Shown: positions 1-64,000 of the stretch, piece by piece | How the letters are laid out: every line of letters starts with the position of its first letter | Position numbering within the stretch: the first letter of the stretch is position 1 | Assembly: GCF_900104775.1 (NCBI RefSeq) | Contig: NZ_FNSA01000003.1 | Coordinates: forward strand, 3,596,001 to 3,660,000 | Direction of reading: 5' to 3' | Origin: Tsukamurella tyrosinosolvens | Lineage (GTDB): Bacteria > Actinomycetota > Actinomycetes > Mycobacteriales > Mycobacteriaceae | DNA: 64,000 nt | The notes under the pieces: generated by a model | Told to the model about the DNA's origin: nothing | The model's database searches: none | Seen by the model: the letters and a program-made list of their open reading frames with translations, nothing else | Program-made: the position numbers and the translations under genes

Positions 1-175
1 TGCCGACGCCGGCCGGGCCCTCCACGAGGAGCGGCTTGCCCAGCTTGTCGGCGAGGAACACGGCCGTGGCGGTGGCGATCGACGGGATGTAGCCGGTCTC
101 GCGCAGCGCCGCGGCGACGTCGTCGACGCTGGTGAACAGGGCCGTGGGCGCGGGGGTCGTGATGTCGGTGCTCAG
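1..175 (-). CDS. MoxR-family AAA ATPase, N-terminal fragment (cut by window edge)
   Basis: Only the first ~58 codons are in the window; the gene runs off the low-coordinate edge. The visible end reads LLVEGPAGVG, the start of a Walker A loop, preceded by an IPSIATATAVFLADKLGKP stretch typical of MoxR-type ATPases, which act as chaperones for metal or cofactor insertion with a VWA-domain partner. As I recall, proA in M. tuberculosis is also followed by a MoxR gene and a VWA gene, which supports the call. No ATG or GTG is in frame at the expected place. The best start is a CTG at 173-175 that overlaps the upstream stop codon (CTGA), with a GGAGGT at 197-202, rather far upstream. Start uncertain. 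Confidence 0.7.
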   Translation of the reverse strand, partial: MSTDITTPAPTALFTSVDDVAAALRETGYIPSIATATAVFLADKLGKPLLVEGPAGVG

Positions 176-624
176 CGTGCAGCCTTCCGTTTGAGGACCT
201 CCTTCGAGAAGCCCTTCGACGCGATCTCTGCACTCATCTTCACACCCTTGCGCACGACGAAGCCGGGCAGCGTGATCTTGAGGTCGATGTTCATCTCGCA
301 CAACACGTGCACCTTGTCGTCCCCGATGGGCGTGAGCTGGTAGTACCCGCCCTGGGACCGCACCGCCATGCCCTCGCCCTCGGACTGCCACGCGACCCTG
401 GTCTCGGGCGTGAACTCGTACCGGAAGCGCATGGTGTCGCTGATGCCGACGATGCCGGCCTCGACCTCGACGACGCGCGGATCGCCCGCCGCATCGCGCT
501 CGGCGACGGTCACCCGCTTGTGCGAGGACGACCACGCGGGGAGGGATTCGACGTCCAGCAGCGTCGCGTACGCGAGCGCGGCGGGGGCGTCGATCTCGAA
601 CTCGACCTTCTCGGTGATTGCCAT
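172..624 (-). CDS. SRPBCC (START/polyketide cyclase-like) protein, copy 1
   Basis: 150 aa, the usual length for a single SRPBCC domain, a hydrophobic-cavity fold that binds lipids or other small ligands. The pattern DAPAALAYATLLDVESLPAWSS near the N-terminus and a basic VLKRKAAR C-terminus resemble the TB16.3-like mycobacterial family. It has no signal peptide or membrane segment. It is a paralogue of the next upstream gene (681-1130) and lies just before the MoxR gene, which it overlaps by 4 nt. A TAGATT box at 631-636 ends six nt before the ATG, so it probably has its own leaderless promoter. The ligand cannot be told from sequence. Confidence 0.85.
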   Translation of the reverse strand: MAITEKVEFEIDAPAALAYATLLDVESLPAWSSSHKRVTVAERDAAGDPRVVEVEAGIVGISDTMRFRYEFTPETRVAWQSEGEGMAVRSQGGYYQLTPIGDDKVHVLCEMNIDLKITLPGFVVRKGVKMSAEIASKGFSKEVLKRKAAR

Positions 625-643
625 CGCAACAATCTAGCGGTGT

Positions 644-672
644 CGCCGGGCCCCGCCGAAGGGAGCCCGGCG
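644..672. terminator. possible hairpin between the two SRPBCC genes
   Basis: CGCCGGGC (644-651) can pair with GCCCGGCG (665-672) across a 13-nt loop. It lies just after the stop of the upstream SRPBCC gene and before the promoter of the downstream copy. There is no U tract, so it is a weak terminator candidate. Confidence 0.35.
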
Positions 673-680
673 GCGGACCG

Positions 681-1130
681 TCAGGCCGCGGCCTTGCGCT
701 TCATGACCTCTTTGGTGAGGCCGTTCTTGATGATGTCCATGGCGAGCTTGATGCCCTTCTTCACGACGAAGCCGGGCGCCTTGACCTTGGGGTCGAGGTA
801 CATCGTGACCTTGACGTGGGTCTGGTCGTCGCCCTTGGGCGAGAGCTCGTAGATGCCGCCCTGGCTGCGCACGGCGGTGCCCTCGTTGCGGGTGTCCCAC
901 TTGCAGCTGACGTCGGTGAAGACGTAGTCGAAGGTCAGGTTGTCGCTGAACATCATGAGGCCGACCGAGGCGTCGACCACGCTGGGGCGGCCGTTCGCGT
1001 CGCGCTCGACGACCTTGACGTTGCTGTGCGCCGACGACCAGTCCGGCAGGGCCTCGACGTCGGCGAGCGTGTCGAGGACCAGCGTGACCGGGGCGTCGAT
1101 GTCGAATTCGAGGGACTCGTTGATTGCCAT
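681..1130 (-). CDS. SRPBCC (START/polyketide cyclase-like) protein, copy 2
   Basis: 149 aa, clearly homologous along its whole length to the neighbour at 172-624: both begin MAI.E..EF.IDAP, share the VEALPDWSSAHSN-type motif and end VMKRKAA. Single SRPBCC domain, cytosolic, ligand unknown. A TAGGTT box at 1137-1142 ends six nt before the ATG (1130), the same arrangement as in copy 1, so the duplication seems to have carried the leaderless promoter with it. It lies 46 bp downstream of proA on the same strand. Both copies look intact. Confidence 0.85.
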   Translation of the reverse strand: MAINESLEFDIDAPVTLVLDTLADVEALPDWSSAHSNVKVVERDANGRPSVVDASVGLMMFSDNLTFDYVFTDVSCKWDTRNEGTAVRSQGGIYELSPKGDDQTHVKVTMYLDPKVKAPGFVVKKGIKLAMDIIKNGLTKEVMKRKAAA

Positions 1131-1176
1131 GGCGACAACCTACCGGGCCGCGCGCCGGGTGTAAGCGGGGTCGGGA

Positions 1177-2451
1177 TTACCGGGGCCGGACGTGCCCGTC
1201 GCCCCACGCGATCCACTTGGTGGACGTCAGCTCGGGCAGGCCCATCGGGCCGCGGGCGTGCAGTTTCTGCGTCGAGATACCGATCTCCGCACCGAAGCCG
1301 AATTGTTCCCCGTCGGTGAAGGTGGTGGAGGCGTTGACCATCACCGCGGCCGCGTCGACGCGGGTGGTGAAGGCGCGGGCGGCGGCGAGGTCGCCGGTGA
1401 CGATGGCCTCGGTGTGCCCGGTGCCGTAGTGGTCGATGTGTTCGATCGCCTGATCCAGCCCGTCGACGATCTTCACCGCGACGTCGAGGCTGAGGTACTC
1501 GTCGGCCCAGTCCGTCTCGGTGGCCGGCACCATGCCGGTCTCGTCGCCGTGCACGATCACGCCCTCGGCCTGGAAGGTGCCGAGCAGGCGGGGCAGGAAG
1601 GTATCGGCGAGTGCGCGGTCCACGAGCACGGTCTCGACGGTGTTGCACACGCTGGGCCGGCGGGTCTTGGCGTTGAGCACGATCTGCTCGGCCATGTCGA
1701 GGTCGGCCGCGGGGTGGACGTAGATGTGGCAGTTGCCCGTGCCGGTCTCGATGGTGGGCACGGTCGCGTCGCGCACGACGGCCGCGATGAGCCCGGCACC
1801 TCCGCGCGGGATGACCACGTCGACGAGGCCCCGGGCGCGGATCAGCGCGGTGACGCTGGCGCGGGAGTCGGCGGAGAGGAGCGCGACCGCGTCGGGCGTG
1901 ATGCCGCTCGCCTCGAGGGACTCGCGCAGCACGGCGACCAGGGCGGCGTTCGACGAGGCGGCCGAGCTGGAGCCGCGCAGCAGCACCGCGTTGCCCGACT
2001 TGAGCGTGAGCCCGAAGGCGTCGACGGTGACGTTCGGGCGCGCCTCGTAGACGATGCCGACCACGCCGAGCGGCACGGCGACCTGGCGCAGCTCGAGGCC
2101 GTTGGGCAGGGTCGAGCCGCGCAGCACGGTCCCGACGGGGTCCGGCAGCCCGGCGACCTGTCGCAGGCCGGAGGCGATGCCGTCGACCCGGGCTTCGTTG
2201 AGCGCGAGCCGGTCGATGAGCGACTCCTCGGTGCCGGCGGCGCGGGCCCGCTCCACGTCCTCGGCGTTCGCGGCGAGGATGCGGTCCTTGTTCGCCAGCA
2301 GCGCGTCGGCGGCGGCGTGCAGCGCGGCGTTCTTCTGCTCGGTGGTCAGCGTGATCAGCTGCTTCGAGGCGGCGCGGGCGGCGCGGGCCGCTTCCTCGAC
2401 CGCGGCGGTCGCGGTCTGCAGTTCGGCGTCCTGGGCGGTGGGCGTGCTCAT
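1177..2451 (-). CDS. proA: gamma-glutamyl phosphate reductase
   Basis: 424 aa, normal full length. Catalyses NADPH-dependent reduction of gamma-glutamyl phosphate to glutamate 5-semialdehyde, the second step of proline synthesis, in the cytosol. The catalytic cysteine is visible in the motif [14 protein letters not shown], and [15 protein letters not shown] is also typical of the family. A TATTCT box at 2458-2463 ends six nt before the ATG, so transcription probably starts at the start codon (leaderless). It is divergent from the HNH gene at 2508. Downstream come the SRPBCC pair and MoxR; proB is not in the window. Confidence 0.96.
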
Positions 2452-2507
2452 GGTCCGAGAATACGTGGCGGGCCTGACTTGTCGGTCCGCGGTGTTAGGT
2501 TGCCGAC

Positions 2508-3239
2508 GTGTCCCGCCGGAGAACCGCCCGCAGCCTGTCCCGGCGGTCGTGGCTGGCGCTCGTCCTCGTCACGGCCACGGCCGTCTTCGTCGCGATCGGG
2601 GCGTACCGGGACCGGTCCGGGGCCGAGCCCACCACCGGCGCGGCGGCACCCTCGGCCACGATGCCCGACGGTGCGCCCCTCGCCGGGGTCCGGATCGTCG
2701 CCGCCCGCGAACGGGCGCCGCAGCCCTACCGGCGCGCGGCCTTCGGGAAGGCGTGGACCGACGACCAATCGGCGCCGCTCGGCCACAACGGCTGCGACAC
2801 CCGCAACGACGTGCTGGACCGCGACCTGAAGGACAAGACCTACGTGCGCACCTCTGCGTGCCCCCGCGCGGTGGCGACGGGCGTCCTGGCCGACCCGTAC
2901 GGCGGCGCGACGATCCGCTTCGAGCGGGGCGCGAAGACCTCCGCCAAGGTGCAGATCGACCACGTCGTCGCGCTGGCCTACGCCTGGGACATGGGCGCCT
3001 GGTCGTGGGACGACGCGAAGCGCGCGGCGTTCGCCAACGATCCGCGGAATCTCGTCGCGGTGGACGGGCCGGCGAACGAGAACAAGCGCGACTCGCCGCC
3101 GGGCCGCTGGATGCCGTCGAACGAGCGCTTCCACTGCCAGTACGTCCGGCAGTTCGCCTTCGTCGCCCGCGAGTACGGCCTGTCCGTGGACCGCTCCTCC
3201 GCCGCCGTCGTCGACGAGGCCGCGACGACCTGCTCCTGA
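2508..3239 (+). CDS. secreted HNH-type nuclease
   Basis: 243 aa. A basic N-terminus and one hydrophobic stretch (about residues 14-32) predict export or an N-terminal membrane anchor. The C-terminal half carries an HNH-like core: Asp-His at 151-152 in [12 protein letters not shown], then [20 protein letters not shown] (about 179-198). This matches the small secreted actinobacterial HNH/DUF1524-like endonucleases. Four cysteines (in NGCDTRN, TSACPR, FHCQY and the C-terminus) could form disulfides, which fits an extracellular enzyme. It probably acts on DNA outside the cytoplasm; substrate and role are inferred. The GTG start has TTAGGT (2495-2500) seven nt upstream, so it is probably leaderless. 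Confidence 0.8.
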
Positions 3240-3262
3240 ACCGCTCCCGAGAGGACCCCGCC

Positions 3263-3694
3263 GTGCCACCGGAACCGCACCGCCGCTCGTCATCCGCGCA
3301 CCGGATCGGAGCGCTGACCGCCGCCGCTGGCGCCGGTCTGCTCTCCGCCGCGGCGGTCCGCGCGCTCCCACCCCGGCCCGGCGCCGTCGTCGCCGCCGCG
3401 GGCTTGGTCGTGGCCGCGGTGATCTACCCGGCGAGTCGGCGCGGCCGCTCCCGCAGGGACCAGCGGGAGTCCGCCGTCGTCGCGGCGAGCGCCGTGGTGA
3501 TCGCGGCCGCCGCAGCCCTCTCCGCGCGGAAGGCGCATGTCGCGGTCGCCCTCGCGTGGCTGTCCCACGCCGCGTTCGACGCGGTCTACCACCACGAACC
3601 CGCCGATACCGCACTGCCCGACTGGTACCCCGCCCTATGCGCCGGTTACGACGTCGGGCTGGGCGGCGCGCTGCTCCTCGCGCGCGGCGCCTGA
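3263..3694 (+). CDS. small integral membrane protein, unknown function
   Basis: 143 aa from a GTG start with GAGG at 3251-3254 as ribosome site, 23 nt after the nuclease stop, so probably co-transcribed with it. Hydrophobic Ala/Val/Gly segments at about residues 14-30, 37-55, 70-86 and 125-140 suggest three or four membrane spans. The C-terminal part contains a WLSHAAFDAVYHHEPADT motif followed by LPDWYPALCAGYDVGLG, seen in a family of small actinobacterial membrane proteins with no assigned role. I do not recognise a function. Confidence 0.7.
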   Translation: MPPEPHRRSSSAHRIGALTAAAGAGLLSAAAVRALPPRPGAVVAAAGLVVAAVIYPASRRGRSRRDQRESAVVAASAVVIAAAAALSARKAHVAVALAWLSHAAFDAVYHHEPADTALPDWYPALCAGYDVGLGGALLLARGA

Positions 3695-3741
3695 GCGCCC
3701 CTCCCGAATGACCTGGATCGCCCGAAGAGCTACCCGACAGC

Positions 3742-3786
3742 AAACAAGCAGTGCTGCTTGTTTTTTTCCGCTCCGGCTGACAGAGT
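3742..3786 (+). promoter_or_regulatory. palindromic TetR-type operator overlapping the -35 of the acyl-CoA operon promoter
   Basis: AAACAAGCAG (3742-3751) and CTGCTTGTTT (3754-3763) are perfect inverted arms around a 2-nt centre. The right arm contains TTGTTT (3758-3763), which is 17 nt upstream of CAGAGT (3781-3786), a plausible -35/-10 pair. The -10 ends six nt before the GTG at 3793. This layout suits a repressor that blocks -35 recognition; the likely binder is the TetR gene at the operon's end (13081). A run of T follows (3761-3767), so it could also end transcription of the gene at 3263, but a 2-nt loop is poor for a terminator. Confidence 0.65.
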
Positions 3787-3792
3787 GTGGGC

Positions 3793-4575
3793 GTGCCCAC
3801 TTCAGCCCCCGTGTTCGACGCGCTCGAGTCCACCTCGGCCGCCGTCGCCGCCATCGCGGATTCGCTCCCCGACTGGTCGATCTCCACGCCCGCCGAGGGC
3901 TGGACCGTCGCCCACCAGGTCGCCCATCTGGCCTGGACCGACGAGGTCTCCCTCGTCTCCGCCACCGACCCCGACGGCTTCGCCGCGATCCTGACGGACG
4001 CGATGCAGGACCCGATGGGCTTCGTCGACGCGGGCGCCGCCGAGCTGGCCGCGGACCCGGACCTGCGCGCCCGCTGGGACCGCGCCCGCGCCGCCCTCGC
4101 CGTCGCGCTCCGCGAGGCCGATCCCGGCACACCGCTCCCCTGGTTCGGCCCGCCCATGCGGCCCGCCACCATGGCCAACGCGCGCCTCATGGAGACCTGG
4201 GCGCACGGTCTCGACATCGCCGACGCTGCCGGCATCGAGCTAGACGCCCCCGAGGCGCTGCCCCACGTCGCGAAGATCGCCTACAAGACCCGCGACTTCG
4301 CGTACACCGTCAACGGCGAGACCCCGCCCGCCGAGCCCTTCGACGTGTTCCTCGTCGCCGCCGACGGCGCCGAGATCACCTTCGGCCCCGGCGAGGCCGC
4401 GCAGCGGGTGACCGGCTCGCTCGAGGACTTCTGCCGCCTCGCGACCCAGCGCGTCAACCTCGTCGACACCGATCTCGTCGCCACGGGCGAGGACGCCGCC
4501 CACTGGCTCACCATCGCGCAGTGCTTCGCCGGGGCCCCCGGCACGGGCCGCGCCCCGCAGGAGGAACGTCCATGA
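3793..4575 (+). CDS. TIGR03084-family putative metal-binding protein (DinB/maleylpyruvate isomerase-like)
   Basis: About 260 aa. The N-terminal half has the four-helix DinB/MDMPI pattern: PAEGWTVAHQVAHLAWTDEVSL and, later, RLMETWAHGLDIADA, with histidines placed as in metal-binding members. The family is commonly found next to acyl-CoA catabolic genes but its reaction is not established. It opens the operon and overlaps the AtuA-like gene by ATGA (4572-4575). GTG codons at 3785, 3787 and 3793 are possible starts; only 3787 and 3793 are in frame. I chose 3793 because it lies at the right distance from the -10 for a leaderless mRNA. Confidence 0.8.
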   Translation: MPTSAPVFDALESTSAAVAAIADSLPDWSISTPAEGWTVAHQVAHLAWTDEVSLVSATDPDGFAAILTDAMQDPMGFVDAGAAELAADPDLRARWDRARAALAVALREADPGTPLPWFGPPMRPATMANARLMETWAHGLDIADAAGIELDAPEALPHVAKIAYKTRDFAYTVNGETPPAEPFDVFLVAADGAEITFGPGEAAQRVTGSLEDFCRLATQRVNLVDTDLVATGEDAAHWLTIAQCFAGAPGTGRAPQEERP

Positions 4576-6323
4576 CCCGCACCGTCAGCATCGCCAATGT
4601 CTCCGGCTTCTACGGCGACCGCGCCGCGGCGATCGGCGAGATGCTCGCCGGCCCGCGCGTCGACTACATCACCGGCGACTACCTCGCCGAGCTCACGATG
4701 CTCATCCTCGGCCGCGACCGACTCAAGGACGCGGACCTGGGCTACGCCAAGACCTTCCTGCGCCACCTCACCCCGCACCTCGGCCTGCTCGCCGAGCGCG
4801 GCACCAAGGTCGTCGTCAATGCCGGCGGCCTCAACCCGGGCGGGCTCGCCGCCGCGGTCGAGAAGGCCATCGAGAACGCAGACGAGTCCGCCCGTCATCT
4901 CACGGTCGGCTGGGTCGACGGTGACGACCTCCTCGCCCGGTCCGCCGAGCTCGGCGTTCCCAACGCGGTGACCGCCAACGCCTACCTCGGTGCCTTCGGC
5001 ATCGCCGACTGCCTCGCCGCGGGCGCCGACATCGTCATCACGGGCCGGGTCACCGACGCCTCCGTGATCCTGGGGCCCGCCATCGCCGAGTTCGGCTGGC
5101 AGCGCACCGACTTCGACGCCCTCGCCGGCGCCGTCGCCGCGGGCCACATCATCGAGTGCGGCACGCAGGCCACGGGCGGCAACTACGCCTTCTTCGACCG
5201 TCACCCCATCGAGCAGCTGCTGCACCCCGGCTTCCCCATCGCCGAGATCGCCGCCGACGGCTCCTTCGCCATCACCAAGCAGCCCGGCACGGGCGGCGTC
5301 GTGGAGGTGGGCACCGTCACCGCGCAGCTGCTCTACGAGGTCACCGGGCAGCGGTACGCGAACCCCGACGTCACCCTGCGGCTCGATTCCATGACCCTCG
5401 CGCAGGACGGCCCGGACCGGGTCACCGTGAGCGGAATCCGCGGCGAGGCACCGTCGACCACGACCAAGGTCGCGACCACCACGCTGGGCGGCTTCCGCAA
5501 CGAGATCGCCTTCCTGCTCACGGGCATCGACGTCGAGCGCAAGGCCGCGCTGCTCGAGGCGCAGCTCCGCGACGCACTGGAGCGCAGCGGCGGCGCACCG
5601 TCGGACCTGCAGTTCCGCCTCGCCCGCACCGACCACCCCGATGCCCCCACCGAGGCGGCCGCGTCGGCGACCCTGACCGCCGTGGCGTGGGACGCCGACC
5701 CGAACCGCGTCGGCCGCGCCTTCAGCTCCGCCGCCGTGGAACTCGCGCTCGCCACCTACCCCGGCGCCTCCCCCATGGCCCCGCCGTCGAGCGGCGGGCC
5801 GTACGGCGTGTACCAGGCGGTGTACGTGCCCAACGGCGACGTCCCGCACCGGGCCCACCGGCCCGACGGCACCGTCGTCGAGATCGCCCCGCCCGAGGTC
5901 GTCCAAGAGCTCGCCGCCGACCCCTCCCAGCCCGGCGGCGACGCCGCGCTCCCGGCGGGCCCGACGGTCCGCGTCCCGCTCGGCACCGTCTTCGGCGCGC
6001 GCAGCGGCGACAAGGGCGGTAGCGCCAACGTCGGCGTCTGGGCGGAGTCCGACGCGGCGTACGAATGGCTGCGCAGTAATCTGACCGAACAGGCTCTGCG
6101 CGAACTCCTTCCGGAGGCTGCGGACCTTCCGGTCCGCCGCTACGAGCTGCCCAACCTCAAGGCCCTCAACTTCGTCGTCGAGGACCTGCTGGGCAAGGGC
6201 GTCGCGCACGGCTACCGGTTCGACCCGCAGGCCAAGGGTGTCGGCGAGTGGCTCCGCGGCCGCTACATCGACCTGCCCGCGGGCCTGCTGCCCGCCGGCC
6301 ACACCACGAAGGAGATCGCATGA
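4572..6323 (+). CDS. AtuA-like acyclic terpene utilisation protein (DUF1446)
   Basis: 583 aa. The N-terminal ~440 residues are the DUF1446/AtuA domain (for example VVVNAGGLNPGGLAAAV and ITGRVTDASVILGPAI). The C-terminal ~100 residues (FGARSGDKGGSANVGVWAES onward) are the AtuA-like ferredoxin-fold extension. Members occur in geranyl/citronellyl-CoA (atu) and related branched acyl-CoA pathways; the biochemical role is not settled. Translationally coupled at both ends (ATGA at 4572 and 6320). The order with the following genes matches the M. tuberculosis echA7-fadE12-accA2-accD2-fadE13-Rv0976c block as I remember it. Function in this organism is inferred from context. Confidence 0.88.
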   Translation: MTRTVSIANVSGFYGDRAAAIGEMLAGPRVDYITGDYLAELTMLILGRDRLKDADLGYAKTFLRHLTPHLGLLAERGTKVVVNAGGLNPGGLAAAVEKAIENADESARHLTVGWVDGDDLLARSAELGVPNAVTANAYLGAFGIADCLAAGADIVITGRVTDASVILGPAIAEFGWQRTDFDALAGAVAAGHIIECGTQATGGNYAFFDRHPIEQLLHPGFPIAEIAADGSFAITKQPGTGGVVEVGTVTAQLLYEVTGQRYANPDVTLRLDSMTLAQDGPDRVTVSGIRGEAPSTTTKVATTTLGGFRNEIAFLLTGIDVERKAALLEAQLRDALERSGGAPSDLQFRLARTDHPDAPTEAAASATLTAVAWDADPNRVGRAFSSAAVELALATYPGASPMAPPSSGGPYGVYQAVYVPNGDVPHRAHRPDGTVVEIAPPEVVQELAADPSQPGGDAALPAGPTVRVPLGTVFGARSGDKGGSANVGVWAESDAAYEWLRSNLTEQALRELLPEAADLPVRRYELPNLKALNFVVEDLLGKGVAHGYRFDPQAKGVGEWLRGRYIDLPAGLLPAGHTTKEIA

Positions 6324-7492
6324 CCAGCCTGTGGGAGTCCGAGGAGCGACTCGCGCTGCGCAAGACGGTGACCGCGTTCACCGAGCGCGAGATCCTGCCG
6401 AACCTCGACGACTGGGAGGCCGGCGGCCTCCTGCCCCGCGAGCTGCACACGAAGGCCGGCGATCTGGGCCTGCTCGGCGTCTCGTTCCCCGAGTCGGTCG
6501 GCGGCGGCGGCGGGGACCCCCGCGACGCGCTCATCGTGTGCGAGGCGATGCACGAGGCAGGCGGCTCCGGCGGCCTGTTCGCGTCGCTGTTCACCTGCGG
6601 GATCTCGGTGCCGCACATCATCCTCGCGGGCACCGACGAGCAGAAGCAGAGGTGGGTCGCGCCCGTCCTCGCCGGCGAGAAGATCAGCTCGCTCGCCATC
6701 ACCGAGCCGAACGGCGGCTCCGACGTGGGTCACCTCAGGACCACGGCGCGCAAGGACGGCGACCACTACATCGTCAACGGCGCCAAGACCTTCATCACCT
6801 CCGGCATCCGCGCCGACTGGGTGGTCACCGCCGTCCGCACCGGCGGCGAGGGCGCGAGCGGCATCAGCCTGCTGGTGATCCCCAAGGGCCTCGACGGTTT
6901 CGAGGTGAGCGCGCCGCTGAAGAAGATGGGCTGGCACGCCTCCGACACCGCGGAGCTCTCCTTCACCGACGTCCGCGTCCCCGCCGAGAACCTCATCGGC
7001 CCCGAGGGCAGCGGCTTCCTGCTCATCGGCGCCGCCTTCGTCACCGAGCGGCTCGCCCTCGCGGTGCAGGCCTACTCCCACGCGCAGCGCTGTCTCGACC
7101 TCACCCTCGGCTGGGTCCGCGAGCGCGAGACCTTCGGGCAGCCGCTGATCAAACGACAGGCCGTGCAGAACACGGTCACCGAGATGCGACGGAGGATCGA
7201 GGTGGCCCGCGTCTACAGCCGGCACGTCGCCGACCTGTACGCCGAGGCACTCGAATCCGGCGGCCCCGCCGCGGCCGCCGAGCTCGTGCCCCAGGCGTGC
7301 TTCGCGAAGAACACCGCCGTCGAGTGCGGCGAGTGGGTCGCGAACGAGGCCGTGCAACTGTTCGGCGGCCACGGTTACATGTCCGAGTACGAGGTCTCGC
7401 GGCACTACCGCGACGTCCGCATCCTCGGCATCGGCGGCGGCACCACCCAGATCCTCACCACGCTCGCGGCCAACCGCCTCGGCTACACGTGA
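6320..7492 (+). CDS. acyl-CoA dehydrogenase (FadE13-like)
   Basis: 390 aa, normal for the family. FAD-dependent alpha,beta-dehydrogenation of an acyl-CoA. Visible motifs: AITEPNGGSDVGHL (FAD/substrate loop), GPEGSGFLL, ERETFGQPL and LFGGHGYMSEYEVSRHYRD near the C-terminus, where the catalytic glutamate is expected. Starts at ATG 6320, overlapping the AtuA stop, with GGAGATCGC upstream; longer upstream reading in this frame is not needed. Together with the carboxylase and hydratase downstream it resembles an isovaleryl/citronellyl-CoA-type pathway. Substrate chain length or branching cannot be read from sequence. Confidence 0.93.
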   Translation: MTSLWESEERLALRKTVTAFTEREILPNLDDWEAGGLLPRELHTKAGDLGLLGVSFPESVGGGGGDPRDALIVCEAMHEAGGSGGLFASLFTCGISVPHIILAGTDEQKQRWVAPVLAGEKISSLAITEPNGGSDVGHLRTTARKDGDHYIVNGAKTFITSGIRADWVVTAVRTGGEGASGISLLVIPKGLDGFEVSAPLKKMGWHASDTAELSFTDVRVPAENLIGPEGSGFLLIGAAFVTERLALAVQAYSHAQRCLDLTLGWVRERETFGQPLIKRQAVQNTVTEMRRRIEVARVYSRHVADLYAEALESGGPAAAAELVPQACFAKNTAVECGEWVANEAVQLFGGHGYMSEYEVSRHYRDVRILGIGGGTTQILTTLAANRLGYT

Positions 7493-7544
7493 TCCCCCAC
7501 CCAGGCACCCGCTCCGACACCGACGAAGGCAAAGGACTCCACTC

Positions 7545-9134
7545 ATGACGGTGCTCCGCAGCACCCCGGCCCCCGACGCGGCCGCGTACCGCAAGACGAT
7601 GCTCGACAAGCTGGCCGATCTCACGACCGAGTTCGACAAGGCCCTGGCCGGCGGCGGCGAGAAGTACGTGGAGCGGCACCGTAAGCGCGGGAAGCTCACG
7701 GCCCGCGAGCGCATCGACAGCGTGCTCGATCCGGCGTCCCCGTTCCTCGAGCTGATGCCGCTCGCCGCGTGGGGCAGCGACTTCCAGGTCGGCGCCTCCC
7801 TGGTCGGCGGCATCGGCGTGGTCGAGGGCGTCGAGGTGGTGGTCGTCGCCAACGACCCGACCGTGAAGGGCGGCACCTCCAACCCGTGGACGCTGCGCAA
7901 GTCGCTGCGCCTCAACGACATCGCGCGGGAGAACCGCCTGCCGGTGCTCTCGCTGGTCGAGTCCGGCGGCGCCGACCTCCCTACGCAGAAGGAGGTGTTC
8001 GTCCCCGGCGGCGCGATGTTCCGCAACCTCACGCAGCTGTCGAAGGCGGGCATCCCCACGATCTCCGTCGTGTACGGCAACTCCACCGCGGGCGGCGCGT
8101 ACATCCCCGGCATGAGCGATCACGTCGTGATGATCAAGGAGCGCTCCAAGGTCTTCCTCGCCGGCCCGCCCCTGGTGAAGGCCGCGACGGGCGAGATCTC
8201 CGACGACGAGACGCTCGGCGGCGCCGAGATGCACTCGCGCACCTCCGGCCTCGGCGACTACCTGGCCAACGACGAGCTCGACGCGGCGCGGATCGCCCGC
8301 TCGATCGTCAAGCGGCTCAATTGGCGCAAGCAGGGCACGACACCGTCGAGCCTGGTCAAGCCCCCGCGCTACGACGCCGAGGGCCTGCTCGACATCGTCC
8401 CCGACGACCTGAAGATCCCCTTCGACCCACGGGAGATCATCGCGCACATCGTCGACGACTCCGACTACGACGAGTTCAAGCCGCTCTACGGCGGCTCACT
8501 CACCACCGGGTGGGCGAACCTGCACGGCTACCCGATCGGCATCCTCGCCAACGCCCGCGGCGTCCTCTTTTCCGAGGAGGCGCAGAAGGCGACGCAGTTC
8601 ATCCAACTGGCGAACCGCTACGACACGCCGCTCCTGTTCATCCACAACACCACCGGCTACATGGTGGGCGCGGAGTACGAGCGCGGCGGCATGATCAAGC
8701 ACGGCTCGATGATGATCAACGCCGTCTCCAACTCGGAGGTCCCGCACCTCTCGCTCATCGCGGGCGCCTCCTACGGCGCCGGCCACTACGGCATGGCGGG
8801 CCGCGCCTTCAACCCGCGGTTCCTGTTCTCCTGGCCCAGCGCGCGGTCGGCGGTCATGGGCGCCAAGCAGCTCGCCGACGTGGTCACCGAGGTGGCCGCG
8901 GCCTCCGCCGCCTCCCGCGGCCAGGCCATGGACCCCGCCTTCGTCGACGGCATGCGCACCGCCATCGAGACCCAGATCGACAAGGAGTCGCTGCCGGCCT
9001 TCATGTCCGGGATGCTCTACGACGACGGCATCATCGACCCCCGCGACACCCGCACGGCGCTCGGCATGGCGCTCTCCGCCATCCACAACGGCCCCGTCCA
9101 CGGCACCGACGCCTTCGGCGTCTTCCGGATGTGA
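7545..9134 (+). CDS. accD2: acyl-CoA carboxylase beta (carboxyltransferase) subunit, AccD2/methylcrotonyl-CoA-carboxylase type
   Basis: 529 aa. Carboxyltransferase subunit that moves carboxybiotin CO2 to an unsaturated or branched acyl-CoA. Both crotonase-fold halves are present: VESGGADLPTQKEVFVPGG and STAGGAYIPGMSDH in the N-half, FIHNTTGYMVGAEYERGGMIK and AGASYGAGHYGMAGRAFNPRF in the C-half. The wording is closer to MCC/geranyl-CoA carboxylase beta than to the AccD5 propionyl type. It is followed 8 nt later by the alpha subunit, its obvious partner. The symbol rests on the shared gene order with M. tuberculosis accD2-accA2; the substrate is inferred. Confidence 0.92.
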   Translation: MTVLRSTPAPDAAAYRKTMLDKLADLTTEFDKALAGGGEKYVERHRKRGKLTARERIDSVLDPASPFLELMPLAAWGSDFQVGASLVGGIGVVEGVEVVVVANDPTVKGGTSNPWTLRKSLRLNDIARENRLPVLSLVESGGADLPTQKEVFVPGGAMFRNLTQLSKAGIPTISVVYGNSTAGGAYIPGMSDHVVMIKERSKVFLAGPPLVKAATGEISDDETLGGAEMHSRTSGLGDYLANDELDAARIARSIVKRLNWRKQGTTPSSLVKPPRYDAEGLLDIVPDDLKIPFDPREIIAHIVDDSDYDEFKPLYGGSLTTGWANLHGYPIGILANARGVLFSEEAQKATQFIQLANRYDTPLLFIHNTTGYMVGAEYERGGMIKHGSMMINAVSNSEVPHLSLIAGASYGAGHYGMAGRAFNPRFLFSWPSARSAVMGAKQLADVVTEVAAASAASRGQAMDPAFVDGMRTAIETQIDKESLPAFMSGMLYDDGIIDPRDTRTALGMALSAIHNGPVHGTDAFGVFRM

Positions 9135-9142
9135 GGAACTCC

Positions 9143-11098
9143 ATGACGACATTCGATTCCGTCCTCGTCGCCAACCGCGGCGAGATCGCCCGCCGCGTCA
9201 TCGCCGCGGCCCACGCTCGCGGCCTGCGCGCGGTGGCCGTCTACTCCGACCCCGACGCGGACGCTCCGCACGTCGCCGAGGCCGACGAGGCCGTGCGCCT
9301 GCCCGGCGAGTCCCCGGCGGACACCTACCTGCAGGGCGAGAAGATCATCGCCGCGGCGAAGGCCACCGGCGCGCAGGCGATCCACCCCGGCTACGGCTTC
9401 CTCTCCGAGAACGCCGAGTTCGCGGCCGCGGTCCAGGCCGCGGGCATCGTCTGGATCGGCCCCTCCCCCGAGGCCATCACCGCGATGGGCTCCAAGGTCG
9501 CCGCCAAGGCCCGGCTCGCCGAGGCCGGCGTGCCCATGCTCACGAACCTCACCCCGGACCAGGTCTCCGACAGCGACTTCCCCGTCCTGGTGAAGGCCTC
9601 CGCCGGCGGCGGCGGCCGCGGCATGCGCGTGGTCCGCACCCGCGCCGAACTGCAGGAGAACCTGGACGCCGCCGAGCGCGAGGCGAAGTCTGCCTTCGGC
9701 GACGGCACCGTCTTCTGCGAGCGCTACCTCGAGCGCGGCCGCCACATCGAGGTCCAGGTGATGGCCGACTCCCAGGGCACCGTCTGGGCCGTGGGCGAGC
9801 GCGAGTGCTCGATCCAGCGCCGCCACCAGAAGGTCCTCGAGGAGGCGCCGTCGCCGCTCGTCGAACGGCACCCCGCGATGCGCACCGCCCTGTACGAGGC
9901 TGCGGCCAACGCCGCCAAGGCCATCGGGTACACCGGCGCCGGTACCGTCGAGTTCCTCGCCACCGACGCGGGCGAGTTCTTCTTCCTCGAGGTCAACACC
10001 CGCCTCCAGGTGGAGCACCCGGTCACCGAGGCCACCACCGGCCTCGACCTGGTCGGCCTGCAGTTCGACGTCGCCGCCGGCCTCCCGCTGCCGTCCGCCG
10101 AGCCGCCCGCCACCCGCGGCTGGGCCATCGAGGCCCGCCTCTACGCCGAGGACCCCGCCAACGATTGGCGGCCCGCGGCCGGCACCGTTCACCGCTTCGA
10201 GGTCCCGGGGGTCGTGAGCGAGTTCTCCGGGCCCGACCGCCCCGGCATCCGCCTCGACAGCGCCCTCGCGCCCGCGGGCAGCGTCGTCGAGGTCTTCTAC
10301 GATCCGATGCTCGCCAAGGTGATCGGCTTCGCGCCGACCCGCGCGCAGGCCCTCGCGATCACGGAGGCCGCGCTGCGCAAGGCGGTCATCCACGGCATCA
10401 CCACCAACCGCGACCTCCTGGTGCGGATCCTCGCCGACGCCGACTTCAAGGCCGGCGACTTCGCGACCGACTTCCTCACCGGCGACCGTCTGGAGCGCCT
10501 CGCCGCGCCCCTGCTCGACGAGGCCGAGCTGGCGGAGGCCGCGTCGGCGGCCGGCGCCGTGCTGGACCGGCGGGGCGCCGCCGCGAGCCCGCTGCCGCAC
10601 GTCGCACCCGGCTGGCGCAACCTCGGCTCCCGCACCCTGGTGCCGGAGTTCCGCACCGCCGACGAGCGGGAGTTCCGCGCCGACGGAGGGCAGGTCGCAA
10701 CCGTCGACGACGACGGCGTGCGCGCGCGTGTCGCGGTGGAGCGCGACGGGATCCGGCGCACGGTCGCCGTCACCGCCTACCCCGGGGACCGCACCGTCGT
10801 GGAGGTCGAGACCGCGCGCGGCGCGGCGACCCTGACGCTCGTCGATCCCCTCCCGTCGGCCGACGCGGCCGCAGCGGCCGGCTCACTGCTCGCGCCGATG
10901 CCCGGTGTGATCACCCGGATCGGCTCCCAGGAGGGCGATTCCGTCACCGCCGGGCAGCCCGTGCTGTGGATGGAGGCCATGAAGATGGAGCACGCCATCT
11001 CCGCGCCCGCCGACGGCGTCATCACCACCATCGCCGTCGAGGTGGGCCAGAACATCGATGCCGGCGCCGTCGTCGCCGTGCTGGAAGATACGGAGTAG
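9143..11098 (+). CDS. accA2: acyl-CoA carboxylase alpha subunit (biotin carboxylase + biotin carrier)
   Basis: 651 aa. Biotin carboxylase domain in the first ~450 residues: ANRGEIARRVIAAA, the ATP-grasp loop KASAGGGGRGMRVV, ERECSIQRRHQKVLEEAPS and LEVNTRLQVEHPVTE. A linker follows, then a C-terminal biotinyl domain with the EAMKMEH motif; Lys614 is the biotinylated residue. Pairs with the beta subunit just upstream to form the holoenzyme. Start ATG 9143 has GAGGAACT upstream. The order and fusion are those of methylcrotonyl/geranyl-CoA carboxylase alpha subunits. Confidence 0.94.
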   Translation: MTTFDSVLVANRGEIARRVIAAAHARGLRAVAVYSDPDADAPHVAEADEAVRLPGESPADTYLQGEKIIAAAKATGAQAIHPGYGFLSENAEFAAAVQAAGIVWIGPSPEAITAMGSKVAAKARLAEAGVPMLTNLTPDQVSDSDFPVLVKASAGGGGRGMRVVRTRAELQENLDAAEREAKSAFGDGTVFCERYLERGRHIEVQVMADSQGTVWAVGERECSIQRRHQKVLEEAPSPLVERHPAMRTALYEAAANAAKAIGYTGAGTVEFLATDAGEFFFLEVNTRLQVEHPVTEATTGLDLVGLQFDVAAGLPLPSAEPPATRGWAIEARLYAEDPANDWRPAAGTVHRFEVPGVVSEFSGPDRPGIRLDSALAPAGSVVEVFYDPMLAKVIGFAPTRAQALAITEAALRKAVIHGITTNRDLLVRILADADFKAGDFATDFLTGDRLERLAAPLLDEAELAEAASAAGAVLDRRGAAASPLPHVAPGWRNLGSRTLVPEFRTADEREFRADGGQVATVDDDGVRARVAVERDGIRRTVAVTAYPGDRTVVEVETARGAATLTLVDPLPSADAAAAAGSLLAPMPGVITRIGSQEGDSVTAGQPVLWMEAMKMEHAISAPADGVITTIAVEVGQNIDAGAVVAVLEDTE

Positions 11099-11106
11099 GA
11101 ACCCAC

Positions 11107-12276
11107 ATGAGCATTTCCATGGACGTCATCGAGTCCGAGGAGCGCCAGGCGCTCCGCGCGACCGTCTCGGAGCTGGGCAGGAAGTTCGGACCCGAGTACA
11201 TGCGCGAGAAGATCGCCGCGGGCGAGGGCCCCACCGAGCTGTGGAAGGCCGCGGGCGATCTCGGCCTCATCGGCGTGAACATCGCCGAGCAGTACGGCGG
11301 CGGCGGTGCCGGCATGTACGAGCTGGGCATCGTCGGCGAGGAACTCGCCGCGGTCGGCTCGTCGCTGCTCATGCTGGTGGTCTCCCCCGCCATCAACGGC
11401 ACCATCATCTCCCGGTTCGGCACGGAGGAGCAGAAGCAGCGCTGGCTGCCCGGCATCGCCTCGGGCGAGACCATCGCCGCCTTCGCGATCACCGAGCCGG
11501 ACGCGGGCAGCAACAGCCACCGGATCACCACCACGGCCCGCCGCGACGGTTCCGACTGGATCATCTCCGGCCAGAAGACCTTCATCTCCGGCATCGAGCT
11601 GGCCGACGTGATCCTGGTGGTCTCGCGCTCCGAGGACGCCAAGACCGGCAAGCTGCGGCCCGCCCTGTTCCTCATGCCCACCGACTCCCCCGGCCTGCAG
11701 AAGACCAAGATCCCCATGGAGGTGGGCCTGCCGGAGTCGCAGTGGACGCTCTTCTTCGACGACGTCCGGCTGCCCGCCGAGGCGCTCGTCGGAGAGCCCG
11801 ACGCGGCCATCGCGCAGCTCTTCGCCGGCCTCAACCCCGAGCGCATCATGGCCGCAGCGGGTTCCGTGGGCTCAGCCCGCTACGCGATCGACCGCGCCGT
11901 GGACTACGCCAAGCAGCGCACCGTCTTCAAGGTGCCGATCGGCGCGCACCAGGCGATCGCGCATCCGCTCGCCGAGCTGAAGGTGGAGACCGAGCTGGCG
12001 AAGCTGATGCTGCAGAAGGCCGCCACGCTGTACGACGCCGGCGAGGAGTTCGCCGCCGCCGAGGCCGCGAACATGGCGAAGTTCGCCGGCGGCGAGGCGG
12101 GCGCCAAGGCCGTGGACCGGGCGATCCACTCCCTCGGCGGCAACGGCCTCACCACCGAGTACGGCCTGGCGCAGATGCTGGTGGCCTCGCGCCTGTTCCG
12201 CATCGCCCCGGTCAGCCGCGAGATGGTGCTCAACTTCATCTCCGAGCACTCGCTCGGCCTGCCCAAGAGCTACTAG
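11107..12276 (+). CDS. acyl-CoA dehydrogenase (FadE12-like)
   Basis: 389 aa, second acyl-CoA dehydrogenase of the operon, not closely similar to the one at 6320. Motifs: FAITEPDAGSNSHRITTTA, ISGQKTFISGIELADV, and IHSLGGNGLTTEYGLAQMLV toward the C-terminus. Begins 8 nt after the carboxylase alpha stop, with TAGGAACCC as ribosome site. Having two dehydrogenases in one operon suggests either two oxidation steps or two substrates, for example saturated then citronellyl-type intermediates; this is inference. Confidence 0.93.
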   Translation: MSISMDVIESEERQALRATVSELGRKFGPEYMREKIAAGEGPTELWKAAGDLGLIGVNIAEQYGGGGAGMYELGIVGEELAAVGSSLLMLVVSPAINGTIISRFGTEEQKQRWLPGIASGETIAAFAITEPDAGSNSHRITTTARRDGSDWIISGQKTFISGIELADVILVVSRSEDAKTGKLRPALFLMPTDSPGLQKTKIPMEVGLPESQWTLFFDDVRLPAEALVGEPDAAIAQLFAGLNPERIMAAAGSVGSARYAIDRAVDYAKQRTVFKVPIGAHQAIAHPLAELKVETELAKLMLQKAATLYDAGEEFAAAEAANMAKFAGGEAGAKAVDRAIHSLGGNGLTTEYGLAQMLVASRLFRIAPVSREMVLNFISEHSLGLPKSY

Positions 12277-12284
12277 GAGTCCGG

Positions 12285-13070
12285 ATGACCGAATCCCTGG
12301 TCGGGTACGAGACGCGCGGCGGTGCCGCGTATCTCACGATCGACAGCCCGCACAACCGGAACGCCATCTCGCAGCGGCTGCTCGCCGACCTGAGCGCCGG
12401 CCTGGAGCGCGCCGCCGCGGACGACGCCGCCCGCGCCGTGGTGCTCACCCACACCGGCACGACGTTCTGCGCAGGCGCAGACCTCAAGGAGGCGGCGGCC
12501 AACGGCGCAGGCTCGGACCCGAAGTCCCGCACCCTGGCGATGATCGGCGCGATGCGCGGGATCATCGAATGCCCCAAGCCGGTGATCGCCCAGGTCGACG
12601 GGCACGTCCGGGCCGGCGGCTTCGGGCTGATCGGCTCGTGCGACTTCGTCTTCGCGGGCCCCGGGGCGTCGTTCGCGGTCACGGAGACGCGGATCGGCGT
12701 CGCGCCGGCGATGGTCTCGCTGGTCCTGCTGCCGCACCTGCCCTCCCGCGTCGCCTCCACGCTGCTGCTCACGGGCCGGAAGTTCGACGGTGCCGAGGCG
12801 GCCGGGTACGGCCTGATCACCGCGGCGGTCGCGGACCCGGCGGCCGCGGTGGCGGAGCAGCTCGCCGAGCTGCAGCTGTGCAGCCCGCAGGGCCTGCGGG
12901 AGACGAAGCAGATCCTGTGGCACGACGTGCTGCGGTCCTTCGACGAGCGGTCGGACGCCCTCGGGGAGCAGTCCGCGCGGCTGTTCGGCTCCGCCGAATC
13001 CGTCGAGGGGATCACCGCGTTCCTGCAGAAGCGCGCGCCGAGCTGGGCCGAACCGGTACCGGCGGAATAG
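12285..13070 (+). CDS. enoyl-CoA hydratase/isomerase (EchA7-like)
   Basis: 261 aa, standard crotonase length. Hydrates the carboxylated enoyl-CoA or a related intermediate. Visible crotonase features: AVVLTHTGTTFCAGADLKEAA (oxyanion-hole loop) and DGHVRAGGFGLIGSCDFVFA. The position after the carboxylase suits a methylglutaconyl- or isohexenylglutaconyl-CoA hydratase. Its stop codon (TAG 13068-13070) forms part of a TAGGCT -10 box for the TetR gene that follows. Confidence 0.92.
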   Translation: MTESLVGYETRGGAAYLTIDSPHNRNAISQRLLADLSAGLERAAADDAARAVVLTHTGTTFCAGADLKEAAANGAGSDPKSRTLAMIGAMRGIIECPKPVIAQVDGHVRAGGFGLIGSCDFVFAGPGASFAVTETRIGVAPAMVSLVLLPHLPSRVASTLLLTGRKFDGAEAAGYGLITAAVADPAAAVAEQLAELQLCSPQGLRETKQILWHDVLRSFDERSDALGEQSARLFGSAESVEGITAFLQKRAPSWAEPVPAE

Positions 13071-13080
13071 GCTGCTGCTG

Positions 13081-13695
13081 ATGACTCCCCTCCGCCCGCC
13101 CATCCGCGCACCCCAGCAGTCCCGCAGCCGGGAGACCCGGCAGCGCCTGCTGGAGACCACCATCGCGTCGCTCGCCGCACGCGGGTGGACCGCCACCACG
13201 GTGGGCAGCGTGGCGCGGCAGGCGGGGGTCTCGCGCGGCGCCGCACAGCACCACTTCCCCACGCGGGAGGATCTGATCAGCGCCGCGCTCGAGTACATGG
13301 GCGAGCAGCGGCTCGCCCAGGTGGCGCAGGCGGGCGCGGCGGTGCCGGACGGGCCCGACCGCCCGTACGCGGTGGCGCGGCTCATCGTCGAGTACTACAC
13401 GGACGACCTGTTCAAGGCCGCCCTGCACGTCTGGACCGCGGCCGCGAGCGACGATGCGCTCCGCGAGCGGATGCTGCCCTTCGAGAACAAGCACTCCCGC
13501 GAGGTCTTCGCCCTCGCCATGCGCCTGCTCGGGGTGGACCGCGACGACGAGGAGGCCCGCCGCGCCGTGCAGGCGACGCTGGACCTCGCCCGCGGCCTCG
13601 GCCTCGCCGACCTGCTCTCCGACGATGCCGCCCGCCGCGAGCAGGTCGTCGACTTCTGGGGCCGCCAGCTGGCGTCCGTCTTCGCGGCGCGCTGA
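13081..13695 (+). CDS. TetR-family transcriptional regulator of the acyl-CoA operon
   Basis: 204 aa. The N-terminal HTH is clear: TRQRLLETTIASLAARGWTA, TTVGSVARQAGVSRGAAQHHF. The C-terminal ligand domain is typical in length. It is the last gene of the acyl-CoA cluster, so the ligand is probably a pathway acyl-CoA. TAGGCT (13068-13073) ends seven nt before the ATG, so it may also have its own leaderless promoter inside the operon. The best candidate operator is the palindrome at 3742-3763 in front of the first gene. Target assignment is inference. Confidence 0.92.
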   Translation: MTPLRPPIRAPQQSRSRETRQRLLETTIASLAARGWTATTVGSVARQAGVSRGAAQHHFPTREDLISAALEYMGEQRLAQVAQAGAAVPDGPDRPYAVARLIVEYYTDDLFKAALHVWTAAASDDALRERMLPFENKHSREVFALAMRLLGVDRDDEEARRAVQATLDLARGLGLADLLSDDAARREQVVDFWGRQLASVFAAR

Positions 13696-13711
13696 GCCCG
13701 CCCCGTCCGGG
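13693..13711. terminator. possible hairpin between convergent tetR and recG
   Basis: AGCCCG (13693-13698) and CGGGCT (13706-13711) form a short perfect stem with a 7-nt loop in the 16-bp gap between convergent genes. The stem includes the end of the TetR stop codon and touches the recG stop. No U tract. Weak. Confidence 0.35.
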
Positions 13712-16060
13712 CTAGGCCTTGTCGAGGTAGTCGCCGCGGTCGCCGCCGAGGATGACCTCGTTCATGGCGCGCAGGGCCCCGTGGCGCTCGAGATCCGGGT
13801 CCTCTCCTACGATCTCGTAGGCGAGGTCCCTGGCCGCGGCCAGCACGTCGCCGTCCTGCGCGAGGTCCAGGAAGCTCAGGCGACGCGCGAGGCCCGACTG
13901 ATCGACACCGAGGATGTCGCCGAAGCCGCGGTACTCCAGGTCCAGCTGGGCCAGCGCGAAACCGTCGACGGTCTCCGCCACCTTGTGCAGCCGCTCGAGC
14001 GTGCGCTCCGAGCCGGTGGCGGTGATGAGCAGGCACAGCCCGGGCAAGCCGCCACGGCCGACGCGGCCGCGCAGCTGGTGCAGCTGGCTGATGCCGAACC
14101 GGTCCGCGTCGCGCACGACCATCGTGGTGGCGTTCGCGACGTCGACGCCGACCTCGATCACCGTGGTCGCGACCAGCACGTCGATCTCGCCGGCCGCGAA
14201 CGACGCCATGATCTCCGACTTCTCCTCGGCGGGGAGCCGGCCGTGCAGGAGCGCGATCCGGTGCTCGCCGAGCGGCCCCGCGGCCAACTGGTCGTACATC
14301 TCGATCGCCGAGACGGTCTTCGGCTTCGCGTCCTCGTCTTCCGGCTCGTCGCGGGACGAGCTCCGCGCCTGCGTCTTCGGCGCAGCCGACGGCTTGTCGA
14401 AGTCGTAGTCCTCGTCCGTGAACCCGGCCTTGGCCTGCTCGCCGGTGGCGTCGTCGCCGATCCGCGGGCACACGACGTAGACCTGCCGCCCCGCGCGGAC
14501 CTCCTCGTCCACGCGGGCCCAGGCCCGCGCGACCCATGCCTCCCGGTCCTCGGGGACCACCGAGGTCTGGATCGGCTGCCGCCCCCGCGGCAGCTCCCGC
14601 AGCACGGACGTCGCCATGTCGCCGAACTGCGCGAGCGCGACGGTGCGCGGGATCGGCGTCGCGGTCATCACGAGCAGGTGGGGCATGGATTCGTCGTCGG
14701 TGCTCTCGCCGGTGCCCTTGCGGCGCAGGCGGTCGCGCTGCTCCACGCCGAACCGGTGCTGCTCGTCGACCACGACCAGGCCGAGCCGGAAGAACTCGAC
14801 CGTGTCCTCGAGCAGCGCGTGCGTGCCGATCACGATCCCGGCCTCGCCGGTCACGATGCGCAGCAGCGCCGCCCGGCGCTGCTTGACCGTCATCGAGCCC
14901 GTCAGCAGGGTCACCGTCGTGGCCGCGTCCGCCGCGCCCAGCTGGCCGGCCTCGGCCAGGTCGCCGAGCATCGCGGTGATCGACAGGAGGTGCTGCGTCG
15001 CCAGGACTTCCGTGGGGGCCAGCAGCACCGCCTGGTGGCCGGCGTCGACCGCGGCGAGCATGGCCAGCAGTGCGACGAGCGTCTTGCCCGAGCCGACCTC
15101 GCCCTGCAGGAGGCGGGTCATCGGGTGGTCGCGGGCCATGTCCCCGAGGATCTCGGCGAGCACGCCCTCCTGACCCGCGGTGAGCGAGAACGGGAGCCGC
15201 TCGCGGAGCCCGGCCTGTAGCGGACCGTCGGGCGCGTGCAGCGGTGGGGCGCCGACGATGCCGACGTCGTGCGCCCGGCGGGCGAGCGCGGTCTCGATCG
15301 CGACGGCCTCGTCGAAGGCCAGGCGGCGCCGCGCCCGGTCGGCCTGCGCGCGGCCGTCGGGCTTGTGCGCGGCGCGCACGGCGTCGTCGAGGCTCATGAG
15401 CGCGTGCAGCGCGAGGAACGCGGGCGGCAGCGACTCGGGCACCGGCACGAGCCGCTTGAGCACGCTGTCCACCAGCGAGAGGATCAGCCACGTGGGCATG
15501 TTCTTGGTGCCGTGGTAGATCGGCACGGTGGGCTGCATCAGCAGGCTCAGGTCGGCGAACTTGAGCCGCTTCGAGCCGGCCTTGGTCGACCCCGCCTCGT
15601 TGGCGGCGAGCGCCTCCGCCGAGGTGATCGTGGTGTCCGGCAGGACGAGCCACTCGGGGTGGGTGAGCTGGAGCTTGCCGTTGAACTCGCCGAGCCGGCC
15701 GATGAGCAGCAGCTGCCGGTCGGGCTGGATCGGCTTGGGCAGGTAGTTGAAGAAGGTCACCTCGTAGGCCCGGACCTTGTTGACCACCTGCACCCGGAAC
15801 ATCTTCTTGCCGCGGTGATGCGGCTTCGGGGGTGTGATCGCGGTGACGGTGCCGATCACGACGATGTCGTCGCCGATGCGGGGCTCCGAGCGCCGGGTCC
15901 CGTCGTCCTCGACGGCGCCGCCCTCGTACCGGAACGGGAAGTGCCGCAGCAGGTCGCCGACGGTGACGAGCCCGAGCTCGGCGGTCGCCGCCTCGGCGAT
16001 CTCGGGGTCGACGGCCTCGGCGAGCGGCGTCTGCAGCGTGAGGGTGCGCGCAGAGCTCAT
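13712..16060 (-). CDS. recG: ATP-dependent DNA helicase RecG
   Basis: 782 aa. Remodels stalled forks and branched DNA. N-terminal wedge/OB region, then helicase motifs: Walker A GEVGSGKT (320-327), DEQH box (432-435), ATPIPRT (motif III) and DRFGISQLHQLRGRVGRGG (motif VI). An acidic, Ser/Pro/Lys-rich stretch at about 536-582 interrupts the second helicase domain and makes the protein somewhat longer than usual; it looks like a disordered insert. The start overlaps the FakA-like gene's stop by ATGA (16057-16060), as in mycobacteria where these genes are adjacent. Confidence 0.97.
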   Translation of the reverse strand: MSSARTLTLQTPLAEAVDPEIAEAATAELGLVTVGDLLRHFPFRYEGGAVEDDGTRRSEPRIGDDIVVIGTVTAITPPKPHHRGKKMFRVQVVNKVRAYEVTFFNYLPKPIQPDRQLLLIGRLGEFNGKLQLTHPEWLVLPDTTITSAEALAANEAGSTKAGSKRLKFADLSLLMQPTVPIYHGTKNMPTWLILSLVDSVLKRLVPVPESLPPAFLALHALMSLDDAVRAAHKPDGRAQADRARRRLAFDEAVAIETALARRAHDVGIVGAPPLHAPDGPLQAGLRERLPFSLTAGQEGVLAEILGDMARDHPMTRLLQGEVGSGKTLVALLAMLAAVDAGHQAVLLAPTEVLATQHLLSITAMLGDLAEAGQLGAADAATTVTLLTGSMTVKQRRAALLRIVTGEAGIVIGTHALLEDTVEFFRLGLVVVDEQHRFGVEQRDRLRRKGTGESTDDESMPHLLVMTATPIPRTVALAQFGDMATSVLRELPRGRQPIQTSVVPEDREAWVARAWARVDEEVRAGRQVYVVCPRIGDDATGEQAKAGFTDEDYDFDKPSAAPKTQARSSSRDEPEDEDAKPKTVSAIEMYDQLAAGPLGEHRIALLHGRLPAEEKSEIMASFAAGEIDVLVATTVIEVGVDVANATTMVVRDADRFGISQLHQLRGRVGRGGLPGLCLLITATGSERTLERLHKVAETVDGFALAQLDLEYRGFGDILGVDQSGLARRLSFLDLAQDGDVLAAARDLAYEIVGEDPDLERHGALRAMNEVILGGDRGDYLDKA

Positions 16061-17718
16061 TCGACGCCGATCTCCATCACGCTCGCGGTCTGCCCGCCGA
16101 CGTAGCCGACCACCTCGACCTCCGGGCGGTCGGGGCGCAGCGCGGCGCTGACCCGGTCGGGGAAGTCGCCGTCGCCGGCGTCGCCGAGGAGCACCGTGAC
16201 CATGTCGCCGCCGGTGGCCAGCAGCAGCTCGGCGAGGGCCTCGCCCGCGGAGTACTGGTCCTCCTCGAGGACCACCACCTCGCCGCCGACCATGCCGAGG
16301 TAGTCGCCGGGGCCGCAGGGGCCGAGGATCGTCAGCGCGTCCTCGGTGACGGCGACGACGGACCCGCAGCGCGCGCCCGCGGCGGCCTCGGCCATCGAGT
16401 AGGTGTCGTCGGCGGCGTGGCCGTTCGGCTCGTGCACCGCGAGCGCGGCGATCGCCTGCACCATCGACGAGGTCGGCAGCAGGGTCACCAGGACCCCGGA
16501 TTCGCGCGACCGCGCGGCCACCGCCAGCAGCTCCGGGGTGGGCAGCGCGCCGTTCGGCATGAGCAGCACCTCGCGGCCCTCGAACCGGTGCAGCGCGGCG
16601 AGAAGCTCGGCGTGGGTCATCCCCTTGTCGCAGCGGATCACCTCCGCGCCGGCGCCCGCGAACAGCTCCGCGGCGCCGTCGCCGGAGACCAACGCGACGA
16701 TGGCGCGCGGCGCGTCGAGCAGTGCCTGCAGCGGCGTCTCGGCGTGGCCCGCCTCCTGCAGCACGTTGACGGCGATGCTGCGCAGCTTGCCGTGGCGCAG
16801 GCCCGCCTGGATGGCCGCGCCCGGCTCGGTGGTGTGCGTGTGGACCGACCAGGTCGCGACGGGGTCGGGATCGGCCGCGGCGACGACGACCACCGATTCG
16901 CCGAAGGCCTGGAGCTCCGCCCGCAGCCGGTTCGCCGTGGCCTCGGTGGCGGAGGGCAGGAGGTACATCACCTCGTAGTCGGCGTGCGGCCCCCGGGGCG
17001 GATCGACGTGGTCGTGCGTGTGTCCGTGCGCCTCGTCGACGTGCACCTGCACGTGCGGCGCGATCTGCCGTCCGAAGCGGGGCCGCTCGGGCACCGCGCC
17101 CGCGGTGACCTCGACGAGCGCGTCGAGCAGCACGAGCAGGCCGCGGCCGCCCGCGTCCACGACGCCCGCGGCGGCGTTGTCGGCGAGCTGCTCCCGGGTG
17201 CGCAGGAGGGCGTCGAAGGCGGCGTCGGCGGAGCCGCGGGCGCAGGTCGCGAGGTCGCCCCCGCCCGCCAGGGCGGCCCCGGCCCCGTCGGCGGCCGCCC
17301 GCAGGACGGAGAGGATGGTGCCCTCGATGGGTTCGGCGACGGCGGTGGTCACCAGGTCCGTCGCGTTCCGGAGTCCGGTGGCGAGGCCCTCGGCGGTGAG
17401 GTCCGCGTCGGGTCCGAGCTGGCCGGCGAGGCCCCGCATGATCTGGGAGACGATGACGCCCGAGTTGCCCCGCGCCCCGGCGACGGCCCCCGCCACCGTC
17501 GCGCGGGCGACGGCGTGCGGCCCCTCGGTGCGGTCCGCGACCTCGGCGGATCGGGCGGCGGCGCGCAGGGTGACCAGCATGTTGGTGCCGGTGTCGGCGT
17601 CGGCCACGGGGAAGACGTTCAGGGTGTTGATCTCGTCGACCGCGCGCTCGAGTCCGAGGACGGCACGCCGCAGCCAGGCCACCACCACGCGGCCGTCCTC
17701 CGCAATCGGTCCCGTCAC
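16057..17718 (-). CDS. DAK2-domain FakA-like fatty acid kinase subunit
   Basis: 553 aa, matching full-length FakA/YloV. An N-terminal DhaL (DAK2) domain has the metal-nucleotide motif NVFPVADADTGTNML (about 34-48); middle and C-terminal EDD/DegV-like domains follow. In Firmicutes FakA phosphorylates fatty acids held by FakB; the substrate here is inferred. A histidine-rich insert at 222-245 (eight His, including HGHTHDH) is unusual and could bind metal. GTG start; TAGGCT (17726-17731) ends seven nt upstream, so probably leaderless. Overlaps recG by 4 nt. M. tuberculosis, as I recall, has this gene split in two; here it is intact. Confidence 0.88.
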   Translation of the reverse strand: MTGPIAEDGRVVVAWLRRAVLGLERAVDEINTLNVFPVADADTGTNMLVTLRAAARSAEVADRTEGPHAVARATVAGAVAGARGNSGVIVSQIMRGLAGQLGPDADLTAEGLATGLRNATDLVTTAVAEPIEGTILSVLRAAADGAGAALAGGGDLATCARGSADAAFDALLRTREQLADNAAAGVVDAGGRGLLVLLDALVEVTAGAVPERPRFGRQIAPHVQVHVDEAHGHTHDHVDPPRGPHADYEVMYLLPSATEATANRLRAELQAFGESVVVVAAADPDPVATWSVHTHTTEPGAAIQAGLRHGKLRSIAVNVLQEAGHAETPLQALLDAPRAIVALVSGDGAAELFAGAGAEVIRCDKGMTHAELLAALHRFEGREVLLMPNGALPTPELLAVAARSRESGVLVTLLPTSSMVQAIAALAVHEPNGHAADDTYSMAEAAAGARCGSVVAVTEDALTILGPCGPGDYLGMVGGEVVVLEEDQYSAGEALAELLLATGGDMVTVLLGDAGDGDFPDRVSAALRPDRPEVEVVGYVGGQTASVMEIGVE

Positions 17719-17768
17719 AGCTGTCAGCCTAGTGGGCGGGGCCCGCGCCGTACGGAGCCCGGAGCGGT

Positions 17769-17797
17769 TTGGCTCCGTCGCCGGGCTCGGCTATGCT
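17769..17797 (+). promoter_or_regulatory. rpmB promoter
   Basis: TTGGCT (17769-17774), 17-nt spacer, TATGCT (17792-17797): a near-consensus vegetative promoter. The transcript would have a leader of about 85 nt before rpmB. Confidence 0.65.
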
Positions 17798-17888
17798 TGC
17801 AGGGTTGCCTCGCGTCCGAGCGTGTCCTTCACGTCTGCGACCGGCGGGGCGAAGCACAGGTTTTCAACGATACGAGGAGTACACGACT

Positions 17889-18080
17889 ATGGCTGCCGTC
17901 TGCGACGTCTGCGACAAGGGCCCCGGCTTCGGTAAGTCGGTCTCGCACTCGCACCGGCGTACCAACCGCCGGTGGAACCCGAACATCCAGACCGTCCGCG
18001 CCCAGGTCGCGCCCGGTCAGACCCGCCGCCTGAACGTGTGCACCTCGTGCATCAAGGCCGGCAAGGTCGTTCGCGGCTAG
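17889..18080 (+). CDS. rpmB: 50S ribosomal protein L28 (zinc-ligand form)
   Basis: 63 aa. Basic ribosomal large-subunit protein. Two CxxC pairs, CDVC at residues 5-8 and CTSC near the C-terminus, mark the zinc-binding C+ form. In actinobacteria with two L28 paralogues, zinc supply decides which one is used. GVSHSHRRTN-like and RRWNPNIQTVRA motifs are typical. Ribosome site ACGAGGAG at 17871-17878. It is the only plus-strand gene in this stretch and ends at a strong bidirectional terminator. Confidence 0.97.
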   Translation: MAAVCDVCDKGPGFGKSVSHSHRRTNRRWNPNIQTVRAQVAPGQTRRLNVCTSCIKAGKVVRG

Positions 18081-18095
18081 TACGCGAGAGTTCTT

Positions 18096-18134
18096 CCGAA
18101 GGCCCGTGACCTCCCCGAGGTCGCGGGCCTTCGG
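18096..18134. terminator. strong bidirectional terminator between rpmB and ung
   Basis: A 17-bp stem (18096-18112 with 18118-18134), with only one G-U pair when read on the plus strand, and a 5-nt CCCCG loop. It lies between the convergent rpmB and ung genes and can serve both. Confidence 0.85.
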
Positions 18135-18172
18135 CGTTCCCGCCGCCGGCCGCCCGTGTGACGGGACGCTCG

Positions 18173-18868
18173 TCAGCGCACCTGGGCGAGGTGCGGCAGG
18201 CGCCAGTCGACGGGCTCGGCACCGAGGCCCACGAGCGCGTCGTTCGCCTTCGAGAAGGGCTTGGAGCCGAAGAAGCCCCGGGATGCGGACAGCGGCGACG
18301 GGTGCACCGACTCGATCCGCGGGACGTCGCCCAGCCGCGGTCCGAGCGAGGCCGCGTCGCGGCCCCACAGGATCGCGACCAGCGGCGCGTCCCGCGCGAC
18401 GAGCGCGTCGATGGCGCACTCGGTGACCTTCTCCCATCCCTTGCCCCGGTGCGACGCCGGCGTGCCCGGGCGCACCGTCAGGACGCGGTTGAGCAGGAGC
18501 ACGCCCTGGTCGGACCACGGCGAGAGGTCGCCGTTCGCGGGCATCGGCAACGCGAGGTCGTCGCAGTACTCGCGGTAGATGTTCTGCAGGCTCCGCGGGA
18601 TCGGCCGCACGGCCGGGTCGACGGAGAACGACAGCCCCACCGCGTGCCCCGGTGTGGGGTACGGGTCCTGGCCGACGATGAGCACGCGCACGTCGTCGAA
18701 GGGCTGCCGGAACGCGCGCAGTACGTTGGCGCCGGCGGGGAGGTACCCGCGGTCCTCCGCGATCTCGGCGCGGAGGAAGTCGCCCAGCGCGGCGATGTCG
18801 CCGGCCACGGGGGCGAGCGCCTCGGCCCATCCGGCCTCGACGCTGTCGGTCAACGGTTTCGCCGTCAT
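18173..18868 (-). CDS. ung: uracil-DNA glycosylase (family 1)
   Basis: 231 aa. Removes uracil from DNA in base-excision repair. Family-1 motifs are present: [21 protein letters not shown] (catalytic Asp in GQDPY) and [17 protein letters not shown] (DNA intercalation loop). Start ATG 18868 overlaps the thiL stop by ATGA, so it is translationally coupled to thiL, as in mycobacteria. Residues upstream of this start belong to thiL in another frame. Confidence 0.97.
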
Positions 18869-19881
18869 CGGCCGTTCTCCTCGGTCTCGGTGAAGGTGTT
18901 CCAGCCGCCCGCCGCCGGTCCCGCGTCGCCGTCGACGGTGACGGTGCCCGCCGGCGCCCCGGCGGGCGCGGCAGCGGTGCCGATCGCCCGCCATCCCGCG
19001 GGGAGCGCAGCGCCTGCGGGGAAGGTCGCGAGCAGGGCGTGGTCCTCGCCTCCCGTGCGGACCCAGCGGTCGGCGTCGGCGCCGAGCGCGGCGGCGCAGG
19101 CGACCAACTCGGCGTCGGGAGCCAGCAGCGCACCGTCGAGCGCGATGGCCACACCGGAGGCCCGGGCCAGCGCCCGGGCGTCGCGCAGCAGCCCGTCGGA
19201 GACGTCCGTCAGGGCGGTCGCGCCCGCGACGGCCGCCTGCGGCCCGGCGGCGAGCGGCGGGGCGGGGCAGCGGTAGGTCTCGACCAGGCCGCCGAAGCCC
19301 TCGTGCCCCGCGAGCAGGACGTCCAGGCCCGCGGCGGAGTGACCGAGCGTGCCGCACACCGCGACCACGTCGCCGGGCCGCGCGCCGGACAGCAGCACCG
19401 GCGCCCGCCCTTGCAGGTCACCCAGCACGGTGACCGCGAGCAGCACCTGCTCGGTGCGCACCACGTCTCCCCCGGCGATCGCGCCACCCGCGTCGGCGGC
19501 GCCGCGCGTGGTGCCGCGGGCGATGCCCGCGATCACGTCCTCGCCGGTCTCGGGCGGGCACCCCAGCGTCACGGTGAACGCCGTGCACACGGCGCCCATG
19601 GCCGCGATGTCCGCCGCGTTCTGCGCGATCGCGCGCCGGCCCACGTGCTCCGGGGTGGTCAGCTCGAACCGGAAGTGCCGTCCCTCGACGAGCGCGTCGG
19701 ACGAGACGACCGTGCGGCCGTCGGGCGTGACGACCACCGCCGCGTCGTCGCCCGGTCCTACCGGGACCCGCGGATCGGGACGCACACCGCCGGTGGCCAG
19801 CGCGATCACGCCGTCCTCCCCCAGCTCCGCCACGGTGCGCACGCGGGGCTGCGCAGGGCTGTCCGGCTCCTCTGATGTCAT
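18865..19881 (-). CDS. thiL: thiamine-monophosphate kinase
   Basis: 338 aa from the chosen ATG. Phosphorylates thiamine monophosphate to the diphosphate cofactor. Motifs: [23 protein letters not shown] and [17 protein letters not shown], all typical of ThiL (PurM-like fold). The frame stays open upstream to 20013, but TACGGT (19889-19894) ends seven nt before ATG 19881, which supports this start and a leaderless mRNA. The promoter is shared face to face with the DUF3515 gene. Confidence 0.95.
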
Positions 19882-19887
19882 CGCGGC

Positions 19888-19894
19888 TACCGTA
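19888..19894. promoter_or_regulatory. face-to-face -10 boxes of thiL and DUF3515 gene
   Basis: The 7-mer TACCGTA reads as TACCGT (19888-19893) on plus and TACGGT (19894-19889) on minus. Each ends seven nt before a start codon (GTG 19901 on plus, ATG 19881 on minus), so one near-symmetric element could start both leaderless transcripts. Confidence 0.6.
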
Positions 19895-19900
19895 TCGGAC

Positions 19901-20485
19901 GTGAGCGATGCAGACGACGAGACCACCGCGGCCCCCGACGCCGGGGAGCGCCGCAGCCCCGCCTTCCTCGCGACGGCAGTGGCCCTGCCCGTGGCGGTCG
20001 TCGCCTGCTTCATCGCCTTCCTCGTGCTGGCGCAGCAGAAGCAGGGCGACGCCCGGGATGCCGCGGAGGCCGGGCACGTGAAGTCGATCGCGGCACCGTC
20101 GTCGGGCGACGCGGCGTGCGGGAAACTGCTCGGCGCGCTCCCCGCCGACCTCGACGGCTACCGCCGCACCGACGACACCGAGCCGGCCGGCTTCGCCCGC
20201 TGGACCAGCGAGAAAGCAGGCGCGGTGGAGGCGCGGTGCGGCACCGACCGGCCCGCCGAGCTGACCGCGACCGCGAAGCTGCAGATCATCAACGGGGTGC
20301 AGTGGCTGCAGGCCGTCCCGGCCGGCGCGCCCGCCCCCGACGGCGGCAGTTACTGGACGGCCGTCGACCATCGCCCGTACGTCACGCTCTGGGTGCCCGA
20401 CGGTGCCGGCACCTCGGCGGTGCAGGCCACCTCGGACGCGATCCGCGAGCACCTGCAGGCGGCCTCGCTCGACCTGGGCCGGTAG
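19901..20485 (+). CDS. DUF3515 membrane-anchored protein (Rv2980-like)
   Basis: 194 aa from GTG. One N-terminal membrane segment (about residues 20-45, VALPVAVVACFIAFLVLA), then an extracytoplasmic domain with a Cys pair (DAACGKLLG and EARCGTDRP) and the YWTAVDHRPYVTLWVP strand typical of DUF3515. The family sits beside ddl/thiL throughout mycolate-containing bacteria but has no known function; an envelope role is a guess from location and neighbours. Confidence 0.85.
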   Translation: MSDADDETTAAPDAGERRSPAFLATAVALPVAVVACFIAFLVLAQQKQGDARDAAEAGHVKSIAAPSSGDAACGKLLGALPADLDGYRRTDDTEPAGFARWTSEKAGAVEARCGTDRPAELTATAKLQIINGVQWLQAVPAGAPAPDGGSYWTAVDHRPYVTLWVPDGAGTSAVQATSDAIREHLQAASLDLGR

Positions 20486-20505
20486 CCCGGCGGGTCCGAG
20501 CCGGG
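20486..20505. terminator. possible hairpin between DUF3515 gene and ddl
   Basis: CCCGGC (20486-20491) with GCCGGG (20500-20505), 8-nt loop, in the 35-bp gap between convergent genes. Short and without U tract. Confidence 0.35.
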
Positions 20506-20520
20506 AGGCCGGTCCGGCTG

Positions 20521-21606
20521 CTAGCGGAGGCCGGTGCCCCGCGCGAGCGCGGTATCGATGAGCACCGTGAGCAGCTCGGCGTAGTCGACGCCGGATTCGG
20601 CCCACATCCGCGGGTACATCGACGTCGAGGTGAAGCCCGGCATGGTGTTGACCTCGTTGATCACGGGGCCGTCGGGCGTCTGGAAGAAGTCCACGCGGGA
20701 GAGGCCCTGGCAGTCGAAGGCGTGGAAGGCGCGTACCGCGAGGTCGCGGATCACGGCCGCCTGCTCCTCGGTGAGGTTCGCGGGCACGGTGTACTGGGCG
20801 CGGTCGTCGAGGTACTTGGTCTCGAAGTCGTAGAAGGAGTGCTCGGCGTCGGCCGCCATCTCGATCTCGGCGATCGCCGACGCCGCGACGGTGCCGTCGG
20901 GCCGCTCCAGGACGCCGATCTCGACCTCGCGGCCGATCACGGCCGCCTCGATGATGACCTTGGGATCCCACTTCCGGGCCGCGGCGATCGCCGCGGGCAG
21001 TTCCGTCAGGTCCGTGACCCGGGTGATGCCGATCGACGAGCCGCCGCGGGCGGGCTTGACGAACAGCGGCAGGCCGAGCCGGTGCAGGACGTCGGACGGG
21101 ACCTCGGTGTCGCGCTGGCGGAGCACGTGGTAGTCGCCCACGGGCAGGCCGTCGGCGGCGAGCAGCTTCTTCGCGAACTCCTTGTCCATACCCGCGGCGG
21201 AGGCGAGCACGCCCGCGCCCACGTAGGGCACGCCGACCATCTCCAGGAGTCCCTGCAGGGTGCCGTCCTCGCCGTACGGGCCGTGCAGGACGGGGAAGAC
21301 GACGTCGACGGTGCCCAGGAGCTCACCGGCGCTGTCGGCGTGCACCGAGACCAGCTCCGCGCCGGGCAGCAGCGCGAGATCCGTGGGTGCGTCGGCCACG
21401 CTGGGGAGCGCGCGCTCGGCGAACCGCAACGCCTTCGCGTCACCGTCGGAGAGCACCCACGCGCCCGCCTGGGTGATCCCGACGGGGACCACCTGGTAGC
21501 GCTCGGGGTCGAGGTGGGCAAGGATGCTGCCCGCCGACACGCACGAGACCGCGTGCTCGCTGCTGCGCCCGCCGAAGACCACTGCCACCCTGATTCGCTC
21601 CGTCAC
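20521..21606 (-). CDS. ddl: D-alanine--D-alanine ligase
   Basis: 361 aa. ATP-grasp enzyme making the D-Ala-D-Ala dipeptide for peptidoglycan. N-terminal [23 protein letters not shown] is the family signature; [14 protein letters not shown] and the [21 protein letters not shown] metal/ATP site are present. GTG start; TAAGGT (21615-21620) lies eight nt upstream, so it may be leaderless. Gap of 68 bp to gpsA upstream on the same strand. Confidence 0.97.
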
Positions 21607-21673
21607 GGTCGCCCACCTTACGTGTCGGCCGAACGGAGGGCCACGCGGTTACCCGCGCGGCGAACCCGTGCGA

Positions 21674-22705
21674 CTACTCGGCGTCCTTGGGGCGCCACTC
21701 GCCGCCGACGTCGCGATTGAGCAGGTCGTCCATGGCGCGGGAGACGGGCACCCCGTCGTAGCAGACGGCGCGCACGGCCTCGGTGAGCGGCATTTCGACG
21801 CCCACGCGCCGGGCGAGGTCGGCGATGGAGATGCACGACTTCGCGCCCTCGGCGACCTGACCGTGCGCGGCGGCCTGCGCCTGCTCGACGGTCATGCCCT
21901 GGCCGAGGCGCGCGCCGAAGCTGAAGTTCCGGGACTGGGGCGAGCTGCAGGTCGCGACGAGGTCGCCGACGCCGGCGAGGCCGGCCAGGGTGAGCGGCTG
22001 CGCCCCGAGGGCGGTACCGAGACGCAGCGTCTCGGCGAGGCCGCGGGTGATGATCGCGGCCCGCGAGTTCTCGCCCAGGTTGATGCCGGAGGCGATGCCG
22101 CAGACGAGGGCGATGACGTTCTTGGTGGCGCCGCCGATCTCGCAACCCACGACGTCGTCGCTGGTGTAGGGCCGGAAGTAGTCGGTACGCACGAGGTACT
22201 GGGCGCGGGAGGCACGGTCGGCGTTGTCGGAGGCGACGACGGCGAGGGTGGGCTGTCCCTTGGCGATCTCCTTGGCGAAATTGGGTCCGGTGAGGACGGC
22301 CAGGCGGTCCCGGTCGATGCCGGCGGCGTCGACGACGACCTCGCTCATCCGGTCGAGCGTGCCGATCTCGATGCCCTTGGCCAGGTTCACGACGGTGATG
22401 TCCGGCGGGATCAGGTGGCCCCAGTCGCCCAGGTTCGCGCGCAACGACTGCGACGGGACGGCCAGCACCACGAGCCCGGCGCCGCGCATGGCCTCCTCCG
22501 GATCGTGTGTCGCGGAGAGGTTCTCGGGGAGGACGCCCTCGGGGAGGTACTGCGCGTTGATCCGGGTCTCGTTGATCTGGTCGGCGACCTCCTGGCGGCG
22601 GCACCACATCCGCACCCGGTGCGGCTCCGGGCGGGTGGCCTCCGCGAAGACCTTCGCCATCGCGGTTCCGAACGAACCCGCCCCCATCACCGCAACGTCG
22701 ACCAT
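21674..22705 (-). CDS. gpsA: NAD(P)H-dependent glycerol-3-phosphate dehydrogenase
   Basis: 343 aa. Reduces dihydroxyacetone phosphate to glycerol-3-phosphate for phospholipids. Rossmann loop [17 protein letters not shown] at the N-terminus, catalytic Lys region [18 protein letters not shown], and NLAKGIE. I chose ATG 22705 because GGAGGGG lies just upstream; the ATG six codons earlier (22723) has no ribosome site and overlaps that signal. Divergent from cofC. Confidence 0.95.
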
Positions 22706-22815
22706 CCGAGCCCCTCCTCGCATCGCACCCGCCCACCGGAATCGCGGGCGCCCGGATGAGCCTATCGCCCGCCCGGAGACGGCAGGGTCGGTTCGGCACG
22801 CCTACATTGGTGCTC

Positions 22816-23517
22816 ATGAGCTCACCGCACGGGGCCGTCGCGCGCCCCGCCGTCGTGGTGGTCACCGCCGTGAAGTCGCTCGACGCCGCGAAGTCCCGCT
22901 TCGCCGCGCCCGGCGACGGCCGGCGGGATGCCGTGCCGGGCCTCGTGCTGGCGATGCTGCTGGACACCCTCGCCGCGGCCACCGCGACGCCCGGCGTCCT
23001 CGGCGTGCACGTGGTCTCGCCCGACCCCGCGGTCCGCGCCGCGGCGGAGGCGGCCGGCGCGCGCACCGTCGACGAGCCGGTGCCCGGCGGACTCAACGTC
23101 GCGCTCGAGGCGGGCGCGCGGGCCGCCCGGGCCGAGCACGGGGCCGAGGTCGCAGTGCTGGCGCTGCAGGCGGATCTGCCGGGGGTCACCCCCGCGGAGC
23201 TGGCGGCCTTCCTCGCGGCGACGGCGGGTCACCGGGGATTCGTACCCGACCACGCCGGCACCGGGACCGCGGCGCTCCACGCGCCCCCGGGGGCCGAGCT
23301 GCGCGCCGCGTTCGGGCCGGATTCCGCGGCGGCGCACCGGTCCGGCGGCGCCGAGCGGCACGCCGGCCCGTGGCCCGGACTGCGCACGGACGTCGACACC
23401 CCGCAGGACCTCGCGGGGGCGGGGCCCCTGGGTGAGCACACCGCAGCCGTGCTCGCCGCGGCCGATCGGGGCTTCGCGTCGAATGCACGCGCCCGATACG
23501 CCAGAATGGAGCCGTGA
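22816..23517 (+). CDS. cofC: phospholactate/phosphoenolpyruvate guanylyltransferase (coenzyme F420 synthesis)
   Basis: 233 aa (also called fbiD in mycobacteria). Joins GTP to phosphoenolpyruvate or 2-phospholactate to begin the F420 side chain. N-terminal [16 protein letters not shown] is the nucleotide-binding signature, followed by [16 protein letters not shown] (metal-binding Asp) and [18 protein letters not shown] (22803-22808) ends seven nt before the ATG: probably leaderless. First gene of a tight cofC-ppk-mutT1 run in which each stop overlaps the next start (GTGA). Presence of cofC implies F420-dependent enzymes in this organism. Confidence 0.95.
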
Positions 23518-25706
23518 CGACCGAGCCTCCCGCCCCCTCCGCCGAACCGACGCCCGCAGCGAGTACCGCGGTCGCCGAGACCGCACTCCCGCCCTCGGGC
23601 AGGCCGACCGCGATCCCGACGGCCCCGCCCGCCGCGCCGGCGGAGGTGACCAGCGACCTGCCCGCGGATCGGTACCTGAACCGGGAACTGAGCTGGCTCG
23701 ACTTCAACGCCCGCGTGCTGGCGATGGCGGAGGACGCCTCGCTGCCGCTGCTCGACCGGGCCAAGTTCCTGGCGATCTTCGCCTCGAACCTGGACGAGTT
23801 CTTCATGGTCCGGGTGGCCGGTCTCAAGCGGCGCGACCAGATGGGCCTGTCGGTGCGCTCGGCGGACGGCCTCTCGCCCCGGGAGCAGCTGCGGCTGATC
23901 TCCCAGCGCACCCAGGAGCTCTCGCACAAGCACGCCCTCGTCTTCAGCGACGCGGTGCGGCCGGAGCTGGCGGCGCAGGGCATCTCGGTGGTCAGCTGGG
24001 CCGATCTGACGCCGGCCGAGCAGCAGGACCTGACCGCGTACTTCCACACGCAGGTGTTCCCGGTGCTCACGCCGCTCGCGGTCGACCCCGCGCATCCGTT
24101 CCCCTACATCTCGGGGCTGTCGCTCAACCTCGCCGTGGCGGTCGTCGACACCAGCACGGGCGGCGAGCATTTCGCGCGCGTCAAGGTGCCGGACAACGTG
24201 GCCCGCATGGTCTCGGTGCGCAGCGACCGCATGGATCACGCGGTGCTCCCCCTCGAGGACCTGATCTCCGCCCACCTCGACGTCCTCTTCCCGGGCATGA
24301 CGGTCTCGGAGCACCACGTCTTCCGCATCACCCGCAACGCGGATTTCGAGGTCGAGGAGGACCGCGACGAGGATCTGCTGCAGGCCCTCGAGCGCGAGCT
24401 CGCGCGGCGCCGTTTCGGCTCGCCGGTGCGCCTCGAGGTGGCCGAGGACATGTCCGAGCACATGCTCGAGCTCCTCCTGCGCGAGATGGACGTGGACCCC
24501 GCCGATGTCATCACCGTTCCCGGACTGCTCGACCTGAACTGCATGTTCGAGCTCTACGGCGTGGACCGGCCGGACCTCAAGGAGAAGCCCTTCGTCCCCG
24601 TCACCCACCCCGCGTTCGGCGAGCGGGAGACCCCGAAGAGCGTCTTCTCCACGCTCCGCGAGGGTGACGTGCTGGTGCACCACCCGTACGACTCGTTCTC
24701 GACGAGTGTGCAGCGGTTCATCGAGCAGGCGGCCGCCGATCCCCACGTGCTGGCGATCAAGCAGACCCTGTACCGCACCTCGGGCGATTCGCCGATCGTG
24801 GACGCCCTGATCGACGCCGCGGAGGCCGGCAAGCAGGTGGTGGCCCTGGTCGAGATCAAGGCCCGCTTCGACGAGCAGGCGAACATCAAGTGGGCCCGCA
24901 AGCTCGAGCAGGCGGGCGTGCACGTGGTGTACGGGCTGGTGGGCCTCAAGACCCACTGCAAGACCTGCCTGGTGGTCCGGCGCGAGGGCTCGACGATCCG
25001 CCGCTACTGCCACATCGGTACGGGCAACTACAACCCGAAGACCGCGCGGCTGTACGAGGACGTCGGCCTGTTCACCGCCGACCCGGATCTGGGCGCCGAC
25101 CTGACGGACCTGTTCAACCGGCTCACCGGGTACTCCCGCAAGGAGGAGTACCGCAATCTCATGGTCGCGCCGCACGGCATCCGGTCGGGCATCGTCGAGC
25201 GGATCGACCGCGAGATCGAGCTGCAGCGCGCCGGCAAGCCGGCCGGGGTGCAGCTCAAGGCGAACGCCGTCGTGGACGAGCAGATCATCGACGCGCTGTA
25301 CCGCGCGAGCCAGGCGGGTGTGCCCGTCGAGGTCGTCGTGCGCGGCATCTGCGCCCTGCGGCCGGGGGTCCCCGGGGTGAGCGAGAACATCACCGTCCGA
25401 TCGATTCTCGGACAGTTCCTGGAGCACTCCCGGATCCTGCACTTCCGCGGCGCGGACGAGTTCTGGATCGGCAGCGCCGACATGATGCACCGCAACCTCG
25501 ACCGCCGCGTCGAGGTGATGGCACAGGTGAAGGATCCGCGGCTCGCGCGGCAGCTGGGCGAGATGTTCGACTCCGCCCTCGATCCCGCCACCCGCTGCTG
25601 GGTGCTCGACGGTGACGGCAACTGGAACGCGTCCCCCGTCCCGGGCGAGACGGTCCGGGACCACCAGCGGGAACTCATGCGCGCGCACCGCGCGAGCCAG
25701 CGGTGA
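23514..25706 (+). CDS. ppk: polyphosphate kinase 1
   Basis: 730 aa, full-length PPK1. Polymerises ATP gamma-phosphate into polyphosphate at the membrane or in the cytosol. N-terminal ~50 residues are Ala/Pro-rich and likely disordered; the PPK core begins with [15 protein letters not shown]. Catalytic histidines fall in [13 protein letters not shown] and [29 protein letters not shown] binds phosphate. GTG start overlaps the cofC stop (GTGA at 23514). Confidence 0.97.
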
Positions 25707-26650
25707 GCGGCGGAGGCGAGGGCGCGGTCGTCCGCGCCTCCGGGGGCGTCCTGTGGCGTCCCTCCCCGAGCGGCCCGGAAGTGGCTGTGGTGCACCGTCC
25801 GCGGTACGACGACTGGTCGCTGCCGAAGGGGCACGTCGAGCCCGACGAGCACCCCGTCGTGGCGGGGCTGCGGGAGGTGGTCGAGGAGACGGGCTTCTCC
25901 GCCCGCTTCGTGCGGGCCGTCGGCCAGGTGTCCTACGACGTGCCGCGACGCAAGCGGCACGGCCCGGGCGGGGCGACGGTGCGCAAGCGCGTCGGATACT
26001 GGTCGGCCTTGGCCGGTTCCGGTGTCTTCGCACCGAACGAGGAGACCGACGAGTTGCGGTGGCTGCCGGTGAAGCCCGCCACGGCCCTCCTGAGTTACCC
26101 GATCGACCGGCGGATCCTGCGGGCCTTCGGCAAGCAGCCGCGGTCCACGGCGACGATGCTGATCGTCCGGCACGCCAAGGCGGGCCGGAAGCAGGGGTAC
26201 CAGGGCGACGACCTCGCGCGCCCGCTGGACCGCAACGGGAGGGCCCAGGCGGAGGCCCTGGTGGACCTCCTGGGGGCCTTCGGGCCCGGCCGCCTACTCT
26301 CGGCGCCGCCGGTGCGGTGCACGCAGACCCTGGAGCCGCTGGCGGCCGAGACGGGCCTGCCCCTGGTGGAGGAGCCGACGATGTCGGAGACCGCCTACGC
26401 CCGCGATCCTGCGGCCGCCCATCGCCGGATCCGCGAGATCGCGCGAACGGGCGAGGAATCGGGCACCGTCCCCGTGGTGTGCAGCCAGGGCGGTGTGATC
26501 CCCGATCTCACCGCGTGGTGGGCGGGGGCCGACGACGTGCGCCTCCCCGCCGCCCGCAACCGCAAGGCCAGCGTGTGGGTGCTCACCACCGAGGGCGGGC
26601 GCCTGCTGACCATGGACCACATCGACAGCCCGCTGCCCCTGGAGCACTGA
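25703..26650 (+). CDS. mutT1: MutT1-type Nudix hydrolase fused to a histidine phosphatase domain
   Basis: 315 aa with two domains. N-terminal Nudix box at about 43-65 (GHVEPDE..., REVVEETGF) for hydrolysis of oxidised or dinucleotide nucleotides; C-terminal RHG-type phosphatase starting [10 protein letters not shown] with a second His region in [14 protein letters not shown]. This is the architecture of mycobacterial MutT1, which cleans the nucleotide pool of 8-oxo-GTP/dGTP and diadenosine polyphosphates. GTG start overlaps the ppk stop. Its stop codon sits in the loop of the terminator hairpin shared with hupB. Confidence 0.93.
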
Positions 26651-26670
26651 GGCGTCCAGGGGCAGCGGGC
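26628..26670. terminator. bidirectional terminator between mutT1 and hupB
   Basis: A perfect 16-bp stem (26628-26643 with 26655-26670) and an 11-nt loop that contains the mutT1 stop codon. The last codons of mutT1 form the left arm. It serves both convergent genes. Confidence 0.85.
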
Positions 26671-26683
26671 CCGACGGGTCGGT

Positions 26684-27400
26684 CTACTTCTTGGCCGCCT
26701 TCTTGGCGGGAGCCTTCTTGGCCGGGGCCTTCTTGGCGGGGGCCTTGGTCGCCGCCTTCTTGGCCGGGGTCGCCTTCGCCGGAGCCTTCTTGGCGGGAGC
26801 CTTGGTCGCGGCCTTCTTGGCGGGGGCCTTGGTCGCCGCCTTCTTGGCCGGCGTGGTCTTCGCCGGAGCCTTCTTGGCGGGGGCCTTGGTCGCCGCGTTC
26901 TTCGCGGGCGCCTTGGTCGCCGCCTTCTTGGCGGGAGCCTTGGTCGCGGCCTTCTTCGCGGGGGCGGCCTTCGTCGCCTTGGCCGGGGCCTTCTTCGCGG
27001 CGGCCTTGGTGGCGGTCGCCTTGGCGGCCTTCGCAGGCGCCTTCTTCGCCGCCGCCTTCTTGGCGGGCGCGGCCGCGGTGGCCGAGCTACGACGCACGGC
27101 GGGACCCGAGGCCGGCAGCTTCGCCGAGCCGGAGATCACGGCCTTGAACTGCGCGCCGGGGCGGAAGGCGGGGACGGAGGTGGGCTTGACCTTCACCGTC
27201 TCGCCGGTCCGGGGGTTGCGGGCGACGCGGGCGGCGCGCTTGCGCTGCTCGAAGACGCCGAAGCCCGTGATGGTGACGGACTCACCGGAGTGGACGGCAC
27301 GGACGATCGTGTCCACGATCGCCTCGACGGCGGCGCCGGCGGTCCGGCGGTCGGTGCCCAGCTTCTCGGTGAGCGCCTCGATCAGTTCTGCCTTGTTCAT
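26684..27400 (-). CDS. hupB: HU-family nucleoid protein with long Lys/Ala/Pro tail
   Basis: 238 aa. Residues 1-90 are a standard HU/IHF fold ([15 protein letters not shown]..., [22 protein letters not shown]). The rest is a low-complexity tail built from [13 protein letters not shown] repeats, as in mycobacterial HupB, a histone-H1-like DNA compaction domain that is often acetylated or methylated. The repeat DNA (GCCTTCTTGGC-type units, 26690-27060) is prone to slippage, so tail length may vary between strains. ATG 27400 has GAGGG upstream. Confidence 0.96.
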
Positions 27401-27449
27401 GGACGAATCCCTCTGTTGTCGGAGGCTCACCGCTGAGCCAACTAGGGAC

Positions 27450-27479
27450 ACCGTAAACGCAGAATTGCATTCAATCCAA
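27450..27479 (-). promoter_or_regulatory. hupB promoter
   Basis: On the minus strand TTGGAT (27479-27474), 18-nt spacer, TACGGT (27455-27450), in the most AT-rich stretch nearby. Leader of about 45 nt before the hupB ATG. Confidence 0.5.
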
Positions 27480-27519
27480 GAGCCACGCCAGATTTGATCG
27501 AAGGTGTGTCGGAATGACA

Positions 27520-27553
27520 AGTGGCGGCACCGGTTCGATCCGGTGCCGCCACT
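27520..27553 (-). terminator. terminator after leuD
   Basis: A perfect 14-bp stem (27520-27533 with 27540-27553) and 6-nt TTCGAT loop, 15 bp downstream of the leuD stop, followed on the minus strand by TTGTCATT. Ends the leuCD operon upstream of the hupB promoter. Confidence 0.85.
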
Positions 27554-27567
27554 GATGGTTCGTCGCG

Positions 27568-28155
27568 CTACAGGGTGACGGGTTTGTATGCGGGCCTACG
27601 ACTTTCGAACTCGGTGATCGCCGCATCCTGCTGCAGGGTGATGCCGATGTCGTCCAGACCGGCCATCAGGCGGTGTCGGACCGGGTCGTCGATCGTGAAG
27701 GGGACTACCAAGTCCCCGGCGGACACGGTGCGGTCCTCCAGGTCGACGGTGACCTCCAGTCCGGGGTCGTTCTCGAGGGCCTTCCAGAGCAGTTCGACGT
27801 TCTCCTGCTCGACCAGGGCGGCCACGAGGCCCGCCTTGCCCGAGTTGCCGCGGAAGATGTCCGCGAAGCGCGACGAGATGACGACCCGGAAGCCGTGGTC
27901 CATGAGGGCCCAGACGGCGTGCTCGCGGGAACTGCCGGTGCCGAAGTCCGGTCCGGCGACGAGCACCGAGCCGCGGTCGTACGGCGGGGTGTTGAGAATG
28001 AAGTCCGGATCGGCGCGCCAGGCCGAGAACAGTCCGTCCTCGAACCCGGTGCGGGTCACGCGCTTGAGGTAGACGGCGGGGATGATCTGGTCGGTGTCGA
28101 CGTTGGTGCGGCGCAGCGGCACGCCGATGCCGGTGTGGGTGACGATGGCTTCCAT
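27568..28155 (-). CDS. leuD: 3-isopropylmalate dehydratase small subunit
   Basis: 195 aa. With LeuC isomerises 2- to 3-isopropylmalate in leucine synthesis. Family motifs: [22 protein letters not shown] and [17 protein letters not shown]. Lies 30 nt after leuC; GGAGAATC ahead of the ATG is the ribosome site. Ends before a strong terminator. Confidence 0.97.
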
Positions 28156-28185
28156 GGTCGATTCTCCTTCGACTTCGGGTGGGCG

Positions 28186-29619
28186 CTACGCGCCGGCGAC
28201 GGGGGCCAGATCGGCCGGAGCGGAGAGGGTGCCGCGCACGGCCGTCGCGGCGGCGACCGCCGGCGAGACCAGGTGCGTGCGGCTGCCCTTGCCCTGGCGC
28301 CCCTCGAAGTTGCGGTTGGACGTGGACGCGGAGCGCTCGCCCGCGGCGAGCTGGTCGGGGTTCATCCCCAGGCACATCGAGCATCCCGCCTGGCGCCACT
28401 CGGCGCCGGCATCGAGGAAGACCTGCCCCAGCCCCTCCTCCTCGGCCTGGGCACGGACGCGCATCGAGCCGGGGACGACCAGCATGCGGACCCCGTCGGC
28501 GACCTTACGGCCACGGAGGATCTCGGCGACGGTGCGCAGGTCCTCGATCCGGCCGTTGGTACACGAGCCCACGAAGACGGCGTCGACGGCGATGTCGCGC
28601 AGCGGGGTACCGGCCTCGAGGCCCATGTACTGGAGGGCCTTCGCGGCGGTCTCCTTCTCGCCGTCCGAGCCGAAGGACTCCGGATCGGGTACCGAGGCGC
28701 TCAGCGGCGCCCCCTGGCCGGGGTTGGTGCCCCAGGTGACGAACGGGGTGAGCGCGCTGCCGTCGATGTCGACCTCGGCGTCGAAAACCGCGCCCTCATC
28801 GGTGCGGAGGGCGTCCCAGGCCTCGATCGCCGCGTCCCAGTCCGCGCCCTTCGGCGCGTGCTCGCGGCCCTCGATGTAGTCGTAGGTGATCTGATCGGGC
28901 GCGATCAGGCCGGCACGCGCGCCGGCCTCGATCGACATGTTGCAGATGGTCATCCGCGCTTCCATCGAGAGCTTCTCGATGGCACTGCCCCGGTACTCGA
29001 GGACGTAGCCCTGGCCGCCGCCGGTGCCGATCTTGGCGATGATCGCCAGGATCAGGTCCTTCGAGGTGACACCGGGCTGCAACTCGCCGGTCACGTTGAT
29101 GGCCATGGTCTTGAAGGGCTTGAGCGGCAGCGTCTGCGTGGCCAGCACGTGCTCGACCTCGGAGGTGCCGATGCCCATGGCGATGGCACCGAAGGCGCCG
29201 TGCGTGGACGTGTGGCTGTCGCCGCAGACCACGGTCATGCCCGGCTGGGTGAGGCCGAGCTGCGGCCCCATCACGTGGACGATGCCCTGTTCGCCGTCGC
29301 CCATGGAGTGCAGCCGCACGCCGAACTCGGCGCAGTTGCGGCGCAGCGTCTCGACCTGCGTGCGGGAGACCTCGTCGGCGATGGGCTGGACCAGCGTGTC
29401 GGTCGGCACGTTGTGGTCCTCGGTGGCGATGGTGAGGTCGGGACGCCGCACCGGGCGGCCGGCCAGGCGCAGACCGTCGAAGGCCTGCGGGCTGGTGACC
29501 TCGTGCACGAGATGGAGGTCGATGTAGATGAGGTCGGGCTCGCGCGAGGCGCCCTCGCCCTCCCCCTTGACGACGACGTGCTGGTCCCAGACCTTCTCGG
29601 CCATTGTGCGCGGCTGCAT
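28186..29619 (-). CDS. leuC: 3-isopropylmalate dehydratase large subunit ([4Fe-4S])
   Basis: About 477 aa. Aconitase-family enzyme; cluster cysteines in [12 protein letters not shown] and [11 protein letters not shown]. Starts at [24 protein letters not shown] just upstream supports ATG 29619. An in-frame ATG at 29637 would add six residues and lies only nine nt after the end of a possible leader peptide, so reinitiation there is also possible. Transcribed divergently from the IclR gene, as in mycobacteria. Confidence 0.95.
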
Positions 29620-29646
29620 GATTCCCACCTGCTCCATGATCTTCGC

Positions 29647-29685
29647 TCAGCAGGTGGACGCGGGCTGCGCGTTGAATCCCACCAT
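29647..29685 (-). CDS. possible leader peptide upstream of leuC
   Basis: A 12-codon reading frame, MVGFNAQPASTC, ending in Cys-stop. Its ATG lies five nt after a TAGGCT -10 box (29696-29691), so it could be the first thing translated on a leaderless leuC mRNA. It ends nine nt before the ATG at 29637. It has no Leu codons, so a classical leucine attenuator is unlikely; cysteine sensing or simple reinitiation are alternatives. Not recognised; low confidence. Confidence 0.3.
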   Translation of the reverse strand: MVGFNAQPASTC

Positions 29686-29700
29686 GCGAGAGCCTAGTAT
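29672..29700 (+). promoter_or_regulatory. iclR promoter overlapping the leuC -10 box
   Basis: TTGAAT (29672-29677), 17-nt spacer, TAGTAT (29695-29700), six nt before the IclR ATG: near-consensus and leaderless. On the other strand TAGGCT (29696-29691) for leuC shares two bases with it, so the two polymerases would compete. Confidence 0.65.
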
Positions 29701-29706
29701 CGAACT

Positions 29707-30429
29707 ATGGGAAAGGATACCGCACCGCCGGACGCCCCCGAAAGCCTCACCCCGGTGAGCGGGATCGGCGTGCTCGACAAGTCCGTCGCAGTGCTGCGCG
29801 CGGCCGCGGAGGAGCCGGCGAGCCTCGCCGACCTGTGCGGCCGGACCGGCCTGCCGCGGGCGACCGCGCACCGTCTCGCCGTGGGCCTGGAGCTGCACGG
29901 ACTGCTCACCCGGGACGGCGACGGGCTGTGGCGGCCCGGGGGCGCCCTGCGCGAGCTCGCGGCCAGTACCGCCGACGCCCTGGTCGACACGGCGGCGATG
30001 GTGCTGCCCCGGCTCCGCGAGATCACCGGCGAGTCCGTCCAGCTGTACCGGCGCGAGGGCGATCACCGCGTGTGCGTCGCCGCCGCCGAGCCGCCGTCCG
30101 GCCTGCGGGACACCGTGCCCGTCGGGTCCCGACTGCCGATGACGGCGGGCTCGGGCGCCAAGGTGCTCGCGGCGTGGGCGGACCCGCGGGCGGACTCGTT
30201 CTTCAGCGACCGCGCACTCGCCGACGTCCGCAAGCGCGGCTGGGCGCAGAGCGCCGGCGAGCGCGAGTCCGGCGTCGCCAGCGTCTCCGCGCCGGTGCGA
30301 AATCCCCGCGGGGAGGTGATCGCGGCGATCTCCGTCTCGGGTCCGATCGACCGCATGGGCCGGCGCCCCGGCGCCCGCTGGGCGGCGGACCTGCTGCAGG
30401 CCGCCGAGGCGCTGCAACGGCGGATCTGA
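29707..30429 (+). CDS. IclR-family transcriptional regulator (Rv2989-like)
   Basis: 240 aa. N-terminal winged HTH (LDKSVAVLRAAAEEPASLADLCGRTGLPRATAHRLAVGLELHGLL) and C-terminal IclR effector domain (SGAKVLAAWADP, GWAQSAGERESGVASVSAPV). Divergent from leuCD, the position of the M. tuberculosis homologue, so leuCD and itself are the likely targets. Leaderless from a strong promoter. Effector unknown. Confidence 0.93.
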   Translation: MGKDTAPPDAPESLTPVSGIGVLDKSVAVLRAAAEEPASLADLCGRTGLPRATAHRLAVGLELHGLLTRDGDGLWRPGGALRELAASTADALVDTAAMVLPRLREITGESVQLYRREGDHRVCVAAAEPPSGLRDTVPVGSRLPMTAGSGAKVLAAWADPRADSFFSDRALADVRKRGWAQSAGERESGVASVSAPVRNPRGEVIAAISVSGPIDRMGRRPGARWAADLLQAAEALQRRI

Positions 30430-30438
30430 GCGGGGGCC

Positions 30439-30461
30439 GGGCCCGCCCGCCTAGCGGGCCC
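30439..30461. terminator. hairpin between iclR and amiB-like gene
   Basis: GGGCCCGC (30439-30446) and GCGGGCCC (30454-30461), 7-nt loop holding the stop codon of the minus-strand gene. Suited to end both convergent genes. Confidence 0.5.
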
Positions 30462-31587
30462 CGCCCACTCGGCAGCGCACCGCGGCACCGTCGACCACCA
30501 GGACCGCGGAGACGCGGCTCGCGGTGTCGGCCATGCGTGCCGCGCGGTGCGCGATCACGGCCTCGGCGACCATCGGCCAGACGTCGTGCCGGATCGCCCG
30601 CCGGACGGATCGCGCGCCGTACACCGGGTCGAAGCCGGTCTCCACCAGGTGGGCGGCGACGGCGTCGTCGATCGTCAGGTCGACGCCCCGCTTGCGCGCG
30701 CGGTCCGCGAACATCTCCAGCTCGTGGCGGGCCACCGCGACGGCCGTGTCCTGGGAGAGCTCCTCGAAGAGCGTCACCTCGTCGATCCGGTTGAGGAACT
30801 CGGGATCGAAGAACCGCGCGATGGACTGCTCGGAGATCCGGTCGAGGCGCCCCTCCAGGATCCGGTCCACCCGCTCCCCCGCCGGCGCGGGGAGCAGCCG
30901 CGAGACCGAGCGCCCGGCCCGGTGCCACGGACGCTCCTGCTCGGCCCGCAGCTCGCGACTGCCGAGGTTGGAGGTCATGAAGACCAGGCAGTTGCGGAAG
31001 TCGTAGCGCTGCTGGCCGTTCGCCAGGGTCAGCTGCCCACGGTCCAGGACGTGGAGGAGCGCCCGCAGGACCGTGGTGTGCGCCTTCTCCACCTCGTCGA
31101 AGAGCACGATCCCCGGCATGGAGACGGTGCCCTCGATGCGGTCGCGATCGAAGACGCTCAAGCCCTCCTTGGAGCCCGAGTAGCCGGGTGGCGCACCCGC
31201 GAACGAGGCCGCGTAGTGCTCCTGAGCCATCGCCGACATGTCCACCTGACAGAAGTCGTCCGGGCCGGTCCGCAACGCCGAGGCGAGCTGGCGGACGATC
31301 TCCGTCTTCCCCGTGCCGGTGGGTCCGACCAGCAGGTGGCTCGCGAGCGGACGGGTCTTGTCGGTGAGACCGGCCTGCACCACCGAGAGGGTCTTGAAGA
31401 TCGACTCGATCGCGTGCTCCTGACCGAAGACGTTGGCCTGCAATTGCGCCAGGATCCGGGCCGCGTCGACCCGCCCGACCGCCGCCTTGGCGAACTCGGC
31501 GTCGGTGGGGCGGGAGTCGGGCGGGCCGGGCGCCCGACTGCCGACGTCGGCTCCCTCGGCGGCCAGGCGATCGGTGATGAAGGGCAC
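30451..31587 (-). CDS. amiB: AmiB-type AAA+ ATPase (ClpB/Hsp100-like) of the amidase operon
   Basis: 378 aa. Single AAA+ module: Walker A GPTGTGKT (88-95), Walker B VLFDEVEKAH (about 161-170), sensor-1 FMTSNLGS, and a C-terminal Clp D2-type small domain (FDPVYGARSVRRAI). Equals in size and place the AmiB gene of the Pseudomonas ami operon, which lies next to amiE and amiS and is thought to be a chaperone, though its client is not firmly known. GTG start four nt after the amiE stop, so coupled to it. No N-domain for ClpP docking is visible. Confidence 0.82.
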   Translation of the reverse strand: MPFITDRLAAEGADVGSRAPGPPDSRPTDAEFAKAAVGRVDAARILAQLQANVFGQEHAIESIFKTLSVVQAGLTDKTRPLASHLLVGPTGTGKTEIVRQLASALRTGPDDFCQVDMSAMAQEHYAASFAGAPPGYSGSKEGLSVFDRDRIEGTVSMPGIVLFDEVEKAHTTVLRALLHVLDRGQLTLANGQQRYDFRNCLVFMTSNLGSRELRAEQERPWHRAGRSVSRLLPAPAGERVDRILEGRLDRISEQSIARFFDPEFLNRIDEVTLFEELSQDTAVAVARHELEMFADRARKRGVDLTIDDAVAAHLVETGFDPVYGARSVRRAIRHDVWPMVAEAVIAHRAARMADTASRVSAVLVVDGAAVRCRVGGAR

Positions 31588-31590
31588 GGC

Positions 31591-32628
31591 CTACGCCTCG
31601 CGGGTCTTCTCGGTGGGCAGCGTCCCGACGGGGCAGTCGGCGACGCCGATCGTGTCGCGCGTGAAGGATTCGACCTGCTCCCGCGCGGCCTCGGCGTCGG
31701 TGACCCACAGCTTGTAGAAGTCGAAGGGGCACTCGGCGACGCCCTTGTCGCCCTCACCCGCGGCGTGGATCCCCGTGTAGCCGCGGTGGAGGATCTTGAA
31801 CAGGTGGTTCTGCGACTGATCGTGCTTGCGGGCGTCGCGGATCGTCGAGACGGAGAGCTGCGCGTACTGGATGCCGTACTCCTCCTCGCCGGTCTCGCCG
31901 AGCGTGCGGCCGTCGAAGCCGATGATCGCCGAGTGGCCGAAGTAGGAGTAGACGCCGTCGAAGCCCGCGGCGTTGGCGACGGCGACGTAGACGTTGTTGG
32001 CCCACGCCATGGCCTTCGCCATGAGCACCTGCTGATCCTTCGACGGGTACATGTAGCCCTGGCAGCGCACCACGAGCTCCGCGCCCTTCATCGCGCAGTC
32101 GCGCCAGATCTCGGGGTAGTTGCCGTCGTCGCACACGATGAGCGAGACCTTGAGCCCCTTGGGGCCGTCCACCACGTAGGTGGAGCTGCCGGGGTACCAG
32201 CCCTCGATCGGGGCCCAGGGGATGATCTTGCGGTACTTCTGGACGATCTCGCCCTGATCGTTGATGAGGATCAGGGTGTTGTAGGGCGGCTTGTTCGGGT
32301 GGTCCTCGTGCTGCTCCCCCGTGATCGAGAAGACGCCCCAGGTGCCCGCCTTGCGGCAGGCGTCGGAGAAGATCTTCGTCTCCTCGCCGGGAATCGCGGC
32401 GGCGGTGGCGTACATCTCGTCGGGGTCGTACATGATCCCCTGCGTCGAGTACTCGGGGAAGACGACGAGGTCCATGCCGGGCAGGCCGGCCTTCATGCCG
32501 ACGATCATCTCGGCGATCTTGTGGCAGTTCTCGATGACGCCGGCGCGGTCGTGCAGGCGGGGCATCTTGTAGTTGACGACCGCGACGCCGACGGTGTCGG
32601 GGCTAGAGGAGATGTCTCCGTGACGCAT
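31591..32628 (-). CDS. amiE: aliphatic amidase (acylamide amidohydrolase)
   Basis: 345 aa, almost exactly the length of Pseudomonas AmiE (346), and the N-terminus [20 protein letters not shown] is its signature. Hydrolyses short amides such as acetamide and propionamide to acid plus ammonia. Nitrilase-fold catalytic triad is in the standard positions: Glu59 (FPEY), Lys134 (KYRKI) and Cys166 (IVCDDGN). Also known for acyl transfer to hydroxylamine. Middle gene of amiS-amiE-amiB; GAAAGG ribosome site precedes the ATG. Confidence 0.96.
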
Positions 32629-32682
32629 GATGGAACCTTTCGGTGATGTGGTTGATGTCGTTGCAGGGCAGGGGGTACGGGA

Positions 32683-33333
32683 TCAGGCGGCCTCGGGCCG
32701 GGCAGGGGCGGCGGGGACCGGCTCGGGTGTGGACGCCGGCGCCGGCAGCGACGGCAGCGCCCTCGCCGCCACGGCGCTGACCACCAGGAGCGCGACGGCG
32801 ATCACCACCGCCCACACGGCCGCCGACGCGCTGGTGGGCCAGGTCCCGCGCCAGATCAGCAGCGCGGGGATCGTGCAGGTCAGGTGCGAGCCGACGAGGA
32901 TGAGCCAGCCGGTGAACGGCATGAGCGAGGTCTTGCCGCACGCCAGGATGAGGAAGAACAGCAGCCACATCACGGCCCACACGAACCAGATGACGCCGAG
33001 CACGGGGTCCGCGGCGAGGGCGAAGACGCCGAACACGATCGCCATGGCGGCCACGAAGAGCGAGTACCAGCCGAGACCGCGGCCGTCGTTGCCCATGAGG
33101 TTGTTGACCCCGACGAAGAGATAGGTGAAACCGAACAGGTAGCTCGATCCCGCCCCGAACACCCCGGCGAGATCCCCATCGGCGGCCACCACGGCCAGCG
33201 TCGGCAGGACGACCTGCATCGCCCCGACGAAGAGGTTGAAGACGCCCGCCTCACGGGCGGAGATCGCCCCGAGGAACCAGGCCCCGTTGACGAACAGAAC
33301 GGCTCCGACGAAGAGCAATCCGAGTGTGGTCAT
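32683..33333 (-). CDS. amiS: AmiS/UreI-family amide or urea channel
   Basis: 216 aa, six or seven hydrophobic segments. Family hallmarks LLFVGAVLFVNGAWFLG at the N-terminus, NLMGNDGRGLGWYSLFVA and GVIWFVWAVMWLLFF in the middle. Forms an inner-membrane pore for short amides or urea, feeding AmiE. First gene of the operon; GGGAG ribosome site. C-terminal ~35 residues are Ala/Pro-rich and probably cytoplasmic or disordered. Confidence 0.93.
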   Translation of the reverse strand: MTTLGLLFVGAVLFVNGAWFLGAISAREAGVFNLFVGAMQVVLPTLAVVAADGDLAGVFGAGSSYLFGFTYLFVGVNNLMGNDGRGLGWYSLFVAAMAIVFGVFALAADPVLGVIWFVWAVMWLLFFLILACGKTSLMPFTGWLILVGSHLTCTIPALLIWRGTWPTSASAAVWAVVIAVALLVVSAVAARALPSLPAPASTPEPVPAAPARPEAA

Positions 33334-33350
33334 CGCGACTCCCGATTTAT

Positions 33351-33391
33351 TACCGATTCGGCACTATATCTGATCGGTAGTATTGGCGGGC
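33351..33391 (-). promoter_or_regulatory. ami operon promoter with inverted repeat
   Basis: TACCGAT (33351-33357) and ATCGGTA (33373-33379) are inverted arms 22 bp centre to centre. Between them on the minus strand is TATAGT (33368-33363), a good -10; the -35 region is poor. Transcription would start near 33356, inside the left arm, about 23 nt before the amiS ATG. Such placement fits a repressor site, most simply for the MarR protein next door. Confidence 0.55.
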
Positions 33392-33437
33392 AGTTCGGTG
33401 CGCGCAGCGGATTCGGCGAAAATGCAGGTGGAAAGGG

Positions 33438-33818
33438 TTACGAGAGCCGCAGGACGAGCGACTCCCACACCTCGCGGCCGGTGTCGGAGAGCGTCAGCAG
33501 GACGCTGCGCCGATCGCCCGGAGCGGGCCGGCGGTACGCGAGGTTGCGCTCGACGAGGCGGTCGACCAGGCGGGTGGTGGACGACGGAGTGGTGCCGGTC
33601 CGGGCCGCCAGCTCACCGACGGTGGCGCCCTCGACCGCGGCGAGCAGCCGCAGCGCGCGGAAGTGCTCGACCGTGAGGTCGTGCTCCGCGAGGGCCGGGG
33701 TGAGGACGTTCATGACGAGGTCGTCGGCGTCGCACACGGCCGCGAAAGCGGTGCGCCCCGGCGCCTGCCGCAGGTCCGCGCTCGCGTCCATGTCCGCCCC
33801 GATCTTCGACTGTGTCAT
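33438..33818 (-). CDS. MarR-family regulator of the ami locus
   Basis: 126 aa, short but complete winged-HTH: LTVEHFRALRLLAAVEGATVGELAARTGTTPSSTTRLVDRLVERNL followed by the wing APGDRRSVLLTLSDTGREVWE. In M. smegmatis the inducible acetamidase genes are controlled by a MarR-type repressor (AmiA) together with AmiC; this gene has the same neighbours, so it is the probable repressor. TACAGT (33838-33833) upstream may be its -10. It lies 104 bp upstream of amiS on the same strand. Confidence 0.85.
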   Translation of the reverse strand: MTQSKIGADMDASADLRQAPGRTAFAAVCDADDLVMNVLTPALAEHDLTVEHFRALRLLAAVEGATVGELAARTGTTPSSTTRLVDRLVERNLAYRRPAPGDRRSVLLTLSDTGREVWESLVLRLS

Positions 33819-33926
33819 CGCAATCCGCGACCACTGTATCGCGTTCCCTCGCCGCTGCGGGCGTGCTCCGCGTAGGCTCGGTCGTACACCGGTCCGTAGT
33901 GCACGACTTCAGACGAGCGGACGTCC

Positions 33927-34973
33927 ATGAGCGAGTACACCGTTGGGTTGTTGTACCCCCGACGTGGCCCCGCGGGGCTGTTCGGCCCGTCGTGCCTCAG
34001 TTGCACGACGCTGGCGGCCGACGACATCAACACCCGGGGCGGGATCCTCGGGCGCGAGTTGGCCGTGCGCCCCATCGACTCCGCGACCGGCGTGGCGAAC
34101 GTGACCCGCGAGGTGGAATCCCTGCTGGCGGCGGGCGAGATCGACGCCATCGTCGGCTGGCACACCTCCGACGTGCGACGGGCGCTGTCCGCGCGCCTCG
34201 ACCTGCGGGTGCCCTACGTGTACACCGCGCTCTACGAGGGCGGCGAGTCGACGGCCGGCGTCTTCCTCACGGGCGAGACGCCCGAAGAACAGATCCTCCC
34301 CGCCCTCGAATGGCTCCGCCGGGAACGCGGCCTGCGCCGGTGGTGGATCGTCGGCAGCGACTACCTCTGGGCCCGCGACAGCGCGAAGGCCTGCGTCCGC
34401 TTCGCGCGCCGCCTCGGGGACGACCTCGTGGGCGCGCGCTTCGTCCCCGTCGGCACCGAGGACTTCTCGGCCGTGATCACCGACATCGCGCGCTCCGACG
34501 CCGACGGAGTGCTCATGCTCCTCCTCGGGCAGGACGCCGTCGAGTTCAACCGGGCCTTCGCCGCGGCGGGCCTCGACGGTGCCTTCGTCCGGTACTCGCC
34601 GCTCATGGACGAGCACATGCTCATGGCCTCGGGCCCGGACGCCACGCGCGACCTGTTCGCCTCGGCGGGCTACTTCGACTCCGTCGTGACGTCCGAGTCG
34701 ATGGAGTTCGGCGCCCGCTACTTCGGCCGGTTCGGTCCCGACGCCTGCACGCCGACATCCATGGGCGAGTCCTGTTTCGAGGGCATGCTCCTCCTCGAGT
34801 CACTGCTGTCGACGGTGCGCAGCACGGACGTCCGGGACATCATGGCCGGGGTGGGCGGCGTGCACTACGAAGGGGCCCGGGGCAACATGGCGCTCCGCGA
34901 CGGCCACGCGCATCAGCGGATGTACCTGGCGCGCGCGGAGGGCTGCGACTTCGACGTGATCAGCCAGCTCTGA
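33927..34973 (+). CDS. amiC: AmiC-like amide sensor (periplasmic-binding-protein fold, cytoplasmic)
   Basis: 348 aa, type-1 PBP fold as in AmiC and urea/branched-chain amino acid receptors: VGLLYPRRGPAGLFGPSCLSCTTLAADDINTRGGILGREL at the N-terminus. No signal peptide or lipobox, so it is a cytosolic sensor, not a transporter subunit. In Pseudomonas AmiC holds the antiterminator AmiR; no AmiR is present here, and the divergent MarR gene is the likely partner in control. TAGGCT at 33873-33878 is a possible -10. Its end overlaps the convergent DUF2235 gene by 14 nt. Confidence 0.88.
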   Translation: MSEYTVGLLYPRRGPAGLFGPSCLSCTTLAADDINTRGGILGRELAVRPIDSATGVANVTREVESLLAAGEIDAIVGWHTSDVRRALSARLDLRVPYVYTALYEGGESTAGVFLTGETPEEQILPALEWLRRERGLRRWWIVGSDYLWARDSAKACVRFARRLGDDLVGARFVPVGTEDFSAVITDIARSDADGVLMLLLGQDAVEFNRAFAAAGLDGAFVRYSPLMDEHMLMASGPDATRDLFASAGYFDSVVTSESMEFGARYFGRFGPDACTPTSMGESCFEGMLLLESLLSTVRSTDVRDIMAGVGGVHYEGARGNMALRDGHAHQRMYLARAEGCDFDVISQL

Positions 34974-36252
34974 GCGTCCCACTCGCGCGCGGCGCGCTGA
35001 GGGCCGCGAAGGTGGGGACGTCGGTGTACAGGTTGTCCAGGGTGTGTGCGTCGGCTGGCCCGGTCGAGCCGTCGGGCTTCAGGCTGAGGGTGCCGCGCAC
35101 CTCGGCCACCCAGGTCGCCGTGTTCGGGTTGATCCCGCGCTGGGCGGCACTGCGTTCGAGGTGGACGTCGTAGGCGCGGCCGTGCGGATCGTTCACGCTC
35201 GGGGCGGTCGGCGCCATCGTGCGCCACCCGCCGGCAAAGACCGGCACGACGCCGGGCCCGGGTCGGCGCCACAGGTCGCGGATCCTTGCGGCGACGTTGG
35301 CGATCCGGTACCCGAACCCCAGCGAATCGTTCTCGACGGGCCCCGTGGAACACAGGCCCGGACCGAGCATGGACCAGTCGAAGCGCAGCCCCGGGTAGTC
35401 GTCGTAGTCCTCCGGCCGGACGTCGAGCTCGGGCCGCACGGACTCCCGCAGGCGCCCCCGCTGCGAAACCTCGCCGACCATCCAGAGCAGGGATCGGTCC
35501 GAGTAGTAGGAGTTCTCGTAGCCGCCGCCGACGTCGAGGTGGACCCCGTCGAACCACACCTGGCGGATGTCCCGGTGCGCCCCGCCCCACAGGCAGGGCG
35601 CGAAGGGCCTGCGGCGCTCGCCGAGCGCGAGGGCCTGTCGGGCGCGGTTCACCTTCGGGCTGAGCTCGACGTCGTGGAACCGGTACTTCTCGCGGGCGAT
35701 GCCGGGGAGGCCCAGGGCGCCGACGGTGTCGAAGACGCCCAGGTTGTCGATGGTGACGACGCCCTCGTCATAGCAGTACGGCTGCAGCCTCGCGAGGTCC
35801 GCGTCGTGCTTCGGGTCCTTCTTCGTGCCCGGCGGCCGCGTCCGGTACACCGACATCGCCTCGGGCAGTTTGTCCTGCGCGACGCCGTCGGGGGTCAGCA
35901 GCCCGACGTGCGAGATCATCCCGATGAGGCTGCGGGCCGTGTAGGCGCCGCGGCTGAAGCCGAACACCGAGATCCGGTCGCCGGGCTCGTAGTTGAGCGC
36001 GAGGAAGCAGTAGCAGTCCAGGATGTTCGCGTCGAGCCCGAACCCGAAGGCACCGGCGAGGACGCGCTCGATCCGGCTGCCGGCGGACCCCACGCCGCGC
36101 TGGTAGTAGACGATCTGGGGCTCGCCGTCGTGCCCGACGGGGGCCACGCCGCGGGCGATCTTCTCGACGTTCGAGACGTGCTTGTTGTCGGGCTTCTGCC
36201 ACGTGCCGTCGCAGCAGATCACCAGGGTCTTCGGCTTCCGGATGGCGTTCAT
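34960..36252 (-). CDS. DUF2235 alpha/beta-hydrolase (Tle1-like lipase domain)
   Basis: 430 aa. N-terminal KTLVICCDGTWQKPDN (CDGTW at 14-18) and ISVFGFSRGAYTARSLIG (nucleophile Ser100 in GFSRG) define DUF2235, the fold of Tle1 phospholipase effectors of type VI secretion; stand-alone copies are common and mostly uncharacterised. No signal peptide or transmembrane segment. The predicted activity is ester or lipid hydrolysis. Promoter TAGGGT (36264-36259) places the RNA start at the ATG, so leaderless, and a LuxR-type inverted repeat sits just upstream. Shares that element with the lysis operon at 39204. Overlaps amiC by 14 nt at the 3' end. Confidence 0.85.
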   Translation of the reverse strand: MNAIRKPKTLVICCDGTWQKPDNKHVSNVEKIARGVAPVGHDGEPQIVYYQRGVGSAGSRIERVLAGAFGFGLDANILDCYCFLALNYEPGDRISVFGFSRGAYTARSLIGMISHVGLLTPDGVAQDKLPEAMSVYRTRPPGTKKDPKHDADLARLQPYCYDEGVVTIDNLGVFDTVGALGLPGIAREKYRFHDVELSPKVNRARQALALGERRRPFAPCLWGGAHRDIRQVWFDGVHLDVGGGYENSYYSDRSLLWMVGEVSQRGRLRESVRPELDVRPEDYDDYPGLRFDWSMLGPGLCSTGPVENDSLGFGYRIANVAARIRDLWRRPGPGVVPVFAGGWRTMAPTAPSVNDPHGRAYDVHLERSAAQRGINPNTATWVAEVRGTLSLKPDGSTGPADAHTLDNLYTDVPTFAALSAPRASGTLRAG

Positions 36253-36258
36253 GGTCCG

Positions 36259-36304
36259 ACCCTAGGAAGCGGGCGGACACCGGTCACGAGTAGCGGGCTA
36301 CTCG
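36259..36304 (-). promoter_or_regulatory. DUF2235 promoter with LuxR-type box (site 1)
   Basis: Inverted repeat CGAGTAGCGGGCTACTCG at 36287-36304, overlapping the LuxR gene's stop codon. On the minus strand GTGACC (36287-36282), 17-nt spacer, TAGGGT (36264-36259). The repeat's centre is 31.5 bp from the -10's first base, the same as at site 2. Its position just upstream of the -35 is the classical place for a LuxR-family activator. It could also form an 8-bp hairpin ending the LuxR gene, which I consider secondary. Confidence 0.6.
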
Positions 36305-38922
36305 ATTCGGGCCGCATCACGGTGCCCCCGGGCGAGCGCGGACGCGAGGCCCGCGCGATCGGTCGCGTCCACCTTTGCGCAGGCGCGGTAGATGTGGCCC
36401 TCGACCGTCCGGACCGAGAGGAAGAGCCGGTCGGCGATCTCCTTGTTCGTGAGCCCGGCGGCGATGAGGTTCGCGATCTCCCGCTCCCGGGTGGTGAGCG
36501 GGAGGGGGTGGGCCGACTCCGCGAGCGCAGGTGTCCGCAGGCCGCCGCACGCCGCGGCCAGACGGTCGGCGGTGGCCGCCGAGTTGTGCATGGCGCTCCG
36601 GCGGTCCGCCTGGGCGTGGACGCTCGCCGCGGCGGCCGCCGCATCCGCCGCCGAGGGCAGCGCGCCGATCCGCTCGAACTCCGCCGCGCACGCGTCGAGA
36701 GCCGCGCCGTCCCGGGCGGCCAGTGCGCGGGCGTGGCGGGCGTACACCGGCACGAGCACGCCGTCCAGCCGGAGCGCGAGCGCGTCCAGACGGTCCGCGA
36801 TCGCGGGATCGGCGTCACCGAGCCGCGCGGCGGTGTGGAGCGCCTCCGCCTCGATCGCGTTCTGTCCGCTCGCCGACGCCGCATCCGCCGTGCCGCGCGC
36901 GGTCGCGATCGCCGCGGACGTCGTGCCCGCGGCCGCCTCCTGCCATGCCTGCGCGAGCATCATCTGGTGGCCGAAGACCGCGACGTTGTCACCGAAGTGA
37001 CGACGCGCGTCCAGCATCGCCGCGGCCGCCGCGGCCGCGTCGCCGAGGGCGGCGTACGCCTGCGCCAGCTGGAATCGCGCGGGGAAGACCCAGGAGACGT
37101 CGGGGCGGTCTCGCACCGTCGCGAGGGTCTGCTCCGCCTGCTGGACCACCCGCGCGTAGCGGCCCTCCGCGAGGTCGACGGCGCTGACGTGGATGCCGGA
37201 GAGTGCCCACGCGAGGAACTGTCCCGCCGATCGGAACTCGACGTAGCGCTGGGCCGCGGCTCGCGCGCGATCGAACGCGCCGGTCAGCGTCAGCGCGAGG
37301 ATCTCGCCGTACCCCGCGGGGAAGCGCAGCACGCCGTCGGTGTGCGGCTCCGCCTCGCGACCGCGCGCCGCGAGCGCCGCCACCTCGTCTCCCCGGCCGG
37401 ACAGCGCCCGCGCGAAACCGCCCGCGAAGACGGCCCATTCGACGGCCCAGGGGGTCGCGACGGGTGATTCGATCACCGCGTCCGCGAGCGCCAACGCCCG
37501 CGGCAGGTCGTCCGTGAAGGCGGCGCAGGCCGCCCCGATGCCCCCGACGATGAGCGCGAGAACGGGGGTGTCGACGCGCGCGGTCAGCAGCGCGAGCACC
37601 TCGTTCGCAGCGACGACGTCGCCGACGGCCCAGAACAGGTTCCCGATCCGCTGCGCGCCCCAGAGCACGAGCTCGACCTCGTCGAGATCCTCGGGGTCGA
37701 AGGAGCGCAGCACGCGATCGGACTCCGCGGCCTCGCCCTGCCACATGAGCGCCCGCGCCAGCAGGCACGCGGCCGGCAGGCCCGCTCCGCCGTCCAGCGC
37801 GGCGCGGGCGAAGCGCTCCCCCATGGGGACGTTCGCGAGCATGAGGGCGTCGCGCGCGGCCTCGCACAGGAGACCCGGGTCCAGGTCGGCGTCGCTGTCG
37901 AGGGCGAGCCCGGCCAGCCGGATCCGGTCCGACGCCGAGGCGACCTCCCGCCGGCCCAGCGCCTCGACGAGGTGCCCGCGCAGCCGCCGGGAGGAGGCGA
38001 ATCCCAGTCGGCCCCGGATCACCTCGCCGAAGAGCGGGTGCGCGTAGCGGACGGAGAGGGCCCGGCCCTCGCGGGCGATGCGGATCAGTCCCTCGGACTC
38101 CGCCTTCTCCACCGCATCGTCGCCGCCGAGGTCGGCCAGCACGTCGAGGTCGATCGGTTCGCACAGCGTCAGCAGCTTGAGCACGTGCAGGACGGCGTCG
38201 TCGAGATGGTCGACGCGCCCGTCGAGGAGGGACGCCAGCTCCGAGGTCACGGCGGCGCGGCCGCGCATCTGCCAGACGCCGCCGACCTCGCGCAGCGCCC
38301 CTGACTCGAGTGCGCCCTGCACGAGGTGCTTGAGGTAGAGCGCGTTCCCACCGGACGCCTCCCACATCAAGCGGGCGGACAGGCCCTCGAGCCGTCCCCC
38401 GACCGCCGCCTCGACCAGCTCGACGCTCTGCTCCAGCGTGAAGGGCTCCAAGGCGATCCGGACGACGTGCCCGTCCTTCCACAGATTCGTGATGGCGTCG
38501 GGTACCGCTTCGCCGCTGCGCACCGTCGCGATGAGGTGGACGGCCCGGTCGATCGCGAGTTGGTGCAGCAGCGTGGCGGACAGCTCGTCGAGCAGGTGCG
38601 CGTCGTCGACGCCGACGACCAGATGCCCGTCCGCCAGGAGGGATTCCCGCGCCGCCGACAGGTACGTGACCGGATCGGTCGACGTGGCCGGGCCGACGAG
38701 ATGCGCGAACACCCCGAGCGGTATCCCGCGCGCGGATTCCGTTCCCGCGACCCACTGCACGTGCAGGTTCGAGTCCGCCGCGACGGACCGCGCGAGCGTC
38801 GTCTTGCCGACGCCGGCATCGCCCGTCACGATCACGCCGCAACCGGCGGACGCCGTGTCGAGCGCAGCGCGGACGTCGTCGTACTCGCGGCCCCGCTCGA
38901 CGATCCGCAACTGCTGTCGCAT
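36298..38922 (-). CDS. large ATP-binding LuxR-family regulator (LAL/MalT-like)
   Basis: 874 aa from the chosen ATG. Architecture: N-terminal AAA/NACHT-like ATPase (Walker A GDAGVGKT at 34-41; LVVGVDDAHLLDEL as Walker B), a long Ala-rich helical repeat region (about 330-790), and a C-terminal LuxR HTH (LTTREREIANLIAAGLTNKEIADRLFLSVRTVEGHIYRA). Such proteins need ATP and an inducer to activate. An ATG at 38946 adds eight codons but lies upstream of TAGAAT (38936-38931), so 38922 is preferred. It lies between two promoters with matching LuxR-type boxes: the DUF2235 gene and the lysB operon. Inducer unknown. Confidence 0.88.
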   Translation of the reverse strand: MRQQLRIVERGREYDDVRAALDTASAGCGVIVTGDAGVGKTTLARSVAADSNLHVQWVAGTESARGIPLGVFAHLVGPATSTDPVTYLSAARESLLADGHLVVGVDDAHLLDELSATLLHQLAIDRAVHLIATVRSGEAVPDAITNLWKDGHVVRIALEPFTLEQSVELVEAAVGGRLEGLSARLMWEASGGNALYLKHLVQGALESGALREVGGVWQMRGRAAVTSELASLLDGRVDHLDDAVLHVLKLLTLCEPIDLDVLADLGGDDAVEKAESEGLIRIAREGRALSVRYAHPLFGEVIRGRLGFASSRRLRGHLVEALGRREVASASDRIRLAGLALDSDADLDPGLLCEAARDALMLANVPMGERFARAALDGGAGLPAACLLARALMWQGEAAESDRVLRSFDPEDLDEVELVLWGAQRIGNLFWAVGDVVAANEVLALLTARVDTPVLALIVGGIGAACAAFTDDLPRALALADAVIESPVATPWAVEWAVFAGGFARALSGRGDEVAALAARGREAEPHTDGVLRFPAGYGEILALTLTGAFDRARAAAQRYVEFRSAGQFLAWALSGIHVSAVDLAEGRYARVVQQAEQTLATVRDRPDVSWVFPARFQLAQAYAALGDAAAAAAAMLDARRHFGDNVAVFGHQMMLAQAWQEAAAGTTSAAIATARGTADAASASGQNAIEAEALHTAARLGDADPAIADRLDALALRLDGVLVPVYARHARALAARDGAALDACAAEFERIGALPSAADAAAAAASVHAQADRRSAMHNSAATADRLAAACGGLRTPALAESAHPLPLTTREREIANLIAAGLTNKEIADRLFLSVRTVEGHIYRACAKVDATDRAGLASALARGHRDAARIE

Positions 38923-39081
38923 GAACACGTATTCTAGTACCGGCACGGCCCAACGGCGCCGGTCGAATCTCGCGGGTTTTCCTGCCCGACAGCTTGATTC
39001 GGGTACTAATGGTCGAAAATCCGATCTTTGCGATCCGCTGCGGTCGATTCGGCACGGTCGTCCACGGAGTCGGCGAGAAGT

Positions 39082-39127
39082 CGGGTAGTGCGCTACTCGT
39101 GTGCTCGGCGTCGACGCTGCGCAGAAT
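39082..39127 (+). promoter_or_regulatory. lysis-operon promoter with LuxR-type box (site 2)
   Basis: CGGGTAGTGCGCTACTCG at 39082-39099 matches site 1 (36287-36304) at 15 of 18 positions. Downstream, GTGTGC (39099-39104), 17-nt spacer, CAGAAT (39122-39127); the repeat's centre lies 31.5 bp from the -10's first base, exactly as at site 1. Predicted RNA start near 39134, giving a ~70-nt leader to lysB. The remainder of the 281-bp gap (38923-39203) shows only the LuxR gene's own -10. Confidence 0.6.
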
Positions 39128-39203
39128 CTCCTTCAGATCGCCGTACGCACCAGCGGAATTCCTCCCCCGCCCCGGCGATCTCCCGCACCGAAGGAGCGAT
39201 CGA

Positions 39204-40004
39204 ATGTCCGATTTCGTCTTCTGCGCCCGGGGCACCGGCGAATCCCTCTCGGGGAACATGCTGGACAACGTCTCCCGGCGATTGCACGGCGTCACCGTGG
39301 AACAGGTGATCTACAGCGCCTCGATCAGCCTGGACAACGCCGCCCGCGACCCGCTGGCACCGTCGGGCGACAACAGCGCGACCCAGGTGGTGAACTGGCT
39401 CCGCACCCGGATCGCCGCGCTCCACCCCGGCGACCGCTACATCGTCCTCGGTTACTCGCTCGGCGCCGTCGGCGTGAACCGGTGGCTCAAGACCAGTCCC
39501 GACACCGCGGGCTGCCGGATGGTCGGCACCATCGCCGACCCCAGCCGGCGGGCCGGCGTCTCCTACGGGCTCCCGATCGCGCCGAACCGCTTCGGCATCT
39601 ACGCGACGGGCGGCACGGGCACGGTGCCGAACGACCAGCGATCGCCGGTGCCGCTGTTCGAGATCGCCAGTCCCGGCGACGTGATGACCTCGTGCCCCGC
39701 GGTCTCGCCCCTGCACGCCTTCGCCGGGCCGGTGATGGCCTTCACGCTCACCGACCCGAACGCGCTCATCGCGCAGCTGGTCGCCGGCGGGATCGATGAC
39801 GTGGTGTCCGACCTCGCGAATGCCGGGCACTGGTTCGACCCGGGCTGGTGGTCCTGGCCGGCCGACCTCGCGGGCTTCGCGAACGGGCAGCACACCACGG
39901 CGTACGGCCTGCCGATGTGGCGCGACAGCGCCAATCGGCCGGTCTCGGGGATCGACCTGCTGGCCCGCGTGTGCAGCTGGAAGATGTCGGCGGTGCCGGC
40001 GTGA
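39204..40004 (+). CDS. LysB-like mycolyl-arabinogalactan esterase / PE-PPE-cutinase-fold hydrolase
   Basis: 266 aa, alpha/beta-hydrolase. N-terminal DFVFCARGTGES and nucleophile elbow IVLGYSLGAVGVNRW (Ser85); Asp159 (ASPGD) and His230 (NGQHTTAYG) are candidate triad partners. This is the layout of mycobacteriophage LysB, which cuts mycolic acids from arabinogalactan at the end of infection, and of related cutinase/PE-PPE hydrolases. No signal peptide, as expected if a holin lets it out. AAGGAG ribosome site. The stop overlaps the lysA start by GTGA, making a phage-like lysB-lysA-holin operon. A host cutinase-like esterase is the alternative, less likely given the neighbours. Confidence 0.78.
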   Translation: MSDFVFCARGTGESLSGNMLDNVSRRLHGVTVEQVIYSASISLDNAARDPLAPSGDNSATQVVNWLRTRIAALHPGDRYIVLGYSLGAVGVNRWLKTSPDTAGCRMVGTIADPSRRAGVSYGLPIAPNRFGIYATGGTGTVPNDQRSPVPLFEIASPGDVMTSCPAVSPLHAFAGPVMAFTLTDPNALIAQLVAGGIDDVVSDLANAGHWFDPGWWSWPADLAGFANGQHTTAYGLPMWRDSANRPVSGIDLLARVCSWKMSAVPA

Positions 40005-41611
40005 GCGCGTACACCCGCGATGCGGTCGCGGCGGCGTTCATCGCGGAGGGGCGCCGGTCCGGCGTCTCCGAGCGCGGGATCGTCATCTGCCTGGCCACCG
40101 GCCTCGTCGAATCGAATCTCACCGTCTACGCCAATCTCGCGGACCCCGACTCGCTCCAGGAACCCCACGACGCCGTCGGCTCGGACGCCAACAGCGTCGG
40201 GCCGCTCCAGCAGCGGGCGCCGTGGTGGGGCTCGAGTGCGCGCGAGCGCATGGATCCCGTGCTGAGCTCACGCCTGTTCTACGCCGCCCTGAAGGCGCTG
40301 GACTACGACTCGCCCGCCCATACCGCCGGCTGGTACGCCCAGCAGGTCCAGCGCTCCGCCTTCCCCGATCGCTACGACGAGCGGATGGCGCAGGCGCAGG
40401 ACATCTACGACCGCCTCACCGCGGCCGGCCCTTCCCCCTCCCCCGACGTCGCGAACGGAGCCGCCATGTCCCCCGCACCCGCCTACACCGAGATCGACCG
40501 GATGGGCGACTCGCGTTCGTCGCGCAACGGCGCCGTGATCCGGAACTTCCTCCTGCACACCGAGGAGGGGAACAGCACGGCCGAGCGGCTCGCCGCCTAC
40601 TGCAACGATTCGGCGCACGGCGCCAGCTACCACTACACGGTGCGCGACGGCGTCGTCTGCGACGTCGTGGACACCGACTTCGCCTCGTGGAGCGTTCTCA
40701 GCGCGAACCCGTACACCATCAACCTGTGCTTCGCGGGCAGTCACGCCGGCTGGTCGCGCGCGGACTGGCTCGAGCGCCGCGACGACCTCACGATCGCGGC
40801 GTGGCTCGCGGTGGCGGACGCCCGCAAGTACGGCTTCGCCACGACCGTCATCGCGCCGCCGTACCGCGTCACCGACGGCATCAGCGACCACCGGTACGTG
40901 ACGCGGGCGCTCGGCATCGGGTCGCACACCGACGTGGGCGACGGCTTCCCCTGGGACGTCTTCGCCGCGGACGTCGCCGCGTTCACCAGTGCGGGCGCTC
41001 CCGCGGTCGTCGGGCAGCCCGACGGGGCCGCTGCCGCGCCGCCCGCCTCCCCGCCGGTCGACACCGCGGCGCGGGCGGAGGCGGCGATCACCGCGGCGGC
41101 CGCGCGGGCCGCCGACTGGATCGGGCGGCGGAAGGACCTCGTCGCGGTCGCCTGCCCCGACGGACGGGGGTGGTTCGCCGCCTTCCAGGGCGGCACCGTC
41201 TACTGGACCGCCCTCACCGGCGCGCACACGGTGCCCGCCAGGCTCCTCGAGTCCTACACCGGCTACCAGCGGGAGAACGGCCCGCTCGGCTACCCGGTGG
41301 TCGACCACACGGAGCTGCCGGACGGACAGGTCGAGGCGTTCGAGCGCGGCGTGCTGTACCGGCGCCGGGACGCCGCGCAGGGCTTCTTCGTCACGGGGAC
41401 GATCGGCGCGCGGTGGGCGCGGGACGGCTACGAGAAGGGCCCGCTGGGGTGGCCGATCTCGTCCGAGATGAAGCTGTCCGACGGCGGGGTGCGGCAGGAC
41501 TTCGAGCACGGGCGGCTGTACTGGTCGCCCGATGGGACCACGGTGGTCGGCACGACCGCCGCCGAGACGGCCGGCGCGGTGGGTGCCGCCGGTGCCGCAC
41601 CGGCGGCCTGA
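40001..41611 (+). CDS. LysA-like endolysin: lytic-transglycosylase-like + amidase + LGFP repeats
   Basis: 536 aa, three modules. Residues 1-135: lysozyme/transglycosylase-like domain as in actinophage LysA (Glu37 in ATGLVESNL; DANSVGPLQQR). Residues ~165-325: N-acetylmuramoyl-L-alanine amidase (amidase_2) with expected zinc ligands His186 (FLLHTEEG), His309 and Asp319 (SHTDVGDGFPWD). Residues ~385-510: two or three LGFP-type repeats (NGPLGYPVVDHTEL, KGPLGWPISSEMKL), which anchor proteins to the mycolate-containing wall. No signal peptide. GTG start overlaps lysB. The C-terminal tail is Ala/Gly-rich. Confidence 0.88.
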   Translation: MSAYTRDAVAAAFIAEGRRSGVSERGIVICLATGLVESNLTVYANLADPDSLQEPHDAVGSDANSVGPLQQRAPWWGSSARERMDPVLSSRLFYAALKALDYDSPAHTAGWYAQQVQRSAFPDRYDERMAQAQDIYDRLTAAGPSPSPDVANGAAMSPAPAYTEIDRMGDSRSSRNGAVIRNFLLHTEEGNSTAERLAAYCNDSAHGASYHYTVRDGVVCDVVDTDFASWSVLSANPYTINLCFAGSHAGWSRADWLERRDDLTIAAWLAVADARKYGFATTVIAPPYRVTDGISDHRYVTRALGIGSHTDVGDGFPWDVFAADVAAFTSAGAPAVVGQPDGAAAAPPASPPVDTAARAEAAITAAAARAADWIGRRKDLVAVACPDGRGWFAAFQGGTVYWTALTGAHTVPARLLESYTGYQRENGPLGYPVVDHTELPDGQVEAFERGVLYRRRDAAQGFFVTGTIGARWARDGYEKGPLGWPISSEMKLSDGGVRQDFEHGRLYWSPDGTTVVGTTAAETAGAVGAAGAAPAA

Positions 41612-41631
41612 CCCGGAAAGAGGTGGAGATC

Positions 41632-42030
41632 ATGGAGGACATCAGGAGCAGGATCTTCCCGCGGAAGATCCCCGAATCGGTCCGGCGGGCGCTGTACGCC
41701 ACGGCCGGCCCGCTCGTCACGCTGCTGGCCGCGGGCGGCCTCATCCCCGGGAACCAGGCCGCCGCCTGGACATCCCTGGTGATTGCCGCGGTCACGCTGC
41801 TCATCGCGGTGGTCAACTGCGAGTCCCGCTGGCGCAACGCCGTCTACCTGACCACCGCGGCCCTCCAGGCGGTGCTGCAGGGCTACGGCATCGGCACCGA
41901 CGCGACGTGGGCGGCGATCAGCGGCATCGTCGTGTCCCTGTTGGGGATCGGGCTGGCCGCGGCCTTCACGCCGTCGGGCCTGGCCGAGGAGAACCGCGCC
42001 GCACCGCCGCGCGCGGTGCCGGTGGGATAG
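41632..42030 (+). CDS. holin-like small membrane protein
   Basis: 132 aa. Short charged N-terminus (MEDIRSRIFPRKIPESVRR), four hydrophobic segments (about 20-38, 43-62, 69-87, 93-111) and a polar C-terminal tail. Size, topology and position directly after lysA are those of actinophage holins, which form membrane holes for endolysin release. Ribosome site AGAGGTGGAG. Last gene of the cassette, followed by a terminator. Holin families share little sequence, so the call depends on context. Confidence 0.72.
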   Translation: MEDIRSRIFPRKIPESVRRALYATAGPLVTLLAAGGLIPGNQAAAWTSLVIAAVTLLIAVVNCESRWRNAVYLTTAALQAVLQGYGIGTDATWAAISGIVVSLLGIGLAAAFTPSGLAEENRAAPPRAVPVG

Positions 42031-42047
42031 TCCTGGGGAGGAACGAC

Positions 42048-42077
42048 GAAGGCCCGGATCGCATGATCCGGGCCTTC
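42048..42077. terminator. terminator after the lysis cassette, facing tRNA-Glu
   Basis: A perfect 13-bp stem (42048-42060 with 42065-42077), 4-nt GCAT loop, between the holin stop and the 3' end of tRNA-Glu on the other strand. Can stop both. Confidence 0.85.
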
Positions 42078-42082
42078 CGTTG

Positions 42083-42155
42083 TACCCCCGATGGGATTCG
42101 AACCCACGCTACCGCCGTGAGAGGGCGGCGTCCTAGGCCGCTAGACGACGGGGGC
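42083..42155 (-). tRNA. tRNA-Glu (CTC), copy 1
   Basis: 73 nt, full cloverleaf: acceptor GCCCCCG pairing with CGGGGGT (G-U at the end), D-arm GTCT/GGAC, anticodon stem CCGCC/GGCGG with loop CTCTCAC (anticodon CTC), T-loop GTTCGAATC. CCA not encoded. Identical to copy 2 at 42226. Its 3' end faces the phage-like lysis cassette. Confidence 0.96.
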
Positions 42156-42225
42156 TAGAACTGCTGCCGAGCGCGCACGAGGCGCCTCGACGATGTCGAT
42201 GAAGGTAGCACACCTGCACCGAACG

Positions 42226-42298
42226 TACCCCCGATGGGATTCGAACCCACGCTACCGCCGTGAGAGGGCGGCGTCCTAGGCCGCTAGACGACGGGGGC
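42226..42298 (-). tRNA. tRNA-Glu (CTC), copy 2
   Basis: 73 nt, base-for-base the same as copy 1, 143 bp away. The 70-nt spacer between them holds a TACCTT box (42207-42202) that might serve copy 1, but the -35 is poor, so the two may also be processed from one longer RNA. Confidence 0.96.
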
Positions 42299-42305
42299 TA
42301 GGACT

Positions 42306-42329
42306 GCGCCCTCCGCACGCGGAGGGCGC
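42306..42329. terminator. hairpin between tRNA-Gln and tRNA-Glu
   Basis: GCGCCCTCCGC (42306-42316) and GCGGAGGGCGC (42319-42329) are perfect arms with a minimal loop. It may end tRNA-Gln transcription or mark a processing site in a tRNA-Gln-Glu-Glu precursor. Confidence 0.5.
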
Positions 42330-42336
42330 TGTCACG

Positions 42337-42408
42337 CTGGCCTACCAGGACTCGAACCTAGAATGGCTGAACCAGAATCAGCTGTGTTGCCAATTACACC
42401 ATAGGCCA
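42337..42408 (-). tRNA. tRNA-Gln (CTG)
   Basis: 72 nt. Acceptor TGGCCTA/TAGGCCA, D-arm GTGT...ACAC, anticodon loop TTCTGGT (anticodon CTG), T-loop GTTCGAGTC, discriminator G. It lies next to gltX, as in M. tuberculosis. Confidence 0.95.
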
Positions 42409-42455
42409 ATGACTCTCCCCGAGATCGTTTCCGACCTCGTTTTGAGCCGCGATCC

Positions 42456-42484
42456 AGCTTACCCAGCCGCACTGGGAACGCCAA
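42456..42484 (-). promoter_or_regulatory. tRNA promoter
   Basis: On the minus strand TTGGCG (42484-42479), 17-nt spacer, TAAGCT (42461-42456): a near-consensus promoter in the gltX-tRNA gap, about 48 nt before tRNA-Gln. Confidence 0.65.
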
Positions 42485-42500
42485 ATCGCCAGGTCATCCC

Positions 42501-44027
42501 CTACTGCGGGGCGGCACCGTCGGCGGGCACCAGCGCGCGGGCGGCGGCGAGGCGGGCCAGGGTGCGCTCGCGGCCCAGCAGCTCCAGCGACTCGAACAGC
42601 GGCGGGCTGATGGGCGAGCCCGTGACGCCGACGCGGATCGGGGCGTAGGCCTTGCGGGGCTTGAGCGCCAGCTCGTCGATGAGGCGGCCCTTGAGGGCGC
42701 CCTCGATGGCCTCGGTGGTCCAGTCCGTGAGCCCCTCGAGCGCGGCGATGCTCTCGTCGAGCACCTGGCCGGCGTCGGCCTTGATGTTCTTCGCGGCGGC
42801 CGCGGGGTCGACGGCGAAGTCGGCCTCGTCGACGTAGAGGAACTTCAGCAGGTCCCAGGCGTCCGAGAGCACCACGATGCGGGTCTGCACGAGCTCGGCG
42901 GCGGTGCCGAATTCTGCGCCGAGGCGCGCGCCGTCGACGAAGCCGCGCTCGACGAGGAAGGTCCGCAGACGCGCCTCGAAGTCCTCCGGGGCGAGCAGGC
43001 GGATGTGCTCGGCGTTGATCGCGTCGGCCTTCTTCTGGTCGAAGCGCGCCGGGTTGGAGTTCACCCGGTGCACGTCGAAGGCGGCGATCATCTCATCGAG
43101 GCTGAAGACGTCGTTGTCCGGCGAGATGCCCCAGCCGAGCAGCGCGAGGTAGTTGAGCAGCCCCTCGGGGAGGAAGCCGCGGTCGCGGTGGTGGAAGAGG
43201 TTGGACTCGGGGTCGCGCTTGGAGAGCTTCTTGTTGCCCTCCCCCATCACGAAGGGCAGGTGCCCGAACTCGGGGGTGCGCTCGGCGACGCCGATCTTCT
43301 CCAGCGCCTCGTAGAGCGCGAGCTGGCGCGGCGTGGAGCTGAGCAGGTCCTCGCCCCGGAGGACGTGCGTGATCTTCATCATCGCGTCGTCGACGGGGTT
43401 GACCAGGGTGTACAGCGGGTCGCCGTTCGCGCGGGTGAGGGCGAAGTCGGGCACGCTGCCCGCGGCGAAGGTGGTCTCGCCGCGCACCATGTCGTTCCAC
43501 GTGAAGTCGTGGTCGGGCATCCGCAGGCGCACGACGGGGCTGCGGCCCTCGGCGCGGTAGGCGGCCTTCTGCTCGTCGGTGAGGTCGCGGTCGAAGTTGT
43601 CGTAGCCCAGCTTCGGGTTCCGGCCGGCGGCGACGTGTCGCGCCTCCACCTCCTCCGGTGTCGAGAAGGCCTCGTAGGCGTGGCCGCCCTCGACGAGGCG
43701 CCGGACGACGTCCAGGTGCAGGTCCTTGCGCTCGGACTGGCGGTAGGGGCCGTACGGCCCGCCGACCTCCGGCCCCTCGTCCCAGTCGAGCCCGAGCCAG
43801 CGCAGCGATTCGAGGATCGCGGCGTAGCTCTCCTCGCTGTCGCGGGCGGCGTCGGTGTCCTCGATGCGGAAGACGAAGGTGCCGCCGGTGTGTCGCGCGT
43901 GGGCGAAGTTGAACAGCGCGGTGCGCACCATGCCAACGTGCGGCGTCCCGGTGGGCGACGGGCAGAAGCGCACCCGGACGGACCCGGGCGCGGCGGCGTT
44001 CGACGGTGCGGCGGAAGACTCAGTCAC
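42501..44027 (-). CDS. gltX: glutamyl-tRNA synthetase
   Basis: 508 aa, class I aminoacyl-tRNA synthetase. HIGH-type motif in [21 protein letters not shown] and KMSKS-type motif [10 protein letters not shown]. Probably charges both tRNA-Glu and, with GatCAB, tRNA-Gln in this phylum. GTG start: TACCCT (44040-44035) ends seven nt upstream, indicating a leaderless mRNA. The substrate tRNA genes lie just downstream. Confidence 0.97.
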
Positions 44028-44063
44028 GGCGTCCAGGGTAGTCGCCGCGCGCGGCGCACCCGC

Positions 44064-44939
44064 TCACGAGTGCGCCGCGACCAGCGACCGGATCCTCTCC
44101 AGCTGGAGCGCGGAGACCTCGTCGGCACGCTCGTCCTCGGCGAAGACGTTGGAGCAGATGATCGCGTCCTCGCGGGCGAGGAACCCGGAAGCGCCGAGGT
44201 GGCCGAACAACTCGTCCCAGTCGACGTCGCCGTCGCCGATCGTGAGGTGCTGGTGCACGCGCACCGCGTTGCCCGGCGGATTGGTGATGTACCGCAGGCC
44301 GTGCGAGCGGCGGTGGTCGAAGGTGTCGGCGGCGTACACGGCGCCGAGCCGCTCCCCCAGCTGCGGGATCAGCGCGGCGGCCCGGTCGCCGTAGTGGAAG
44401 GTGTGGCTGCCTACGTAGACGAAGCCGACGGCGGGCGTGTCCAGCCCGCGGATGATCCGCCACGCCTCGAGGCCGTCCTCGACGAAATCGTCGGGGTGCG
44501 GGTCGATGTTGAGCGTGACGCCCTCCCGCTCGAGGAGCGGCACGAGCTCCTCCATGCTCCGGTAGAAGCCCGCCTCGGACTCCTCCGCGCGCTCGGGCCG
44601 CCCGCTGAACTCGGTGTTGATCACGGGGACCCCGAGCTCGGCGGCGATCGCGATGATGCGCCGGAAGTTCCGCACGGCGGTCTCGCGCTGCGGCTCGTCG
44701 GGCCACGAGATGCGCTGCACGGGAAGGAGCGAGGTGATCCCCACGCCCGCGTCGGCGGCGCGCTTGCGCACCCGGGCGAGCTGCGCCCGGTCCACGCGCG
44801 GGTGCGCGAAGAACGGGATGAAATCGGCGTGCGGCGTCAGTTGGATCCACTCGTAGCCGGCCTTGGCGGCCACGTCGAAGAAGTCCTCGACGTCGTGCGT
44901 CGAGTGGTAGGGCGTGGGATCGAGCGCGATGCGGACCAC
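44064..44939 (-). CDS. sugar phosphate isomerase/epimerase, IolH-like
   Basis: 291 aa, xylose-isomerase-like TIM barrel (AP-endonuclease-2 family). Begins MRIALDPTPYHSTH after a GTG; metal-site segments NTEFSGRPERAEESE, NIDPHPDDFVEDG and AADTFDHRRSHG resemble IolH/IolE-type enzymes. Last gene of the inositol operon, eight nt after iolG. The exact step is uncertain (IolH itself has no firm assignment). GGGGG before the GTG is the likely ribosome site; longer in-frame codons overlap iolG and are rejected. Confidence 0.83.
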   Translation of the reverse strand: MVRIALDPTPYHSTHDVEDFFDVAAKAGYEWIQLTPHADFIPFFAHPRVDRAQLARVRKRAADAGVGITSLLPVQRISWPDEPQRETAVRNFRRIIAIAAELGVPVINTEFSGRPERAEESEAGFYRSMEELVPLLEREGVTLNIDPHPDDFVEDGLEAWRIIRGLDTPAVGFVYVGSHTFHYGDRAAALIPQLGERLGAVYAADTFDHRRSHGLRYITNPPGNAVRVHQHLTIGDGDVDWDELFGHLGASGFLAREDAIICSNVFAEDERADEVSALQLERIRSLVAAHS

Positions 44940-44947
44940 GGTGCCCC

Positions 44948-45970
44948 CTAGCCGCGCTCGGCGTAGAACGCCGGCATCTCGGGGAGCTCGACGGGCACGG
45001 GACCGGTCGTCTCCAGGGCCCTCACCCCGGCCGCGCAACACACCGCCACCTTGTAGCCGTCGAAGGCCGACGGCCCGGCGATGGTGCCCACCTTAGCGGC
45101 GTCGACCCAGGCCTGCACCTGGCGGTCGTAGGCCTCGCGGAACCGGGTGGTGAAGTCCCCGTGGTCCGCGACGGAGAACCGGCCCTGCTGCCACATCTGC
45201 AGGCCGGCGGGCTCGCCGATCCGGGCGACCCCGCGCTCGAAGACGGCCTCGGTCTCGACCTGGTAGCCGAACTCGATGGAGACGTTCATCTCGACGTCGA
45301 CCAGCACGCCGTTGTCGAGTTCCATGAGCACGAGGATCGGTTCCCGCAGGTGCTCGGGGCTCCGCGAGTTGCGGCGCGGGTACTTCACCTCGACCGAGGT
45401 GACGACGCCGCCTGCCAGCCACGGCACGACGTCGAACTCGTGCACCACGGAGTCGTTGATGAGCATGGTCTGCACGTAGCTCTCGGGCACCGAGGCGTTG
45501 CGGTGGCGGGCGTGCAGCATGACCAGCTCGCCGGCCGGCTTGGCCGCCACCACCTTCCGCAGCTCCTCGTACTCGCGGTCGAAGCGCCGCATGAAGCCGA
45601 CCTGGATCAACTGCCGTCCGCCGGCCATCTCCGCCTCGACGACGCGCCACGAGGAGTCGGGGTCCTGGGTGAGCGGCTTCTCGCAGAGCACGGGCAGGCC
45701 GGCGGCGAGGACCTTCAGCAGCGCCTCCTCGTGGAACTGTCCGGGGGTGGCGACGAGCACGGCGTCGACGACGCCGGACGCGAGCGCCGTATCGAGGTCG
45801 GCGAACCCGGCGGCGCCGGGGGCGAGGTCGAGGGCGGCGGCCCGCCGGGCACCGTCGGGCTCGACGACGGCGGCGACGGTCGCCCCCGCGATGGTGGTGG
45901 CGATGCGCCCCACGTGGTCGGCGCCCATCAGGCCGGCGCCGACCACGGCGACGCGGAGGTCGTTGGTCAT
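44948..45970 (-). CDS. iolG: inositol 2-dehydrogenase (Gfo/Idh/MocA family)
   Basis: 340 aa. NAD-dependent oxidation of myo-inositol to 2-keto-myo-inositol (inosose). Rossmann loop VAVVGAGLMGADHVGRI, EKPLT dinucleotide/catalytic Lys motif, and NDSVVHEFDVVPWL, typical of inositol dehydrogenases, containing the catalytic His. In the iol operon between iolE and the IolH-like gene; 58 nt after iolE. Confidence 0.92.
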   Translation of the reverse strand: MTNDLRVAVVGAGLMGADHVGRIATTIAGATVAAVVEPDGARRAAALDLAPGAAGFADLDTALASGVVDAVLVATPGQFHEEALLKVLAAGLPVLCEKPLTQDPDSSWRVVEAEMAGGRQLIQVGFMRRFDREYEELRKVVAAKPAGELVMLHARHRNASVPESYVQTMLINDSVVHEFDVVPWLAGGVVTSVEVKYPRRNSRSPEHLREPILVLMELDNGVLVDVEMNVSIEFGYQVETEAVFERGVARIGEPAGLQMWQQGRFSVADHGDFTTRFREAYDRQVQAWVDAAKVGTIAGPSAFDGYKVAVCCAAGVRALETTGPVPVELPEMPAFYAERG

Positions 45971-46028
45971 GGTGCTGGAGTCTCCTTGCAGGTCTTCGGT
46001 TCCGGGCCCGGTGTCCGGGTCGTGGGAA

Positions 46029-46973
46029 TCAGCGGGTGCGGGTGAGCGGGTGGCAGCCGAAGATGTGCTGCCGGGTGCGGGTCGCGATGCCCGCGGGAAG
46101 GTCGATGTCGCAGCCGGGCATGTCCTGCTCGACGATGGCGAACAGGTCCGGGTTGATCCGCAGCGCCGCCTCGATGACGGGGGCGAAATCCGGGATGCCG
46201 TTCGGCGGTTCGACCATGATGGCGGAGGCGGCGTCGGCGAACGGGGTGTCGTTCTTGAGCACCTCCCAGATCAGCGCGGGGTCGATCTGCTTGAGGTGCA
46301 GGTAGCCGATGCGCTCCGGGTGGCGCTGCATCAGGGCCACGTTGTCACCGCCGTAGTACGCGAAGTGGCCGGTGTCCAGGCACAGGTTGAGGTAGCGCGG
46401 GTCCGTCTCGGCGAGGAGTCGCTCCACCTCGCCGGTGGTGCCGACGTGGCTGTCGGCGTGGGAGTGGAACTGTTGCTTGATCCCGTACTCCTCGGCCAGG
46501 GCCTTGCCGAGCCGGTCGTGGCCGGCGGCGAGGGCCTTCCACTGCGCGTCGTCCAGCGTGCGGGCCTCGAGCGCCTCGCCGGTGAGGTCGGAACGCCACA
46601 GGTCGGGGATCACGACGATGTGCTCGGCGCCCAGGGCGCCCACCAGGGTCGCGACGTCGCTCACCTGCTTCCAGGCGCGGTCCCACTGGTCGGCACCCTT
46701 GTGGAAGCCGGTGAAGATCGTGCCGCCCGACAGTTCGAGGTCGCGCTTGTCGAGCTCGTCCTTCAGCCGCTGCGGATCGGTCGGCAGGTAGCCGTACGGG
46801 CCCAGTTCGATGTAGTGGTACCCGGCCTCGGCGACTTCGTCGAGGAAGCGCTCCCACGGGGTCTGCCGCGGGTGGTCGGCGAACCACACGCCCCACGAGT
46901 CGGGGGCGGTGCCGATGCGCAGGCCTTCGGTGTGGGCGGCGGTGGAGGCGGTCGTGCCCAGGGTGTCGGTCAT
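46029..46973 (-). CDS. iolE: myo-inosose-2 dehydratase
   Basis: 314 aa. TIM-barrel metal enzyme that dehydrates 2-keto-myo-inositol to the diketone used by IolD. N-terminal IGTAPDSWGVWFADHPRQTPW is the IolE signature; YIELGPYGYLPTDP, HSHADSHVGTTGEVE and NLCLDTGHFAYYGGDN hold metal ligands. Follows iolD after 45 nt. Confidence 0.94.
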   Translation of the reverse strand: MTDTLGTTASTAAHTEGLRIGTAPDSWGVWFADHPRQTPWERFLDEVAEAGYHYIELGPYGYLPTDPQRLKDELDKRDLELSGGTIFTGFHKGADQWDRAWKQVSDVATLVGALGAEHIVVIPDLWRSDLTGEALEARTLDDAQWKALAAGHDRLGKALAEEYGIKQQFHSHADSHVGTTGEVERLLAETDPRYLNLCLDTGHFAYYGGDNVALMQRHPERIGYLHLKQIDPALIWEVLKNDTPFADAASAIMVEPPNGIPDFAPVIEAALRINPDLFAIVEQDMPGCDIDLPAGIATRTRQHIFGCHPLTRTR

Positions 46974-47018
46974 GACGGTGGTCCTTAGGTCGGATCGTGG
47001 AAGTGATGGGCGAAGGCT

Positions 47019-48968
47019 TCAGCCGAGGAGCGGCCGCTGCGCCTTCTGCTGGTCCAGGTACTCGGCGCGGGCGGTGGCGGTGCTGTCGATCGTCGACACT
47101 GCGGCGACGGGCACGTCCCACCACCCGTTGCCCTCGGGGGCGTAGAGCTGCGGGTCGTTGTGGATCTGGATGACGGTGGGCCCCGATGCCGCCTTGGCGG
47201 CGCGCACGGCATCGGTGAGCTGCGCGATCGCGTCCGGTCCGGGTGCGATGTCGATGACCCGCGCGCCGTAGCTGCGCGCGTTGGCGGCCAGGTCGACGGG
47301 CAGGAACTCGCCGCGCTCCAGGTCGGGCGCGGGGACGCCGCCGGACTCGTCGGCGGTCCGGTAGCGGGTGCCGAACCGTTGTGACCCGACGGTCTCGGAG
47401 AGGTGGCCGATCGAGGCGTAGCCCTGGTTCTCGACGATGACGACGATGAGCTTGATCCCCTCGGCGACGGCCGTCACCAGCTCGCTGTTGAGCATGAGGT
47501 ACGAACCGTCGCCGACCATCACCACGACGTCGCGGTCGTCGCCGAGGGCCAGGAGCCCGCGCTTGGCGCCGAGGCCTCCGGCGATCTCGTATCCCATGCA
47601 GGAGAACGCGTACTCGACGTGGTAGCCGAGCGGGTCCCGCACGCGCCACAGCTTCTGCAGATCGCCCGGGAGGGAGCCGGCGGCCTGGATGATCACGTCG
47701 GCGGGGTCCATCGCCGCGTGCACCGCGCCGATCACCTCCGGCTGGCCCGGCAGGTCGGCACCGGTGGGAGCCAGGGCCGCGTCGACGACCGCGTCCCAGT
47801 CCGCCTTGGCCGCCGTGGCGGTGGCGACGGACTCCGGCGGAACGCGGTAGTCGGCGAGCTCCGTGCGCAGCGCCGCGAGGCCCTCGCGGGCGTCGGCGAT
47901 GAGCGGCAACTGGGAACCGTGCTTGTAGGCGTCGAAGGACGCGACGTTGAGGTTCACGAAGCGCACGCCGGCGTCCTGGAAGGCGGTGCGGCTGGCGGTC
48001 GTGAAGTCGCTGTACCGGGTGCCGATGCCGATGATCACGTCGGCCTGCGCGGCGATCGCGTTGGCCGCAGCCGTACCGGTCGCCCCCACGCCGCCGAGGT
48101 TCAGCGGATGGTCCCAGGCCAGCACGCCGCCGCCCGCCTGCGTGGTTCCGACGGGGATCGACGTGGCCTCCGCGAACCGGCGCAGCTCGTCCTCCGCTCC
48201 CGCGTAGAGGACACCGCCACCGGCGACGATGAAGGGGCGCTTCGCCTCCCGGATCGCCGCAACGGCGCGGGCGAGCGGGCCGCGCTCGGGCAGGGGCCGC
48301 CGGAGGTGCCACTCGCGATCTGCGAGGAACTCCTCGGGGACGTCGACAGCCTCGGCCTGCACGTCCTCGGGCAGGGCGATGGTGACCGCGCCGGTCTCCA
48401 CCGGATCGGTCAGCACCCGCATCGCGGCGAGGGCGATGGAGAACACCTGCTCGGGCCGCTGCACGCGGTCGAAGAACCTCGACAGCGGACGGAAGGCGTC
48501 GGAGACCTGCAGCCCGATGTCGTGCGGATGCTCGAGCTGCTGCAGCACCGGATCGGCGACGCGGGTGGCGAAGGTGTCGGAGACCAGGAGCAGCGCGGGC
48601 AGCCGATTCGCGGTCGCGAGCGCGGCGCCCGTCAGCATGTTGGCGGCGCCCGGACCGACGGACGCCGTGCACGCGTAGGTGCCGCGCCGGCGGTGCATCC
48701 GGGCGTAGCCGACGGCCTGGTGCACCATGGCCTGCTCGTTGCGCGCCTGGTGGTAGGGCATGAGGCCGGCATCGGTGGCCGCGTACTGCAGCAGCGCCTG
48801 GCCCACGCCCGCCACGTTGCCGTGGCCGAAGATGCCGAAGGTCGCCGGGACGGTGCGCTCGCGCACGGCGCTCACGGTGCCGTCGCCGTGCACGACCTCG
48901 TCCACGGTCCACTGGTGCGCCAGGAACTCGATGAGGGCCTGGCCCACGGTCATCCGCCGGGTGCTCAT
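47019..48968 (-). CDS. iolD: trihydroxycyclohexane-1,2-dione hydrolase (ThDP-dependent)
   Basis: 649 aa. Ring-opening step to 5-deoxyglucuronate. ThDP-enzyme layout: Pyr domain with FGHGNVAGVGQAL and catalytic Glu in HQARNEQAM; central domain; PP domain with VVMVGDGSYLMLNSELVTAV. Start ATG 48968 overlaps the iolB stop (ATGA), so it is translationally coupled. Longer reading upstream in this frame is only the non-coding frame of iolB and iolA. Confidence 0.96.
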   Translation of the reverse strand: MSTRRMTVGQALIEFLAHQWTVDEVVHGDGTVSAVRERTVPATFGIFGHGNVAGVGQALLQYAATDAGLMPYHQARNEQAMVHQAVGYARMHRRRGTYACTASVGPGAANMLTGAALATANRLPALLLVSDTFATRVADPVLQQLEHPHDIGLQVSDAFRPLSRFFDRVQRPEQVFSIALAAMRVLTDPVETGAVTIALPEDVQAEAVDVPEEFLADREWHLRRPLPERGPLARAVAAIREAKRPFIVAGGGVLYAGAEDELRRFAEATSIPVGTTQAGGGVLAWDHPLNLGGVGATGTAAANAIAAQADVIIGIGTRYSDFTTASRTAFQDAGVRFVNLNVASFDAYKHGSQLPLIADAREGLAALRTELADYRVPPESVATATAAKADWDAVVDAALAPTGADLPGQPEVIGAVHAAMDPADVIIQAAGSLPGDLQKLWRVRDPLGYHVEYAFSCMGYEIAGGLGAKRGLLALGDDRDVVVMVGDGSYLMLNSELVTAVAEGIKLIVVIVENQGYASIGHLSETVGSQRFGTRYRTADESGGVPAPDLERGEFLPVDLAANARSYGARVIDIAPGPDAIAQLTDAVRAAKAASGPTVIQIHNDPQLYAPEGNGWWDVPVAAVSTIDSTATARAEYLDQQKAQRPLLG

Positions 48969-49906
48969 CGCTCGTCTCCTTCGGTCGGTGCGGCCGTGTA
49001 CGGCAGCCGCGGATCGGGGCCCTGCGCGGGCCAGGTGTGCCGCAGCCATGCCTGCCGCGGATCGTCGCTGATCAGCCAGACCCGTTCGGGGTCGGGGCCG
49101 GCCATGACGTTGAGGTAGTAGAGGTCGTACTCGGGGGCGGCCATCGCGGGGCCGTGGTAGCCGTAGGGCACGAGGGCGATGTCGCCGGTGCGGACGAGGG
49201 CGTTCGTGTCGATCTCCCCCGCCGCCGACGAGTAGGTGACGAAACTCCCGAAGGCGTCGGCGTCCTCGGGCACGCTCCCGGCGGCCAGGCCCCGGGCGGG
49301 CGCCGCCTCGAAGTAGTAGATCTCCTCGAGCCGGGACTCGTGGCCCGCTATGTGCTCGTCGTGCTTGTGCGCGGGATGACTGCTCCAGTTCCCGCCCGGG
49401 GTGATCACCTCGCACACGATGAGGGCGGCCGCGTCGAGCGCGCCGGGCGTGCCGAAGTTGTGCACCTGCCGGGTGTCCCGGCCGGCGCCGCGCACCTCGA
49501 CGGGCACGTCGCCCGCGGCGATGTGCCGCGTGGGCCGGCGCTGCGCTGTCGGGGCCTCCGCGATCGCCACCCGGGCCGGGCCGCGGACCGTGAATCCCCC
49601 GCCCGCTCCGACGTACAGGACGTCGGTGGGGCCGTCGAAGACGGACGCGCGGCCCGCGAGGGCGACGAGGGGGCCACCGTCGAAGCCCGCCGCGGCGGCC
49701 GCGTCGAGTTCGACGGAGACCCCGCCCGAGAGCGGCACCACGATGCGCTCGATGTCGCCGCCGGGCAGCACCATCGGCGCATCGCCGAGATCCGCGACGC
49801 GGATCCCGGTGTGCGCCCAGCCGGGCAGGGAGCCGTCGACCACGGATTCCCACCCGTCGCGCGCCAGTGCGCCTCGGGCGTGGAACCATTCGTTGGGCGT
49901 CGCCAT
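48965..49906 (-). CDS. iolB: 5-deoxy-glucuronate isomerase
   Basis: 313 aa, double cupin fold. Converts 5-deoxyglucuronate to 5-keto-2-deoxygluconate. Metal-binding cupin residues visible in SSHPAHKHDEHIAGHESRLEE and VPYGYHGPAMAAPEYDLYYLNV. Overlaps iolD by 4 nt; GGAGAGGAC-type ribosome site upstream. Confidence 0.95.
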   Translation of the reverse strand: MATPNEWFHARGALARDGWESVVDGSLPGWAHTGIRVADLGDAPMVLPGGDIERIVVPLSGGVSVELDAAAAAGFDGGPLVALAGRASVFDGPTDVLYVGAGGGFTVRGPARVAIAEAPTAQRRPTRHIAAGDVPVEVRGAGRDTRQVHNFGTPGALDAAALIVCEVITPGGNWSSHPAHKHDEHIAGHESRLEEIYYFEAAPARGLAAGSVPEDADAFGSFVTYSSAAGEIDTNALVRTGDIALVPYGYHGPAMAAPEYDLYYLNVMAGPDPERVWLISDDPRQAWLRHTWPAQGPDPRLPYTAAPTEGDER

Positions 49907-49963
49907 CGCCGTCCTCTCCTGTTCCGTCCTCGCGGACGATGTTGCTGCCGGAAGCCGTTCGCG

Positions 49964-51472
<1,509 letters not shown>

Positions 51473-51506
51473 GGAGCGGCTCCTTCGCGGAGGTGGATGC
51501 GGGTGG

Positions 51507-52418
51507 TCAGGCCCCGTGCACGAGGCCGGCGGCGGTGTCGACGGCGGCGGTCACGTCGCCGTCGCGGGGGTAGAGCAGGGTGCGGCCGACGACCAGGCCG
51601 TGCACGCCGGGCAGGGCGAGCGCCTTGGCCCACGAGGCGTAGACGGCAGCGGGATCGCCGCCCGGGTCGCCGCCGAGGAGCAGGGTGGGCAGCGTGGTCG
51701 CCGCCATGACGCGTTCCATGTCGTCGACGACGGGGAGCTTGAGCCAGCTGTAGGCGGAGGTGTTGCCGAGGCCGGAGGCGATGGCGACCGAGTTGATGAC
51801 GGCCTCCGTCGAGAGGTCGTTGCCGATCTTCCCGTCGGTGCGGCGGCTCATGAAGGGCTCCAGCATGATCGGCAGCTTCGCGGCCGCCGCGGCGTCGACG
51901 GCGCGGGCCGTGGCCTCGAGCGTGGCGACGGTGCCGGGGTCCTCGAGGTCGACGCGCACCAGCAACTTGCCGAAGTCCAGGCCGCCGCGCCGCATCGCGG
52001 GCACGTCGTAGGCGGTGTACCGGTCGTCCATCTCGAACGCCGCGCCGCGCAGGCCGCCGCGGTTCATGGAGCCGACCACGATCTTGTCGTCGAGGAGGCC
52101 CAGGAGGGCGAGGTCCTCGATGACGTCGGGGGTGCCGAGCACGCCGTCGACCCCGGGGCGGGAGAGGGCGAGCGCCATCCGCTGCAGCAGGTCGTACCGG
52201 TCGGCCATGGCCATCGCGTCGGAACCGACGCCGAGCGCGCCGCGGGCGGGGTGGTCCGCCGCCACGATGAGCAGCCGGCGGTCGCCGCGGACGAGGGGGC
52301 GGCGGATCCGCGCGCCGAGCACGTCGGCGATGGCGTCGGGGTTCTCGTGCCGAGCGGCGCGCAGCCGGTCGAAATCGCCCGCCGTGAGCGGGCCGGTGGT
52401 GCGGGCGGTGTCAGACAT
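51507..52418 (-). CDS. Cgl0159-family (beta/alpha)8 aldolase, IolJ-type role
   Basis: 303 aa. Matches the actinobacterial Cgl0159 family found in inositol operons in place of, or beside, IolJ: RRLLIVAADHPARGALGVGSD at the N-terminus and LLGGDPGGDP near the C-terminus. Expected to cleave 2-deoxy-5-keto-gluconate-6-phosphate to DHAP and malonic semialdehyde; no other IolJ is seen in the window, so this inference is reasonable. Overlaps iolC by eight nt. Confidence 0.85.
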   Translation of the reverse strand: MSDTARTTGPLTAGDFDRLRAARHENPDAIADVLGARIRRPLVRGDRRLLIVAADHPARGALGVGSDAMAMADRYDLLQRMALALSRPGVDGVLGTPDVIEDLALLGLLDDKIVVGSMNRGGLRGAAFEMDDRYTAYDVPAMRRGGLDFGKLLVRVDLEDPGTVATLEATARAVDAAAAAKLPIMLEPFMSRRTDGKIGNDLSTEAVINSVAIASGLGNTSAYSWLKLPVVDDMERVMAATTLPTLLLGGDPGGDPAAVYASWAKALALPGVHGLVVGRTLLYPRDGDVTAAVDTAAGLVHGA

Positions 52419-53388
52419 GGTTGTTGTCCCGTTCCTCGATGACGGACTCCACCTCGTCGGTGGTGGGCATGGCGGTCGAGCATTCGCGGCGCGAGGCGAC
52501 GATGGCCCCGGCGACGTTGGCGAAGCGCAGGACCCGCTCGAGCGGCCAGCCCGCGAGCAGGCCGTGGCAGACGGCGCCGCCGAAGCCGTCGCCGGCGCCG
52601 AGTCCGTTGATGACGTCGACGAAGTGCGGTGCGACCTCGACACTCTCGTCGCGGGTCTTCGCGAGGACGCCCTTGGGGCCCTGCTTCACCACGGCGAGCT
52701 CGACGCCGCGCTCCAGCAGGGCGTCGGCCGCGCGGCCGGGCTCGGTCTCGCCGACCGCGACCTCGCACTCCTCGCGGTTGCCGATGGCGACGGTGACGTG
52801 CTCGAGGGCCTTGCCCACCTCCTGGCTCGCGACCTCGGCGGACTCCCAGAACATGGGCCGGTAGTCGAGGTCGAGCACCGTCAGCGGGGCGCGACCCCGG
52901 GCGTTCCACGCCGTGTGGTGCGCGGAGCGGCTGGGCTCGCGGGAGAGCCCGGTGACGGTGGCCCAGAAGATCTTCGCGGAGCGGATCGCGTCGAGGTCGA
53001 GCGCGTCGTCGTCGAGCATGAGGTCCGGCGCGATCGGGTCGCGGTAGAAGTAGAGCGGGAAATCGTCCGGCGGGAAGATCTCGCAGAAGGTGACGGGGGT
53101 GTTCAGCCCGCGCACCTCGCCGACGTACCGGTCGTCGACACCGAGCCGCACCAGCTCCTGGTGGACGAAGCGACCGAACGGATCCGCGCCCGTCGCCGTG
53201 ATGACCGCGGACCGTCGCCCATGGCGTGCCGCGGCCACCGCGACGTTGGTCGCGCTCCCCCCGAGGTACTTGCCGAAGGTCTCGACCCGGTCGAGCCCGA
53301 CACCGTCCTGCAGGGGGTAGATGTCGACCCCTACCCGCCCGATGGTGATCAGGTCGAACGGCGCACCGTGGGTACCGGCATCAGTCAT
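52411..53388 (-). CDS. iolC: 5-dehydro-2-deoxygluconokinase
   Basis: 325 aa, PfkB/ribokinase family. Phosphorylates 5-keto-2-deoxygluconate. Begins FDLITIGRVGVDIYPLQDG; active-site signature VINGLGAGDGFGGAVCHGLL (catalytic Asp). First gene of the eight-gene iol operon. AAGGAGGG at 53398-53405 is the ribosome site, and CCTCC next to it could pair with it. Confidence 0.95.
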   Translation of the reverse strand: MTDAGTHGAPFDLITIGRVGVDIYPLQDGVGLDRVETFGKYLGGSATNVAVAAARHGRRSAVITATGADPFGRFVHQELVRLGVDDRYVGEVRGLNTPVTFCEIFPPDDFPLYFYRDPIAPDLMLDDDALDLDAIRSAKIFWATVTGLSREPSRSAHHTAWNARGRAPLTVLDLDYRPMFWESAEVASQEVGKALEHVTVAIGNREECEVAVGETEPGRAADALLERGVELAVVKQGPKGVLAKTRDESVEVAPHFVDVINGLGAGDGFGGAVCHGLLAGWPLERVLRFANVAGAIVASRRECSTAMPTTDEVESVIEERDNNHV

Positions 53389-53449
53389 GTGGGAGGCCCT
53401 CCTTAGCCCTGGTCCCGGACGAGACGTGGATCACTCCCGCTCATTTGTC

Positions 53450-53484
53450 CTGTCAATCTAACAGAAGGAGGCGACAATCTTCAA
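53450..53484 (-). promoter_or_regulatory. iol operon promoter with inverted repeat over the -10
   Basis: On the minus strand TTGAAG (53484-53479), 17-nt spacer, TTAGAT (53461-53456). CTGTCA (53450-53455) and TAACAG (53459-53464) form a near-perfect inverted repeat over the -10, suited to a repressor such as the divergent GntR protein. Another perfect palindrome, GCTGATCAGC, is at 53621-53630. The remaining bases to 53668 hold only the gntR -10. Confidence 0.55.
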
Positions 53485-53668
53485 TAGGCTTCTAGCTGCA
53501 TAAATCCAGCGCCTGGGAGCGTCGCCGATCCGACGGAGACGCCGAGTACCGGCTGACATGAGCGTCATATGTGCGGACATAGACCAAGTCGCATTGCAAG
53601 GGGCGATTGTACGAACAAACGCTGATCAGCGCCCGCATTTCCCGCTTCGGTGCACTAGACTGCATCGC

Positions 53669-54409
53669 ATGTCGCCTGCCCCGGTCTCGGTCGAACTGGA
53701 CCGCACCAGCCCCGTGCCGCTGTACTACCAGCTGGCACAGGCCCTCGAACGTTCCATCCTGAACGGCGAGCTGGTGCCCGGGGACCGGATCGAGAACGAG
53801 ATCGATCTCGCCAAACGACTGACCCTGTCCCGCCCGACCGCCCGGCAGGCCATCCAGGCGCTCGTGGACAAGGGGCTGCTGGTGCGCAAGCGCGGCGTCG
53901 GCACCCAGGTGGTGCGCAACGAGGTGCACCGCGCGGTGGAGCTCACCAGCCTCTACGAGGACCTCATCGCCGCGGGCCAGACCCCGTCGACGGAGCTGCT
54001 CGACTACCGGCTCGGCCGGCCCGACGAGGAGATCGCCGACGAGCTGGGCATCGAGCACGACGCGCAGGTGGTCTCGATCCGACGGCTGCGCAGCGCGGAC
54101 GACGTACCGCTGGCGATCCTCTCGAACTACATCCCCGCCGAGCTCGCCCCGGCCCCCGACGAGCTGCAGAGCAAGGGCCTGTACCAGTGCCTGCGCGGGC
54201 GCGGCATCACGATCGCCCAGGCACAGCAGCGGATCGGCGCGCGCATCTCCGACGACGACGAGTCGCGCCTGCTCGACGAGCCCGCCGGCGGCGCCGTGCT
54301 GACGATGCAGCGCGTCGCGTTCAACGAGTCCGGCACCGCCATCGAACTGGGCCGCCATGTGTACCGGGCGTCGCGGTACTTCTTCGACGTCTCGGTGTTC
54401 AGCCGCTGA
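53669..54409 (+). CDS. GntR/HutC-family regulator of the iol operon (IolR role)
   Basis: 246 aa. N-terminal winged HTH (PLYYQLAQALERSILNGELVPGDRIENEIDLAKRL, LSRPTARQAIQALVDKGLLVRKRGVGTQV) and C-terminal UTRA ligand domain (SLYEDLIAAGQTPSTELLDYRL ... ELGRHVYRASRYFFDVSV). Divergent from iolC; in Corynebacterium the iol repressor is also a GntR protein. TAGACT (53656-53661) ends seven nt before ATG 53669, so this start and a leaderless mRNA are preferred over an upstream ATG at 53558. Ligand probably an inositol catabolite (inference). Confidence 0.9.
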   Translation: MSPAPVSVELDRTSPVPLYYQLAQALERSILNGELVPGDRIENEIDLAKRLTLSRPTARQAIQALVDKGLLVRKRGVGTQVVRNEVHRAVELTSLYEDLIAAGQTPSTELLDYRLGRPDEEIADELGIEHDAQVVSIRRLRSADDVPLAILSNYIPAELAPAPDELQSKGLYQCLRGRGITIAQAQQRIGARISDDDESRLLDEPAGGAVLTMQRVAFNESGTAIELGRHVYRASRYFFDVSVFSR

Positions 54410-55433
54410 CGTCCACCGCGGCGAGATTGGGCGGCACGACGATCTGGATCGCGGAGGGCCGCGGCCGGTGCGGACCGGTGATGGCACCGTGGAAGCCCAT
54501 GATCGCGTGCGCGGCGCCGCGGAGGTCCGCGCGCAGGTCGTGATGCAACACGGCCGAGATCCGGCCCGCCAGCAGCAGTTCGCGATTCGATTCCGCGAGG
54601 TCGTGGCCGATGTAACCGCGATAGGACCGCCGCGCGTCGTCGAACGCCGCGACGATGCCGCGGTTGCCGCCCCCGGGTGAGTAGACGGCGGCGATGTCGG
54701 GCTCGCGGACCAGCACCGCGGCCACCTCCCGCCGGCACACCGCGTCGAGGCCGCCCGTGTCGTCGAGGCCGACGATCCGCCGCGCCGGGTCGGTCCGCGC
54801 GATTTCGGTGCGGAACCCCGTCTCCCTCTCCTCCTCGCCCCGGAACAGCCGGCCACTGCTCACCACGAGCAGCGCTCCGGCGGACTTCCCCACCCACTGC
54901 GTGACGAGGTGCGCCGCCGTCGCACCCGCGGCGCGGTTGTCCATGCCCACGTACGCGATCCGGGCACTCTGCGGCACATCGGTCACCACCGTGACCACCG
55001 GGATCCGGCGCGCGGTGAGGCGGCCGATCGCCGCCGCGACCGCGGGCGTATCCGGAGCCTTGAGGACGACGCCGTGGCTGCCGCGGCGGGCGATGCCGTC
55101 GAGCACCGCGATCAGTTCCTCCTGCTCCCACGCCTCGCGCACGTGATACCGGGCGCGGAAGACCGCAGGACGCAGGGTGGGGAGCTCGGCCTCCAGTGCG
55201 GCGCGGGTCAGGTCCGAGAAGCGACGCGGCGTCTCCATGACGAGATCGAGCATGAACCGCCGCCCCGACAGCCGCAGCTGCGAGCGCTGCCGGTCGAGAT
55301 CCACGATCGCCTGCCGGACCTGGGCCGCCGTCCCCTCGCGCACCCCGGCACGGCCGTGCAGCACGCGGTCGACGGTGGCCTCACTGACGCCCGCCTGCCG
55401 TGCGATCTCGCGGATCGGATGGGAGTGCGCCAC
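54399..55433 (-). CDS. LacI-family transcriptional regulator
   Basis: About 344 aa. HTH at the N-terminus (PIREIARQAGVSEATVDRVLHGRAGVREGT), then a sugar-binding PBP domain (VVLKAPDTPAVAAAIGRL, YVGMDNRAAGATAAHLV). Two adjacent GTG codons (55436, 55433); the second has the better distance to AGGAGG (55441-55446). Longer reading upstream lacks the family pattern. Divergent from the dioxygenase operon, so probably its regulator and perhaps that of the Gfo/Idh operon. Convergent with gntR, overlapping it by 11 nt. Confidence 0.9.
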   Translation of the reverse strand: MAHSHPIREIARQAGVSEATVDRVLHGRAGVREGTAAQVRQAIVDLDRQRSQLRLSGRRFMLDLVMETPRRFSDLTRAALEAELPTLRPAVFRARYHVREAWEQEELIAVLDGIARRGSHGVVLKAPDTPAVAAAIGRLTARRIPVVTVVTDVPQSARIAYVGMDNRAAGATAAHLVTQWVGKSAGALLVVSSGRLFRGEEERETGFRTEIARTDPARRIVGLDDTGGLDAVCRREVAAVLVREPDIAAVYSPGGGNRGIVAAFDDARRSYRGYIGHDLAESNRELLLAGRISAVLHHDLRADLRGAAHAIMGFHGAITGPHRPRPSAIQIVVPPNLAAVDVSG

Positions 55434-55568
55434 CACCGGACCTCCTCGCGCTGAGGGATTCTTGAGGGATTTCCGGGGTGTCCCGGACCTCGACAGCTTG
55501 CCACGATGAATCCGGGGACGGACACCGATTCCCCACTCCCGCTTCACATCGACGTCAGGAACACCGAC

Positions 55569-56759
55569 ATGTCCACCACCTCACCCGCGCGGTCCGGCGC
55601 GCCGGACCGGGAGAGCCGCATCACCGAAGGCGACTGCGACCTCGACGCGTTCGCCGCGCTGCTGCAGGCCGAGACGGACCTCGCGCAGTACCCCTATGCG
55701 GACCGGGCGGTGCGCGGGGTCCTCTTCTACGGCGCGGCCGCCACCGAGGCCGCGGGCGATCCGGTCGCGCGCGAGGACCTGTCCGACGAACTGGCACGGG
55801 CGCTGTCGACCGGACCCGGCATCGTCGTCTTCGACGGCGCCTTCGGCGAGCGGCACGGCCTGCGCGCGTCGACCGAACTGTTCACCGCGATGATCGCCGA
55901 GCAGCGCGCCACGGGCTCCGGCGGCGGCGACCACTTCGCCGCCCCGGGCGCCAACGACCGGATCTGGAACGCCCTCCAGAAGCACGCACTGCGCGACCCG
56001 GCGTCGTTCGCCCGCTACTACGCCAACGACGTTCTCGCGCTCGTCGCGACCGCGTGGCTGGGCCCGATGTACCAGGTGACCTCCGCGATCAACGTGGTCA
56101 ACCCCGGTGGGACGGCGCAGTCCCCGCACCGCGACTACCACCTCGGCTTCATGGAACCGGAGACCGCGCAGCGCTTCCCGCGGCACACGCACCTGCTCTC
56201 GCCCGCGCTCACCCTGCAGGGCGCCGTCGCGCAGGTGGACATGCCCGTCTCGTCGGGCCCCACCCTGTACCTGCCCTACTCCCAGCGCTACGAGCCCGGC
56301 TACGTGGCCTTCACCCTTCCGGAGTTCCGGGACTACTTCGAGGCGAACCACGTCCAGCTCCCGCTGCGCGCCGGCGACGCCGTCTTCTTCAACCCGGCGC
56401 TGTTCCACGCCGCGGGCTCGAACCGGTCGGCGGGCATCCGCCGGATGGCGAACCTGCTGCAGATCAGTTCGGCGTTCGGACGCGCGATGGACGCCGTCGA
56501 CCGGTCCGCGATCCTCCGGTCGGTGTATCCGCAGCTGCAGGCGCTCGACGCGGCCGGCGAGACCCGCGCCGTGGCGAACCTCGTCGCCGCCTCGGCCGAG
56601 GGGTACGCATTCCCGTCGAACCTGGACCGGGACCAGCCGCTCGACGGCATGCACGGCGAGACACAGGCGGAACTGACCTTCCGTGCGCTCGCCTCCGGCC
56701 TGGCCCCGGAGGCCTACGCCACCGAGCTGGCCGCCCTCGACGAGCGGCACCGCCCGTGA
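55569..56759 (+). CDS. phytanoyl-CoA dioxygenase-family Fe(II)/2-oxoglutarate oxygenase
   Basis: 396 aa from ATG 55569 (AGGAA upstream); an in-frame ATG at 55506 has no ribosome site. Metal and cosubstrate residues are in place: HxD in QSPHRDYHLG, distal His in NPALFHAAGSNRSAG, followed by an Arg cluster for 2-oxoglutarate. PhyH relatives hydroxylate many small molecules, including phosphonates and natural products, so the substrate is open. Overlaps the SDR gene by GTGA and is followed by an MFS gene, a three-gene unit next to inositol-type dehydrogenases. Confidence 0.85.
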   Translation: MSTTSPARSGAPDRESRITEGDCDLDAFAALLQAETDLAQYPYADRAVRGVLFYGAAATEAAGDPVAREDLSDELARALSTGPGIVVFDGAFGERHGLRASTELFTAMIAEQRATGSGGGDHFAAPGANDRIWNALQKHALRDPASFARYYANDVLALVATAWLGPMYQVTSAINVVNPGGTAQSPHRDYHLGFMEPETAQRFPRHTHLLSPALTLQGAVAQVDMPVSSGPTLYLPYSQRYEPGYVAFTLPEFRDYFEANHVQLPLRAGDAVFFNPALFHAAGSNRSAGIRRMANLLQISSAFGRAMDAVDRSAILRSVYPQLQALDAAGETRAVANLVAASAEGYAFPSNLDRDQPLDGMHGETQAELTFRALASGLAPEAYATELAALDERHRP

Positions 56760-57544
56760 CCGCGCGGCCCGCCGACCTGGCGGACAAGGTGGTCCTGGTG
56801 TCGGGCGGCAGCCGGGGCGTGGGCGCGGCGGTCGTCCGCGAGGCGGCCGCTGCGGGCGCCCGCGTCGCCTTCACCGGCAGGGACGCCGCCAACGGAGAGA
56901 CACTGCGCTCCGAGCTCGCAGCGAACGGGGTGGAGGCGCTGTTCGTCCGCGCGGACGTCGCCGATCCGGCGCAGGCGACGGGCTCCGTCGAGGCCGTCGT
57001 TGAGACGCTTGGCCGGGTCGACTGCCTGTGCAACGCGGCGGGTCTCACCTCCCGCGGCACACTGACCGGGACCACGCCGGAGCTCTTCGACGAGCACATC
57101 GCGATCAATCTCCGGGCGCCCTTCTTCACCATGGCCGCCGCGGTGCGGGACATGCGGTCTCGGCACGCGCCCGGCACCGTCGTGAACATCATCTCGATGT
57201 CGGCACACGGCGGGCAGCCCTACCTGGCCCCGTACGTGGCGGCGAAGGCCGGGCTGATCGGCCTCACGAAGAACGCCGCTCACGCGCACCGGTTCGACCG
57301 GATCCGGATCAACGGACTCAACATCGGCTGGACCGAGACGGAGGGCGAGGCCCTGGTGCAGAAGCGGTTCCACGACGCTCCGGACGATTGGGCCGAGCGC
57401 GCCGGGCGGGAGCTCCCCGCCGGTCGCCTCGCCTCCGCCCGCGACGCGGCCGCGGCGGTGGTGTTCCTGCTCTCGGACCGGAGCGGCGTCGTGACGGGCT
57501 CGGTGATCGACTGGAACCAGCAGGTGAGCGGCGCCTACGACTGA
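56756..57544 (+). CDS. short-chain dehydrogenase/reductase
   Basis: 262 aa, classical SDR. Cofactor loop VLVSGGSRGVGAAVV, NAAG motif, active-site Ser in IISMSAHGG and YxxxK in YVAAKAGLIGLTK. GTG start overlaps the dioxygenase stop. Probably oxidises or reduces the product of the dioxygenase or a sugar/cyclitol; inferred only from context. Confidence 0.9.
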   Translation: MTARPADLADKVVLVSGGSRGVGAAVVREAAAAGARVAFTGRDAANGETLRSELAANGVEALFVRADVADPAQATGSVEAVVETLGRVDCLCNAAGLTSRGTLTGTTPELFDEHIAINLRAPFFTMAAAVRDMRSRHAPGTVVNIISMSAHGGQPYLAPYVAAKAGLIGLTKNAAHAHRFDRIRINGLNIGWTETEGEALVQKRFHDAPDDWAERAGRELPAGRLASARDAAAAVVFLLSDRSGVVTGSVIDWNQQVSGAYD

Positions 57545-57583
57545 GAACTTGCACCTCACGCTAATTTGACCGAACATACTGAC

Positions 57584-58993
57584 ATGCTGCGTATCGCTGC
57601 CCGGCGCCCACGGGAGGCCGCGAGCTTCAGCCGCCCCCTCGCGCTCCTCGTCGCGGGTGCGCTGTTCCTCGAGAACCTCGACGGCACGGTGCTGCAGACG
57701 GCTGCGCCGGCGGTGGCCCGCGACTTCGGGGTCGCCCCGGCGGGTGTGAGCCCCGCGATCGTGGGCTACCTCCTCGCGGTCGCGGTGGCCATCCCCGCCG
57801 CCGGGTGGGTCGCCGAGCGGTACGGCACGCGGCGGGTCTTCCTGTGGTCGGTCGTGGGGTTCACCGCCGCGTCGGTCGCGTGCGCGCTGGCACCGGACCT
57901 GCTGTGGTTGTGCGTGTTCCGGCTCGCCCAGGGAACGGCGGGAGCGCTGATGATCCCCGTCGGGAGGATCGCGGTGCTGCGCGCGGTCCGGCCGGCCGAC
58001 CTCCTGGCGGCGATGGCGTACCTGACGTGGCCTTCCCTCGTCGCGCCGGTGATCGCGCCGTTCCTCGGCGGCGTCATCACCGACGTCCTGGGATGGCGGT
58101 GGATCTTCGTGCTCAACGTACCGATCGGCGTTGCATTGGCGGCCGGCGGTGCGCTCCTGATCCCGCGGAACGACGAGGGCATCCGCACACCGCTCGACCG
58201 ATGGGGCTACCTGCTCACCGCGGGCGCGGTCGTGTGCCTCACCGGCGGCGTCGAACTGCTGCGAGGCGGACGCCCGTGGACCGTGGCCGCCCTGGTGGTG
58301 GCCGCAACGCTCCTCGCCGGGGTGGCTGCACAGGGGATGGCGCGTCGCCCCCACCCGCTGTTCGATCCGGCGGTCATGCGCATCCGGACCTTCCGCGTGG
58401 GCAACGTGAGCGGATCGATCTACCGTCTCGTGATCACGGGCGCGCCGTTCCTCTTCGTGCTGCTCTTCCAGGCCGGATTCGGGTGGAGCGCTGCCGCGGC
58501 GGGCGCGATGGTGACGGCGGTCTTCGTCGGCAACCTCGCGATCAAACCGCTGACCTCCCCGATCATCCGGGGGCTGGGGTTCCGACGCACCCTCGTCTGG
58601 TCGATCGTCGCGGGTGCGGTGACGCTGCTCGCCTTCGGGTGGGTGCACGCGTCGACGCCGGCGACGGTGATCGCCGCGCTCCTGGTGTTCTCCGGGATGG
58701 TCCGGTCCATCGGCTTCAGCGCCTACAACACCGTCATGTTCGCCGATGTCCCCCGCGACCTGCTCCCCGCCGCGAACGGCCTGTCCGCCACACTCCAGCA
58801 GGTGGGCACGGCCCTGGGCATAGCCGCGGCGGCAGCGGCCGCGCGTCTCGGCACGGGCCTGGCGGGCCCGGACGCCGTCGAGCTCGGCTACCGGATCGCC
58901 TTCGTCCCCTTCGCCGCACTGCTCCTGCTGCCCCTCGCCGGGGCGCTACGGCTCCCCGCGAACGCAGGCGAACACGCCGCTGCCCGACGGTGA
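57584..58993 (+). CDS. MFS transporter (DHA2-like drug/metabolite exporter type)
   Basis: 469 aa, about 12-14 membrane segments. FLENLDGTVLQTAAPAVARDFG (TM1) and AVAIPAAGWVAERYGTRRVF (motif A) are typical of the DHA2/EmrB group of proton antiporters, more than of inositol importers. Third gene of the dioxygenase-SDR unit. ATG 57584 preferred; a TTG at 57566 is the alternative. The stop codon lies at the base of a terminator hairpin. Confidence 0.88.
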   Translation: MLRIAARRPREAASFSRPLALLVAGALFLENLDGTVLQTAAPAVARDFGVAPAGVSPAIVGYLLAVAVAIPAAGWVAERYGTRRVFLWSVVGFTAASVACALAPDLLWLCVFRLAQGTAGALMIPVGRIAVLRAVRPADLLAAMAYLTWPSLVAPVIAPFLGGVITDVLGWRWIFVLNVPIGVALAAGGALLIPRNDEGIRTPLDRWGYLLTAGAVVCLTGGVELLRGGRPWTVAALVVAATLLAGVAAQGMARRPHPLFDPAVMRIRTFRVGNVSGSIYRLVITGAPFLFVLLFQAGFGWSAAAAGAMVTAVFVGNLAIKPLTSPIIRGLGFRRTLVWSIVAGAVTLLAFGWVHASTPATVIAALLVFSGMVRSIGFSAYNTVMFADVPRDLLPAANGLSATLQQVGTALGIAAAAAAARLGTGLAGPDAVELGYRIAFVPFAALLLLPLAGALRLPANAGEHAAARR

Positions 58994-59008
58994 CGCGCAC
59001 CGTCGGGC
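58982..59008. terminator. bidirectional terminator between MFS and Gfo/Idh genes
   Basis: GCCCGACGGTG (58982-58992) and CACCGTCGGGC (58998-59008) are perfect 11-bp arms with a 5-nt loop; the MFS stop codon (58991-58993) spans the stem-loop junction. Confidence 0.8.
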
Positions 59009-59027
59009 GAGCGGTCGGCGAGCGGAA

Positions 59028-60044
59028 TCACAGGACGACCGTGACGCGCTCCGCTGCGGATCGGCGCGCCGCCGCCAAGGCACGGGCCTGCGCGACGGCG
59101 TCGGCGCGACCGAAGGCCGGCGCCGCCCCACCGGCGAAGGCGGCGCTCGCCGCCTCGAACTCGATCCGGTAGGCGTCCTCGTTGTCGGGCCCGGGTGGGG
59201 TGAGGCCGAAGGCGCCGCCCGGATCCGCCGGCAACCGCTCCGCCCGTTCCCCGCGGATCACCTCGACGGCGCCGGACCGGCACAGCCACGGATCGTCGAC
59301 GACGATCCGTCCCTCCGTGCCGACGAGCTCGAGCTGGTCGCGCCGCTCCAGGTCCAATCCGACGTCGATCAGCCCGAGGACGCCGTCCTCCAGTTCGAGG
59401 ACCGCGGAGGCACGGAGGTCGTGGCCCGCGCCCGAACCGGCCGGATCGGCGACACCGACTGCACGCACGGTCGACGGTTCGCCGCCGAACAGCCGGACCG
59501 CGCTCACGCAGTAGCCACCGAGGTCCGCGAGCGCGCCGCCGCCGAGGTCGGTCGTGCGCCGGATGTCGCCTGCGGGGGCGCTCACGCTGAGCGCGGCGCG
59601 GACGAGCGCGAGCGCACCGATCGCGCCCTCCGCGAGCAGGCGACGGACCAGCAGCGTCTGCGGGTGCAGCCGCCACATGAAGCCCTCGATCGCGAGCCGC
59701 CCCGCGCGCTCCGCGGCGTCGAAGACGGCCGTCGCCTCCTCCGGGTCCAGGGTCAGCGGCTTCTCGCACAGCACGTGCTTACCCGCTTCGAGGGCCCGCA
59801 CGGCCCACTCGGCGTGCAGCGTGATCGGCAGCGGCACGTACACGGCATCGATGTCGGCGTCCGCGAGGAGATCCTCGTAGGAGCCGTAGGAGACCGGGGC
59901 GCCGACCTGCGCCGCGTAGTCGGCCGCCCTACCCGGCTCCCGCCCGGCGACGGCGGCGAGATCGGCACCGTCGGCGGCGGCGATCGCGCGGGCGGCCACC
60001 CGCCCGATCCCCGACGTCGACAGCAGGCCCCAGCGCACCGTCAT
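59028..60044 (-). CDS. Gfo/Idh/MocA-family oxidoreductase
   Basis: 338 aa. Rossmann N-terminus RWGLLSTSGIGRVAARAI, EKPLTLDPEEA with the catalytic Lys, and FMWRLHPQTLLVRRLLAEGAIG, a pattern of the glucose-fructose oxidoreductase/dihydrodiol dehydrogenase branch. Starts at ATG 60044, overlapping the upstream gene by ATGA. Last gene of a five-gene minus-strand operon. Substrate unknown, probably a sugar or cyclitol. Confidence 0.88.
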   Translation of the reverse strand: MTVRWGLLSTSGIGRVAARAIAAADGADLAAVAGREPGRAADYAAQVGAPVSYGSYEDLLADADIDAVYVPLPITLHAEWAVRALEAGKHVLCEKPLTLDPEEATAVFDAAERAGRLAIEGFMWRLHPQTLLVRRLLAEGAIGALALVRAALSVSAPAGDIRRTTDLGGGALADLGGYCVSAVRLFGGEPSTVRAVGVADPAGSGAGHDLRASAVLELEDGVLGLIDVGLDLERRDQLELVGTEGRIVVDDPWLCRSGAVEVIRGERAERLPADPGGAFGLTPPGPDNEDAYRIEFEAASAAFAGGAAPAFGRADAVAQARALAAARRSAAERVTVVL

Positions 60045-61042
60045 GCCCGGACCTCCACCACCGCACCGGTCCGGAGCGATTCCGCGGCGGCGTCGGCGAG
60101 CAGCAGGGCCGCCCGGCCGTCGTCGAAGCCGGGGGACGCCGCGCCGCCGGTCTCCGTCATCGTCACGAAGGCGTCGAGCTCCGCGCGGTAGGCCGGCGTG
60201 TAGCGGTCGAGGAAGAAGGTGAGGGCCGGTCCCGCGGCACCGGTGTGCGCCGCCCCCGAGAAGGTCACGGACGTCGCGTGCTGGTTGGCCGCGCTGAGCG
60301 AGCCCAGCGCGCCGAAGGCCTCCAGCCGCTGGTCGTAGCCGTAGGCGCAGCGCCGGGAGTTGGTGATCGTCGCCAGCTGCCCGCCTGCGCCGCGGAGGAC
60401 GACCATGGCGCCGTCGACGTCGCCGGCAGCGCGGATCTCCTCGGAGACCAGGTTCGATCCGAGGGCGGACACGGCCACCACCTCGCCGAGGAAGAACCGG
60501 GCGAGGTCGAGATCGTGGATCATCATGTCGCGGAACAGCCCGCCCGAGGAGGCCACGTACTCCGCGGGTGGCGGCGCGGGGTCGCGGCTGACGATCGTCA
60601 GTTGCTCCAGCGAGCCGATCTCCCCCGCGTCGACACGGCGGCGGACCTCGGCGAAGGAGGAGTCGAAGCGGCGGTTGAAGCCGAGCATCACCTTCTGCGT
60701 GAGCTCGCCGAGGTCGGCGCGGCACGCATCGACCCGCGCGAGGTCGAGGTCGATGGGCTTCTCGCACAGCACGGTCCGGCCGGTGCGTACCGCGCGGGTC
60801 AGCAGGTCGACGTGCGTCGGTGTCGGCGAGGCGACCACGCCGGCGTCCACGTCACCGGCCGCGAGGACCTCCTCGACATCGGTGGTCCAGGCCGCGCCGT
60901 AGCGCTCACCGACTTCTCCGGCCGCCGCCTCGATCGGGTCGAAGACCCACGTCAGCTCGGCGCGGTCGCTCACCGCGACGGAATCGGCGTGCACCCGCCC
61001 GATCCGGCCGCATCCGAGCACCGCGATCCGGGTCCTGCTCAT
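60041..61042 (-). CDS. inositol 2-dehydrogenase-like protein (Gfo/Idh/MocA)
   Basis: 333 aa. IAVLGCGRIGRVHADSVA at the N-terminus, CEKPIDLDLARVD, GFNRRFDSSFAEVRRRVDAGEIG and SGGLFRDMMIHDLDLARFFLGE are all IolG hallmarks, including the catalytic His/Asp region. It is a second inositol-dehydrogenase-type gene beside iolG at 44948, perhaps for scyllo- or chiro-inositol or another cyclitol. Overlaps both neighbours by 4 nt. Confidence 0.88.
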   Translation of the reverse strand: MSRTRIAVLGCGRIGRVHADSVAVSDRAELTWVFDPIEAAAGEVGERYGAAWTTDVEEVLAAGDVDAGVVASPTPTHVDLLTRAVRTGRTVLCEKPIDLDLARVDACRADLGELTQKVMLGFNRRFDSSFAEVRRRVDAGEIGSLEQLTIVSRDPAPPPAEYVASSGGLFRDMMIHDLDLARFFLGEVVAVSALGSNLVSEEIRAAGDVDGAMVVLRGAGGQLATITNSRRCAYGYDQRLEAFGALGSLSAANQHATSVTFSGAAHTGAAGPALTFFLDRYTPAYRAELDAFVTMTETGGAASPGFDDGRAALLLADAAAESLRTGAVVEVRA

Positions 61043-61989
61043 CGCACCTCCTCCAGGTGCTGCGCGGTGCGCAGCGTCTCGACGGCCAGCGCGACGGATT
61101 CGCGCTGGCCCAGCGTGTAGTCCTCGTTCTCGATGGACAGCGGACCGTCGTAGCCCGCGAGGCGCAGGTTCGCGATGAACCGCACCCAGAAGTCGACCCC
61201 GTCGGGGTGCCCCGTCCCGACGGCGACGTAGTTCCAAGCCCGCTCCCCGGTACGCGGGTTCGGGATCGTCTCCAGCCGGGAGGCGACTGCGGCGCGGTCC
61301 TCGATCCGGGTGTCCTTGGCGTGCACGTGATGGATCGCGCCGTCCAGGGCGCGGATCGCGGCGAGCGGGTCGGCGCCCATCCAGATCAGGTGGCTGGGGT
61401 CGACGTTCGCGCCGACCGTGTCGCCGACGGCATCGCGCAGGCGCAACAGCCCCGGGACGCTGTAGACCAGCTGGTTGGCGTGCATCTCGACAGCGATCCG
61501 GACACCCCGTGCTCGCGCCTCCTCGGCGATCGGCCCCCACCAGTCGATCGCCCGCTCCCACTGGTAGTCCAGGAGTTCCAGGTTCTCCGGCGGCCAGACC
61601 GTGGTGATCCACGGCGGCACCGTATCGCCCGGATAGCCGGGGAGGCCCGACATGGTGACGACGGTGCCGACCTCGAACTCCTGGGCCAGCCGCAGCGCAC
61701 CGCGCAGGACGGCGGCATCGCGCTCTCCGTGCCGGGGGTGCAACGGGTTCCCGGCGGCGTTGAAGGCCTCGAGCCGCAGCCCGCGGGAGGCGACGTCGCG
61801 GGCCAGGCCCGCACGCGCGCCACCGTCGTCCAACAGCTCCGCCAGATCGGCGTGCGGGGCGGGCGACCACCCGCCGTGCACACCGCCCAGGCCGATCTCG
61901 ACGGTCTCGACGCCGAGGTCCACGGCCGTGTCGAGGGCCTCGGCGCGGGTGAGCTCGGAGAGGCTGTCGGTGAGCAGTCCGATCTGCAC
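61039..61989 (-). CDS. sugar phosphate isomerase/epimerase (IolE/IolH superfamily)
   Basis: 316 aa, GTG start. Xylose-isomerase-like TIM barrel: VETVEIGLGGVHGGW, RIAVEMHANQLVYSVPG, GANVDPSHLIWMG and IHHVHAKDTRIEDR carry the metal ligands. Packed between dehydrogenases with 1-4 nt spacings, so it likely acts on their product, for example keto-sugar or inosose isomerisation. Confidence 0.88.
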   Translation of the reverse strand: MQIGLLTDSLSELTRAEALDTAVDLGVETVEIGLGGVHGGWSPAPHADLAELLDDGGARAGLARDVASRGLRLEAFNAAGNPLHPRHGERDAAVLRGALRLAQEFEVGTVVTMSGLPGYPGDTVPPWITTVWPPENLELLDYQWERAIDWWGPIAEEARARGVRIAVEMHANQLVYSVPGLLRLRDAVGDTVGANVDPSHLIWMGADPLAAIRALDGAIHHVHAKDTRIEDRAAVASRLETIPNPRTGERAWNYVAVGTGHPDGVDFWVRFIANLRLAGYDGPLSIENEDYTLGQRESVALAVETLRTAQHLEEVR

Positions 61990-61990
61990 G

Positions 61991-63166
61991 TCAGCCCCCG
62001 ATCCCGGACGTCGCCGGCACCGTCAGGCCGAACAGGCCACGGCGGCGGACGAAGGAGTCGTCGGGGACGCCGATCTCCGCGAGGCCTGCGACGCCGGCGG
62101 TGAACAGCGCGCCGTCGAGCGGGAGGCGGACGGTCGTCCCGAGGGCGCCGGACGCGTAGGCGGCGACGGTGATCTCGAGGATGTGTCGGGCGACCGCGGC
62201 GTCGACGGCGGGCGCCCGGTCGCCGGCGATCGCGTCGGCGAAGTCGAGCACCGTGTCGCGCATCGACGCGGCGATGAGGGGCTCCAGTTCGGCTCCCGCC
62301 GGGAGGTCGACGGTGCGCGTCCCGGATTCCGTGGTGACGGTGAGTGATTCGAACGGGGCCCACGGCATCGTCCCGTCCGCGCGGTAGTGCGCGACCGCGC
62401 GGCCGCGAGTGCCCTCGACCGCGACACCGCCCTGGCCCATGCCCCACGCGATGTTCACCATCGCGACGCGGCGGCCGGCCTCGAGGCGGCACAACGCGAT
62501 TCCATCGACGGCGTCGCCGTCGGTCGCGCTATCGACGAACGCGGAGACTCGCTCCGCGCGGGCGCCGAGGAGGGCCTCGGCGAGGTACACCCCGTGCAGC
62601 ATGTCGACCAGGACGCCCCCGCCCGCCTGCGCGGGATCGTGCCGCCAGCTGGGCCGATAGCCCGCCGCGCCCGGTAGGTCGAGGACACCCAGCATGTCGA
62701 CGCGCGCCGTGCGGATCTCGCCGAGCTCGCCGGAGTCGATGATCGCCCGCAGCGCCACCACCTCCGGGAAGAACAGGTAGTTGGCGACCACCGCGAGCAC
62801 GGTGCCCGCCTTCTCGGCCGCGGCGCGCATGGCCTCCGCGTCCGCGGGGACGGCGGCGATCGGCTTCTCACACAAGACGTGCTTGCCGGCGCGGGCGGCG
62901 GCGACCGCGACGTCGCGGTGCAGGTGCTGCGGGGTGCACAGGTCCAGCGCGTCGACGTCGTCGCGGGCCAGTAGCTCGGCGACGTCCGCGTGCACCTGCT
63001 CGGGTGTCAGTCCCGCGGCGACGCGGCCCAGCTCGAGCCGCTCGGGGGTCGGGTCGGCGATACCGACGATGCGGAACCGGTCGTCGGCGGTGAGGTACGC
63101 GGGGATGTGGAAGCCCAGGGCGATGTTGCCGCAGCCCACGAGGGCCACGCGGATCGGCTCGGTCAT
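61991..63166 (-). CDS. Gfo/Idh/MocA-family oxidoreductase
   Basis: 391 aa. IRVALVGCGNIALGFHIPAYL cofactor loop, LCTPQHLHRDVAVAAARAGKHVLCEKPIA, and VLVDMLHGVYLAEALLG in the catalytic region. Third dehydrogenase of the operon; distinct from the others in length and motifs. ATG 63166 is supported by alignment to the family start. Substrate unknown. Confidence 0.87.
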   Translation of the reverse strand: MTEPIRVALVGCGNIALGFHIPAYLTADDRFRIVGIADPTPERLELGRVAAGLTPEQVHADVAELLARDDVDALDLCTPQHLHRDVAVAAARAGKHVLCEKPIAAVPADAEAMRAAAEKAGTVLAVVANYLFFPEVVALRAIIDSGELGEIRTARVDMLGVLDLPGAAGYRPSWRHDPAQAGGGVLVDMLHGVYLAEALLGARAERVSAFVDSATDGDAVDGIALCRLEAGRRVAMVNIAWGMGQGGVAVEGTRGRAVAHYRADGTMPWAPFESLTVTTESGTRTVDLPAGAELEPLIAASMRDTVLDFADAIAGDRAPAVDAAVARHILEITVAAYASGALGTTVRLPLDGALFTAGVAGLAEIGVPDDSFVRRRGLFGLTVPATSGIGG

Positions 63167-63191
63167 GTTCGCTCGATTCGGGTCGGGGTGG

Positions 63192-64000
63192 TCAGGTGTC
63201 GACCGTGACGGGGCGCCCGGCCGCGTCGGACCGGACGGCCGCCTCGACGATCGCCAGGGTGCGGACACCGTCGGCGACGTCGGGGAGATCGGCCAGGTAC
63301 GGGGAGGGGTCCTCGCCCAGCGCCTCGGAGAGCAGCGCGCACGCGAAGTCGCGGTAGAGGTTCGCGAAGGCCAGCGCGTACCCGTCCGGGTGTCCGGCGG
63401 TGAACCGGGACGCGGCGAGCGCCGCGGGGGTCGCCGCGGGTCCGGCTTTGGTGAGCAGCCGGTCGGGTTCGCCGGCGGCACGCCACCACAGGGTCTCCGG
63501 GGTGTCGTGGTCCCAGCTCACGCTGCCGCGGTCGCCGTGGACGGTGACCGCGAGGCCGTGCGTGGCCCCGGCGGCCTGCGAGGTGCTCCAGCAGCGTCCG
63601 CGCGCGCCGTTCTCGAAGCGGAGGGTCAGATACGCGTTGTCGAAGGCCACATGCTCGGGGGCGACCCGCGCGAGGTCCGCGGCGACCGTGGTGATCCGAC
63701 GGCCGGCGACGAACTCCGCGAGGTGCAGCGCGTGCGTGCCGAGGTCGGCGATCAGCGCGGTGACGCCGCCCTCCGTGCCGTCCACGCGCCACGAGCCGGG
63801 CGGTGTGTCCGCCGCGTACATCCCGCCGGCGAACCTGCTCTCGACCAGGGTGATCCGGCCGAGGTCGCCCCGGGCGACCATCTCCCGCGCCTGGCGCACC
63901 ATGGGATAACCGCTGTAGCAGTGGGTGAGCATGAGCCGCCGGCCCGACTCCGATACCGCCGCCGCGACCCGGCGGGCGTCGGCGGCGGTATCGGTGAGGG
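63192..64000 (-). CDS. Gfo/Idh/MocA-family oxidoreductase (N-terminus beyond window)
   Basis: About 269 C-terminal residues are visible; the frame stays open to the window edge (…TAADARRVAAAVSESGRRLMLTHCYSGYP), so the Rossmann start and EKP motif lie outside. YPMVRQAREMVARGDLGRITLVESRF and DLGTHALHLAEFVAG are the typical catalytic-domain segments. First visible gene of the operon, 25 bp before the next. The methionine at 63932 is internal, not the start. Confidence 0.85.
   Translation of the reverse strand, partial: LTDTAADARRVAAAVSESGRRLMLTHCYSGYPMVRQAREMVARGDLGRITLVESRFAGGMYAADTPPGSWRVDGTEGGVTALIADLGTHALHLAEFVAGRRITTVAADLARVAPEHVAFDNAYLTLRFENGARGRCWSTSQAAGATHGLAVTVHGDRGSVSWDHDTPETLWWRAAGEPDRLLTKAGPAATPAALAASRFTAGHPDGYALAFANLYRDFACALLSEALGEDPSPYLADLPDVADGVRTLAIVEAAVRSDAAGRPVTVDT

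Follow-up and report, generated by a model that had tools for sequence, protein, structure and literature searches.

Two near-identical promoter boxes and their recurrence in related bacteria suggest a putative programmed burst-and-release system in Tsukamurella tyrosinosolvens

In the sections of the published reports drawn on here, type 10 secretion is described as a lysis cassette and its cargo coupled by a regulator (PMC10847048, PMC10101115). Another known arrangement is that of Streptomyces LipR, a LuxR-family activator that adjoins the lipase gene lipA (PMC12134079). From similar excerpts, LAL regulators are large proteins with an N-terminal ATP-binding (Walker A) domain and a C-terminal LuxR-type HTH (PMC3282765), and DUF2235 is named among toxin domains that act on lipids (PMC3482391).

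We analyzed a 64-kb stretch of the Tsukamurella tyrosinosolvens genome (the window), in which a DUF2235 gene, a LAL gene, lysB, lysA and a holin gene form a block. Its genes and elements, in window coordinates, are as follows.

34960 to 36252, minus strand: DUF2235 / Tle1-like alpha-beta hydrolase, 430 aa (PF09994, 4.5e-78)
36259 to 36264, minus strand: TAGGGT, -10 hexamer of the DUF2235 promoter, 22 nt past box 1
36287 to 36304, minus strand: box 1, CGAGTAGCCCGCTACTCG, putative operator of the DUF2235 promoter, overlapping the 3′ end of the regulator gene
36298 to 38922, minus strand: LAL regulator, 874 aa, with an N-terminal AAA ATPase and a C-terminal LuxR-type HTH (PF00196, PF13191, PF13401)
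38931 to 38936, minus strand: TAGAAT, putative -10 of the regulator's own promoter, identical in the four-species alignment
39082 to 39099, plus strand: box 2, CGGGTAGTGCGCTACTCG, putative operator of the lysB promoter
39122 to 39127, plus strand: CAGAAT, -10 hexamer of the lysis operon (xAxxxT at 22 nt in 4/4 species)
39204 to 40004, plus strand: lysB, LysB-type esterase, 266 aa, with GYSLG (PHROG 102 'endolysin', 1e-31)
40001 to 41611, plus strand: lysA, endolysin, 536 aa (PF01510, PF08310; PHROG 2998, 2.2e-110)
41632 to 42030, plus strand: holin, 132 aa, with three TM-like segments by hydropathy (PF23809, 1.6e-29; PHROG 565, 1.2e-28)
42049 to 42076, no strand assigned: terminator-like inverted repeat, seen in the sequence between the holin and tRNA-Glu genes

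The original prediction placed two 18-bp repeats at 36287-36304 and 39082-39099, and both positions and letters proved correct. As claimed, 15 of their 18 bases match, and the count is the same when box 1 is read along its gene. The distance of 31.5 bp from the box centre to the first base of the -10 was also found in both promoters (box, 22 nt, then TAGGGT or CAGAAT). The -35 said to abut each repeat would, with a 17-nt spacer, share one base with the box (its last), and for lysB it is a poor match (GTGTGC). Box 1 spans the last codon and stop of the regulator gene (the TAG lies inside GAGTAG), and the DUF2235 gene downstream of it is predicted to be leaderless or nearly so. At the corresponding position of the regulator's putative own promoter, a LAL box is lacking. 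Read toward the regulator, box 2 is followed in the window by GACCGT, which fits xAxxxT at 22 nt; the hexamer aligned with it in locus L031 (GGCGGT) does not, and autoregulation through box 2 is thus unsupported.

As predicted, the gene between the boxes encodes a LuxR-HTH ATPase, with GerE and AAA domains. Its 874 aa, N-terminal ATPase (PF13191/PF13401), GDAGVGKT Walker A motif and PF00196 HTH together make it a LAL regulator by definition. It had been set beside LuxR-family activators, which suits the LuxR-type HTH; the protein is rather a LAL-type ATPase. An autoinducer-binding LuxR of the quorum-sensing kind was rejected, since Pfam finds AAA domains instead of an autoinducer domain. The NCBIfam AbsR2 model scores the regulator at 231 bits, under its cut-off of 850, and the HTH recognition region (SVRTVEGH) is common to many LALs.

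The DUF2235 protein is Tle1-like in having PF09994 with GxSxG, Asp and GVHxD motifs, and GFSRGAYTARS, GV[FW]DTVG and GVHxDxGGG are kept in 6/6 aligned homologues. LysB is ~51% identical to proteins of the Tsukamurella phages TPA2 and TIN2-4. It has no Pfam match and no PDB match by sequence; the GYSLG motif is conserved, and its identity rests on phage similarity and on PHROG 102, which we take to be LysB. Nine of the 16 Tsukamurella genomes were searched for LysB, and relatives (34-61%) lie outside the block in G005, G008 (a second copy), G012 and G014. LysA, whose start overlaps the lysB stop, has a central Amidase_2 and C-terminal LGFP repeats. Its residues 5-135 match the solved chains 8b2e ('Muramidase') and 8b2h ('SH3b domain-containing protein'), and it is 52.5% identical to TPA2 lysA over 92%. 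No spanin is found among the block's five genes, and hydropathy, the only method used for this, shows no TM-like segment in the DUF2235 protein, LysB or LysA. A prophage was considered and rejected, as the block consists of five genes without virion genes and is bordered by host genes that relatives also carry. In a search for attachment-type repeats, 34851-35100 and 41991-42170 shared no 12-mer. Relatives lacking the block show block-less gaps at the corresponding place. The inverted repeat at 42049-42076 is matched in these gaps also.

Conservation of the block across Tsukamurella, raised as a check with the original prediction, was limited to 4 of the 16 genomes searched. This indicates that the block is dispensable. 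The concern that the repeats might not be conserved was not borne out, as both boxes are kept in 4/4 block-bearing species, and the hexamer xAxxxT lies exactly 22 nt from the box in 8/8 of their promoters. Across the four species the DUF2235 -10 reads TAGGGT, TACGGT, TACGGT and TAGCGT; that of lysB is weak (CAGAAT, CAGACT, GAGACT and CACACT). Within box 2, 14/18 columns are invariant compared with 85/240 gap-free background columns; box 1, at 13/18 against 19/39 in its surroundings, is less distinct. Mere coding constraint on box 1 was rejected, because in L033 the regulator stop precedes the box and the box is still kept. Box-plus--10 sites occur in 5/5 Tsukamurella genomes that have a LAL at at least 48% identity and in 0/11 others (one-sided Fisher 0.0002; reversed control, 0/16 genomes). 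Another Tsukamurella has a LAL with 36% identity, which is likewise flanked by two one-mismatch boxes, both with xAxxxT at 22 nt. For two further Tsukamurella sites (G008:C1 and G011:C3), a clear downstream gene was not found.

In the 5.28-Mb T. tyrosinosolvens genome, the exact core GAGTAGN4CTACTC occurs at two places, one of them box 1, and its reversed control at none. The full pattern CGRGTAGN4CTACTCG-N22-xAxxxT has two perfect matches, both at this locus. When three mismatches are allowed, 29 matches are obtained against 21 for the reversed control; this is near background, so weak sites elsewhere carry little meaning. A third candidate (C3:3035401; one mismatch, TAGCGT) precedes a gene for a 957-aa protein without a Pfam or NCBIfam family.

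Random occurrence of the repeats genome-wide, which would have spoken against the original prediction, was likewise not observed. The strict palindrome was found 144 times in 80/401 family genomes, compared with 12 for the reversed control (both totals summed by hand from per-genome rows), and box-plus--10 sites in 72/401, compared with 0. Chance palindromes were rejected, since own-genome and family-wide counts exceed the reversed controls and the -10 spacing is fixed. Among 28 sites picked without regard to the -10, 25 carry xAxxxT on a side at a distance of 22 nt; these sites, drawn from genomes early in the list and non-independent, are the centred ones among 30 loci, with L089 and L121 (the latter near a contig end) excluded. 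TAxxxT stands at offset 22 on 16/56 sides and at none of the offsets 12-21 or 23-32.

LAL-like genes scoring above 400 bits were found in 9/56 box regions (651 kb) and in 0/20 control regions (400 kb), with a profile in which one row (L032) was shortened to 717 aa. The box regions came from 30 of the 76 non-Tsukamurella box-bearing genomes, four Tsukamurella regions (L172-L175) being left out; the controls came from 13 genomes, all box-bearing, at round coordinates. Genes were called in fetched regions by a crude GC3 script that gave no gene on 6/44 and 3/16 box sides, so the first gene assigned to a box may be incorrect or have been overlooked. The genes seen there include three for DUF2235 proteins (in three other genera), as well as genes for a LysB-type esterase, patatins, peroxidases and nucleases. 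P450, MMPL, CotH, K+ transporter, RapZ, WD40, TIR-like, STAND-WD40 and small secreted-looking proteins are encoded there too, and 12/30 scanned proteins have no Pfam family. No lysA or holin relative was found in the 56 other box regions. The box thus appears to be a family-wide putative operator with many kinds of genes behind it and is not private to the block. With downstream genes so mixed, DUF2235 and lysis may belong to a larger set of outputs instead of forming a pair of cargo and carrier.

Ten LAL relatives at 57-65% identity (L034-L043; nine Gordonia and one Antrihabitans) were also searched, and a strict box within 10 kb was found for the Antrihabitans one only (L040). This 1/10 is against a simple one-to-one LAL-box rule. 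A palindrome script run around the LAL relatives returned CTCCCGTTCGCGAACGGCAG in L035 and L037 and CTGCCGTTCGCCAACGGCAG in L042; it missed the known boxes of L031-L033 and is therefore uninformative on absence.

Based on these observations, we lean on balance toward a lysis-and-release locus kept by the host under its LAL and following the logic of type 10 secretion. The boxes, their fixed spacing, conservation, co-occurrence with the regulator, the family-wide architecture and the intact lysis genes under purifying selection are directly supported; from them we infer binding, activation, lysis, release and enzyme targets. The 874-aa LAL would respond to a signal by binding the 18-bp palindrome CGRGTAGN4CTACTCG, whose centre lies ~43 bp upstream of the start site, and would recruit RNA polymerase to two promoters in the manner of a class-II activator. 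One would yield the cytosolic DUF2235 (Tle1-like) phospholipase and the other LysB (a mycolate-layer esterase), LysA (a peptidoglycan hydrolase) and the holin. The holin would give the lysins access to the wall and the cell would burst, LysB taking at the mycolate layer the role that spanins have at an outer membrane. The signal-less DUF2235 enzyme would then escape and act on other cells. The predicted joint switching of DUF2235 and lysB-lysA-holin by one regulator is thus supported in part, by conserved, fixed-spacing boxes that stand before both genes and track the regulator, but the box also stands before many other genes.

Two other functions for the block are each rather unlikely in our judgment. 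One is infection- or damage-triggered suicide, in which the ATPase detects attack by phage or on the envelope, and LysB, LysA, holin and phospholipase then kill the cell; this would be abortive, and cargo release would not be the point. It fits the patchy presence of the block with a deletion scar, the enzymes without TM-like segments, and, at other box loci, genes for patatin, TIR-like/WD40, STAND-WD40 and nuclease proteins, which presumably resemble defence-system effectors. However, PADLOC run on the block proteins gave no match for DUF2235, lysB, lysA or holin and weak matches for the regulator's HTH and ATPase. The other, of similarly low probability, is a catabolic or scavenging regulon, in which the LAL activates hydrolases against the lipids or walls of other cells and captured phage lysins are extra wall-degraders, not agents of self-lysis. 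The Streptomyces LipR-lipA precedent (PMC12134079, as excerpted), patatins and peroxidases beside LAL genes, and an isolated LysB-type gene that follows the box in another genus are in its favor, but the operon also contains a holin, which is difficult to account for unless the membrane is opened, and the DUF2235 protein, LysB and LysA lack TM-like segments as judged by hydropathy only.

It is quite improbable that the boxes, though real, are binding sites for some other regulator, of LuxR type or not, whose gene lies elsewhere. The SVRTVEGH region shared by many LALs and the nine Gordonia relatives without a strict box within 10 kb would allow this. Nevertheless, the box tracks the LAL across 16 genomes, LAL genes lie near it in 9/56 box regions and in 0/20 controls, and the two perfect own-genome sites flank the LAL gene. 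We consider it very improbable that the lysis operon is a prophage relic beside the LAL by chance, with box 2 serving something else. Its closest relatives found are phage genes, yet the genes are intact in four species under purifying selection (dN/dS 0.10-0.41), box 2 and its -10 are conserved, and host genes flank the block. The LAL box is also absent from the stretch of TPA2 and from four further lysB loci in Tsukamurella.

The favored lysis-and-release reading makes the release of signal-less enzymes testable in mycolate-layered bacteria. Type 10 secretion would then extend to these bacteria, through a lysis kit that the host has retained and that includes a LysB-type esterase. For one subfamily of the poorly studied LAL regulators, the box would supply an operator of defined sequence and fixed geometry, which could make regulons readable from genomes across the family. 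More tentatively, we can speculate on population-level lytic secretion in mycolic-acid bacteria. A few cells might burst through a tamed LysB-LysA-holin and release a lipid-attacking, toxin-like enzyme. This would be one arm of a LAL-box regulon that spans the family of Tsukamurella and controls toxin-like effectors (DUF2235, patatin, LysB, peroxidase, nuclease, TIR-like and STAND-WD40 proteins).

The original prediction held such a system to be undescribed; this claim needs both type 10 secretion and Streptomyces LipR-lipA set beside it as precedents. The window regulator shares large size, Walker A and C-terminal LuxR HTH with MalT-type LAL regulators, and no fixed palindromic operator at ~-43, as proposed here, was seen in the parts of the LAL literature searched. 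In the text available on LipR-lipA (PMC12134079), lysis genes are unmentioned, unlike in the block, and the likeness is one of arrangement. Phage TPA2 likewise has lysB followed by an overlapping lysA, with proteins ~51-52% identical and a common holin family; its holin gene, however, lies elsewhere in the phage genome, and the TPA2 stretch read has no LAL box. The type 10 systems of Yersinia entomophaga (YenLC/RoeA) and Serratia (ChiWXYZ/ChiR), as far as the excerpts describe them, have a phage-derived holin and endolysin outside a prophage, and the block has a holin and peptidoglycan hydrolase so placed (Pfam, PHROG and host flanks). In those systems one regulator ties the cassette to cargo mostly without secretion signals, and some cells lyse for its release (PMC10847048, PMC10101115, in the portions cited). 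Their regulators are the PhoB-like RoeA or ChiR, whereas the block has a LAL, and its cargo and lysis are putative. In the accounts seen, type 10 hosts are Gram-negative and carry spanins, whereas the block belongs to mycolic-acid Actinobacteria and has a LysB-type esterase as a possible stand-in.

The block lies in a Tsukamurella genome of 5.28 Mb, flanked by a substrate-binding protein gene on one side and by a pair of tRNA-Glu genes on the other, beyond which come tRNA-Gln and gltX. Its five genes are:

DUF2235 hydrolase gene, minus strand; Pfam T6SS_Tle1-like_cat (4.5e-78)
LAL regulator gene, minus strand; Pfam AAA and GerE
lysB, plus strand; PHROG 102 (endolysin), which we read as LysB
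lysA, window positions 40001-41611, plus strand; Amidase_2 and LGFP repeats
holin gene, plus strand; Phage_holin_9

Re-reading the window sequence placed box 1 (before the DUF2235 gene), box 2 (before lysB) and both -10 hexamers where the original prediction had put them. A search with the LAL protein matched 7 of 16 Tsukamurella genomes. The genomes with the top four matches (100, 95, 85 and 80% identity) carry all five block genes in the same order, adjoining gltX, and in three of these four the binding-protein gene lies at the other end. Conservation across Tsukamurella is partial: the ordered block is present in these four of the 16 genomes searched.

Box 1 reads CGAGTAGCCCGCTACTCG, CGAGTAGCCCACTACTCG, CGAGTAGCGCGGTACTCG and CGGGTAGTGCGCTACTCG in the four block-bearing genomes, and box 2 reads CGGGTAGTGCGCTACTCG, CAGGTAGTGCGCTACTCG, CGGGTAGCGCGCTACTCG and CGGGTAGCCGGCTACTCG. 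In all eight promoters TG directly follows the box, and an xAxxxT hexamer begins exactly 22 nt past it. The DUF2235 transcript is probably leaderless, since the start codon lies 6 nt past the box-1 -10 hexamer in all four genomes. When the four genomes were aligned, 14 of 18 box 2 columns were invariant, compared with 85 of the 240 other gap-free columns in the regulator-lysB gap; the contrast was weaker for box 1 (13/18 versus 19/39).

The box also tracks the regulator. GTAGN4CTACTCG-N22-xAxxxT occurs at 10 sites among the 16 Tsukamurella genomes, all in the five whose LAL is at least 48% identical, and the reversed pattern gave no site in the same genomes. One of these five, G011, has no lysB match and a lysA match to LGFP repeats only; its LAL gene follows an animal-haem-peroxidase gene bearing a one-mismatch box, and an AMP-binding enzyme also lies behind a box. 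In G013, a 36%-identical LAL is adjoined by two one-mismatch boxes, both with xAxxxT at 22 nt, that precede small secreted-looking proteins. Aligned LALs that extend to the HTH share the stretch SVRTVEGH. This agrees with a common box, and other LALs could read the same one. A different palindrome, CTNCCGTTCGCNAACGGCAG, lies 240-270 bp upstream of Gordonia LAL genes at 3 of 10 such loci (L035, L037 and L042).

Of 401 family genomes, evenly drawn from a larger group, 72 carried a strict box followed at 22 nt by xAxxxT; the reversed control was found in none. The palindrome alone occurred 144 times in 80 genomes, versus 12 times for the reversed pattern. Both sides of 28 sites picked irrespective of a -10 were then read (56 sides). 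At offset 22, xAxxxT was present on 26 sides, compared with at most 4 at every other offset from 8 to 59, and TAxxxT on 16, with none at offsets 12-21 and 23-32. At least one side had xAxxxT at 22 nt in 25 of the 28 sites (binomial tail 2e-26 from base composition, treating non-independent sites as independent). The box centre would lie about 43 bp upstream of the start, which is the position of class-II LuxR-type activators. At L161, near position 6057, a box with -10 TAGATT faces the 3' end of a convergent rho gene, no gene is called behind it, and its spacer contains a second palindrome-like stretch, GAACACCTTTGTTC; similar sites occur in other genomes of genus g23.

Two further sites were seen in the block's own genome. 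A third likely LAL site (G000:C3:3035373-3035418; L240:5374-5419) has one mismatch and -10 TAGCGT; genes for a 957-aa protein with no Pfam or NCBIfam family and for a 361-aa protein lie downstream of it, together with a Y-family polymerase-like gene. A perfect palindrome, GAGTAGTCGACTACTC (G000:C3:1236185-1236200; L243), is 62 nt upstream of the gene for a glycine-rich secreted-looking protein, and its hexamer at 22 nt, TTTGCT, falls outside the xAxxxT rule.

Outside Tsukamurella, 56 box regions were compared with 20 control regions. LAL-like genes above 400 bits were found in 9 box regions versus no controls (Poisson 0.005), one of them (L166) with no HTH match. DUF2235 genes lay behind the box in three box regions, L163, L165 and L253, versus no controls. 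In L165 the box has one mismatch and a peroxidase gene comes next; in L253 the DUF2235 gene is the second one and was recognised by tblastn only. In L177, a LysB-type protein is encoded first behind the box (PHROG 102, 5.6e-36; 30% over 113 aa to the window LysB). Also behind boxes are peroxidases (L142, L144, L165), patatins with a LAL gene next (L153, L154) and non-specific nucleases (L255, L259; same genus). Very large WD40 proteins are encoded first behind the box at L166:6130-8997 and L261:1573-5937; one of the two begins with a TIR-like stretch (PADLOC match) and the other contains a STAND domain. An ATPase regulator may thus activate further proteins of the STAND/TIR type. The toxin theme is suggestive, not exclusive: P450, MMPL, CotH (twice), K+ transporter and RapZ genes are also box-linked, as is the AMP-binding enzyme of G011, and 12 of 30 first genes scanned had no Pfam family. 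In two genera, a small protein starts exactly 6 nt past the -10 of a strict box (L040:3116-3403; L168:5723-6022, no Pfam match); we take it to resemble chorismate mutase.

Identity to proteins of Tsukamurella phage TPA2 is 52.5% for LysA and 51% for LysB, and the phage counterparts keep the block's gene order; the holin match (about 39%) lies elsewhere in the phage genome. The LGFP repeats at the LysA C-terminus, a host-type wall anchor within a phage-type endolysin, match the solved 'Protein PS1', a corynebacterial wall protein. Between the window and three relatives, dN/dS was 0.14-0.27 for lysB, 0.15-0.25 for lysA, 0.10-0.41 for holin, 0.12-0.38 for DUF2235, 0.08-0.19 for LAL and 0.11-0.14 for gltX.

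The block is an accessory locus. In G001, G002, G005, G007, G013 and G014, a gap of 50 to 761 bp without block genes separates tRNA-Glu from the binding-protein gene. In G003 (L229:1961-2226), a 204-bp piece of DUF2235 coding sequence, 89% identical, remains beside the tRNA-Glu terminator-like repeat, with the rest of the block gone. This remnant is a probable deletion scar, and the block has apparently undergone at least one loss. No block genes were found within 12 kb beside gltX in G004, G010, G011 and G015; in these genomes the gap is wider or the search did not locate the binding-protein gene. G012 had no gltX match.

DNA architecture, conservation, co-occurrence and intact genes are established by this analysis. 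We propose that the LAL would activate both promoters in an ATP-dependent way. By hydropathy, TM-like segments number three in the holin and none in DUF2235, LysB or LysA, so these enzymes would leave the cell only through the holin or lysis.

In the open-licence literature, we found no type 10 secretion system of mycolata among the matches listed for holin/endolysin, mycobacteria/LysB and Gram-positive/actinobacteria angles, and no such LAL operator among the LAL papers listed or within PMC3466318 and PMC3282765; both are weak negatives. The box letters were matched together with LuxR by two papers, on Pseudomonas and Listeria. A holin-export review (PMC9527704) gave no match for mycobacteri, corynebacter or streptomyces. 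DUF2235 has been characterised as a toxin domain that acts on lipids and occurs in polymorphic toxins (PMC3482391), and in the type 10 secretion system one regulator couples cargo to a lysis cassette and part of the cells lyse (PMC10847048, PMC10101115). Spanins distinguish that system from the block, which lacks them. The two may be alike in working logic, with coupling and release predicted for the block. Without claiming membership, we suggest by analogy that the block may work like a type 10 secretion system.
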